A stretch of 41,897 bases of DNA from Brachyspira pilosicoli (lineage in GTDB: Bacteria > Spirochaetota > Brachyspiria > Brachyspirales > Brachyspiraceae), in the NCBI RefSeq assembly GCF_008016535.1, contig NZ_SAXY01000018.1, positions 1 to 41,897 on the forward strand, in the 5' to 3' direction. Positions 1 to 41,897 of the stretch are shown here, piece by piece. The position numbers and the translations under genes were made by a program. Each line of letters begins with the position of its first letter. The first letter of the stretch is position 1. The notes under the pieces are model-generated. The model ran no database searches. It was given only the letters and a program-made list of their open reading frames with translations, and was not told where the DNA came from.

Positions 1-103
1 ATTTGGGTATTTCTTCTATCTTTAAAAATCTTTTAATATTTTTAGTTTCTAATGCTTCATCCACTATAAATAATTTAAATTCTGTGCTATAATCTTTTTT
101 CAT
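1..103 (-). CDS. N-terminal fragment of probable IS3-like transposase OrfA
   Basis: An open frame starts at ATG 103 on the minus strand and runs off the window edge; 34 residues are visible. It begins MKKDYSTEFKLFIVDEALET. The pattern M-x-x-x-YS-x-EFK-x-x-x-V-x-E-x-x-ET is typical of the helix-turn-helix N-terminus of IS3-family OrfA transposases (family knowledge). A GGATG ribosome-binding site sits just upstream (minus strand, about 108-114). After residue 22 the match to such transposases weakens, so the call is tentative. It points away from a tldD gene that has lost its 5' half, which fits an insertion sequence lying to the left. It could instead be an unrelated short DNA-binding protein. 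Confidence 0.4.
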   Translation of the reverse strand, partial: MKKDYSTEFKLFIVDEALETKNIKRFLKIEEIPK

Positions 104-198
104 AGTAGCATCCTTTTTATTTGTTTTCTGTTCAAAATATTATAACAAGGATACTGCTTTTTTTATACTAAAAAATGTCCAATATCTCATACTCCTAA
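104..198. mobile_element. Probable terminal region of the left-hand insertion sequence
   Basis: This non-coding stretch lies between the transposase-like start and the first codon that resembles TldD (199). Read on the minus strand, a segment near 189-165 begins TGAGATATTGGACATTTTTT; a 5'-TG and a GGACA followed by a T-run are common at IS3-type ends. In the tldD frame there is a stop (TAA) at 196-198. The exact element boundary and the target duplication cannot be fixed because only one end lies in the window. Confidence 0.35.
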
Positions 199-912
199 AC
201 ACCAAAATCTGGAAAGTATCCTGTTGTAATAGACAATGCTTTTGGGGGAGTAATATTCCATGAAGCTTGCGGGCATGCTTTAGAGGCTACTGCTGTTGCT
301 GATAATGCTAGTGTTTTCTGTAATAAATTAGGCAAAAAAATAGCTTCTGATGTTGTTACTGCTATAGATGACGGCACTATAAAAAATGCTTGGGGAAGTT
401 ATAATATTGATGATGAAGGCAATGATGCACAGAGAACTGTTTTAATAGAAAATGGAATACTTAAAAGCTATTTGGTTGATGAGCTTGGTTCTATAAAGAT
501 GAATCAAAAAGTTACAGGAAGTGCAAGAAGAGAAAGCTACAAATATGCCCCTACTTCAAGAATGAGAAACACTTTCATTGATAAAGGAAACTCCACTTTT
601 GAAGAACTTATATCTGGTATAGAGTACGGACTTTATGCTAAAAAGATGGGAGGAGGTTCGGTGTACCCTGCTACTACAGATTATAACTTTGCTGTATCTG
701 AAGGATATTTAATAGAAAACGGTAAAATCACTAAACCTGTAAGAGGTGCTACGCTTATAGGAAGAGGAGATGAAACTCTTATGAATATAGAAGCTGTATC
801 ATCAAATTTAGAATTAGCTGACGGAATATGCGGAAGTATTTCTGGAAGTGTGCCTACTACAGTTGGGCAGCCTGCTATTAGAGTAAAAGAGCTTACAGTT
901 GGAGGAAGATAA
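199..912 (+). pseudogene. tldD: tldD, N-terminally truncated (metalloprotease TldD)
   Basis: The frame is open from 199 to the stop at 912 and gives about 237 residues of the C-terminal half of TldD, the zinc-protease subunit of the TldD/TldE heterodimer that degrades or matures small peptides in the cytoplasm. The zinc motif HEACGH (HExxxH) is at 259-276, followed by conserved TldD-like text such as SYKYAPTSRMRNTFIDKG. A complete TldD is about 450-480 residues, so some 220 N-terminal residues are missing. An in-frame TAA lies at 196-198 and the sequence upstream is unrelated. The first in-frame ATG (472) is downstream of the zinc motif, so no functional start is evident. The stop is followed four bases later by tldE. 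I read this as a gene cut by an insertion sequence; a local misassembly is the alternative. Confidence 0.75.
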
Positions 913-916
913 AAAA

Positions 917-2263
917 ATGGAGAGAAGCGAAAAAATAAAAGAGATATTTAATATAATCAAAAATAAATTAGATAATGATTATAAAATAGAGATTTATATG
1001 TCTAATAGCGGAGAAGAAGAGTTTACTGTTAGAGAAAGAGATTTAGATAAATATACTTTTGCCGAATCAGGAGGAATTGGTTTAAGGCTAATAAAAAATG
1101 GTCAAGTGGGTGTAAGCTTCACTGAAAAAATTGACTTTAATGATGAAAACATAAATAATTTAATTAATAATGCTAAAAACTCTCTTAAATATGCCGCATC
1201 AGAACCAGAGTTTAACACACTTATAGAAGAAAGCGAAGAGAAAGCATACAATTTAATTAATGATGACATAACCAATTTAACAAACGATGAACTAAAAAAA
1301 ATATCGCTTTCAATAGAAGATAAATTATATTCATTAGATAAAAGAATTGTAAATGTACATTCCTGCGGATTGGCAAGATACGATTTTTCTAAACATATTA
1401 TAAACAGCAATGGAATATGCAAGGAAGAGAAAAAAAACAGTATATCATATTATGCCGAAGTAATAGCAAAAGATTCTAATGCTGTAAAGACTTTTTTTGA
1501 TGTTTATTCTTCAAAAGACACTAAATTTGATATTGATAGTTTTTGCAAAAATATAGTTGATAATGTTGTAAGTAAATTGGAAGCTAAAGAGATTAAAAGC
1601 GGAAAATACAAAACTGTTTTTACAAGCAAAGCTATGAGAACAATGCTTGGAGCTTATTTATCATTATTTTCTTCTGAGGCCGTGCAAAAACAATTATCTC
1701 TCCTTCAAGGCAAATTAAGCAAAAAAATAGCAAGCGAGATTATAAATATAAAAGATATTCCAATGTTTGATAATGGACTAGCCAATACTAATTTTGACGG
1801 AGAAGGCTCTGCTACAAAAGATTTAAATATCATCACAAATGGAGTATTAAATAGCTATCTATACAATAATTATACAGCAAGAAAAGAAAACAGAAAAACT
1901 ACCTCTCATGCATCAAGAGGATTTAAAACTTCTATAGGTATATCATGCCATAATTTAATTTTAGAAAATGGAGATAATACTCAAGAAGAACTAATATTAC
2001 AAATAAAAGAGGGCATACTAGTAAACTCACTCGCAGGTATTCATGCAGGCGTAAACTCTATAAGCGGAGATTTCTCTCTTCAAGCAGAAGGAATAAAAAT
2101 AGAAAACGGCAAATTATCACACACAGCAAATCCGTTTATAGTATCAGGAAATATATTAGATTTTCTAAACAATATAGAAATGCTTGCCAATGATACAGAC
2201 TATCATCATTCATCTATATACACACCAAGTGCCTTGATAAAAGAGCTATCATTTTCGAGCTAA
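917..2263 (+). CDS. tldE: TldE/PmbA family protein (non-catalytic partner of TldD)
   Basis: This 448-residue protein belongs to peptidase family U62 as the TldE/PmbA type. TldE lacks the HExxxH zinc motif and pairs with TldD; no HExxxH is present here, as expected. Family-typical segments include the N-terminal antiparallel domain (about residues 1-200) and the C-terminal GEGSATKDLNIITNGVLNSY and TTSHASRGF-type stretches. The start is set at ATG 917 because GGAGGA lies at 901-906; a TTG six codons upstream (899) is in frame but has no ribosome-binding site. The gene follows tldD with a four-base gap and is probably co-transcribed with it. Since tldD is broken, TldE may have no partner unless a second tldD exists elsewhere. 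Confidence 0.85.
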   Translation: MERSEKIKEIFNIIKNKLDNDYKIEIYMSNSGEEEFTVRERDLDKYTFAESGGIGLRLIKNGQVGVSFTEKIDFNDENINNLINNAKNSLKYAASEPEFNTLIEESEEKAYNLINDDITNLTNDELKKISLSIEDKLYSLDKRIVNVHSCGLARYDFSKHIINSNGICKEEKKNSISYYAEVIAKDSNAVKTFFDVYSSKDTKFDIDSFCKNIVDNVVSKLEAKEIKSGKYKTVFTSKAMRTMLGAYLSLFSSEAVQKQLSLLQGKLSKKIASEIINIKDIPMFDNGLANTNFDGEGSATKDLNIITNGVLNSYLYNNYTARKENRKTTSHASRGFKTSIGISCHNLILENGDNTQEELILQIKEGILVNSLAGIHAGVNSISGDFSLQAEGIKIENGKLSHTANPFIVSGNILDFLNNIEMLANDTDYHHSSIYTPSALIKELSFSS

Positions 2264-2294
2264 TACTGGAAATTTTAAAGTTTTTTATTTTATT

Positions 2295-2320
2295 CAACTT
2301 TTTCCCGCCGCAAAAAGTTG
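2295..2320. repeat. GC-cored palindromic intergenic hairpin
   Basis: CAACTTTTT and CAAAAAGTTG flank a CCCGCCG core, giving a 9-bp stem. It lies in the gap between convergent tldE and pgsA. Neither strand shows a clean run of T after the stem, so it is not a standard intrinsic terminator, although it may still end transcription. CAAAAAG recurs immediately after the stem (2321-2327). Confidence 0.5.
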
Positions 2321-2394
2321 CAAAAAGTGCATATAAAAATACAATACTAATTTATTTTACATACTAAATATTAAATAAAAAACGATAAAAATAC

Positions 2395-2952
2395 TTATTT
2401 CTTCTCTGTCTTTCCTTTAAGAAGCGGCATATAATCAAAAAATGAATATATTGTAATAATTGTTACAACAAGTAAACTATAGTATATTATCTTATCATAA
2501 GGTAAAACTATAGAAGTATATTTTAGTATCTTTATTAAAAATATTATCACAACAGCAAGAGCCCTTGAAGCAGTTTTTAATTTACCGCTAAACTTGGCAG
2601 CCACAGCAAATCCCCTAAGCCCTCCAAGTATCCTTACAAACATAGAAAACATATCCCTATAAAGCGAAATAATATACATCCACATAGGCATAGAGCCCTC
2701 ATACAAAAATATTGTAAACATAGTAATATGAAAAACAGTATCAGCAAAAGGGTCTAACACTTTACCCAAATCACTTACTATATTTAATTTTCTTGCGAGC
2801 ATACCGTCTAAAGCATCAGTTATCTCTAATATAATTAAAAATATTAAAGCAAGCACTGCTGTAATAATAGAATTATAAAAATACAAAAATATCACTAATG
2901 GCGATAAAATAATTCTGCTAAAGCTAAGTAAATTAGGAATATGTTTTTTCAT
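2395..2952 (-). CDS. pgsA: CDP-alcohol phosphatidyltransferase, PgsA-like
   Basis: This 185-residue integral membrane enzyme probably makes phosphatidylglycerophosphate from CDP-diacylglycerol and glycerol-3-phosphate. The complete family signature D-x2-DG-x2-AR-x8-G-x3-D-x3-D is present: D46, D49, G50, A53, R54, G63, D67 and D71. About five hydrophobic segments are visible, and the length fits PgsA (about 180-200). It is the last gene of a minus-strand group with the ABC-2 transporter and the DUF4340 protein, 29 bases after the latter. The family is certain; the acceptor alcohol (glycerol-phosphate rather than inositol or choline) is inferred from length and the usual genome complement. Confidence 0.8.
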   Translation of the reverse strand: MKKHIPNLLSFSRIILSPLVIFLYFYNSIITAVLALIFLIILEITDALDGMLARKLNIVSDLGKVLDPFADTVFHITMFTIFLYEGSMPMWMYIISLYRDMFSMFVRILGGLRGFAVAAKFSGKLKTASRALAVVIIFLIKILKYTSIVLPYDKIIYYSLLVVTIITIYSFFDYMPLLKGKTEKK

Positions 2953-2981
2953 AGTTTTATCCTTAAATTATTTTTATAAAA

Positions 2982-3974
2982 TTATTTTTCTAAACCTTCG
3001 TATAATTTAAGACTATCTTCAGAATTTAATGCTTCTTCATTATCTTCTACACTATCGCTTTTTTCATAATAATCTTTACTTCTCATAGCTGCATCATATA
3101 TAGAATAATCTACCTCATAAACTATATCGCTTTTAGGTTTTACGTATATTCTATCATCTACAGTATAAATTAATTCATAAACTTCTTTTGTATTATCTTG
3201 CATATATATTGTAATAACAGCATCTGGTATCTTAAATAATTGCTTCATTAAATCTTGATCGTATACAAAAGCAGATGCCTTCACCAAAGCTAAAGCTGTA
3301 AAATCTCTATATGCCTTATCTAAATCTGTTTGCTCACCCAAATCATCTACAACCCAATTAGTTCTATTTAATTTATTTATTGTGTTAGTATAATCTTTAG
3401 TAGCAATTTCTATCATTTTTACAGAATCTAAAACTATAGGGCTTTCAAATATCTCTTTATCTCTCAACATATCTATTGTTTTTTTAATAGCCTCTATATA
3501 AATATACTCCACGCTAAAATACTCATCATTATACTTCACATAATATCTCTCACCGTCAGGAGTTTTATTTCCAACATATATTTTATGTTCCTTCTTGCCA
3601 TCCCAAACTGTAAACTCATTGCTTGGATTATCCAAACCAAAAGAAGAAACTTCACTTAAATTTGTTATTATTAAATCTATATTAAGAGTATTAAAGTTCT
3701 TAACATTAGCAAAAGCTTCCATTTGATCAATTTTATAATTGTTCTCTGGAGAAGTTATAGTCCAAATATTATTCTTTTTTTCAACTGTTATATCTTCATT
3801 ATCATATACAAGATGATATTTATTTACATTTGTTTCATTAAGCTCAAAAATCTGAGTTCTTGGCTTATTTGCTATTAATTGCTCTTTTTTATATTTAGTG
3901 GTAAAGAAAGCAGCAAAGCTAATAATTATTAATACAACTAAAAGAATTATTATTTTTCTTATATTTTTATTCAT
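2982..3974 (-). CDS. DUF4340 domain protein, membrane-anchored
   Basis: This 330-residue protein has one N-terminal membrane anchor (about residues 7-27) and a large extracytoplasmic part. It matches the DUF4340 type: repeated blocks of the form 'W-x-I-x-x-P...D...V..F..L...', here ITSPENNYKIDQMEAFANVK and a 'SSFGLDNPSNEFTVWDG' block. In many bacteria DUF4340 proteins are encoded with GldA/GldF/GldG-like ABC-2 exporters, as here (18 bases after the permease). The molecular role of the domain is not known. The C-terminus is acidic (SVEDNEEALNSED). Confidence 0.75.
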   Translation of the reverse strand: MNKNIRKIIILLVVLIIISFAAFFTTKYKKEQLIANKPRTQIFELNETNVNKYHLVYDNEDITVEKKNNIWTITSPENNYKIDQMEAFANVKNFNTLNIDLIITNLSEVSSFGLDNPSNEFTVWDGKKEHKIYVGNKTPDGERYYVKYNDEYFSVEYIYIEAIKKTIDMLRDKEIFESPIVLDSVKMIEIATKDYTNTINKLNRTNWVVDDLGEQTDLDKAYRDFTALALVKASAFVYDQDLMKQLFKIPDAVITIYMQDNTKEVYELIYTVDDRIYVKPKSDIVYEVDYSIYDAAMRSKDYYEKSDSVEDNEEALNSEDSLKLYEGLEK

Positions 3975-3992
3975 ATGTTTATCCTAATTTTA

Positions 3993-4715
3993 TTATTTTC
4001 TATTTTGAAGAATGATATTAGCTAAATACAAAAATATAGTTGTTACAGAAAGAAAATAAACAATATCTCTTAAATCTATTACCCCTCTTGCGATATTAGC
4101 AAAATGATAATCTCCGCTAATAAATAATATAAAATTAGAAGTATTAGGAAAAAGAAGCCCTAAAAATTTTAATAATATATTTAAAGATATCATTATAGCC
4201 AAAGCAGCAATTAAAGCTATTATCTGATTTTTTGTAACAGATGAAGCAAACACCCCTATAGCACATAAAGCAGATATTAAAAACACACTTCCAACATATC
4301 CGCCTATCACAGGACCAATATCTAATCTGCCCAAAAAAAGCAAAGTGATAGGATATAGTATTGTAGGCACTAAAGCAAAAAGCATAAATACTACAGCAGA
4401 TAAAAATTTACCCATTATAATGTCTAATGTAGTTACAGATTGAGTGCTTATTAATTCATAAGAACCGCTTGAAAACTCACTCGATAATAACCCCATTGTA
4501 ATAGGCGGTATTATTAGAGAAAGTATAAAAGGCAAAATTGAAAAATAATCTTGCATATCATTTTGTGATAATATAAAAAATCTTGAGAAAAAATATATTC
4601 CTGAAGCTATTAAAAATATAGCAGAAAATATATAAGCTATTGGAGATAAAAATATATGTTTTAATTCTTTTTTTAATATTATTTTTGTTTTATTAAAAGA
4701 AAAAATATTAGTCAT
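3993..4715 (-). CDS. ABC-2 type transporter permease, GldF-like
   Basis: This 240-residue membrane protein has six predicted membrane spans and opens with the ABC-2/GldF-like stretch KKELKHIFLSPIAYIF. It should form the channel for the ATPase encoded just upstream; the start ATG (4713-4715) shares one base with that gene's stop codon, a sign of translational coupling. The length fits GldF alone. The GldG-type auxiliary protein usually encoded next is absent: DUF4340 follows directly. The transported substrate is unknown. Confidence 0.85.
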   Translation of the reverse strand: MTNIFSFNKTKIILKKELKHIFLSPIAYIFSAIFLIASGIYFFSRFFILSQNDMQDYFSILPFILSLIIPPITMGLLSSEFSSGSYELISTQSVTTLDIIMGKFLSAVVFMLFALVPTILYPITLLFLGRLDIGPVIGGYVGSVFLISALCAIGVFASSVTKNQIIALIAALAIMISLNILLKFLGLLFPNTSNFILFISGDYHFANIARGVIDLRDIVYFLSVTTIFLYLANIILQNRK

Positions 4716-5650
4716 TAATTTTCTCCTTTAGTTAGTGTATGGAATACAGTTTCTAAGTTCTCTTTCTCTTTCACAAACTCATATATTATCCAATCAGTAT
4801 TTTTAATAAATTTATATATTTTTTCAATAGGCTCTTTGTCAGTTGTTTTTATAGTAATTGTTTTTATATTATCATCTTCTTCAATTAAAACTATATCTTT
4901 AATATTATCTAAACTATTTAATTTTGTTTTTATAATTTCAAAGCTGTCATTAGTTTTTAGAGAAAGTTTAATAGATGATATTTTATTGTCAACACTTAGA
5001 TGTTTAGGGTCATTATCAGCAATAATAGTTCCTTTGTTTATAATAATAGCCCTCGAACAAGCAGCTTCAACTTCACTTAATATGTGAGTAGATATTAAAA
5101 CAGTTTTTTCTTTTCCAAGTTCTTTAATAAGCTCTCTAATTTCAACAATCTGATTAGGGTCAAGACCATTTGTAGGTTCATCTAATATAAGTATTTTAGG
5201 GTCATGTATAATAGCACCAGCAAGCCCTACCCTCTGCTTATAACCCTTAGAAAGCTCTCCTATAGGTTTTGATATTACATCTTTAAGTGAACAAGCCTCT
5301 ACTACATAATTAAGCCTATCTGACAATTTATTTCTGTCTAACTCCTGTATATCTGCCATATAAACCAAATAATCAAAAACACACATATCATTATATAAAG
5401 GAGCAGACTCTGGAAGATATCCTATTATTTTTTTTATCTCTATATCTTTATCTAAAATACTTTTTCCATCTATAATAGCATCTCCGCTTGTAGGAGAAAG
5501 GTATGATGTTAATATTCTTAAAGTAGTAGATTTCCCTGCACCATTAGGTCCTAATATGCCTACAATCTCTCCAGATTTTATTTCAAAGCTAATGCCTTTC
5601 AAAGCCTGAAAATCATCATAATATTTAGTTAAATTCTTAACTGAAATCAT
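4715..5650 (-). CDS. ABC transporter ATP-binding protein, GldA/CcmA-like
   Basis: This 311-residue ATPase has Walker A GPNGAGKST (residues 34-42), an LSKGY signature (132-136) and Walker B ILILDEP (152-158), followed by the conserved H-loop in STHILSEV. A C-terminal domain of about 90 residues after the ATPase core (from about 225) is typical of ABC-2 exporter ATPases. It is the first gene of the minus-strand group and has a good promoter at 5715-5743. Together with the permease it probably forms an exporter or a cell-envelope machine; the substrate cannot be told from sequence. Confidence 0.9.
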   Translation of the reverse strand: MISVKNLTKYYDDFQALKGISFEIKSGEIVGILGPNGAGKSTTLRILTSYLSPTSGDAIIDGKSILDKDIEIKKIIGYLPESAPLYNDMCVFDYLVYMADIQELDRNKLSDRLNYVVEACSLKDVISKPIGELSKGYKQRVGLAGAIIHDPKILILDEPTNGLDPNQIVEIRELIKELGKEKTVLISTHILSEVEAACSRAIIINKGTIIADNDPKHLSVDNKISSIKLSLKTNDSFEIIKTKLNSLDNIKDIVLIEEDDNIKTITIKTTDKEPIEKIYKFIKNTDWIIYEFVKEKENLETVFHTLTKGEN

Positions 5651-5714
5651 TTTTTATAATATATCCTTAAAAAACATTTATTAAAAGCTCTATAATCTAA
5701 ACTAATAAGAAAAC

Positions 5715-5743
5715 ATTATAAAATAAAAAACATAAAATCTCAA
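5715..5743 (-). promoter_or_regulatory. Sigma-70-type promoter for the ABC-2/DUF4340/pgsA group
   Basis: On the minus strand, TTGAGA (5743-5738), a 17-base spacer and TATAAT (5720-5715). It lies about 65 bases upstream of the ATPase start. Confidence 0.6.
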
Positions 5744-5932
5744 CTACAATTATAAAATGTTTATTATGTTAATTCAAGTAAATAATAATTAATTATTACT
5801 AAGAAAACAAAAAATTAATTTAATATTTAGAAAAAATAATTCGAGTTATATATTGTAATTTTTTATGTAAACTGCTTGCAATTATTTCACAATAAATATA
5901 TCATTAAAAACAAATATCAATGGGGGGATATA

Positions 5933-6658
5933 ATGCTCAAAAAAATATCTATTTCAATGCTAGTTTTTGCATTTTCTCTAGCAACAATGTTTGCACAAGA
6001 AACAACAACAACAGATACAACTACTACTCAAAACTCTAATAATACAACAGGTGAAAAACCAAGAGAACAATTAGATCAAAACTTTGTAGATGCTTTAATT
6101 AATCAAGATGAAACGCTTTTAATTAATGCTATAGAAACAGGTTCGCCATCAGTTAAAGCATTATGTTTTGAAGCTTTAAGCAAAAAAGGTGCTACTAGCG
6201 ATTTAGCTATAAGAACAATTAACAGATATGTTGGCTATGGTTTAGGTACTTCTGGTTCTAATTCTGATTCTGATGTAAGATATCAAGCATTACAAGCTGC
6301 AAAAGTTGCTAAATCTGAAACTAGTGTAGATTATATATCTCAAATGCTTTTTGCTGAACAAGAAACTTTCAATATCATAGCTGCTGTACAAGCTTTAGGT
6401 GATATAGGAAGTGAAAAAGCTGTTCCTGCTTTACTTTTCCAATTAAGATTAGGAAGAACTCAAGGTATAGTTTATGAAGTAGCTGTTGCTTTAGGTAAAA
6501 TAGGAAGTCCTATGGCTTTAGGTGATTTAATAGACCTTTCTCAAGATGATCAATATTTCTTAGCTATTAGACAAGCTGCTGTAGATGCTATTAAAAATAT
6601 TAAACCTGCTGCTAATAACAATAACACTCAGCAAAATACTGAAACTACTCAGCAATAA
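5933..6658 (+). CDS. Secreted HEAT-repeat protein
   Basis: This 241-residue protein has a clear signal peptide (MLKKISISMLVFAFSLATMF, cleavage probably near residue 22 before AQET). A Thr/Asn-rich spacer follows, then about four HEAT-like helical repeats, for example VRYQALQAAKVAKSE, IIAAVQALGDIGSEKAVPAL, VYEVAVALGKIGSPMALGDL and IRQAAVDAIKNI. The tail is Asn/Gln/Thr-rich. ATG 5933 was chosen because it is preceded by a G6 run (5922-5927) and opens with the signal peptide; an in-frame ATG at 5876 has neither. HEAT repeats bind proteins; the partner is unknown. It is transcribed alone and ends at a strong terminator. Confidence 0.75.
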   Translation: MLKKISISMLVFAFSLATMFAQETTTTDTTTTQNSNNTTGEKPREQLDQNFVDALINQDETLLINAIETGSPSVKALCFEALSKKGATSDLAIRTINRYVGYGLGTSGSNSDSDVRYQALQAAKVAKSETSVDYISQMLFAEQETFNIIAAVQALGDIGSEKAVPALLFQLRLGRTQGIVYEVAVALGKIGSPMALGDLIDLSQDDQYFLAIRQAAVDAIKNIKPAANNNNTQQNTETTQQ

Positions 6659-6689
6659 TAATAATATATTTTTATAATATATAATAAAA

Positions 6690-6725
6690 AGTCCGTCTAT
6701 TATAATGTAATAGATGGACTTTTTT
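6690..6725 (+). terminator. Intrinsic terminator after the HEAT-repeat gene
   Basis: AGTCCGTCTATTA pairs with TAATAGATGGACT (one G-U pair) around a short loop, followed by TTTTTT. It sits 32 bases past the stop codon. Confidence 0.85.
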
Positions 6726-6876
6726 AATTAATAAAACGTATATATTTCTATTAGTATTCATATATTTATATAAATTAATAACATATAATCCTTTTTTATT
6801 TAAATATATTTTGAGGATTTCTCTATAGCAATATAATGCTTAATAATATTATATTAATTAAATATAGTTTCATTGG

Positions 6877-6904
6877 TTGATATAAAAAAATAAATGAATA
6901 TACT
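6877..6904 (+). promoter_or_regulatory. Sigma-70-type promoter for the patB-like gene
   Basis: TTGATA (6877-6882), a 16-base spacer and TATACT (6899-6904), about 34 bases before the ATG. Confidence 0.6.
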
Positions 6905-6938
6905 ATTAATATTGTAATAATAGTTCTAAGGATTTTTT

Positions 6939-8138
6939 ATGACTATAGAAGAATTTAATAGTAAATATTTAGTGAACAGAGAAAATACGAATTCTCAGAA
7001 ATGGGAAACAAAAAAAGATAGAAGATTTAAGGTAGATGGTTTAATCCCTATGTGGGTTGCTGATATGGAATTTAGAGCTCCAGATGAAGTTATAGAAGCT
7101 TTAAATAAAAGAGTGTCTCATGGTGTTTTTGGATATACTGTTTTATGGGACAGCTATTTTGAAGCTTTTTTTAATTGGCAGAAAAGCAGATACAATATAG
7201 ATTTAAAAGAAGAATGGATAAATTTTTCAACAGGCTTAGTAACTGCATTATATTGGTTAGTGAATGCTTTTACTAATAAGGGTGATAGTGTTGTAATCCT
7301 TACTCCTGTTTATTATCCTTTTCATAATGCTGTTAAAGACAATGAAAGAAATTTAATAAAATGTGAATTAAAAAATGATAATGGAATATTCTCAATTGAC
7401 TTTGAAAAATTAGAAAGTGATATAGTAAAAAATAATGTAAAACTAATGATATTCTGTAACCCTCATAACCCTGCTGGAAGAGTTTGGACAGATGAAGAGA
7501 TAGATAAAGCTTTTGATATATGTAAAAAGCATAACGTATACATTATTTCTGATGAGATTCACCAAGATATGAATTTAGGGGTAAGACCATTTATTTCTGC
7601 ACTTTCTATAAAAAATAAAGAAAAATACTTAGATAGATTAATAGTATTATCTTCAGCTTCAAAAACATTTAACTTAGCATGTCTTCTAAACTCTCATATT
7701 ATAATACCAGATGAAAAGATGAGAGAAAGATATAATAAATATGTAAACACTATCAATAGAACAGAGCTAAGTTTATTAGGAATGGTTGCTACAGAAGCTG
7801 CATATAGATATGGTTCAGATTGGCTTGACGGACTTTTAAAAACATTAAAACGAAATTACGAATATATAAGATATGAATTAAAAGCAAAAGTACCTGAGAT
7901 AATAACAAGCCCTTTAGAAGGAACTTATTTGCCTTTTATAGATTTAAGAAAGGTTGTTAATCCAGAGAGAGTAAAAGAATTTATACAAGATGATTGTAAA
8001 ATAGCTATAGACTTTGGAGAGTGGTTCTCTGAAAATTATAAAGGATTTATAAGAGTAAATATTGCAACAGATTTTAAATATATACAATTATTTGTTGATA
8101 GAGTTGTATCGCAATTAAAAAATAAGAATTATAAATAA
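6939..8138 (+). CDS. PLP-dependent aminotransferase / cystathionine beta-lyase, PatB/MalY family
   Basis: This 399-residue fold-type I PLP enzyme matches the MalY/PatB type: PMWVADMEF near residues 37-45, NPHNPAGRVW (174-183), SDEIHQD (204-210) with the pyridine-nitrogen aspartate D205, and the PLP lysine K242 in SSASKTFN. Such enzymes cleave the C-S bond of cystathionine or cysteine, releasing pyruvate, ammonia and a thiol. AAGGA lies a few bases before the ATG. The next gene, 25 bases on, is a dicarboxylate/amino-acid symporter, so uptake and breakdown of an amino acid or sulfur compound may be linked (inference). Confidence 0.85.
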   Translation: MTIEEFNSKYLVNRENTNSQKWETKKDRRFKVDGLIPMWVADMEFRAPDEVIEALNKRVSHGVFGYTVLWDSYFEAFFNWQKSRYNIDLKEEWINFSTGLVTALYWLVNAFTNKGDSVVILTPVYYPFHNAVKDNERNLIKCELKNDNGIFSIDFEKLESDIVKNNVKLMIFCNPHNPAGRVWTDEEIDKAFDICKKHNVYIISDEIHQDMNLGVRPFISALSIKNKEKYLDRLIVLSSASKTFNLACLLNSHIIIPDEKMRERYNKYVNTINRTELSLLGMVATEAAYRYGSDWLDGLLKTLKRNYEYIRYELKAKVPEIITSPLEGTYLPFIDLRKVVNPERVKEFIQDDCKIAIDFGEWFSENYKGFIRVNIATDFKYIQLFVDRVVSQLKNKNYK

Positions 8139-8163
8139 TATATAATTATTAGGAGATTAAAAA

Positions 8164-9396
8164 ATGAAAAATAACTTTTGGAAAAACTACAGATTTCCTA
8201 TTATGCTTTTAACAGGCGTAATTATAGGAAGTATTATTGGTTTAGTATTCAAAGAAAAAGCATCAGTATTAAAACCATTTGGAGATATATTTATTAATTT
8301 ACTATTTACTGTTGTAGTACCTTTAATATTTGTATCTATAAGCAACTCTATTGTGCAGATGGACAACATGAAGAGATTAGGAAAAATTGTAGCTACTATG
8401 TTTATAATATTTTTTATCACAGGTATTATTGCAGGTTCTATAATGGTTTTTGTTTCTGTAATGTTTAATCCTGCTCAGGGTGTTAATATACCTATGGAAG
8501 TGGTAAATGATATGCAGGCTCCTAAAGTATCTGAACAAATAGTAAAGATGATAACTGTAAGCAACTTTGTGGATATACTTTCAATTAATAATATGCTTCC
8601 TATGATTATATTTTCTATATTTTTCGGCTTTGCTGTAAAACTAGTTGGTGAAAAGGCAGCACCGCTTGTAAAAATACTTGATGCGGCTAATGAAGTATTT
8701 ATGAAATTAATATATATAATAATGTATTATGCTCCTATAAGTTTGGGTGCTTATTTTGCTAATTTAGTTGGTACATTTGGTCCGCAATTATTAGGAAGTT
8801 ATGCAAGAGCTTGTGCTATATATTATCCTGTAGCATTTTTATACCTCATAATATTTTTCCCTATTTATGTGTATATTGCTGCTGGTAAATATGGTTTAAA
8901 ATCATTAAAACACTTAATAGCTCCTATAATTACTTCTTTATCAACTCAAAGCTCATTAGCTACATTGCCTGTAAATTTGGAAGCAGCAGAAAATATAGGA
9001 GTTAAAGAAGATATTAGAAATATAGTATTGCCTATAGGTTCTACTACACATATGGACGGAACTTGTTTAAGTGGTATTTTAAAAATCTCTTTCCTATTTG
9101 GTATATTTGGAATGCCTTTTAACAGCATAGAAACTTGGATTGGTGCTATTATATTTGCTGTATTTTCTGGAGTTGCTATGGGTGCTATACCCGGAGGCGG
9201 ATTAATAGGAGAAATGTTAATCGTTTCTTTATATGGATTTCCTCCTGAAGCTTTTGCTATTATAGCTACAATTGGTATACTTGTAGACCCGCCTGCTACT
9301 ATGGTTAATGCTGTTGGTGATACTGTGGCTTCTATGTTGGTATCTAGAGTAGTAGAAGGAAAAGATTGGTTCAAACAAAAACTTACACAATCCTAA
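8164..9396 (+). CDS. Dicarboxylate/amino acid:cation symporter (DAACS family)
   Basis: This 410-residue protein has about eight membrane spans and the two re-entrant hairpins of the GltP/SstT/DctA family. The signature STQSSLATLPVNLEA corresponds to the family's serine-rich motif, and IGSTTHMDGTCL to its NMDGT motif. The histidine in THMDGT where most homologues have N is a mild variation. It imports glutamate, aspartate, serine or dicarboxylates with Na+ or H+; the specificity cannot be fixed by eye. AGGAG precedes the start. It is the second gene of the patB-like operon and ends at a terminator. Confidence 0.88.
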   Translation: MKNNFWKNYRFPIMLLTGVIIGSIIGLVFKEKASVLKPFGDIFINLLFTVVVPLIFVSISNSIVQMDNMKRLGKIVATMFIIFFITGIIAGSIMVFVSVMFNPAQGVNIPMEVVNDMQAPKVSEQIVKMITVSNFVDILSINNMLPMIIFSIFFGFAVKLVGEKAAPLVKILDAANEVFMKLIYIIMYYAPISLGAYFANLVGTFGPQLLGSYARACAIYYPVAFLYLIIFFPIYVYIAAGKYGLKSLKHLIAPIITSLSTQSSLATLPVNLEAAENIGVKEDIRNIVLPIGSTTHMDGTCLSGILKISFLFGIFGMPFNSIETWIGAIIFAVFSGVAMGAIPGGGLIGEMLIVSLYGFPPEAFAIIATIGILVDPPATMVNAVGDTVASMLVSRVVEGKDWFKQKLTQS

Positions 9397-9415
9397 AAAT
9401 ATTATAAAAAATAAA

Positions 9416-9446
9416 AGCATGCTAAAATTAATGGCATGCTTTTTTA
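9416..9446 (+). terminator. Intrinsic terminator after the symporter gene
   Basis: AGCATGC (9416-9422) pairs with GCATGCT (9434-9440), followed by TTTTTT. Confidence 0.8.
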
Positions 9447-9464
9447 TTATGTTAAATGACATAA

Positions 9465-9493
9465 TTGATATTTATTATTCAATATTATATAAT
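9465..9493 (+). promoter_or_regulatory. Sigma-70-type promoter for the rseC-like gene
   Basis: TTGATA (9465-9470), a 17-base spacer and TATAAT (9488-9493), 30 bases before the ATG. Confidence 0.65.
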
Positions 9494-9523
9494 AATATTT
9501 ACTTTCTACAAAAGGATAATAAT

Positions 9524-9928
9524 ATGAGAAGAGAGTTAGCTATTGTTTTAGAAACATATAATAACAATATTGCTAAAGTACAATTACAAAGAAGTTCAAG
9601 CTGCGATGGTTGTAAAATATGCTCTACTGGCAAACCTGTTACATTAAGAGCTATTAATAATATAAATGCTTCTAATGGGGATAATGTTATTATAGAAGTT
9701 GAAGAACTTAAAAAGTCTACTAATTTCTTTGTATATATAATACCATTAATATGTCTTATAATAGGATATTTTATTGGAAATTATATATCTAAAATTGCTA
9801 ATATTAATCATGATTTAGGACCTATGATTTCTTTTGTGTTCTTTTTTGTTTATGTGTTTTTTGGCGTACTAAAATTGAAAAAAAATAATAAGATTATAGC
9901 TAATATAATAGCAAAAAATAATTTATGA
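9524..9928 (+). CDS. RseC/MucC-like SoxR-reducing family protein
   Basis: This 134-residue protein has a short N-terminal domain with the cysteine cluster C27-x2-C30-x2-C33 (SSCDGCKICS). A beta-rich stretch and two membrane spans (about 76-94 and 103-122) follow. This layout is that of RseC/MucC proteins, which are linked to Rnf-type electron transport and reduction of SoxR-like clusters in other bacteria. No rnf gene is visible nearby. The start at 9524 is chosen because AAAGGATAAT precedes it and a promoter lies just upstream; the frame is open further upstream but crosses the promoter. Confidence 0.7.
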   Translation: MRRELAIVLETYNNNIAKVQLQRSSSCDGCKICSTGKPVTLRAINNINASNGDNVIIEVEELKKSTNFFVYIIPLICLIIGYFIGNYISKIANINHDLGPMISFVFFFVYVFFGVLKLKKNNKIIANIIAKNNL

Positions 9929-10350
9929 AAATTAAATATATAATATTTGTTTTGATGTTATTTTTATTTGCATCTTGCAAAACTAATTATGAAACTTTTT
10001 ACAAGATAGGTAATGATACTATATCTTCTGTTTATAAAATTACTTCTTTGGAAATAAAACCAAAAATAGAAAAGTTTGAAGATAACTATATATATACTTT
10101 TAAAAATGATACTAATGCTTTATATAATAGCGTAAAGTATGCTAATTATTTATGGAAAAATGAAGGATATTATATCACTCAGCATAATGATTTTGGCAAA
10201 GAAAATGGAAGTGTCGAACTAGCAAAAAGCTCAATAAACCCTAATAAAGTAATAAGAATCAATATTCATTCCTACACTAACAATTCTTTTGATGTTGCTA
10301 TATCATTAGTAAATGGAACACTAAAACTAAAAAATAATACAAACAATTAA
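9925..10350 (+). CDS. Lipoprotein of unknown function
   Basis: This 141-residue protein has a lipoprotein signal peptide with lipobox FASC (C18). The mature part is a small, mixed, Lys/Asn-rich domain that I do not recognise. Its ATGA overlaps the stop of the RseC-like gene, so the two are translationally coupled. Its last four bases overlap the end of the convergent GH57 gene. Confidence 0.7.
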   Translation: MKIKYIIFVLMLFLFASCKTNYETFYKIGNDTISSVYKITSLEIKPKIEKFEDNYIYTFKNDTNALYNSVKYANYLWKNEGYYITQHNDFGKENGSVELAKSSINPNKVIRINIHSYTNNSFDVAISLVNGTLKLKNNTNN

Positions 10351-12641
10351 ATATTATCCATATTAAAGTTAAGCCAATATCCAAGCTCTACAAATAATTT
10401 TTTCTCTTCTTCATCAAAGCTTATAAGAAGTCCTTTATATTTTAGAAGTATCTTATAAAAGATATTTTCATAAGTGTTTCTGTCTATAGGCATATCATTA
10501 TTAGATAAAAACTTAATATCTCTCAATAAATCAAATATTATTTTTCCATTTCCAGTTTCATATAGCTCATTTAATGCCTTTTTAATATTCTCTCCAACAA
10601 CTTTAGATATACCACTGTTAGAAATAAATATACCAGCATTTCTAGCATCTTTTAATTCTTTAGACACCTCATCATAGGCATCTCTTCCTTTTGATAATAT
10701 AAGCTCTCTTAATATAGGAGAATCCATAGCTCCCATTAATCTTCTATAGTCATAATCTGGTGTAATACCATTTGTGTTAAAATATTTAAATAGTTTTTCA
10801 TATTCAGGATATATTTTATGCATTATATCATCTAGTTTAGATATGTCTTCTTTAAATAAAGAATCTGCAAATTTATCTCTAACATCAGAACTTAAATCTT
10901 TCAATCGCATAGTATATACTAAATTATCATTACAATCTTTATTTTCAGAAAGTGTAATATCATTTTTTAATTCATAATCTTCTTTAATATTATCAACTTT
11001 AAAATATAAATCGGCTGTTATATTATCACTCATTACTCCTTCAATATGATTATTATCTATTAGAGTAGCTTTAATATTATGTTTAAAAATATTTATTTCT
11101 TTTTCTTTATAATCGCTAGCAATTAAATTAAATATAAATTGGTTAATAATATAAAGCTTAGTAAATAAATCTATCTTAGCATTTTTCTCATAAAAATATC
11201 TAGCATTATGATGTTCTTTTTTATTACTAATTGAAGTTTCTAACGCTTCTAAAAATTTCTGATAAGCCTCTTCTACAAAAGGAGCATTTTTATCTTTAAC
11301 AAGCATTCTAGCATAATGAAAAGACCTCTCAGCATACTGCATATTTTTAATAGGCTCTATCCTAGAAACATCTTCAAAAAACCATCCGCAAGAAGTATAA
11401 GAAAATAATGAATATTTATAAGATTCCATTAAAAATATAAACTCTTTAAAAGATATATGTTTAGAGCATATTTCGTATAAATCTTTAGCATCAGAATCAT
11501 TATATATAGCCCTAACATACTCTTCTCTAATAGAGTTTCTAGATTCATTAGTAAAGTTTAAAAATAATGCAAATAATTTGTCTTGCATATTTCTAAGTAT
11601 ATCAAAAGCATCTCTAAGCCCTTTTCTCCAAGATAAGTCAATAATCCCATCTCCTCCGCATCCGCAATTGCTTCTCCACCTCTCAACACCATGCGAACAG
11701 CTCCAAGAAGTTCCTCTTTTACCTTCGCCTTCATGCAATATCACCTCTTCAGTAGGAGTACATATACTCAAATAATGCTCATAATTTGTAGGCGTAATAT
11801 TATCATAGTGAATATTGTCTTGAAAATACCTTGCTAAACACATATCCCCAAAAGGCTCATGATGACCATAACTCTCACCATCAGTGGCAATATTAACAAG
11901 CTTCCTATCTCCATAAGCATTTCTTATTCTCTCAGCTAACTTTTCAGCAGAACAAAGTAAATGCTCAAAAGCTATAGCATTAGATATATAAGGGTCATAA
12001 AAAAATACAGCGATTCTCTTACCATTATGTCCATAAAGCCAATAAGGTTTTGATGTGTCTATTCTTGCACCAGATACATCACTTTGAGTAATACCCTTAA
12101 CATAATGTGCCTGATATGGAGAGAGTATTGTAAACTTAACTCCACAGTCGCATAAAGCATCAACAACATCTAAATTTATAGCAGTTTCAGAAAGCCATAT
12201 TCCTTTTGACCTTCTTTTGAAATATTTTTCAAAATTGTAAAGTCCCCATTTAATCTGCACCACCATATCTTCTTTTTTGGCAAGCGGTAAAATTATATGG
12301 TTATAAACCTGAGCAATGGCATTACCATATCCTAATCTTTCTATACTAAGTTTATCTGCCTCTAATATTCTCTGTAATAAATCAGGCTTCTTATCAGCAA
12401 TATAATCCAACAAAGTAGGTCCAAAATTAAAGCTTATATACTGATAATTATTAGACATATCCGTAATTCTGCCATAGCCGTCTAATATTCTTGAATATGC
12501 ATTTGGACTATAGCATTCATTAGTTATTCTTTCATTCCAATCATGAGCAGGTGATGCACTTATCTCCTTTTCTATCTCTCCCAAAAATGGATTTTCTCTT
12601 GGAGGCTGATAAAAATGTCCATGCAATATTAAATATTTCAT
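10347..12641 (-). CDS. Glycoside hydrolase family 57 protein with DUF3536
   Basis: This 764-residue protein opens with the GH57 strand HGHFYQPPRENPF and continues with SFNFGPTLLDY, a candidate-acid segment GIWLSETAINLDVVDAL (near residue 150) and TDGESYGHHEPFGD. After about residue 300 comes the helical part known as DUF3536. GH57 enzymes act on alpha-glucans (amylase, branching or transferase activity); the usual GH57 nucleophile segment appears as WLSETA, so the protein is likely active. It has no signal peptide, so it is cytoplasmic and probably works on storage glucan. It is transcribed alone from the promoter at 12675-12703. Confidence 0.8.
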   Translation of the reverse strand: MKYLILHGHFYQPPRENPFLGEIEKEISASPAHDWNERITNECYSPNAYSRILDGYGRITDMSNNYQYISFNFGPTLLDYIADKKPDLLQRILEADKLSIERLGYGNAIAQVYNHIILPLAKKEDMVVQIKWGLYNFEKYFKRRSKGIWLSETAINLDVVDALCDCGVKFTILSPYQAHYVKGITQSDVSGARIDTSKPYWLYGHNGKRIAVFFYDPYISNAIAFEHLLCSAEKLAERIRNAYGDRKLVNIATDGESYGHHEPFGDMCLARYFQDNIHYDNITPTNYEHYLSICTPTEEVILHEGEGKRGTSWSCSHGVERWRSNCGCGGDGIIDLSWRKGLRDAFDILRNMQDKLFALFLNFTNESRNSIREEYVRAIYNDSDAKDLYEICSKHISFKEFIFLMESYKYSLFSYTSCGWFFEDVSRIEPIKNMQYAERSFHYARMLVKDKNAPFVEEAYQKFLEALETSISNKKEHHNARYFYEKNAKIDLFTKLYIINQFIFNLIASDYKEKEINIFKHNIKATLIDNNHIEGVMSDNITADLYFKVDNIKEDYELKNDITLSENKDCNDNLVYTMRLKDLSSDVRDKFADSLFKEDISKLDDIMHKIYPEYEKLFKYFNTNGITPDYDYRRLMGAMDSPILRELILSKGRDAYDEVSKELKDARNAGIFISNSGISKVVGENIKKALNELYETGNGKIIFDLLRDIKFLSNNDMPIDRNTYENIFYKILLKYKGLLISFDEEEKKLFVELGYWLNFNMDNI

Positions 12642-12674
12642 AATGAGAATCCTAACATAAAAAGATTATTTCAT

Positions 12675-12703
12675 AGTATAATCAAACTTACATATATTTG
12701 CAA
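12675..12703 (-). promoter_or_regulatory. Sigma-70-type promoter for the GH57 gene
   Basis: On the minus strand, TTGCAA (12703-12698), a 17-base spacer and TATACT (12680-12675), 33 bases before the ATG. Confidence 0.65.
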
Positions 12704-12754
12704 GTAAATAATTTTTATTTTAATTATCGAAATAAAGATTTGTTTTTTAAGCAT

Positions 12755-12784
12755 AAAAAAGCCCAATACAATAGCATCGGGCTT
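12755..12784 (-). terminator. Intrinsic terminator after the gltD-like gene
   Basis: Read on the minus strand, AAGCCC pairs with GGGCTT and a run of T follows. It lies 23 bases past the stop codon. Confidence 0.75.
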
Positions 12785-12806
12785 ATTTTATTATTTAGAT
12801 ATATTT

Positions 12807-14204
12807 TTACTTAGATAAATATTTATGTATACCAGCAGCAGCTCTTTTACCGTCACCAATAGCAAGTATAACAGTAGCAGCACCGCGGGCAGCATCACCG
12901 CCGGCAAATACACCCTCTACAGAAGTAGCACCTGTTTCTTCATCTATTACATAAGTACCTTTTTTAGTAGTTTGTAATTCAGGCACTTTTCTAGATATAA
13001 GCGGATTAGGAGTAGTACCTATAGCAATAATAACAGCATCAACTTCTATATCTTCAGTTTTTCCTTCAACAGCCACAGGTTTTCTTCTTCCGTCAGCATC
13101 AGCCTCACCAAGCTCCATAACTTGAGTTCTAACTGCTTTTACATTATCATTCTCATCGCCAATGATTTCTAAAGGCGCTCTTAAGAATCTAAAATCAACA
13201 CCCTCTTCCATAGCATGATGAACCTCTTCAACTCTTGCAGGAAGCTCTTTTTCTGTTCTTCTATAAACTATATATACCTTTTCAGCACCAAGTCTTACAG
13301 CAGTTCTGCAAGCGTCCATAGCAACATTACCGCCGCCTAATACAGCAACTCTTTTATGTTTTATAACAGGAGTATCAACTTCTGGGAATTTATAAGCACC
13401 CATTAAATTTACACGAGTTAAATATTCATTAGCAGAATATACTCCGCAGTAATTTTCACCAGGTATATTTAAAAAAGCAGGAAGACCCGCACCAGTACCC
13501 AAGAATATAGCATCATATTCTTTTCTTAATTCATTGAAATCCAAAGATATACCAGCAACTTCATTTATTTTAAAATTAACACCATCTTTTTTAAGGTTTT
13601 CTACTTCGTGAGCAACTAACTCTTTAGGCAAACGGAACTCTGGAATACCATACATAAGTACTCCGCCTATAGTGTGCAAAGCTTCAAGCACTGTAACATC
13701 ATAACCTAATTTTATTAAGTCTCCAGCACAAGCTAAACCAGCAGGACCAGCACCGATAATACATACTTTTTTGCCGTTTTTTTCTACTTTTAAACCGTCA
13801 TACTGAGCATGTTTTCTTTCATAGTCAGCAACAAACATCTCTAATTTACCAATAGCAACAGGGTCAAATTTCTTACCAACAACGCATCTCTGTTCGCATT
13901 GAGTTTCTTGAGGGCATACCCTTCCGCAAGCTGCAGGCAATGCATTAGTTTCTTTTATTTTCTTAGCAGCTTCTAAAAATTTTCTCTCTGCTATAAGCCC
14001 TATAAACTCAGGAATTTTTACTTTAGCAGGACAGCCTTCCATACAATGAGGAACTTTACAATCTAAACATCTTAATGATTCAGTATACGCTTGTTCTTCT
14101 GTATAGCCGAGAGGAACTTCTTTAAAATCATTTCTTCTCTCTTCGGCACTTCTTTGCGGCATTTCCTGCCTAGGTATCTCACCTAATTTTGATCTTGGCG
14201 GCAT
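12807..14204 (-). CDS. gltD: GltD-type NADPH:acceptor oxidoreductase (glutamate synthase small-subunit family)
   Basis: This 465-residue flavoprotein has an N-terminal Fe-S domain with two cysteine clusters (CLDCKVPHCMEGCP, and CGRVCPQETQCEQRC), the FAD motif GAGPAGLACAG and the NADPH motif GGGNVAMDACR. The family transfers electrons from NADPH through FAD and Fe-S clusters to a partner: the GltB large subunit in glutamate synthase, or NfnA/SudB in related complexes. Neither partner gene is in the window. The start is set at ATG 14204 (MPPRSK), with GGAG at 14221-14218 on the minus strand; an ATG 12 codons upstream is in frame but would place the ribosome-binding site inside the gene. An AT dinucleotide run fills the spacer before the start. 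Confidence 0.82.
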   Translation of the reverse strand: MPPRSKLGEIPRQEMPQRSAEERRNDFKEVPLGYTEEQAYTESLRCLDCKVPHCMEGCPAKVKIPEFIGLIAERKFLEAAKKIKETNALPAACGRVCPQETQCEQRCVVGKKFDPVAIGKLEMFVADYERKHAQYDGLKVEKNGKKVCIIGAGPAGLACAGDLIKLGYDVTVLEALHTIGGVLMYGIPEFRLPKELVAHEVENLKKDGVNFKINEVAGISLDFNELRKEYDAIFLGTGAGLPAFLNIPGENYCGVYSANEYLTRVNLMGAYKFPEVDTPVIKHKRVAVLGGGNVAMDACRTAVRLGAEKVYIVYRRTEKELPARVEEVHHAMEEGVDFRFLRAPLEIIGDENDNVKAVRTQVMELGEADADGRRKPVAVEGKTEDIEVDAVIIAIGTTPNPLISRKVPELQTTKKGTYVIDEETGATSVEGVFAGGDAARGAATVILAIGDGKRAAAGIHKYLSK

Positions 14205-14259
14205 ATATATATATATTCTCCTATTTTCTTTATAGACCAATATTAAATAATTCCAAAAT

Positions 14260-14287
14260 ATTATACAATAAAATAAAAATATAGCAA
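14260..14287 (-). promoter_or_regulatory. Sigma-70-type promoter for the gltD-like gene
   Basis: On the minus strand, TTGCTA (14287-14282), a 16-base spacer and TATAAT (14265-14260). Confidence 0.55.
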
Positions 14288-14327
14288 CGAAATTATTGTC
14301 ATTTTATAAATATGAGAAACAGCTAAT

Positions 14328-14366
14328 TCACTATAATATATAATTATTAATTAAATATTATAGTGA
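14328..14366. repeat. Perfect 12-bp inverted repeat in a divergent promoter region
   Basis: TCACTATAATAT (14328-14339) and ATATTATAGTGA (14355-14366) are exact reverse complements with a 15-base centre. It sits between the gltD-like promoter and the response-regulator promoter, so it could be an operator for either gene or a transcript hairpin. Confidence 0.6.
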
Positions 14367-14428
14367 TGTTTTATAATAGTTATAAAATACATAAATAAAG
14401 TTTTTTAATTTTTTGTATTGATAAACAC

Positions 14429-14457
14429 TTGTATATTGAACAAAATGAATATATAAT
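14429..14457 (+). promoter_or_regulatory. Sigma-70-type promoter for the two-component operon
   Basis: TTGTAT (14429-14434), a 17-base spacer and a perfect TATAAT (14452-14457), 38 bases before the ATG. Confidence 0.65.
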
Positions 14458-14495
14458 ACAAAAAAATAAAAATTATAATAGAAGAGTGAAATTTT

Positions 14496-15179
14496 ATGGA
14501 AAAAGAACTTATTTATTCTGTAGAAGATGATGATAATATAAGAGATTTAATTAAATACACTGTTGAAGAAGCAGGGTTTAATATAGAATGCTTTAGTAAT
14601 GGTAAAGATATGCTTGAAGCTTTAAAAAATAATATACCTAATTTAATACTTTTGGATATTATGCTTCCTGATATGGAAGGTACTGAAATATTAAAAATAA
14701 TAAGAACCGATTATGCCCATTTACCTATAAAAGTAATAATGCTTACAGCAAAATCTAGTGAGATTAATATAGTTACTGGACTTAATTTGGGTGCTGATGA
14801 TTATATACCAAAGCCTTTCTCTGTATTAGAACTCATAGCTAGAATTAAAGCTAACTTAAGAAAAAAAGATGTGAGGATTGATACAGAGGAATTGACTTTT
14901 GGAGAAATTAAATTAATAGTAAAAAAAAGAGTTGTATATGTTAATGATAGGCAGATTCCTCTTACACAAAAAGAGTTTGACTTATTAAAACTTCTTATGG
15001 AAAATGCTAATAATGTTGTAGATAGAGAGATGATGCTTGAAGAGGTTTGGGGGGTGGAGCATTCTATGGAAACTAGAACTATTGATATGCATATTAAATC
15101 TATTAGGCAAAAATTAGATTTAAAAAAGGAAAATATTATTACTATTAGAGGAATGGGTTATAAATTAATAGAAATTTAA
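14496..15179 (+). CDS. OmpR/PhoB-family response regulator
   Basis: This 227-residue transcription factor has a receiver domain (residues 1-120) with the acid pocket E10/D11/D12, phosphorylation site D54 in LLDIMLPD and the conserved lysine in DDYIPKPF. A winged-helix DNA-binding domain follows (about 130-226) with LTQKEFDLLKLLMENANNVV and TRTIDMHIKSIRQKL. It is followed seven bases later by its sensor kinase. PhoB/PhoR is the closest familiar pairing, but no phosphate genes are adjacent, so the stimulus is not known. Confidence 0.9.
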   Translation: MEKELIYSVEDDDNIRDLIKYTVEEAGFNIECFSNGKDMLEALKNNIPNLILLDIMLPDMEGTEILKIIRTDYAHLPIKVIMLTAKSSEINIVTGLNLGADDYIPKPFSVLELIARIKANLRKKDVRIDTEELTFGEIKLIVKKRVVYVNDRQIPLTQKEFDLLKLLMENANNVVDREMMLEEVWGVEHSMETRTIDMHIKSIRQKLDLKKENIITIRGMGYKLIEI

Positions 15180-15186
15180 TTATTTT

Positions 15187-16953
15187 ATGATTAGAAATAT
15201 ATTTTTAAAATCATTATTTATTCTTATATTATCAAGTGCTTTAATGTTTATAGGAATTCTCTTTACAGTACAGTATAATAATATTATGTACAGCAGAGTA
15301 ATGATTGTGAATATTATAGAGATGCTTCAAAAAGAAATAAATATATATGATGTTAAAACAGAAGAAGATTTTAAAAACTTTGTATTACAATCAGATAAAG
15401 AAGAATTGAGAATAAGTATAATATCTACCAATGGCGTGGTTATTGCCGATACTTTAAGCGACACAGCAAAAACAACTCTCGGCAACCATAATAATAGAAG
15501 TGATGTTATAGAAGCCTTGCATAATACAAATGATGAGCCATCTTTTTCAATAAGCACATCTATTAGCCAAAAAACACCTTACATATACGCATCAAAAAAA
15601 ATTAAATCTGATGACTTTGTTGATTATATATTAAGAGTATCTATTCCTATGGATTCTATTAATAAATATTTAACTACATTTTTATTTAATGCTGTTATGG
15701 TGATAACGGTTGTTGTAATACTCATGGCTTTTGTACTTCCTATAATGTCAAGAAATATTATGAATCCTTTCTATATTATTAAAGAAACACTAGACAATAT
15801 ATATAATAATCGTTCTCTTACTCCAAAAAATCTTACGGGGTTTAATGATATTAACAATATAATTTATGATATCAATGAAGTTGCTGTTGATTTGAATAAT
15901 AACATTATAGCTTATCAAACAGAAAAAGAAAAACTTAATTATGTATTAGAAAATATTGCTCAGGGAATTATTGCCGTTAACAAGAAGAAAGAGATATTTT
16001 TTATTAATCAATTTGCCATAGATTTTTTGGATATTGGAGAAAAGACAGTCAATAATTTAAATGAAATAATAAAAGATGAAAACGTAATAAAAAAGATAGA
16101 CAATGCAATAGAATTAGGAAGGTTCTCAAAGTTTGACTCAAAAGAACATAATATGGATATAGAAATCACAATTATACCGATACGTAATAATGAAAATATA
16201 TCCGCTTTAATAAAATTCGAAGATGTTACAGATATTAGAAAATTAGAAATAGAAAAACAAGACTTTTTTATTAATGCCTCTCATGAATTAAAAACACCTT
16301 TAACTTCTATTTTGGGATATTCTGAACTTTTGCTAGCTACTGGCGGAGGAAAAAAATTAAATGATTTTTTAACTAGAATAAACTCAGAAGCATTAAGAAT
16401 GAAAGAGTTGGTTATGGATATGCTTACATTGAGCAGAATAGAGGCTAATTGGCAAGAGACTGTAGATGAGAAAATGGATATAAAAGAAATAATACTTAAT
16501 GTTTATGATAGTAATAAATTAAAAGCACAAAAAAGAGATATTACAATAGACTTAAATATAGAATCTGCATTCATAATGGCTAATAAAGAAAAAATAACAG
16601 AAGTTGTTAATAATCTTGTAGACAACGCTATAAAATATACAGATGACGGCGGAAACGTAAAAATTATTCTAAGCACCGATAAAGATAAAGCAATTTTTAC
16701 AGTAAGAGATACAGGCTGCGGAATAGCCCCGCAGTATTTAAACAGAATATTTGAAAGATTTTTTAGGGTAAAAAACAACAAATATCTTAAAGTCAATGGA
16801 ACGGGGCTTGGACTAACAATAGTAAAAAATATATGCAATAATTATAACGCTGATATACATGTAAAAAGCGAAGAAAATGTTGGTACAGAGATAAGCGTTG
16901 TATTTACGTTGTATAATGAAGAAAAAGAAAAAACTATAAAGAAAGCGGTTTAA
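15187..16953 (+). CDS. Sensor histidine kinase, PhoR/VicK-like
   Basis: This 588-residue membrane kinase has two membrane spans (about 7-28 and 165-187) enclosing an extracytoplasmic sensor domain of about 135 residues. A HAMP-like region (190-245), a PAS domain (about 248-350), a HisKA helix with phospho-acceptor H366 in NASHELKTPLTSILGY, and an ATPase domain follow. The ATPase domain has N box NNLVDNAIKY, G1 DTGCGIAP and G2 GTGLGL. It phosphorylates the regulator encoded just upstream. The last four bases overlap the end of convergent trmL. Confidence 0.9.
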   Translation: MIRNIFLKSLFILILSSALMFIGILFTVQYNNIMYSRVMIVNIIEMLQKEINIYDVKTEEDFKNFVLQSDKEELRISIISTNGVVIADTLSDTAKTTLGNHNNRSDVIEALHNTNDEPSFSISTSISQKTPYIYASKKIKSDDFVDYILRVSIPMDSINKYLTTFLFNAVMVITVVVILMAFVLPIMSRNIMNPFYIIKETLDNIYNNRSLTPKNLTGFNDINNIIYDINEVAVDLNNNIIAYQTEKEKLNYVLENIAQGIIAVNKKKEIFFINQFAIDFLDIGEKTVNNLNEIIKDENVIKKIDNAIELGRFSKFDSKEHNMDIEITIIPIRNNENISALIKFEDVTDIRKLEIEKQDFFINASHELKTPLTSILGYSELLLATGGGKKLNDFLTRINSEALRMKELVMDMLTLSRIEANWQETVDEKMDIKEIILNVYDSNKLKAQKRDITIDLNIESAFIMANKEKITEVVNNLVDNAIKYTDDGGNVKIILSTDKDKAIFTVRDTGCGIAPQYLNRIFERFFRVKNNKYLKVNGTGLGLTIVKNICNNYNADIHVKSEENVGTEISVVFTLYNEEKEKTIKKAV

Positions 16954-17453
16954 ATATTTTTATTTAAGCATAATTGTCTAAATGCCTCATAAGAAACTAT
17001 AGCAGCGGTATTTGATACATTTATAGAGCGTATATTATCACTCATAGGCAAATACACAGAATTATCCGCATCATTTTCCCATATAGATTCTCTTAAACCT
17101 GTGCTTTCTCTTCCAAACAAAAGTATATCATTATCACTATAATTAAACTCATCATAACGAATATGTCCAAACTTTGATATAGGCACTATTCTTTTATTAT
17201 TTTCTTTGCAATATTCTAAGAAGGTGTGTTCATTTTCATGTTTTATTAGATTTAATTTTTCCCAATAATCAAGCCCTGCCCTTCTAATCTCTTTTGCACT
17301 CAGTATGAATGATGGTTTTGAAACTATGTGAAGCGGTATGTTTAGTCCCACGCAAAGCCTTCCTATATTGCCCGTATTAGAAGGAATCTCTGGTCTGTAT
17401 AATGCTATAGACACATTAAAGTTTTCATTGCTTATATTAATTTTCTCTTTCAT
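16950..17453 (-). CDS. trmL: tRNA (cytidine/uridine-34-2'-O)-methyltransferase TrmL
   Basis: This 167-residue SPOUT methyltransferase shows all three family motifs: NTGNIGRLCVGL, LLFGRESTGL and IRSINVSNTAAIVSYEAFRQ, the last forming the knotted SAM site. TrmL methylates the wobble base of leucine tRNAs. Homologues usually start close to the first strand (SIALYRPEIPSN), so the 13 residues before it are an extension or the true start is later. No ribosome-binding site is visible and the -10 element ends only five bases before the ATG, which suggests a leaderless message. Confidence 0.88.
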   Translation of the reverse strand: MKEKINISNENFNVSIALYRPEIPSNTGNIGRLCVGLNIPLHIVSKPSFILSAKEIRRAGLDYWEKLNLIKHENEHTFLEYCKENNKRIVPISKFGHIRYDEFNYSDNDILLFGRESTGLRESIWENDADNSVYLPMSDNIRSINVSNTAAIVSYEAFRQLCLNKNI

Positions 17454-17458
17454 GTTTA

Positions 17459-17487
17459 TATATACTAAAAAACTTTAAGTTTATCAA
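17459..17487 (-). promoter_or_regulatory. Sigma-70-type promoter immediately before trmL
   Basis: On the minus strand, TTGATA (17487-17482), a 17-base spacer and TATATA (17464-17459). The -10 box is only five bases from the start codon at 17453. Confidence 0.5.
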
Positions 17488-17512
17488 AAATGTTTGTTAT
17501 TTTAATTATTTT

Positions 17513-17620
17513 CAGGGCTTTGCCCTTAACGAAGTACACACCGTGCAGCACCCCACTTCTTTTACGACCAAAGGAAGTGCCCGTGGTATTGATATAAAAG
17601 AAGCAAAAGAACTGCATTTT
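17513..17620. repeat. Composite dispersed repeat, copy 1
   Basis: This non-coding block is more GC-rich than its surroundings. It has two modules: GCCCTT-AACGAAGTACACACCGTGCAGC near 17522-17549, and on the minus strand GCAGTTCTT, then TTCTTTTATATCAATACC, then GGCACTTCC-TTTGGTCGTAAAAGAA (17615-17557). The same modules in the same relative order, reversed in orientation, occur at 26243-26430. The open frame of 65 codons across it looks accidental. Confidence 0.65.
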
Positions 17621-17728
17621 TAAGTTATTTTTATATTTCATAGCATATTTAATACATAACAATATTTTATTTCACAAAAATTATAATTTATATTTATAAA
17701 AAACTAACAAAACATATTTGTTAAATCA

Positions 17729-17756
17729 AAAAAGGAGCCTTTAAAAAGACTCCTTT
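17729..17756 (-). terminator. Intrinsic terminator after the putative TIM-barrel protein gene
   Basis: On the minus strand, AAAGGAG pairs with CTCCTTT, followed by a short T-run. It lies 14 bases past the stop codon at 17770. Confidence 0.75.
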
Positions 17757-17769
17757 AATTATATTCTAA

Positions 17770-20067
17770 TTAATTATCGTTTACAGCCTTTTCATTGTTG
17801 CTCTCTTCACCCTTAGCTACAATAGCAGGTTTTTCTTCCACTTCTTCTTCCTCTTTTTTAGGCTCAACAACTCTAAGTGAATTAAGAAGAGTATAAGCAA
17901 CAGCAACATTCTCTTCACCTGATTCTGACATAACTCTAAGAGACATAAGTGAAGAATATCTGCTTCTGCCATAAGAATATTTAAATCCTATCTCTACACT
18001 GTCTCCGGCATCTATTGTAACAACTTCACTATCTAGAACAATAGCAGCTAATGCCTGATATAAATCAGTTTTAATTCTAACATTATTTAGTCTTCTTGAA
18101 GTTCTATTAACTATAGTAAGTACTCCTGTTCTGTTTCTCTCATCAAGTTTCACAGTAACATTGAATGGGTTTTCAGAATATTTTTCTTCTATCCTTGAAA
18201 CTATAGAAGCATTAATATTAGCCCATTCTTTTATAGTATTAGGACCTCTAAATTTAGACCATAACATTCTTGAAACATCATGGAAGAATATTCCTCTTAT
18301 TCTGCTGCTTCTATTAAATTTAGCCTCAGATTCATAAACTCTTCTCATATATTCAAGCTCAGGTCTCAAACTGCCGTCTTGAAGCCTATTATCAATCATA
18401 TTACCAACTAAAACATTGTACTCTCCAGACAAATATCTAGGCCAAGCTGCAAGCATACCCACATGTTGAGGACGGCTAGCCTCATATATCATAACAGCAT
18501 CATAATCAATACCCGCATCAAAGAACATATAAGGGTCTTGTCCATGCTCCTGTCCATGATTCCAACCCAGAGTAAATGCCCATAATTTTTTCTTTATTCC
18601 AGAATCTTTTATTGCTTTTATAATAAGCGATTCTTTATGAGCTCTATACCATCTCCATTTCATACCTATTTCTTTTCTGCCTCTATTAACAGCAAGCCAA
18701 CGCATACGAGCAGCCTTGTTCATTGTAGACCAATTAGCAGGAGTATAAACCCCAGTAAGCTCTACCATCTCATCAACCAACTCATAACCATCAACTTCAC
18801 CAGTTCTAATAAAGTCCAAACCAATATATGATATATTAGGATTAGCATCATATCTTTTTAATATGTCTATAATATCCTGCACTCTCTTAGGGTCGCCCAA
18901 AGAAATATGCCTGCTTTCAACTAAACTTTTTGTACTAGAATTATATCCAACAGAAACCTCATATCCGCCCTTTCTGTGTCCGCCGCCAGCAGCAAAATAA
19001 CTCATAACATAAGCACCAAGCTCAACATTACCCTTAGATTTTGAAGCAGCTAGATTCTCAACATTCTTAATCATAGCAGAAGCCCAAGGTTTTTCAGGAG
19101 TAATACCGCCAGTCCAACCAGTAGTCTGTCCTCCTATTACCCACAAAGTATCACATTTCATATAGCGAACCCAATCGTATATGGCATTATAATCCTCTGT
19201 TAGTGCCCCTGTTTCTAAATTAGGAATTTTTTTAGTAGTTAAATCTATAGCATATTCTAATGTAGTTATCTTTTTAGTCTCTCTAGCAGGCGGAGATTGT
19301 CTTCCTTTTACAGTAAAATCTTTTGTATAACCATAAACTCCGCTTTTTGTCTGTACAAGCACAACCGCCTGATATTCACCCAAATCGCCTCCAAATGGAT
19401 GTAAATAAGTTGCCTTATACTCTGCATTTTTTAATTTAAATACATTAATAGGATATCTCTCATCAACATTCTTTCTTACACTTTTATCTTTCTTATACCT
19501 TACATAAACACTTAAATTTTCTACTTTATCTTCTGTATATATAGAAGCATTTATAACTACAGGATCATATCTAAATACTGAAATTTTTGACAAATCTATA
19601 GAAACACGAGGAGCATCTCTTTTCTTAGAATTAACAATAGCATTTTCTATAGCCTTGCTTAATTTATCTGAAGTTTTATCAGTAGTATTTCCAGAGAAAA
19701 CCATAGCAGGAAGTACATTAGGATTTGGCATTGCACTGCTCATCTCTTCATCACTCAATAATAATTCCTGATTAAAAAGGTCTATATCTTCTCTCACACT
19801 TATATCTTCATCTACATAAAAATCATCCAAATCTACAGCCAAATTATATTCATTAAATATAGGTTTACTATGAACTAAAGTAAGAGAATCTGGATTATAC
19901 ATATCTATTCTATGCGTTCTTATGCTATTGTTATCTTCTTCTATTGCATATTGCAGATTATTATTATAATTAATTATAGTAAGCCTCTCTCCTATACCAA
20001 AAGTAAGAAGTATAAGAGATGTTGCTATAAGTAATAGTATTGTAGTTGCTATAATGCTTTTTTTCAT
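17770..20067 (-). CDS. Large membrane-anchored protein with putative glycosidase-like TIM barrel
   Basis: I do not recognise this 765-residue protein. It has an N-terminal anchor (about 5-25), a low-complexity region, a beta-sandwich-like domain (about 150-255), then a long alpha/beta region (about 265-600). The last looks like a glycoside-hydrolase-type TIM barrel: strands such as CDTLWVIGGQ, VELGAYVMSYF, ISYIGLDFIRTGE (D418, R421), KLWAFTLGWNH and YDAVMIYEAS (E529) carry acidic or aromatic residues at their ends. A second beta domain (about 620-735) and a Glu/Lys-rich tail follow. It probably acts at the cell surface or in the periplasm. It is 32 bases downstream of the Xer gene, on the same strand. 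Confidence 0.6.
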   Translation of the reverse strand: MKKSIIATTILLLIATSLILLTFGIGERLTIINYNNNLQYAIEEDNNSIRTHRIDMYNPDSLTLVHSKPIFNEYNLAVDLDDFYVDEDISVREDIDLFNQELLLSDEEMSSAMPNPNVLPAMVFSGNTTDKTSDKLSKAIENAIVNSKKRDAPRVSIDLSKISVFRYDPVVINASIYTEDKVENLSVYVRYKKDKSVRKNVDERYPINVFKLKNAEYKATYLHPFGGDLGEYQAVVLVQTKSGVYGYTKDFTVKGRQSPPARETKKITTLEYAIDLTTKKIPNLETGALTEDYNAIYDWVRYMKCDTLWVIGGQTTGWTGGITPEKPWASAMIKNVENLAASKSKGNVELGAYVMSYFAAGGGHRKGGYEVSVGYNSSTKSLVESRHISLGDPKRVQDIIDILKRYDANPNISYIGLDFIRTGEVDGYELVDEMVELTGVYTPANWSTMNKAARMRWLAVNRGRKEIGMKWRWYRAHKESLIIKAIKDSGIKKKLWAFTLGWNHGQEHGQDPYMFFDAGIDYDAVMIYEASRPQHVGMLAAWPRYLSGEYNVLVGNMIDNRLQDGSLRPELEYMRRVYESEAKFNRSSRIRGIFFHDVSRMLWSKFRGPNTIKEWANINASIVSRIEEKYSENPFNVTVKLDERNRTGVLTIVNRTSRRLNNVRIKTDLYQALAAIVLDSEVVTIDAGDSVEIGFKYSYGRSRYSSLMSLRVMSESGEENVAVAYTLLNSLRVVEPKKEEEEVEEKPAIVAKGEESNNEKAVNDN

Positions 20068-20099
20068 ATAAAGTAGTTTCCAATTATTATTTTATTTTT

Positions 20100-21026
20100 T
20101 TAACTGTTTTGTCTAGTATGTTTTGTATATTTAGGATGTTTGGTAATTTGTTTTTTTAAATGTGTTGAATCAACATGTGTATATATTTCAGTTGTAGTAA
20201 TATCAGAGTGACCTAACATTCTCTGAACTGATCTTAAATCTGCACCATGCTGAAGTAAGTGTGTAGCAAAACTATGTCTTAAAGTATGAGGATAAACATT
20301 TTTTTCTATACCGCTTTTTTTCATTGCCTCTTTTACTATTTTCCAAATACCTACCCTAGAAATTTTATCTCCTCTAAAGTTTAAAAATAACTCACTGGTC
20401 TTTTTACCCTTAACCATCACTACTCTACTAGTTTGAATATATCTCTTCAAAATATCTAAAGCCTTATCATTAATAGGAACTATTCTCTCCCTTTTACCTT
20501 TACCGCAAATTTTTAAATACTTCTCATCAAAAAATATATCTTCTATTTTCAATGAACAAATTTCACTAACTCTAAGTCCGGAAGAATACATAAGCTCAAA
20601 TATCGCCTTGTCTCTTAAACCTTTATCTGTTTTTTCATTATGCACAGCAAGTAAATCATCAACCTCTTGAGTAGTTAAAGATTCTGGCAACACTCTTTTT
20701 AAACGTATTACCTCTAAATTATCAGTAGGGTTCTTAGAAATATAATTTTCCATTACTAAAAATTTATATAAATTAACTATACTTACTTTATTTCTTGCAA
20801 CTGTTCTAGACTTTGAACCATGCTCTTTTCTTTCACTCAAGAACTTTTCTATATCCTTTCTAGTAGCTTTTAATATTGTTTTCTTATTTCTGCCTATAAA
20901 ATCTAAATATATTACTATGTCTCTTCTATAAGACTCTAGTGTATTTAGTGATAAACCTTTCTCCATTGACTCATAATTTAAATACATTGATAATATTTCT
21001 TGATCTGAAATTTGCTTCACTGACAT
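20100..21026 (-). CDS. xerD: Tyrosine recombinase XerC/XerD-like
   Basis: This 308-residue site-specific recombinase has an N-terminal SAM-like core-binding domain (about 5-95) and a catalytic domain with the complete active site: R152 (SSGLRVSEI), K176 (CGKGKRER), H247 and R250 (HTLRHSFATH), H273 (LGHSDITTT) and nucleophile Y282 (IYTHV). XerC/D resolve chromosome dimers at dif. Length and motifs fit a housekeeping Xer better than a phage integrase, and no attachment sites or phage genes are nearby. GAGG lies before the start. XerC versus XerD cannot be settled by eye. Confidence 0.85.
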   Translation of the reverse strand: MSVKQISDQEILSMYLNYESMEKGLSLNTLESYRRDIVIYLDFIGRNKKTILKATRKDIEKFLSERKEHGSKSRTVARNKVSIVNLYKFLVMENYISKNPTDNLEVIRLKRVLPESLTTQEVDDLLAVHNEKTDKGLRDKAIFELMYSSGLRVSEICSLKIEDIFFDEKYLKICGKGKRERIVPINDKALDILKRYIQTSRVVMVKGKKTSELFLNFRGDKISRVGIWKIVKEAMKKSGIEKNVYPHTLRHSFATHLLQHGADLRSVQRMLGHSDITTTEIYTHVDSTHLKKQITKHPKYTKHTRQNS

Positions 21027-21121
21027 TTAATATTGCCTCTTTCTTTAAGATATATATATACATAATTTAGTAAACATAAAAATTTTATAATATTCTGTTC
21101 ACTTGTATATATTATCGGTAA

Positions 21122-21177
21122 TATAAACAATATATTTAAACATAATATATTGTTTATAATATTATTATGTTTAAATA
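21122..21177. repeat. Two overlapping, mutually exclusive 15-bp hairpins
   Basis: Hairpin 1 pairs TATAAACAATATATT (21122-21136) with AATATATTGTTTATA (21144-21158) around a 7-base loop. Hairpin 2 pairs TATTTAAACATAATA (21133-21147) with TATTATGTTTAAATA (21163-21177) around a 15-base loop. Both stems are perfect, and they share bases 21133-21136 and 21144-21147, so only one can form at a time. Confidence 0.7.
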
Positions 21178-21226
21178 ATATTAAATATTTTAAAAATTAA
21201 ATGTTATTTTCATTATTTTTTATTAT

Positions 21227-21255
21227 TTGATATAAAAAAGTTGACAAAATATATA
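21227..21255 (+). promoter_or_regulatory. Candidate promoter for sdaAB-sdaAA
   Basis: TTGATA (21227-21232), a 17-base spacer and TATATA (21250-21255). A perfect TTGACA also occurs at 21241-21246, but no good -10 lies at the right distance from it. Confidence 0.4.
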
Positions 21256-21312
21256 TCTAAAATGGATTGAATATGTTAAATTATATATATAAAAATGGAG
21301 GCTAATTTTATT

Positions 21313-21987
21313 ATGGCAACTTTATTTGATATAATAGGACCTGTAATGATAGGACCTTCTAGTTCTCACACGGCAGGTGCTTGCCGTATAGGTAAACTAG
21401 CTAAAAAGATTTTGGGAGAGGATGTAAAAGAAGCTAAAATTTACTTGCATGGCTCTTTTGCTCTCACTTGGAAAGGTCATGGTACTGATAAAGCTATCTT
21501 AGCTGGTCTTTTAGGATATGAAACTTATGATACTCAAATTAGAGATAGTTACAAACTAGCTGAGGAAAATAATCTTAAATATGAGTTTATACCTACAACT
21601 TTAAGAGAAGCATTTCACCCTAATAGTGTTTATATAGAAGTGAAAGGCGAAAATAATGAGGCAAATATTTTAGCTTCATCTATTGGAGGAGGGCTAATTG
21701 TATTAGATAAAGTAAATGGTATAGAAATACATTACAAAGGAGACTTCCCTACTATAGCTATAGTTAATAAAGATGTGCCGGGAATCATTGCTAAAGTTAC
21801 TTCTATTATTTTTGAAAAAGGAATTAATATAGAAAATATGAATGTTACTCCTCAATTTGAAGGAGCTAATAAAGGATATGCTATTATAGTTATTGGTATG
21901 ACAGATGTTATATCAAAAGAAATAGAAGATAAAATTAGAAAAATAGAAAATATAAGAGATTTTGTATTTTTAGATAAATTATATTAA
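21313..21987 (+). CDS. sdaAB: L-serine dehydratase, iron-sulfur type, beta subunit
   Basis: This 224-residue subunit belongs to the two-chain [4Fe-4S] L-serine dehydratase that converts serine to pyruvate and ammonia. The family's opening DIIGPVMIGPSSSHTAGA is intact (residues 5-22), and an ACT-type regulatory domain forms the C-terminus (IAIVNKDVPGIIAKVTSIIF). The start is put at ATG 21313 because GGAGG at 21297-21301 fits it; the ATG at 21295 would overlap that site. The alpha subunit follows after 27 bases. Serine fermentation to pyruvate suits an anaerobic gut spirochaete. Confidence 0.92.
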   Translation: MATLFDIIGPVMIGPSSSHTAGACRIGKLAKKILGEDVKEAKIYLHGSFALTWKGHGTDKAILAGLLGYETYDTQIRDSYKLAEENNLKYEFIPTTLREAFHPNSVYIEVKGENNEANILASSIGGGLIVLDKVNGIEIHYKGDFPTIAIVNKDVPGIIAKVTSIIFEKGINIENMNVTPQFEGANKGYAIIVIGMTDVISKEIEDKIRKIENIRDFVFLDKLY

Positions 21988-22014
21988 TAATATATTAAAA
22001 AAGGAAAATAAATT

Positions 22015-22896
22015 ATGGATATAAAATCTATTGAATCATTAGTTGCTACGGCTACAGAACAAAATAAAAAAATTAGTGATATAGTTATAGATATAGAAGC
22101 TAAGAGTCAAAAAGTTGATAGAAATAAAATAATAGAACAGATGTCTAGTTATTATGATATTATGAGAGAATCTGTAATCAACGGCAAAAAAGATAAATTT
22201 AATTTTGTAACAGGACTTCAAGAGGACTGTGTTGATATAGTAGAAAAATTTTATAAGAACAAAAAAAGCATATTAGGAGAGACTATAGGCGAAGTAGTAA
22301 CAGCTGCTATGGCAGTTAGCGGTTATAATGCTTGTATGGGTAAAATTATAGCAGCCCCAACAGCAGGAAGCTGCGGAATAATGCCTGCTGTGCTTACTGT
22401 ATGCGAAAATAGAGGATATAAAAGAGAAGATATAGTACATTCTATGTTTACAGCTGCGGGGCTTGCCGATATTATTGCTCAGCTTGCTACGTTTGCTGGT
22501 GCTGGCGGAGGCTGTCAGGCTGAATGCGGAAGTGCTTCTGCTATGGTTGCTTGTGCTTGTGCGGAAATTATGGGAGGAACTCCTGAACAGTGTGCAAATG
22601 CTTTTGCTTTATCATTATCTGCTATACTTGGGCTTGTTTGCGACCCTATTGCCGGATTTGTTGAGGTGCCTTGTATGAGTAAAAATGTTTTGGGGGCTGT
22701 TCATGCTATTGTTTGTGCGGAGATGGCTTGTGCGGGATTTAAGAGTGTTATTCCTGCTGATGAGGTTGTTATGGCTATGAAAGAAGTTGGAGATGGTATG
22801 GATGAAAGATTTAAAGAAACTTCTCAGGGCGGACTTGCCAACACTCCTACAGGACGTGCTATTGCTGAAAAACTTTTAGGAAAAATTAATAAATAA
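22015..22896 (+). CDS. sdaAA: L-serine dehydratase, iron-sulfur type, alpha subunit
   Basis: This 293-residue catalytic subunit carries the cysteines that hold the oxygen-labile [4Fe-4S] cluster: PTAGSCGIMPAVL, the cysteine-rich CQAECGSASAMVACACAE, and CDPIAGFVEVPCMSKN. The C-terminus has the family's MKEVGDGMDERFKETSQGGL stretch. AAAAAGGAAAAT precedes the ATG. It forms an operon with the beta subunit, in the Gram-positive-type split arrangement, and ends at a terminator. Confidence 0.93.
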   Translation: MDIKSIESLVATATEQNKKISDIVIDIEAKSQKVDRNKIIEQMSSYYDIMRESVINGKKDKFNFVTGLQEDCVDIVEKFYKNKKSILGETIGEVVTAAMAVSGYNACMGKIIAAPTAGSCGIMPAVLTVCENRGYKREDIVHSMFTAAGLADIIAQLATFAGAGGGCQAECGSASAMVACACAEIMGGTPEQCANAFALSLSAILGLVCDPIAGFVEVPCMSKNVLGAVHAIVCAEMACAGFKSVIPADEVVMAMKEVGDGMDERFKETSQGGLANTPTGRAIAEKLLGKINK

Positions 22897-22909
22897 TTTT
22901 ATATATTAT

Positions 22910-22941
22910 AAGGGCTTGCAATATTTTGTATGCCCTTTTAT
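22910..22941 (+). terminator. Intrinsic terminator after sdaAA
   Basis: AAGGGC (22910-22915) pairs with GCCCTT (22932-22937), followed by a T-rich run. Confidence 0.7.
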
Positions 22942-23078
22942 TTTTAACTTTTATACTCCATCAATTAAATTTAGACGATAACAAAACAAGAGTTTATGAT
23001 GTTTACTTAAACAAATATAAAAAACACTTTATAGAACAAATATAAATAAACTCTACGCAAAAATATAATCAATACAAT

Positions 23079-23106
23079 TTGACAATTTATTTTTTTCTAG
23101 TATCAT
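23079..23106 (+). promoter_or_regulatory. Sigma-70-type promoter for the ABC importer pair
   Basis: A perfect TTGACA (23079-23084), a 16-base spacer and TATCAT (23101-23106), 36 bases before the ATG. Confidence 0.65.
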
Positions 23107-23142
23107 TAAAAAATTAAATAATGATTCAACACGTTTAACACA

Positions 23143-23880
23143 ATGAAAAAAACAATAAAAAAAAAGATTATATATTTTTTTATAGGCATCATATTATTCA
23201 TAGCTATATGGAGTTTTGTTTCTCTAAAAATTAATTCTGAAATTATTTTTCCAAGTATAGATAAGATTTTTTTAGATTTAATAAATATAATATCACAAAA
23301 AGATTTTTACTCTAATTTGTTATATACATTCATGAGAGTAATAGTTACTTTTGCGCTTTCATTTTTGCTTGCAATAACATTAGGAATAATTGCCGGTATA
23401 TTTAAAAGCATTAGATATATTTTAATGCCCATTATAAACTTTATTAGAACAATTCCAACTATACCTCTTATTTTAATAGCAGTATTATGGTTTAATAATA
23501 ATTTAGTGCCGATATTTGTATCTCTATTTGTAATATTTCCTATAATATATGATGCTGTAGTAAACGGCATTATAAACATTGATAAAAATCTCATAGAAAT
23601 GTCAAACTCTTATAATGTATCTTTTAAAAATCAATTAATAAGTTTGTATATTCCCTCAATAAAACCCTATATACTCACTTCAATATCGCAATCAATGGGC
23701 ATGACTTGGAAAAGTGTATTAGCTTCAGAAATTATAACTCTGCCAACATTAGGACTAGGTACAAAACTATATGAATCGCATTTATATTTAAACACTGTTA
23801 GTTTGTTTGCATATTGTTTGATTGCAATTATATTTAATATTATATTTGAAATTATAATGAGGCTTCAAAATGATTTGTAA
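23143..23880 (+). CDS. ABC importer permease, SsuC/TauC/NrtB-like
   Basis: This 245-residue membrane protein has about six spans and the inner-membrane importer loop ('EAA' motif) at EMSNSYNVSFKNQLISLYIPSIKP. Its layout is that of the sulfonate, taurine, nitrate and thiamine-precursor permeases (BPD_transp_1). No clear ribosome-binding site precedes the ATG. The ATPase gene overlaps its end by 11 bases. No periplasmic binding protein is encoded next to it, so the substrate is unknown. Confidence 0.85.
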   Translation: MKKTIKKKIIYFFIGIILFIAIWSFVSLKINSEIIFPSIDKIFLDLINIISQKDFYSNLLYTFMRVIVTFALSFLLAITLGIIAGIFKSIRYILMPIINFIRTIPTIPLILIAVLWFNNNLVPIFVSLFVIFPIIYDAVVNGIINIDKNLIEMSNSYNVSFKNQLISLYIPSIKPYILTSISQSMGMTWKSVLASEIITLPTLGLGTKLYESHLYLNTVSLFAYCLIAIIFNIIFEIIMRLQNDL

Positions 23881-24562
23881 TGATAAAAAAATAATTGACA
23901 ATATTTTTCAAATAAACAATGTAAATCTCTCATACAATAACAACATAATATTTAAAGATTTCTCTATTAGTTTACACATAAATAAAATAAATATTATATT
24001 AGGCTCATCAGGATGCGGAAAAACTTCTCTTCTTAATATAATCGCTAAACAAATTGAAAGCCCCTCTTTTGTGTATCAAGAGCCAAGATTATTAAATCAT
24101 TTAAACGCATACGAAAATATTAATTATATCTTAAAAGATAAAATTAAAGATACAAGAGATAAAACTATAAAAGAAGCATTAACTATAACTAATCTAATTG
24201 ATAATATAAATAGTAAACCAAATGAGCTTAGCGGAGGTATGAAGCAGAGATTATCATTAGCAAGAGCATTAGCTTATAATTCAAACTTTTTACTAATGGA
24301 CGAACCATTACAAGGTCAGGATATTAAAAGAAAAAAAGAATTGTTAGATATAATTAAAAATATACAAAAAAAAACAAACAAAACTATTATCTATGTTACG
24401 CATGATATATCAGAAGCTTTAATCCTTGGAGATTATATATATATTCTCTCAAAAAATAATAATTCTACAGAATTGATATTTCAAACAAAATTAGAAAGCA
24501 ATGATTTAAACAATAATATAGATATGCAGTCAAAGTTAATAGATATTCTTATAAACAATTAA
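23870..24562 (+). CDS. ABC importer ATP-binding protein, SsuB/TauB-like
   Basis: This 230-residue ATPase has Walker A GSSGCGKTS (residues 45-53), Q-loop VYQEPRLLNH, signature LSGGMKQRLSLARAL, Walker B FLLMDEP and H-loop VTHD. It powers the permease encoded by the overlapping upstream gene. In Walker B's D-loop, LQGQD replaces the usual LGALD-type text. The last four bases overlap the end of the convergent TPR gene. Confidence 0.88.
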   Translation: MICNDKKIIDNIFQINNVNLSYNNNIIFKDFSISLHINKINIILGSSGCGKTSLLNIIAKQIESPSFVYQEPRLLNHLNAYENINYILKDKIKDTRDKTIKEALTITNLIDNINSKPNELSGGMKQRLSLARALAYNSNFLLMDEPLQGQDIKRKKELLDIIKNIQKKTNKTIIYVTHDISEALILGDYIYILSKNNNSTELIFQTKLESNDLNNNIDMQSKLIDILINN

Positions 24563-25137
24563 TCTTTTAATATTTCCAAAGCTTTTTCATAGCCTAAATC
24601 AGCAGATTTTTTTAAATATTTTTGAGAGAGCTTTTCATATTTTTCTTTTTTCTCATTATCTTTTTCATGCTTTATAAAAATACTATATATCCTATAAACA
24701 TCATAATAAGCAATATAATCTTCACTATTATATTTCAAAGTTTCTTTTAAATATTTAAGTGCTGTTTTATATTTCTTTTGCCGTCTATAGCAAACAGCAA
24801 GTAAATAATAAGCATCAGAATAAGCCTTATTTAGAGATATCGCTTTTTCCAAATCTTCTATAGCTTTTTCTATTTCATTTTTATCTAAATATATTTGAGC
24901 CTTACTATAATAAATATCAAAATCATATGGATATATTTCTATAGATTTATTATAAGTTTTTATAGCGTTATCATAATCTTTCATATCATAATAAACTGCA
25001 GCCAAATTATAATAAGCATCTAAATTATTTTCATCTAATTCTATAACCTTTAATAAATCCTCTATAGCCTTATCATATTCTTTTTTATTTATATTATTTA
25101 AAGCACTGTAGAAATATTGATTTTCCTTGCTGTTCAT
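24559..25137 (-). CDS. TPR-repeat protein
   Basis: This 192-residue cytoplasmic protein is built almost entirely of tetratricopeptide repeats. At least four are legible, each with the W/Y-x-L/N-x-x-A/G-x-x-Y and A-x-x-x-Y/F-x-x-A-I pattern (for example AYYNLAAVYYDMKDYDNAIKTYNKSIEIYP). It has no signal peptide. Such proteins are scaffolds for protein complexes. It lies 18 bases after tsaD on the same strand and is probably co-transcribed with it; a functional link is not implied. Confidence 0.85.
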   Translation of the reverse strand: MNSKENQYFYSALNNINKKEYDKAIEDLLKVIELDENNLDAYYNLAAVYYDMKDYDNAIKTYNKSIEIYPYDFDIYYSKAQIYLDKNEIEKAIEDLEKAISLNKAYSDAYYLLAVCYRRQKKYKTALKYLKETLKYNSEDYIAYYDVYRIYSIFIKHEKDNEKKEKYEKLSQKYLKKSADLGYEKALEILKD

Positions 25138-25155
25138 TTTTATTTCCTAAATATA

Positions 25156-26181
25156 TTATTTTTTTATACTTTTATTTTTATTATACTTTTTATTCAAAAC
25201 CCTAGAAGAGCAGTCCAAAGCATAATCAGCAAACTCTTCTTTATCTTTCATATAGTATGCAAGCCCAGCAACCATAGCAGCATTGTCTGTAGTATATTTT
25301 AAAGCAGGAAGATAACATTCAAAGTCTTTAGAGTTTCCAAATCTTTCACGCAAATAACTATTGCATGCCACCCCCCCAGATAATGTAACTCTCTTTATGC
25401 CGCTTTTTTCAACATATTTAAGCGTTTTTATATATAAAGGCTCTATCGCACTTATTTGAAAAGCAGCTGCTATATTTTCATTTGTAGGCTCATAACCTTT
25501 TTGTAAATATTTTTGTGTAGAATATACACAAGCTGTTTTAAGTCCGCTATAAGAAAAATTAAACTCATCAACACCATTAAGAAGCACTATAGGATATTTT
25601 ATAGCTTCTTTGTCTCCTTCTCTTGCAAGCTTGTCTATAATAGGGCCTCCCGGATAACCAAGATTTAAAAATTTTGAAACCTTATCATAAGCCTCACCCA
25701 CCGCATCATCTAAAGTAGTGCCTACAACTTTATACTCGCCATAATCATGAACCTCTGTAATAATAGTATGCCCGCCTGAAACAACTAACGCTATATATGG
25801 AAACTCTATATTGTTTGTAAGATGAGGTGAATAAATGTGAGCTGCTATATGGTCTAATGCCAATAATGGTTTGTTAAGAGAAAAAGCCAAAGCCTTAGCA
25901 CTTCCAACTCCCACAAGGAGCGAACCTAAAAGTCCGGGACGGTTTGTAACAGCAAACAAATCTATATCATCTAATATTGTATTAGTATCTTTTAATGCCT
26001 TATCTATAACATAAAGTATAGCCTCCAAATGCTTTCTTGCTGCTATCTCTGGAACTACACCTTGAAACTCTTTATGAGCATCTATAGAAGAACTTAATAC
26101 TGATGATAAAACATTGTTTCCATTTTCCACTATGGCAACGGAAGTATCATCACAGGAAGTATCTATACCTAATATTTTCAT
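25156..26181 (-). CDS. tsaD: tRNA N6-threonylcarbamoyladenosine transferase TsaD
   Basis: This 341-residue enzyme transfers the threonylcarbamoyl group to A37 of ANN-decoding tRNAs, with TsaB and TsaE. Visible are the ASKHA-fold start MKILGIDTSCDDTSVAIV, the metal-binding pair H111 and H115 (DHIAAH), the ALVVSGGHT strand, LSGGVACNSYLR and the C-terminal TTDNAAMVAGLAY with its metal-binding aspartate. The length is typical. The promoter at 26217-26245 abuts a dispersed repeat. Confidence 0.93.
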   Translation of the reverse strand: MKILGIDTSCDDTSVAIVENGNNVLSSVLSSSIDAHKEFQGVVPEIAARKHLEAILYVIDKALKDTNTILDDIDLFAVTNRPGLLGSLLVGVGSAKALAFSLNKPLLALDHIAAHIYSPHLTNNIEFPYIALVVSGGHTIITEVHDYGEYKVVGTTLDDAVGEAYDKVSKFLNLGYPGGPIIDKLAREGDKEAIKYPIVLLNGVDEFNFSYSGLKTACVYSTQKYLQKGYEPTNENIAAAFQISAIEPLYIKTLKYVEKSGIKRVTLSGGVACNSYLRERFGNSKDFECYLPALKYTTDNAAMVAGLAYYMKDKEEFADYALDCSSRVLNKKYNKNKSIKK

Positions 26182-26216
26182 TTTTTGTTTTCTCCAAAAT
26201 GTATATTGATTTAATA

Positions 26217-26245
26217 ATTATACATAAAAATCTAGATTTACTCAA
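26217..26245 (-). promoter_or_regulatory. Sigma-70-type promoter for tsaD
   Basis: On the minus strand, TTGAGT (26245-26240), a 17-base spacer and TATAAT (26222-26217). The -35 box overlaps the edge of the repeat at 26243. Confidence 0.55.
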
Positions 26246-26430
26246 ATGCAGTTCTTCGCGAAGCGTATCCGAAGGATATTAGGTTCTTTTATACCAATAT
26301 CGAAGGCACTTCCTACGGTCGTAAAAGAACTGCGGAGGCTAGTCCCCACAAATAAAAAACTAAAAATTTTATTGTTCTTTTTTCCGCAGCTACACTCTGT
26401 GGACTTCGTCAAAGAACCAAAAAGGGCAAG
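26243..26430. repeat. Composite dispersed repeat, copy 2
   Basis: It begins with GCAGTTCTT, then GGTTCTTTTATACCAATATC and GGCACTTCC-TACGGTCGTAAAAGAAC (26282-26330), all close to copy 1 at 17513-17620 read in reverse. A 25-base segment after GCAGTTCTT is absent from copy 1. The second module (26374-26426) forms a hairpin: GTTCTTT/AAAGAAC outer and CCGCAG/CTGTGG inner arms. GCAGTTCTT also pairs with AAGAACTGC at 26325-26333. Confidence 0.65.
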
Positions 26431-26550
26431 TGTTTTAACTTTATATGCATTATAAATATATAAAATAATATCTATGTTTTTAGCTAAAAAATACTAAGTA
26501 TATGCTAAAAATATTGAATTTTTACAAAACAAGTAATATTAAAAAAACTC

Positions 26551-27342
26551 TTACATATTCTCTTCTATATATTTTCTTAGTTTATATAATGCCACTAATA
26601 CATTTTTTCTGTTAATATTATTTTTAGTTGAAAATAAAACTTTAATGTCATTAATCTCAGAAAGTTCAATATAATTTTCAGATGCAATTTTGTCGTATAA
26701 ATAAGATAAAATATTTAATATTGCTTCATCATAGTTTTTAAACTTAAAATATTCATTAGGTACATTCCATATTAAAGCTTCAATGATTTCATAATTAAAC
26801 TCATTTAACCCTTTTATCTCACCATTGAAACTTTGAAATATGTATTTAAATATTCTAATTAAATTGATAAAATTGTCTTTACATTCATATTCTTTTTTAT
26901 CAAAATTCTTATTGTCTAATTTAGGATAATATATATTATTTTCGCCATTAGAAGAAGTAATTAAAGCTGCTTCTATCTTGTTGTTCTCTTCTTCAATTTT
27001 GAAACTTGGTCTTAATATAATCTTTTCTTTATCATAATCAATAATAATGGAATCTAATATATCATTATATTCTATATTTTCTTTTTCTAATATCTTTGAA
27101 ATATCTTTTTTAAAATTTCTAGTATCTTTAGCATTATTTTTATTATCATCAATTAAAAATAAATTAAGATACTCCATATAACTAACATTGGTATTATTTC
27201 TTTTAGCCCCAGTAGCAACTATAGAAACATTACCATTATTTATAATGTTAGCCACAAAATCTAAAGCTTTATCAATTTTATATCTTGGATAAATAGTAGT
27301 ATTTCCAACTAATTTATTTATATAATCATATATATCATTCAT
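26551..27342 (-). CDS. Unrecognised protein, possibly a catalytically dead nucleotidyltransferase fold
   Basis: This 263-residue cytoplasmic protein is the last gene of the chemotaxis operon, five bases after cheB. No family name is certain. Its layout resembles CD-NTase-like nucleotidyltransferases: a helix, then IVATGAKRNNTNV (residues 41-53) at the GS-x-x-R-x-T position and YLNLFL (58-63) at the DxD(L)F position. IILRPSF (107-113) lies at the third-acid D-x-VPxF position, and a helical half follows with IRIFKYIFQSFNGEIKGLN and NYEIIEALIWNVP. The expected aspartates appear as Y58, N60 and I108, so catalysis is unlikely. An alternative is a novel chemotaxis accessory protein with only chance similarity. 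Confidence 0.45.
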   Translation of the reverse strand: MNDIYDYINKLVGNTTIYPRYKIDKALDFVANIINNGNVSIVATGAKRNNTNVSYMEYLNLFLIDDNKNNAKDTRNFKKDISKILEKENIEYNDILDSIIIDYDKEKIILRPSFKIEEENNKIEAALITSSNGENNIYYPKLDNKNFDKKEYECKDNFINLIRIFKYIFQSFNGEIKGLNEFNYEIIEALIWNVPNEYFKFKNYDEAILNILSYLYDKIASENYIELSEINDIKVLFSTKNNINRKNVLVALYKLRKYIEENM

Positions 27343-27347
27343 AATTT

Positions 27348-28481
27348 TTATGCTTTTTTAAGAGCAGCAGCTAATATTCTATCAAGCGGAAGTATCTCAT
27401 CTACACCGCCTCTGGCAATAGCCTCTCTTGGCATACCAAAAACAGTACAAGTTTCTTCATTTTGAGCAATATTATAAGCACCGGCATCTTTCATTTCTTT
27501 CATACCATTAGCCCCATCATCACCCATTCCAGTAAGTATGATACCTATAGCCTTATTTTTAGCATATACAGCACCGCTTCTAAAAAGTACATCTACAGAA
27601 GGTTTATGTCTAGTAACAGGTTCACCATCTACAACTTCAATATAATACTTTCCATTTTTAACTTTTATCATAGTATGCTTTCCGCCCCTTGCAAGTACTG
27701 CCTGTCCGCGTCCTATACTCATACCATCTTCAGACTCAAAAACTTCTATTTTTAACACAGTATTTAATCTTCTGGCAAAAGAAGTAGTAAAATGTTCAGG
27801 CATATGCTGAGCTATTACTATAGGAGGAGCAGAAGGAGTAACATTTTTTAAGCATTCTATCAAAGCCTCAGTACCGCCAGTGGAAGAGCCTATAAGTATA
27901 ATTTTGTCCATTGCAACTTCTCTAGAAGGTACAAGCGGAAGTATAATATCAGCATTATTTTTTGGATAAACTTTAAACCCAGAGGTTTTAGGAGCTTCTA
28001 CAGCAACTCTAGTATGAGTAATATTGCTGGCAGTTTCTGTAGGCATAGCAACACCATGTTTTTTATAAAACTTAGCTCTGTTGTTGTAAGCATTTTTTAT
28101 TTTTTCAACTAAATCTGTAGCTAATTCCTCAACACCGCCTCTTACATTAGCAGAAGGCTTAATAACATAATCAAAAGCACCAATATTTAAAGCATCTAAT
28201 GCTAACTCTCTGTGTTTATCAAGCAAAGAACTAAACATTATTACAGGAATAGGATTATTAATCATAAGTTTTTTAAGATAAGTAATACCGTCCATTTCAG
28301 GCATTTCTATATCCAAAGTAATAATATCAGGTTTTATAGTTTTTAATTTAGCCTCTGCAAGTATAGGGTTAGCAGCAGTAGCAGCCATCTCCAAATCAGG
28401 ATCAGAATTAACAATTTTTGTAAGCAGCTGCCTTATTAATGCACTATCATCAATTGATAAAACTTTAATTTTATTAGCCAT
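27348..28481 (-). CDS. cheB: Chemotaxis protein-glutamate methylesterase CheB
   Basis: This 377-residue enzyme removes methyl groups from, and may deamidate, receptor glutamates. The receiver domain (1-125) has D11/D12, phospho-site D57 (TLDIEMPEMDG) and the conserved lysine in YVIKPSA. After a linker, the esterase domain (about 190-377) shows S200 in IGSSTGGTEA, H226 in AQHMPEH and the aspartate pair 321-322 in TGMGDDGANGM. The length is slightly above the E. coli enzyme because of a longer linker. It follows cheD. Confidence 0.95.
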   Translation of the reverse strand: MANKIKVLSIDDSALIRQLLTKIVNSDPDLEMAATAANPILAEAKLKTIKPDIITLDIEMPEMDGITYLKKLMINNPIPVIMFSSLLDKHRELALDALNIGAFDYVIKPSANVRGGVEELATDLVEKIKNAYNNRAKFYKKHGVAMPTETASNITHTRVAVEAPKTSGFKVYPKNNADIILPLVPSREVAMDKIILIGSSTGGTEALIECLKNVTPSAPPIVIAQHMPEHFTTSFARRLNTVLKIEVFESEDGMSIGRGQAVLARGGKHTMIKVKNGKYYIEVVDGEPVTRHKPSVDVLFRSGAVYAKNKAIGIILTGMGDDGANGMKEMKDAGAYNIAQNEETCTVFGMPREAIARGGVDEILPLDRILAAALKKA

Positions 28482-28511
28482 ATAATATTTTCCTTTAATG
28501 TTTTCCTTATA

Positions 28512-29105
28512 TTAAAATAATGTAATATCAGATTTCTCTTCAATTTTTTGTTGCAAGTTTTTAGAATACTTAATTTCTTGTTCAGCAGAGAACTCTTTAG
28601 TTTTACCTTCAATCTTTTTCATAAGCACTCTATTTTCTGTATTGAAAAAAAATACTTTTCTAGGCCAAGAACCCCCAACATCCTCACTAATAATAGGAAT
28701 ATTTTCATCAGCTAAAAATTTTCTAGCGAATTTAATATTTTTATCTGGCACTTGAAGTACATTACTAGTCATACCTGTTAAAACATGCCCTCCTCCAAAT
28801 ATCTTAGCAGTAAGATTAGCCTTTTTACCTCCAAGTTTAATTATTTCGTTTATTAGCACCTCCATAGCATAAAGCCCATACCTAGTATAATTATAATCAT
28901 CTTCCGGATTCTCCCATTCTTTCATCTCTGGGAGCATAAAGTGATTCATCCCACCGAACTTCAAATTATTCTCAAATAAACAAACCGAAATACAACTTCC
29001 TAAAACTGTTTTTATTACCGCAGGCTGTCTAGAGGCATAATAACCGCCTATATATATAGTGATTCTTTTAAAATTGCTGTTAGCAGCAGATGGAAAATCT
29101 AACAT
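28512..29105 (-). CDS. cheD: Chemoreceptor glutamine deamidase CheD
   Basis: This 197-residue enzyme has the CheD motifs TVLGSCISVCLF (catalytic C38), GGMNHFMLP (H55) and AKIFGGGHVLTGM. It deamidates receptor glutamines and, in Bacillus, binds CheC. The C-terminal 35 residues extend past the usual CheD core and end IEEKSDITLF, almost the same as the end of the receptor-like first protein of the operon. It lies 17 bases after cheR. Confidence 0.93.
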   Translation of the reverse strand: MLDFPSAANSNFKRITIYIGGYYASRQPAVIKTVLGSCISVCLFENNLKFGGMNHFMLPEMKEWENPEDDYNYTRYGLYAMEVLINEIIKLGGKKANLTAKIFGGGHVLTGMTSNVLQVPDKNIKFARKFLADENIPIISEDVGGSWPRKVFFFNTENRVLMKKIEGKTKEFSAEQEIKYSKNLQQKIEEKSDITLF

Positions 29106-29122
29106 ATATAAAAACCCCGTAA

Positions 29123-29968
29123 TTAAATCTTTTTATAGATATTGCTAGAAATATATTTAAATAAATCTGAAATTCCAAATAAAGTTTCAGAATGCCCTAT
29201 AAACACATAACTATCATCTTTCATATATCTATAAAATTTATTAAATAATTCTTTTTGAAACTCTTTATCAAAATAAATTATTACATTTCTGCAAAATATT
29301 AAATCAAACTTAGTATGTATATCAAAATCTTCATCTTTAAAATTGAGCTGTCTAAACGATATACATTTTTGCAAAATATTTTTTACTTTATAAAGTCCTG
29401 CATTATTTCCAGTGCCTTTAAGAAAATATTTTTTTAAAGTACTAGTTTGAATAGTTTCTACTGTTTCTTCTTTATATATACCTGCATAAGCATGAGCAAG
29501 TACATTCGTATCTATATCACTTGCTAAAATTTTTATATCATAATTTTTGAATCTCTCTCCAAAATAATCATGAAGCGTTATAGCAATAGTATAAGGCTCC
29601 TCACCTGTAGAACAAGCAGCAGACCATATTCTTAAATTATTAACCTTTCCTTCTTTATAGCTTTTTTCCCAATTTGGAAGAAAAGTAGTTTTCATATATT
29701 CAAAATGTTTATTTTCTCTAAAGAAATCGGTTTTATTTGTAGTAACAGCATTGATAAAATTGGTAACCTCTTCATCAGGAGCACCTTTCAAATATTCTAT
29801 ATATTCTCTAAAAGAAGACATATTTAAAGCCCTAATTCTTTTAGTTATTCTAGAAGTAACTAAAGCTCTTTTATGTTCAGACATTTGTATACGAGTTTTA
29901 TCATAAATAATTCTCACTAATTCATTAAACTCACTGTCTGTTAAAGGTGCAAGATTCAATTCACTCAT
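29123..29968 (-). CDS. cheR: Chemotaxis protein methyltransferase CheR
   Basis: This 281-residue enzyme methylates receptor glutamates using SAM. It has the N-terminal CheR helical domain with VTTNKTDFFRE (about 75-85), and a SAM-binding domain with WSAACSTGEEPYTIAI (115-130) and FDLIFCRNVIIYFD. Length and motifs are standard. It lies 10 bases after cheW. Confidence 0.95.
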   Translation of the reverse strand: MSELNLAPLTDSEFNELVRIIYDKTRIQMSEHKRALVTSRITKRIRALNMSSFREYIEYLKGAPDEEVTNFINAVTTNKTDFFRENKHFEYMKTTFLPNWEKSYKEGKVNNLRIWSAACSTGEEPYTIAITLHDYFGERFKNYDIKILASDIDTNVLAHAYAGIYKEETVETIQTSTLKKYFLKGTGNNAGLYKVKNILQKCISFRQLNFKDEDFDIHTKFDLIFCRNVIIYFDKEFQKELFNKFYRYMKDDSYVFIGHSETLFGISDLFKYISSNIYKKI

Positions 29969-29978
29969 ATAAAAAACC

Positions 29979-30512
29979 TCAAACTATGGTCTTATTTATA
30001 TCATCATTAGATTTTACTATATCCTCTATAGGAAGAACCATAATAATCTTATTTTCAAGTCTAATAACATTAGATATCTGCAAACCGCTAACATTAGCAA
30101 TAGGGGTAGCTGTCATCTGACTTTCATAAACAGTAATAACATCAGAAACCATATCGGCAAGTATGCCAAATCTTCTGTTAGAAGTAGATATTACTATAAT
30201 AACATCATTTTCTATAGAACGGTCATCTCTTCTTTCAAGCCCAAAACGCATTCTTATATCAACTATATGCAGAATATTACCTCTCAAATTAATAAGCCCT
30301 CTCATATATTTAGGACTTCCAGGCACAGGAGTAATGGTAGTAACCCCAACTATACCCTCTATACTTAGCACATCAAGAGCATATTCTTCGTTGTCTATCT
30401 TAAAAACAAGAAATTGCTGACTTGGCTCTGCGGAAGCATTCTCTTCTGCACCTATACCCACACCGCCAATCTGTGCTATTTCACTAGCATTAATTTTTTG
30501 ATTATCCAACAT
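29979..30512 (-). CDS. cheW: Chemotaxis coupling protein CheW
   Basis: This 177-residue adaptor joins receptors to CheA. The CheW fold spans about residues 30-165, with QFLVFKIDNEEYALDV, PVPGSPKYMRGLINLRGNIL and GILADMVSDVI. About 30 residues of alanine/glycine-rich N-terminal extension precede it. It lies 14 bases after cheA. Confidence 0.95.
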   Translation of the reverse strand: MLDNQKINASEIAQIGGVGIGAEENASAEPSQQFLVFKIDNEEYALDVLSIEGIVGVTTITPVPGSPKYMRGLINLRGNILHIVDIRMRFGLERRDDRSIENDVIIVISTSNRRFGILADMVSDVITVYESQMTATPIANVSGLQISNVIRLENKIIMVLPIEDIVKSNDDINKTIV

Positions 30513-30526
30513 ATTAAAATCCTTTA

Positions 30527-32635
30527 TTATTTAACGCCATTATTAACTTTATTTTGTAAAGATATATTAACAAGTCCCTGTATATCTATAATGAGAGCTA
30601 TTCTACCATCTCCAAGTATAGTACCTCCAGCAATTCCTGCATGCTTGCTGAAAGCAGAATCCAAAGACTTAATAACAACCTGCTGCTGATCGAGTAGCTC
30701 ATCTACAAATATAGCACATTTTCTATATCCTGCCTCAACAACTACAACAATACCATCATCTATCTCATTAACCTGAGTGTCTATCTCAAATACCTTGTGA
30801 AGTCTTATGAGAGGTAAATATTCATCTCTGATTTTTATCATCTCACCTTTACCCTCAAAAGGCTTAACTTGGTCGCTTTTAATTTTTATCTGCTCTATGA
30901 TAGATATTAAAGGCATTACATAAATCTGCTCGCCTATAGCAAAAGTAATACCTTCGATAATAGCCAAAGTTAAAGGAAGTTTAATAATAAATGTGCTTCC
31001 AACTCCCTCAGCACTCTTTATCTCAATCTTTCCTTTCATCTTTTCAACATTAGCCCTAACAACGTCCATACCAACACCCCTTCCAGATATGTCAGTAACT
31101 TTTTCTGCTGTTGATAAACCTGGGCTAAATATTGTTCTATATATTTCAGCATCAGAGTAATTTCCGTCTTTTGATAATAAGCCTTTCTCAACAGCTTTAT
31201 TAAATATCTTTTCTTTATTTAAACCATTACCATCATCAGACACCTCTATAACAACATGCCCTTCTTGGTGAGCTGCTGACATTGTAATAGTGCCATATTC
31301 AGGCTTTCCTCTTGCAATTCTCTCTTCTTTAGTTTTTTCTATACCATGGTCCATAGAGTTTCTAATAATATGTTTAAGAGGGTCAGATAATTGCTCTAAC
31401 ATATTTTTATCTATCTCTGTAGTTTCACCTTTAAGAACTAATTTTACTTCTTTGTTTAATTCTAAGTTAAGGTCTCTAACATACCTATGGAATTGTGTGA
31501 ATATAGGGCCTATAGGCATCATCCTTATGTTCATAACCTCTTCTTGTATTTGTCTTGAGGTTCTGTCCATAGAACTAACTGCTTCTTTTAAGCCATTATC
31601 TATGTCTAAGTTTTGTGTTAGCTGCATTATTCTTGATTGTGCTATAACAAGCTCTCCAATCAAGTTCATTAAGCTGTCTAATTTTCTTATATCAACCCTT
31701 ACAGTAGAAGGAGCTTGTACTTTAGTTCCAGCAGGTTTAGCAGCTGCTTTATTTTCTTTAGCTTTATCATCATGAACTTCTTCTTTTTTCTCTTCTTCTT
31801 CATGTTTTTCTTCGGACTTCTCTTCAACTTTTTCTTCTGCCTTTTCTTCAGCAGGCTTAACTTCCTCTTCTTTCTCTTCTACTTTCTCAGTAATATTAAT
31901 ATCATTATCATCTATAACAAATAAAAATATATTTTGAACTTGCTCTATAGTAGAAGAAGTTTCAACATCTAATGAAAATTGAGTGTAACAAGCATAAGGA
32001 TCTTCTAAATCTGATATAGCAGGCAAATTACTAATATCTATTTTTAAATTACTAATAGTACCTATAGCCTTAAGGTCATTTAAAAACATAAGAGGGTCTA
32101 TACCATTATCAAAAATACTAGGTTTAAATATCATTTCAATATGAAACATATTGTTTGAAGAAGATGCCTTACTCTCTTCTTTAGGTTTTTCTTCTGCTTT
32201 AGGTGCTTCTTCCTTTTTTTCTACAGATACAGTGCTTATATCATTACCTTCAGCTATAGCTTTTATTTTAGCTTTTAAGCTTTCTATATTTGTAACACCA
32301 TCTGCTTCTCCAACACCATCTACTATATTTTGAAGCATCAGTTTTACAGTGTCCAAGAACTCTAATAGAACTGTAATCATTTGCGGTGTAACATCCAATT
32401 TACCGCTTCTTACCTTTTCTAATAAGTTTTCTGCAACGTGGTTTAACTCACTCATTGTAGTAAACCCAACAGTACCAGCAGAAGATTTTAAAGTATGGGC
32501 ACTTCTAAATATTTTATTTAAAAGGTCTTCATCACTTTTATTATCTTCAAGTAAAACTAAATCATTTTCTAGTCCCTCAACTATCTCATTAGCCTCACTC
32601 AAAAATATCGAAATAAATTCATCACTATCAAACAT
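30527..32635 (-). CDS. cheA: Chemotaxis histidine kinase CheA
   Basis: This 702-residue kinase has an HPt domain with phospho-acceptor H47 (SAHTLKSSAG), a P2-like ferredoxin-fold domain (about 165-255) and then a strongly charged linker of Glu/Lys repeats (about 260-300). The P3 dimer helices (DIRKLDSLMNLIGELVIAQS), the ATPase domain (N box HIIRNSMDHGIE, G1 DDGNGL, G2 DISGRGVGMDVV) and a C-terminal CheW-like P5 domain follow. All catalytic elements are intact. It phosphorylates the CheY and CheB encoded in the same operon. Confidence 0.95.
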   Translation of the reverse strand: MFDSDEFISIFLSEANEIVEGLENDLVLLEDNKSDEDLLNKIFRSAHTLKSSAGTVGFTTMSELNHVAENLLEKVRSGKLDVTPQMITVLLEFLDTVKLMLQNIVDGVGEADGVTNIESLKAKIKAIAEGNDISTVSVEKKEEAPKAEEKPKEESKASSSNNMFHIEMIFKPSIFDNGIDPLMFLNDLKAIGTISNLKIDISNLPAISDLEDPYACYTQFSLDVETSSTIEQVQNIFLFVIDDNDINITEKVEEKEEEVKPAEEKAEEKVEEKSEEKHEEEEKKEEVHDDKAKENKAAAKPAGTKVQAPSTVRVDIRKLDSLMNLIGELVIAQSRIMQLTQNLDIDNGLKEAVSSMDRTSRQIQEEVMNIRMMPIGPIFTQFHRYVRDLNLELNKEVKLVLKGETTEIDKNMLEQLSDPLKHIIRNSMDHGIEKTKEERIARGKPEYGTITMSAAHQEGHVVIEVSDDGNGLNKEKIFNKAVEKGLLSKDGNYSDAEIYRTIFSPGLSTAEKVTDISGRGVGMDVVRANVEKMKGKIEIKSAEGVGSTFIIKLPLTLAIIEGITFAIGEQIYVMPLISIIEQIKIKSDQVKPFEGKGEMIKIRDEYLPLIRLHKVFEIDTQVNEIDDGIVVVVEAGYRKCAIFVDELLDQQQVVIKSLDSAFSKHAGIAGGTILGDGRIALIIDIQGLVNISLQNKVNNGVK

Positions 32636-32680
32636 ATATAACCTCTAAATTATTACATACTACTACACAAACATTAAACA

Positions 32681-33049
32681 TTAATTTAAAAAACGTTTAA
32701 CAACATCTAAAAGCTGTGTAGGATTGAAAGGTTTTACTAACCAACCGCTAGCTCCTGCTGCCTTACCTTCCATCTTCTTATCATCTTGAGATTCTGTTGT
32801 AAGCATAAGTATAGGAGTATATTTATACTTATCAAACTTTCTAACATTCTTAATAAACTCTATACCATCCATTTTAGGCATATTCAAATCTGTAATTATC
32901 ATATCAATATTTGCAGCCTTATTTACAGCTTCTAATCCAGTAGTGCCATCATCAGCAGAAATTACCTCATAACTCCCCTTCTTCAAAGTATACTCAACAG
33001 ATGCCCTAGCAGTATTTGAATCGTCTACTATTAGTATTGTTTTAGCCAT
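32681..33049 (-). CDS. cheY: Chemotaxis response regulator CheY
   Basis: This 122-residue single-domain receiver has the acid pocket D9/D10, phospho-site D54 (ITDLNMPKMDG), a conserved T in LMLTTES and K in WLVKPF. It carries the CheA signal to the flagellar switch. It sits between the STAS gene and cheA, 45 bases upstream of the latter. Confidence 0.93.
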   Translation of the reverse strand: MAKTILIVDDSNTARASVEYTLKKGSYEVISADDGTTGLEAVNKAANIDMIITDLNMPKMDGIEFIKNVRKFDKYKYTPILMLTTESQDDKKMEGKAAGASGWLVKPFNPTQLLDVVKRFLN

Positions 33050-33090
33050 ACATTTAACCTCTTATTTTTTTCTTTTAATTTATATATTAA

Positions 33091-33339
33091 TTAATTATTT
33101 ACCATATTCAAATATTCTATAAAAGAATTATCTAACCCTTCTACTATAAGTTTTTTTTGATTTTTATCAAGTTCTTTTTTTATAGAATAAAGTATTTGTA
33201 AGCCAGCTAAATCTAAATGACTATCCTCAGGAAATTTTATTGTTGTATCCTCATTATAATTAGCTGCCTTTATAACATTCTTAAAATATTTGCTCATAGT
33301 TCTTATATTAAGATTTTCGTCTATTTCTATGACAGACAT
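33091..33339 (-). CDS. Small STAS-domain (anti-sigma-factor-antagonist-like) protein
   Basis: This 82-residue protein is a minimal STAS domain: a first strand with IEIDENLNIR, a central block HLDLAGLQILYSIKKEL that corresponds to the 'D-S-x-G-x-x-x-L' loop, and a last strand KKLIVEGLD. At the usual phospho-acceptor position it reads D-L-A-G, with no serine. It lies 9 bases after the receptor-like gene and 41 before cheY. STAS proteins in chemotaxis operons are known in several bacteria; the role is not settled. Confidence 0.7.
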   Translation of the reverse strand: MSVIEIDENLNIRTMSKYFKNVIKAANYNEDTTIKFPEDSHLDLAGLQILYSIKKELDKNQKKLIVEGLDNSFIEYLNMVNN

Positions 33340-33348
33340 AAATACCTC

Positions 33349-35274
33349 CTAAAATAATGTAAAATCTCCACTATCCGAACCCTCTTCTATGTTAATATCG
33401 ACATTTAATACCTCATCTCCAGATAAAATACTGTTCGCTATAGTTCGCTCTTTCTTTATAGTATAATAATTTACTATTTCAATATATTTATCACTTTCTA
33501 TCTTCCAATTCTCTATATTTAAAGTCTTATAATATTCATTTTTCTTGTTTCTGATAATATCACGCATCTTATTAAATACTTCCATTATCTCATTAATCTT
33601 TGTTAAAAGAGTGGTTAAAGAGCTTAAGTCTATTAAGGTCTTTTCTATTAAATTAAACAACTCTTTAGCATGCATATCTAAACCTTTAATATTATCTTCT
33701 ATAATAGTTTTAGACTCTTCCAAACGTTTATAAATATTACCCATCATAGATTCTATATATAAATTTTCTATAGATTGCTGATTAATATTAAATTTAAACT
33801 TATTGATAGCATTAAATATTGTAGTCTTTATATTTTCAAATTTCTCTAAACAAACATCTACAGTATCTGTAATATTTGTAGCTATAGATTCTACACTAAC
33901 CATAGAAAATGTTTGAGAATCGCTGAATATATTACTATTCTTCTCTAATTCTATTTTAGCTAAAAAGTTAATAGAGTTAAATGCCTTAGCAATATTTTTT
34001 GTCTCTAAAAACATATTTTCAAGTCCTTCTATAGAATCTATTATACCTGCATTATTATCTGATATTCTATGCTTATTGCTTAAAAACAATTTAAAATTAT
34101 CTAAATAAAGTTTAATAAAACCTAAATATTCATTAAATATAGAATCTGATACACTAAAAGGAAACTCTGATTTGCCTGATTGGACTCCTATCATGTATTC
34201 AACTATTGTGTTTCTATCTGATGATATATCAAGCAAACTTTCTTTAAGTCCTTTTAAACTATCATTTATGCGAGCATTATTATCTAAAATCTCTTTATGT
34301 ATTGATTTAAAATTTTCTATTATTAAACTCAAAACCACATCATCAAAAGTAAGCAAATCCAACAATTTATGTTCCAAAGACTCATTGTTTTCCAATTCTG
34401 CCGCATTATTTATAGCAACTACTTCCTTTCCATAAACATCTATAAACTTTCTATTCTCTTCTACAATATGTTTTATAGACTCTATTATATGTTCTGTTTG
34501 CTGCCTAATAATATCTTCTTGCGGAAGTATCATCATCACTTCAAATATATAATCATAGCTATTATCTACTCTTGATACTATATCAGAAATCATATTAGAA
34601 AAAGTAGCAAAAGAATTAACCATATTATTATGCTCTTTATCTAATTGCTCTCTCATTATATTAAAGCTTCTTCTTTGCATCTCATTAGTTTTTAATATCT
34701 CATCTTTAAACTTATCAAACTGTACAAATAATTCCTGTCCTATTCTATTCATCTGGTCAGCTTGTTCGTTAGAAGTTTCTGACATTTTTATGATGTTTTT
34801 TGATATCTCTCCAAAAGCCTTACCGCCTGAACCATATTTTGAAGCTATGATAATAGCATTAAGTGAATAAACTTTTATCTGATCTGCTAATTTTCTTATC
34901 TCTTCTATAGAATCCATTACATTACTAATAATATTAACATCTTCAATAATAGAATTTGATAAAACATCATCTTGATTAATTAATGTTTGCATTCTATCAA
35001 AAGACTTAAAAAAATCTTCTTGGTTTTCTTGGAAGTCGCTAGAAAAGTTTTTTTCAGTATCTTTTTCTGTAAAATAGCTTAAAAGAGATATTGATTTCTC
35101 ATTTTCATTTTTCATTTCTTGTTCTATTAGTGGAAATTTCTCTCCTATAAAGCTATAAACTCTTCCGAATTCTGTTAAGAAATTTTGTATATCTTTTACA
35201 GTAGCTTCTAAAATTGCAGAATAATCAAGAATATTCTCATTAACATTACCATAAACTGTAGTGCTATCTAACAC
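33349..35274 (-). CDS. Soluble receptor-like coiled-coil protein with divergent MCP signalling hairpin
   Basis: This 641-residue protein is almost entirely helical and has no membrane span or signal peptide. Residues 123-175 align with the receptor hairpin tip: EIRKLADQIKVYSLNAI, then IASKYGSGGKAFGEISKNI, against the canonical [33 protein letters not shown]. The tip is altered, with III for AIE and no Glu of the EAARAGE type. More coiled coil follows, and the C-terminus is EEGSDSGDFTLF. The start is GTG 35274 with GAGG upstream. It opens the che operon, behind a strong promoter, so it is probably an array component or cytoplasmic signal input. Confidence 0.65.
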   Translation of the reverse strand: MLDSTTVYGNVNENILDYSAILEATVKDIQNFLTEFGRVYSFIGEKFPLIEQEMKNENEKSISLLSYFTEKDTEKNFSSDFQENQEDFFKSFDRMQTLINQDDVLSNSIIEDVNIISNVMDSIEEIRKLADQIKVYSLNAIIIASKYGSGGKAFGEISKNIIKMSETSNEQADQMNRIGQELFVQFDKFKDEILKTNEMQRRSFNIMREQLDKEHNNMVNSFATFSNMISDIVSRVDNSYDYIFEVMMILPQEDIIRQQTEHIIESIKHIVEENRKFIDVYGKEVVAINNAAELENNESLEHKLLDLLTFDDVVLSLIIENFKSIHKEILDNNARINDSLKGLKESLLDISSDRNTIVEYMIGVQSGKSEFPFSVSDSIFNEYLGFIKLYLDNFKLFLSNKHRISDNNAGIIDSIEGLENMFLETKNIAKAFNSINFLAKIELEKNSNIFSDSQTFSMVSVESIATNITDTVDVCLEKFENIKTTIFNAINKFKFNINQQSIENLYIESMMGNIYKRLEESKTIIEDNIKGLDMHAKELFNLIEKTLIDLSSLTTLLTKINEIMEVFNKMRDIIRNKKNEYYKTLNIENWKIESDKYIEIVNYYTIKKERTIANSILSGDEVLNVDINIEEGSDSGDFTLF

Positions 35275-35307
35275 TTATATCATATCCTCATTTTAAAATA
35301 TATTAAA

Positions 35308-35336
35308 AATATAACATTTATTATCGCTTTTTGCAA
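35308..35336 (-). promoter_or_regulatory. Sigma-70-type promoter for the chemotaxis operon
   Basis: On the minus strand, TTGCAA (35336-35331), a 17-base spacer and TATATT (35313-35308), with an upstream TG that makes an extended -10. It lies 33 bases before the GTG start and would drive nine genes. Confidence 0.65.
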
Positions 35337-35373
35337 GCAAATTATTAATTTACATACTGCCTATTTATATCGA

Positions 35374-35404
35374 CTTTAATCTTTTAATCTTTTAATCTTT
35401 TAAT
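35374..35404. repeat. Tandem octamer repeat CTTTTAAT
   Basis: Three perfect CTTTTAAT copies (35381-35404) are preceded by one seven-base copy (35374-35380). The array lies in the divergent region between the che promoter and the L,D-transpeptidase gene. Confidence 0.7.
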
Positions 35405-35477
35405 AATTAAAAAGAAGTTTTTTACCGACAATAAAAAATTATAATTAATTCTCTGTAGAATAGAAAAAGGATAAAAA

Positions 35478-36206
35478 ATGCTAAAATATATAATAACATC
35501 ATTATTTATATTAAATACATTATTATTTTCAGCAAACTTTTTAGACGAACAAAAAAAATATCCCAGAGTAAGAAAAGTAATAGAAGATAAAGAGTTAATA
35601 ATCAAACAAAATCTACAAAACAACAATATATCTTTAAATAAACTAAATATATTAATTATAGCATATAAAGAAGAATCTATATTAGAAATATATGCCAAAA
35701 ACAATACTGATAAAACCTACAAAAAAATAGCACAATATAATATAGCATCAAAATCAGGGGTATTAGGACCAAAAAGAATGGAAGGAGATTTGCAAGTTCC
35801 AGAAGGTTTTTATTATATAGATAGGTTTAACCCCGCAAGCAGTTATTATTTATCTTTGGGCATTAATTACCCTAATAAATCTGATAAAATAAAAGGCAAA
35901 AGAAACCAATTAGGAGGCGATATATTTATACATGGCTCTGATGTTACTATAGGATGCATACCTATGACAGATGATAAAATAAAAGAAATTTACTTGTATG
36001 CTGTATATTCTAAAAATAATGGACAGTCAAAAATTCCTGTATATATATTTCCATTCAAAATGACAGAAGAAAATATTAAAAACAGAAGAGAATCAAATAA
36101 ATTAATAAACTTTTGGAAAAATATAAAAGTAGGATATGATGTATTTATGGAGAGCAAAAAAGAAATAATATATAAAACAGATGAAAATGGAAATTATCAA
36201 TATTGA
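35478..36206 (+). CDS. L,D-transpeptidase, YafK-like (YkuD domain)
   Basis: This 242-residue protein has a signal peptide (about 1-19) and a YkuD catalytic domain. The active-site block is IFIHGSDVTIGCIPMTD, with H152 and nucleophile C160; the GC-x-x-MTD ending is closer to YafK than to YcfS-type enzymes. Such enzymes form 3-3 crosslinks in peptidoglycan or attach or detach proteins from it. AAAAGG lies before the ATG. A multi-pass membrane protein follows 75 bases later. Confidence 0.82.
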   Translation: MLKYIITSLFILNTLLFSANFLDEQKKYPRVRKVIEDKELIIKQNLQNNNISLNKLNILIIAYKEESILEIYAKNNTDKTYKKIAQYNIASKSGVLGPKRMEGDLQVPEGFYYIDRFNPASSYYLSLGINYPNKSDKIKGKRNQLGGDIFIHGSDVTIGCIPMTDDKIKEIYLYAVYSKNNGQSKIPVYIFPFKMTEENIKNRRESNKLINFWKNIKVGYDVFMESKKEIIYKTDENGNYQY

Positions 36207-36281
36207 AAAACAATACAAATCTTATATAATAGATTATCATTAATAATAAAAAATATTTAATGATATTGGAAAAATAAACAA

Positions 36282-37238
36282 ATGATATATTTATCAAAAA
36301 AAATAAATGATGTTTCTTTTATAAACACATACTGTATTTGGGCTAATTATTTTGTTATTGCCGTATTATTAAATTTTATATTTTTTAGAGTTTTTATAAT
36401 TAGAAGCGAATCTGTATTTTATATATTCTCTTATATACTTAATTATACTATTTTAATTACTTTTTTTTTGCTTATTTTTTATAAATTTTATAATTACATG
36501 TTTGATTCTCAAATTTCATATTCTATCATTGGGTTAATATTTCTCATCACAGGTACATTAAAATTATACATAACACATATAAATACATACAACATTATAG
36601 AATTACTATTTTTTATTTCTACTTTAGTACTTACTATATATATATTAGTTCCAATCATAATAAAAAAAGATATATATGAAATAACAAGAGGAGTATATGT
36701 TTTTCTATTATTAAGCTTAGTGTCATCTAATCTAAATTACATAATAATATCAATCAATAAATTGTTAGACTTTGATTTTTTGCATTATTTCTCTTCATAT
36801 TTATCTGTTTATTTATCTAAAGTATCTTCAATATCTTTTATAATATTAATGATAGCGTATATAATGATATTTATGAATGAGATAATAATAAAAAACATAA
36901 ACAAAGCTTTTGCATTATTAATACTTATTATTATATCAGTAACAGCATTTTTATTTGGAGAGAGATTTTTATTTTTCACAATTTCTTTATACAATGCTCT
37001 AAATGTAGGAATATACCTTTCAATATATATATATATGATTATAATAATTTTATTTTTAATAGCTATGTTTAGCTCTTTTACGGCATCATTATTTTTAAAA
37101 AAGTATTATCCAGAACTTATAGCTTTTAGTTTGCTTATTATGGCTGGAATTGATATGAATAACTTTTCTTTAAGACTAATATCAATGTTTTCAATAATGG
37201 AGCTTTCAAATTTAATTAATAACAATGAAACTAAATAA
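36282..37238 (+). CDS. Multi-pass membrane protein of unknown function
   Basis: This 318-residue protein has about nine predicted membrane spans and short loops, with no motif that I recognise. It is very rich in Ile, Phe, Tyr and Leu. No ribosome-binding site stands out before the ATG. It lies downstream of the L,D-transpeptidase on the same strand and ends three bases before a convergent lipoprotein gene. Confidence 0.6.
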   Translation: MIYLSKKINDVSFINTYCIWANYFVIAVLLNFIFFRVFIIRSESVFYIFSYILNYTILITFFLLIFYKFYNYMFDSQISYSIIGLIFLITGTLKLYITHINTYNIIELLFFISTLVLTIYILVPIIIKKDIYEITRGVYVFLLLSLVSSNLNYIIISINKLLDFDFLHYFSSYLSVYLSKVSSISFIILMIAYIMIFMNEIIIKNINKAFALLILIIISVTAFLFGERFLFFTISLYNALNVGIYLSIYIYMIIIILFLIAMFSSFTASLFLKKYYPELIAFSLLIMAGIDMNNFSLRLISMFSIMELSNLINNNETK

Positions 37239-37241
37239 GAA

Positions 37242-37646
37242 TTATGCTTTATCTAGATTCATTGCTTGCTGTAAAACATCTTTTAAGAATATTGAAGCTT
37301 TAGCATTATCTAAATTATTATTATTAAACTCTAATATTATATAAGTAATATTATCTACATGTAATTTAAATATTTTATCTTCAGAATTAGGCTCCCCTAC
37401 TTTAATCATACCATTATAGACCATCCAACCCTTCAAAGTTACATACGCATATCCGCTATTTTTTAAATCAATATTCAAAACAAAATATGGACTTTTAGAT
37501 TTATATAACCCCGCCCTGTCTTTTAATGTAATTTTATTTTCTATTTCTTTATAACTTCCTGCAGTATTATCAGCTATATTATTATTAACACTCTTACATG
37601 AAACTATTAAGCTAATAAAAATAATTGAAATAATGATTTTTTTCAC
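37242..37646 (-). CDS. Small lipoprotein of unknown function
   Basis: Read from GTG 37646, this 134-residue protein starts with a short lipoprotein signal peptide and lipobox LIVSC (cysteine at residue 17). AAGGA lies at the right distance before this GTG. An ATG 15 codons upstream (37691) would place hydrophilic residues before the signal peptide and has no site, so the GTG is preferred. The mature domain is unrecognised. Confidence 0.65.
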   Translation of the reverse strand: MKKIIISIIFISLIVSCKSVNNNIADNTAGSYKEIENKITLKDRAGLYKSKSPYFVLNIDLKNSGYAYVTLKGWMVYNGMIKVGEPNSEDKIFKLHVDNITYIILEFNNNNLDNAKASIFLKDVLQQAMNLDKA

Positions 37647-37888
37647 TAATATTTTTCCTTTATAACTTATACTTTGATTTTTTTGACTCATTCTGATTAA
37701 TCTTTAAAAGCATTATAACAAAATAAAATCAAAAATCAACAACATATTTTAAACGAAAATTTATATAAAAAAACACTTTTACTTATAAAATTAGTTCAAA
37801 TAATAAAAAATTATTTTTTACAGAATTTGTATTTTTTTAGTATATTATAATATATATGTCTAAAAAGTTTTAGTAATCAAAAAAACTA

Positions 37889-37917
37889 TTGAAATAAAGA
37901 TATATATATGCTATACT
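37889..37917 (+). promoter_or_regulatory. Sigma-70-type promoter for the cheX operon
   Basis: TTGAAA (37889-37894), a 17-base spacer and TATACT (37912-37917), 43 bases before the ATG. Confidence 0.65.
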
Positions 37918-37960
37918 AAAAGTATTGTGATTAATATTTGATGTTTAAGAGGAAAATTAT

Positions 37961-38461
37961 ATGGCTACTACTCCTATAAAATTCATGGATGTTAGATTCA
38001 TAAATCCTTTCATAGTATCTCTGGTTTCTATATTTAAAGAAATGGCTGGTATTCCTATGGAAAAAGGAACTTTAGTAAAAGGACAAGGACGTAAATTATT
38101 TTCAGGTTATGGCGTTGCTATAGGAATAGTTGGAGATGTTAATGGGCAAGTTTTATATGAATTCCCTGAAAATTTTTCTCAGCTTCTCACAGAAAGTCTA
38201 ACAGAGAAAAAACGCAGTGATTATGACTCTGAAGATGAATTTGAAGATATGATGAGAAGCGTTATAAATGAGATGGGTAATACTATAAGCGGACTTGCCA
38301 TTACTAAATTATCTGAAGAAGGTATAAGCTGCGATATTACTCCTCCTATACTCTATTATGGAAAAGAAATTCAAATTATCCCAAAAAACTTACAAACTAT
38401 TATAATACCTTTTCAATCTAATATTGGTTTCGTTAGCGTTAATATAGCTATGGACGCTTAA
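37961..38461 (+). CDS. cheX: CheX-family CheY-phosphate phosphatase
   Basis: This 166-residue protein matches CheX, which dephosphorylates CheY-P in spirochaetes and others. The active-site helix reads S-VIN-E-MG-N (the S/D-x3-E-x2-N motif), followed about 21 residues later by a PP pair (DITPPILYY), and the protein opens with a CheX-like INPFIVSLVSIFKEMAGI. GAGGAAAA lies before the ATG. It is first in a four-gene operon of envelope genes, well away from and opposite to the main chemotaxis operon. Confidence 0.88.
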   Translation: MATTPIKFMDVRFINPFIVSLVSIFKEMAGIPMEKGTLVKGQGRKLFSGYGVAIGIVGDVNGQVLYEFPENFSQLLTESLTEKKRSDYDSEDEFEDMMRSVINEMGNTISGLAITKLSEEGISCDITPPILYYGKEIQIIPKNLQTIIIPFQSNIGFVSVNIAMDA

Positions 38462-38481
38462 ATATATTATATAATTGCTGT

Positions 38482-39144
38482 ATGAAAAATATTGTTATAT
38501 TATTCTTTTTTATAACTATAATATCATGTAGTAGCAGTAAAAAGATTATCTCTAATAAAGAAAATAATACTATAGAAATACACAATATATATAAAATATA
38601 TCCAAGTACATTAAAATTAAGTTTGATGTCTGAATATAGCCAAAAACATTATGGTTCACCAAATTATAATTTGGTGAACCCTCAAATAATAGTTGTACAC
38701 TCTACCGAAACGAAAAATTTACAAATAGCTCTAAATGTTTTTCAAAATGATTTTCTTATAGGAAGAAAAGATATAGATTCAGGCGGAGATGTTAATGTTG
38801 GTACGCATTTTTTAATAGATACAAACGGTACAATATACGCAAGCACTCCTTTAGAATATATGGCAAGGCACACTATAGGGTTAAACTACACAGCAATAGG
38901 CATAGAAAATATAGGTTTTGCTGGAAAACTTACAAAAGAGCAGCTTAATTCAAATATTAAACTAATTAAATATTTAAAAAATCATTATAAAAGTATAAAA
39001 TATATCATAGGGCATTATGAATATAGAGATACTAATTCACCGCATTATCATCTTTTTAAAGAGATAGACCCCACATACAGGTTCACAATAAAAACAGACC
39101 CTGGATATGATTTTATGCAAGAAATAAAACAAAGGATACATTAA
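38482..39144 (+). CDS. N-acetylmuramoyl-L-alanine amidase lipoprotein (Amidase_2, AmiD-like)
   Basis: This 220-residue lipoprotein has lipobox IISC (C16). Its Amidase_2 domain shows the zinc ligands H73 (VVHST) and H130 (ARHT), with D206 in KTDPG completing the site, and the catalytic-type E142 in IGIENIG. It cleaves the bond between muramic acid and L-alanine in peptidoglycan or its turnover fragments. It lies 20 bases after cheX. Its reading frame contains a perfect 28-bp palindrome over residues 58-67. Confidence 0.85.
   Translation: MKNIVILFFFITIISCSSSKKIISNKENNTIEIHNIYKIYPSTLKLSLMSEYSQKHYGSPNYNLVNPQIIVVHSTETKNLQIALNVFQNDFLIGRKDIDSGGDVNVGTHFLIDTNGTIYASTPLEYMARHTIGLNYTAIGIENIGFAGKLTKEQLNSNIKLIKYLKNHYKSIKYIIGHYEYRDTNSPHYHLFKEIDPTYRFTIKTDPGYDFMQEIKQRIH
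38653..38680. repeat. Perfect 28-bp palindrome inside the amidase gene
   Basis: GGTTCACCAAATTA (38653-38666) is followed directly by its exact reverse complement (38667-38680), with no loop. It encodes GSPNYNLVN plus the first base of P67. Confidence 0.75.
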
Positions 39145-39159
39145 TTTTTTATTACTATT

Positions 39160-40542
39160 ATGGAAGTTATATTTATTTATTTATTTGAAATATTTAGCAT
39201 ATTAATATTAATAATGCTATCAGGACTTTTTTCTGGAAGCGAAACAGCATACACAAGCATAGACGAAGTAACATTAATGCGTCTTGTGAGAGAAAACAAA
39301 ATTAAAGAAGATGACACAAAGTATTGGGGAAAAAGCAATTCTATGATACCAACTCTTCTTGTAGGAAACAATATAGTTAATATTACAGCAAGTTCAATAA
39401 TAACTGTATTTGCCATAAGATTAGCCGATGCCATCCCTAATATATCTGGAAGTTTAATGGTTACTATATCTACCACTTTAATTACAGTTCTTATTATTAT
39501 ATTTGGAGAGATACTTCCAAAAGTTTTAATGAGAGTAAATGCAGAAAAACTTATACCTTCCCTACTATACTTTATGAAAGTTTTTTATTTTATATTTACT
39601 CCTATTACTTTTATAATGGATAAAATCACTACTTTTTTAATGAATTATTTTGTACCAAAGAAATTAAGAAACAAAGAAAAAAAGAGTGCATTATCAAGTA
39701 TAGAAGATATTACAACAATAATTAATCTAGGACATAAAGCTGGAATCATAAAAGGCTATACACATGATTTGCTTACTGGTGTAATGGACTTTAGAAACAA
39801 GACAGTAGAAGAGATAATGACTCCTCGTGTGGACATGGTATGCATAGAGGCTGATACTGACATTAATGAAATTATGCATTTAACAGTAGATACTGGTCTT
39901 TCAAGATTTCCTGTTTATGAAGAAACTATTGACCACATTATAGGTATATTTCACACTAGGGCTTTATTTAAAGATTATATAAAAAATAATGGCAAAGCAA
40001 GCAAGATGAAAAAGAAGGCAATAGATTATATTATGCTTCCATATTTTGTACCTGAAACAAAGACTATAAGCAGTTTATTTACAGATATGCAAAAAAGAAA
40101 ATTGCAGATGGCTATTACAATAGATGAATACGGCGGTACTTCTGGACTTGTTACTATGGAAGACATTGTTGAAGAGATTATGGGAGATATTGAAGATGAA
40201 AGTGATAAGAAAGAGAAGGATTTAATAAAGTTAAAAGGAAAAAGAATTATAGTAAACGGAACAGCATCAATTGAAGATGTAAATGAAGTATTGAATTTAA
40301 ATATAGAACATGAAGAATATCAAACTATAGCGGGATATGTGTTAGATAAAATAGACCATATACCTGATGTAAATGAAAGGCTTATATTGAATGATTATAG
40401 AGTAAGGATAATGAAAGTTGAAGACAGAAGAATAATAGAGATGGAATTTACTCCTATAAATAGAATTAGAATATCCGATGTAAATAATATAAATAATACT
40501 GAAGTTAATGCAGAAATTAATACAGAAAAGGAAGAAGAATAA
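39160..40542 (+). CDS. CorC/HlyC-type CNNM-CBS membrane protein
   Basis: This 460-residue protein has an N-terminal DUF21/CNNM membrane domain (four spans, about 1-165, with SGLFSGSETAYTS), two CBS domains (about 210-340, with EIMTPRVDMVCIE and DEYGGTSGLVTMEDIVEEI) and a C-terminal CorC_HlyC domain (about 365-445). The family is linked to Mg2+ and other divalent cation efflux; older names call it hemolysin TlyC-like, without support for haemolysis. It starts 15 bases after the amidase gene and ends immediately before capA. Confidence 0.9.
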   Translation: MEVIFIYLFEIFSILILIMLSGLFSGSETAYTSIDEVTLMRLVRENKIKEDDTKYWGKSNSMIPTLLVGNNIVNITASSIITVFAIRLADAIPNISGSLMVTISTTLITVLIIIFGEILPKVLMRVNAEKLIPSLLYFMKVFYFIFTPITFIMDKITTFLMNYFVPKKLRNKEKKSALSSIEDITTIINLGHKAGIIKGYTHDLLTGVMDFRNKTVEEIMTPRVDMVCIEADTDINEIMHLTVDTGLSRFPVYEETIDHIIGIFHTRALFKDYIKNNGKASKMKKKAIDYIMLPYFVPETKTISSLFTDMQKRKLQMAITIDEYGGTSGLVTMEDIVEEIMGDIEDESDKKEKDLIKLKGKRIIVNGTASIEDVNEVLNLNIEHEEYQTIAGYVLDKIDHIPDVNERLILNDYRVRIMKVEDRRIIEMEFTPINRIRISDVNNINNTEVNAEINTEKEEE

Positions 40543-41694
40543 ATGAAAAAAATTATTAGTATATTATTTATATTAATGTTTCTTTTTTCATGCGAATCAA
40601 AAGAAAATAAACAAAATAATGAGCCTATAAAAAAGGCAAAGTTAGTTTTCACAGGTGATATTATGACTCACCCAAAAGTTGTGGAAGCTTTTAAGGGTAA
40701 TGATATACTAATAGATTTAAAAGATTATTTTCAAGGGGATATTGTATTTGCAAATTTAGAGTTTGTAGTAAATACTAATAAACCTCCTATGCCTTATCCA
40801 GAGTTTAACGGCTCTAAAGAATATTTAGAATATTTCTTTGATTATTTTAATACTTTCTCTATAGCAAATAATCATGCATATGACCAAGGAGCTAAAGCAG
40901 AAGCAGAAACTGTATCTATACTTCATCAAAATAATATACTCACATTAGGAGGCTCAACAAACTCACCGTATATCTCTCCTATAATAACAAATATAAACGG
41001 CATACCAATATTTATATCAGCCTACACCATGCTTGATAATGGTTTAAGCCATAAAACAAATAAAGACGGGCATTTCTATTTTATGAACTTCTATCCAAAA
41101 AAAGATGATTTAGTAGAAAAAGTAAAAAACGATATGTCTCTTGCAACAAACAATGAAATAAAAATAATCTCTTTGCATTTTGGATATGAATATACAACTG
41201 CTCCAGAAGATAAAACTATAGAAACAGCAAGGGCTTTAATAGAAAATGGAGTAGATATTATAATAGGTCATCACCCTCATGTACCAAGACCTGCAGAAGT
41301 TTATAACGGTACTAACAACAGCGGCATAATAATATATTCTTTGGGTAATTTTATTGCTAACCATAAGGGAAGATATCCGTATTTAGATATAGGCACTATT
41401 CTTTCATTAGAAATTGATGAAAACAGAGAAATTAGTTTTTCTTATATTCCAACATATTATGCATTTTTTAGAGATAATGGATTTGAGTTTGTAATGAAGC
41501 CTATAAAAGAAAATCCAAGCATTAATATGCCTACATTATCAAGCAATTATGTTTATAGTGCTTATGACACTAATGCTATAAAATCAGGCTATCAATTAAT
41601 AAATAGCTTCTACTCACCGCTTACAAACGAAAATGTGAAAGATATTTTTGTATTAGATAAAAAAACAGCAAATAATAGAATGGCTCAAAATTGA
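40543..41694 (+). CDS. CapA-family lipoprotein (PGA_cap, calcineurin-like fold)
   Basis: This 383-residue lipoprotein has lipobox LFSC (C17). Its CapA/PgsA-type domain shows FTGDIMTHP, NLEFVV, IANNHAYDQG, GHHPHVPRP and YSLGNFI, the metal-phosphoesterase-like motifs of the poly-gamma-glutamate capsule family. Many members work without any capsule. No other capsule genes are nearby. Its ATG directly abuts the stop codon of the CorC gene, so translation is likely coupled. Confidence 0.85.
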   Translation: MKKIISILFILMFLFSCESKENKQNNEPIKKAKLVFTGDIMTHPKVVEAFKGNDILIDLKDYFQGDIVFANLEFVVNTNKPPMPYPEFNGSKEYLEYFFDYFNTFSIANNHAYDQGAKAEAETVSILHQNNILTLGGSTNSPYISPIITNINGIPIFISAYTMLDNGLSHKTNKDGHFYFMNFYPKKDDLVEKVKNDMSLATNNEIKIISLHFGYEYTTAPEDKTIETARALIENGVDIIIGHHPHVPRPAEVYNGTNNSGIIIYSLGNFIANHKGRYPYLDIGTILSLEIDENREISFSYIPTYYAFFRDNGFEFVMKPIKENPSINMPTLSSNYVYSAYDTNAIKSGYQLINSFYSPLTNENVKDIFVLDKKTANNRMAQN

Positions 41695-41802
41695 TTTTTA
41701 TAATTAGATATGTTTCGTAAAAAGTAACACTATAACTTTATATTTTAAGAATATAGTAAAAATTTGTAAGTGTCATGGAGCCATAGATATTGTACTTTTA
41801 CT

Positions 41803-41862
41803 TGCTATAATATTTTTGATTCTTTCTTTGATTGTAATATACAATAACGAAGAAATCAATCT
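41803..41862 (+). other. Possible promoter and hairpin near the right edge
   Basis: An extended -10 (TGC-TATAAT, 41803-41811) is followed by an imperfect inverted repeat (about 41817-41862) whose inner arms ATTGTA/TACAAT enclose ATA. TCTTTGATTGT occurs twice, near 41825 and 41861. It could be a small RNA start, the leader of the next gene, or a terminator for capA; the window ends too soon to decide. Confidence 0.3.
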
Positions 41863-41897
41863 TTGATTGTTATAAAAATGTGTATATTCTTTTAATT

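What the first reader, a model, noticed from the sequence alone, without database searches (positions are those of the whole stretch)
26551..27342. Possible dead nucleotidyltransferase as the last gene of the chemotaxis operon
The protein has the order of segments of a CD-NTase-like nucleotidyltransferase, but Y58, N60 and I108 replace the three metal-binding aspartates and the GS motif is changed to TGAKRNNT. A non-catalytic nucleotide- or RNA-binding fold tied to chemotaxis would be new to me. It lies five bases after cheB, so it is almost certainly co-expressed.
Basis: inference. Interest (0 to 1): 0.6.

Follow-up and report, generated by a model that had tools for sequence, protein, structure and literature searches.

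The report
Dead CdnE cyclase after spirochaete cheB
The last gene of the chemotaxis operon in Brachyspira spirochaetes descends from a bacterial antiviral signal-making enzyme (a CdnE cyclase); its metal-binding residues are gone, but selection has kept it beside cheB across the genus, so it probably now works as a non-catalytic partner of the chemotaxis machinery.

Summary
Observation confirmed. The 263-aa ORF (26551-27342, minus strand) starts 5 nt after cheB. It is a diverged clade E CD-NTase (CdnE, the cyclase of CBASS): profile hits to LpCdnE (3e-13) and EfCdnE (1e-10); PADLOC cyclase models match all 24 orthologues; the AlphaFold model's best PDB match is LpCdnE-UTP-Mg (E 1e-10, TM 0.74). 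No orthologue restores them. Only the S of the GS motif varies.

Orthologues sit 1-8 nt after cheB in 23 of 26 Brachyspira genomes. A sister genus has a CdnE-like gene in the same slot with a different, less complete loss (P, D, N) and intact base-recognition residues. dN/dS is about 0.05-0.24 between close species, so it is not a decaying relic, though it evolves several times faster than cheB. Three Brachyspira genomes and a related genus lack it, so it is not essential to the che system. No Cap15 effector or active SMODS cyclase passes the cut-off in the family.

Most likely it is an exapted pseudoenzyme acting as a non-catalytic binding or adaptor protein in CheB/CheD/CheR adaptation. Descent, loss of catalysis and constraint are shown; the chemotaxis role is inferred from position.

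The parts
26551..27342 (-). dead CdnE-like protein, 263 aa, last gene of the che operon
27190..27210 (-). remnant of NTase motif 1, residues 45-51 (GAKRNNT; GSKRNRT in other species)
   Evidence: alignment with active CdnEs QGSYRNNTN
27163..27180 (-). residues 55-60 YMEYLN in place of xxSDxD: Y58 and N60 replace the first two metal aspartates
   Evidence: LpCdnE D65/D67 in PMC10442399
27007..27027 (-). residues 106-112 EKIILRP: I109 replaces the third metal aspartate (LpCdnE D139)
26890..26928 (-). residues 139-151 YPKLDNKNFDKKE, equivalent of the lid region over the CdnE active site; the most conserved stretch of the Brachyspira family
26629..26661 (-). residues 228-238 SEINDIKVLFS, second conserved stretch, equivalent of LpCdnE TEINEIKYLFG next to lid 3
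27348..28481 (-). cheB, 377 aa (receiver + methylesterase)
   Evidence: Pfam
28512..29105 (-). cheD
   Evidence: Pfam
29123..29968 (-). cheR
   Evidence: Pfam
29979..30512 (-). cheW
   Evidence: Pfam
30527..32635 (-). cheA
   Evidence: Pfam
32681..33049 (-). cheY-like receiver, 122 aa
   Evidence: sequence (DDSNTARAS...); not run against Pfam
33349..35274 (-). soluble receptor-like protein, 641 aa, first gene of the cluster

Best explanation
The gene is a CdnE-type CD-NTase that entered the position behind cheB before Brachyspira split from a sister genus, lost its catalytic metals and was kept as a pseudoenzyme. Made together with CheB (and CheD, CheR) from the operon, the protein most likely works as a non-catalytic binding or adaptor protein that touches the adaptation enzymes or the receptor array through its re-modelled former active-site cleft, possibly gated by a ligand there. 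Shown: descent, fold, loss of all three metal ligands in Brachyspira, linkage to cheB, purifying selection. Inferred: co-expression (from 1-8 nt gaps), action in chemotaxis (from position), the adaptor mechanism and its surface (from where conservation lies).
For: CdnE descent. Metal ligands lost: Y58 24/24, N60 23/24 (S once), residue 109 only V/I/A/M/L, against SD[VI]D in all nine active CdnE or CD-NTase proteins compared. Constraint: dN/dS 0.05-0.24 in close pairs, median 0.21; dN/dS 0.07 even for the pair that includes the frameshifted copy. Conserved linkage: 1-8 nt after cheB in every Brachyspira orthologue with cheB on the contig; same slot, 10 nt gap, in the sister genus. Segments around the old active site are more often invariant than the rest (48% vs 29% of columns within 4 residues of CdnE ligand contacts; 7 of 262 circular shifts reach this), although the contact residues themselves are not (35% vs 36%): the cleft region seems kept for a new purpose rather than for its old ligands. 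No Cap15 effector over the cut-off and no SMODS domain over the cut-off in the family, so no CBASS partner was seen.
Against: Nothing measures function. Three Brachyspira genomes and two genomes of another genus lack the gene while keeping the che operon, so chemotaxis works without it. It evolves several times faster than cheB (cheB dN/dS 0.01-0.04), more than a core che component would. No coevolution or interaction data. The window-size choice was not corrected for several tries.
Confidence: 0.5

Rival explanations
1. It still works in defence: a non-catalytic remnant that senses phage or binds a nucleotide signal, and its place behind cheB only supplies expression.
For: Parent family is the cyclase of CBASS; faster evolution than cheB and patchy loss are usual for defence genes.
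Against: No effector neighbour or Cap15 in the family; vertical inheritance in one fixed slot instead of mobile defence islands.
Confidence: 0.15
2. A nucleotide sensor: it binds an NTP or cyclic dinucleotide without turning it over and passes the signal to CheB or CheD, as a PilZ adaptor (MapZ) does for CheR1 in Pseudomonas. A special case of the main explanation.
For: The sister-genus protein keeps the second aspartate (the Mg-B/triphosphate ligand in LpCdnE), lid-1 Asn, the SY pair and the QxW motif (residues from PMC10442399). K166, the equivalent of the donor phosphate Lys201, is invariant in Brachyspira. MapZ precedent: PMC7288161.
Against: In Brachyspira the acceptor-base Gln and lid-1 Asn, the donor stacking Tyr, the lid-3 Trp and all metal ligands are lost.
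Confidence: 0.17
3. A pseudogene or hitch-hiker: a decaying CBASS cyclase read through from cheB, without function.
For: Lost in several lineages; one species carries a one-base shift near codon 24.
Against: Open frame in 22 of 23 genomes that have it, low dN/dS over the genus, invariant motifs at the altered site.
Confidence: 0.08
4. Still a catalyst with other acids (for example E57, D/N52 or E106).
For: E57 and E106 are invariant.
Against: E57 is one residue out of register in a beta strand, so its side chain should point away from the Y58/N60 side; no acid stands in for two of the three metal ligands.
Confidence: 0.04

Closest known systems
Clade E CD-NTases (CdnE: LpCdnE, EfCdnE, ClCdnE, EmCdnE, RmCdnE) of type I CBASS
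   Same: Fold over the whole chain, NTase core plus C-terminal helical domain; motif-1 pattern G(S/A)xRNxT; YP...N...K lid stretch; E-A/C-L-hydrophobic-W/Y-N-x-P helix; (S/T)EIN(D/E)IK.LF block
   Different: No metal aspartates; lid-1 Asn, stacking Tyr and lid-3 (R/Q)xW gone; about 40 residues shorter; no effector gene; fixed behind cheB
Dead or non-catalytic NTase-fold proteins of eukaryotes: MAB21L1, OASL, NF45-NF90, MiD51
   Same: Same principle: cGAS/OAS-type fold with no detected catalytic activity, reused for binding or scaffolding (MAB21L1: PMC4897736; OASL PMC4446440 and NF45-NF90 PMC11952958 from the listing; MiD51 from memory)
   Different: Eukaryotic; separate origins; no link to chemotaxis
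MapZ (PilZ adaptor of Pseudomonas aeruginosa)
   Same: A nucleotide-messenger protein acting on a chemotaxis adaptation enzyme (CheR1, with c-di-GMP; PMC7288161)
   Different: Unrelated fold; ligand and partner known there, unknown here

Membership tests
CD-NTase clade E (CdnE) | Sequence and fold homology over the chain | tested here: met
CD-NTase clade E (CdnE) | hG[G/S] motif | tested here: inconclusive
   G45 invariant; second residue A in 12 and S in 12 of 24 rows
CD-NTase clade E (CdnE) | [D/E]h[D/E] metal pair | tested here: not met
   Y58, N60
CD-NTase clade E (CdnE) | Third acidic metal ligand (LpCdnE D139) | tested here: not met
   residue 109 V/I/A/M/L
CD-NTase clade E (CdnE) | Lid-1 Asn for uracil; (R/Q)xW lid 3 in pyrimidine enzymes | tested here: not met
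   residue 138 F/Y/D; residues 241/243 N and I/L/M; both kept in the sister-genus protein
CD-NTase clade E (CdnE) | Makes cyclic dinucleotides | not testable with these tools
   needs an assay; residues predict no
CBASS defence system | Effector gene (Cap15 or other) beside the cyclase | tested here: not met
   neighbours are cheB and unlinked genes; Cap15 model has no hit over cut-off in 29 genomes; other effector types not searched
CBASS defence system | Curated NCBIfam cyclase cut-off | tested here: not met
   best 24.8 bits against cut-off 350; note that RmCdnE itself scores 287.5, also below
Chemotaxis operon component | Conserved gene order with che genes | tested here: met
   behind cheB in all Brachyspira orthologues and the sister genus
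Chemotaxis operon component | Needed for chemotaxis | not testable with these tools
   absent from 5 of 29 family genomes that keep cheB

The most novel reading that the evidence does not exclude
A phage-defence cyclase was captured by a bacterial chemotaxis operon, lost catalysis, and became a receptor for a nucleotide or cyclic-nucleotide signal that tunes CheB/CheD adaptation; the sister-genus protein, which keeps base and phosphate contacts without two of the three metal ligands, would be the intermediate state.
Probability: 0.15. Interest if true: 0.85.

Novelty: new variant of a known kind. Interest (0 to 1): 0.58.

Why it matters
Dead cGAS/OAS-type NTases are known from animals; the papers searched here hold no bacterial CD-NTase pseudoenzyme and no CBASS report for Brachyspira. 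A vertically inherited one fixed in a chemotaxis operon would show a defence enzyme turned into a housekeeping signalling part. It also gives a partly degenerate relative in a sister genus to compare with. Defence-system finders (PADLOC models) score these genes as cyclases, so they may wrongly count as CBASS in Brachyspira.

Tried and rejected
Pfam finds no domain over cut-off in the protein; its HMA_2 hit (E 0.005, 17 bits against cut-off 30) is treated as chance. PF18144 SMODS does not reach these genes at all, so Pfam alone would have hidden the homology. Tested whether the gene travels with the receptor-like first gene: no, that gene is also in genomes without the NTase. Looked for remnants behind cheB in the genomes that lack it: none. 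Searched phages (no match) and plasmids (weak hits only) for a closer relative: none. The literature has no hit for BHWA1_00494, the presumed B. hyodysenteriae locus tag; the Brachyspira genome papers list the che cluster without this gene. The che-gene tree is from CheB alone and is weakly supported, so the number of losses is uncertain.

Full report
What was checked. The ORF at 26551-27342 on the minus strand is real: 263 codons, ATG start, 5 nt after the stop of cheB. cheB, cheD, cheR, cheW and cheA are confirmed by Pfam; a CheY-like receiver and a soluble 641-aa receptor-like gene lie at the front of the same strand run. The window is from Brachyspira: the closest named orthologue is that of B. 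pilosicoli T010 (87% identity).

Family. Pfam gives nothing over cut-off. A profile of 24 orthologues (A1) finds clade E CD-NTases in the PDB: LpCdnE 3e-13, EfCdnE 1e-10, EmCdnE 4e-7. PADLOC oligonucleotide-cyclase models match every orthologue. Profile-profile comparison with active plasmid-borne CdnEs (plus the sister-genus protein) gives 95% probability, E 3e-8. AlphaFold models have moderate confidence (mean pLDDT 71.7 and 73.5). Foldseek ranks CdnE structures first for both; the better model reaches TM 0.74 with LpCdnE-UTP-Mg.

Catalytic residues. In LpCdnE the metals are held by D65, D67 and D139; Q51 and N173 read the acceptor base; S53, N59, K201 and S220 hold the donor phosphates; Y221 and W276 stack on the donor base (PMC10442399). 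In Brachyspira the equivalents are Y58 (24 of 24 rows), N60 (23 of 24), residue 109 V/I/A/M/L, T/S44, residue 138 F/Y/D, A/S46, N/D52, K166 (invariant), residue 184 mostly P or Y, residue 185 variable and residue 243 I/L/M. Nine active CdnE or CD-NTase proteins compared all show SD[VI]D or GDVD at the metal pair. The GS motif is nearly intact: GSKRNRT in half of the rows.

Distribution. Orthologues occur in 23 of 26 Brachyspira genomes. The gap to cheB is 1-8 nt wherever measured. One genome of a sister genus (G027) has a CdnE-like gene 10 nt behind cheB, cut by a contig end; its last 59 residues lie at the start of another contig. Joining the two as one gene is an inference from the matching ends. 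In that protein the metal positions read P, D, N, while lid-1 Asn, the SY pair and QxW are kept. Brachyspira and G027 group against the other CD-NTases (ultrafast bootstrap 96, FastTree 0.89, long branches). Among 345 spirochaete genomes the cyclase model hits only 25 (E up to 1e-6), and 24 of these are this gene; the other is a CD-NTase with intact aspartates beside restriction-modification genes. The gene is missing behind cheB in three Brachyspira genomes and in two genomes of another genus, without remnants.

Selection. Pairwise dN/dS (Nei-Gojobori) is 0.055-0.242 for pairs with dS 0.1-0.4, median 0.21 over 274 pairs; for comparable pairs cheB gives 0.008-0.041. The gene is constrained but looser than cheB. 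One species has a one-base shift in a poly-A run near codon 24; a sequencing error or slippage cannot be told apart here.

Where conservation lies. The strongest stretches are 139-151 (the equivalent of the CdnE lid) and 226-238, then 45-59. Positions equivalent to CdnE ligand contacts are no more conserved than the rest (35% vs 36% invariant), but the segments within 4 residues of them are (48% vs 29%; 7 of 262 circular shifts as high; four widths tried). I read this as a cleft kept for a different use. That is an inference from sequence, since no coordinates could be analysed.

Mechanism. The most likely reading is a non-catalytic adaptor or binder made with CheB, CheD and CheR. Position, constraint and the re-modelled cleft support it; nothing shows the partner. 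The sensor variant has a precedent in MapZ-CheR1 (PMC7288161), and dead NTases as binding proteins have one in MAB21L1 (PMC4897736). A defence role is possible, but no effector was found (Cap15 only).

Verdict. The novelty lies in the combination (a bacterial CD-NTase pseudoenzyme fixed in a chemotaxis operon), not in the fold.

Noticed in passing
26300-26436: Intergenic sequence behind the dead CdnE gene belongs to a dispersed repeat with about 50 similar pieces in the same genome (most 78-92% identity, search stopped at its limit); a terminator-like hairpin lies inside it at 26330-26351.
   Followed up: partly
33349-35274: Soluble 641-aa receptor-like protein at the head of the che cluster, in 28 of 29 family genomes; only weak similarity to the Borrelia BB0569 chemotaxis family (E 4e-4, far below cut-off).
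   Followed up: partly
L098:191-784: In the sister genus the CdnE-like gene is followed after 8 nt by a 197-aa gene whose C-terminal half looks like an Smr domain (by eye); this neighbour is not behind the gene in the window.
   Followed up: no
L109 (Methanosphaera plasmid NZ_CP118754.1, 101800-102150): CdnE-like stretch only partly covered by a small hypothetical ORF, perhaps a decaying cyclase on an archaeal plasmid.
   Followed up: no
L023 (G013): One-base shift in a poly-A run near codon 24 of the orthologue; slippage, phase variation or sequencing error.
   Followed up: partly
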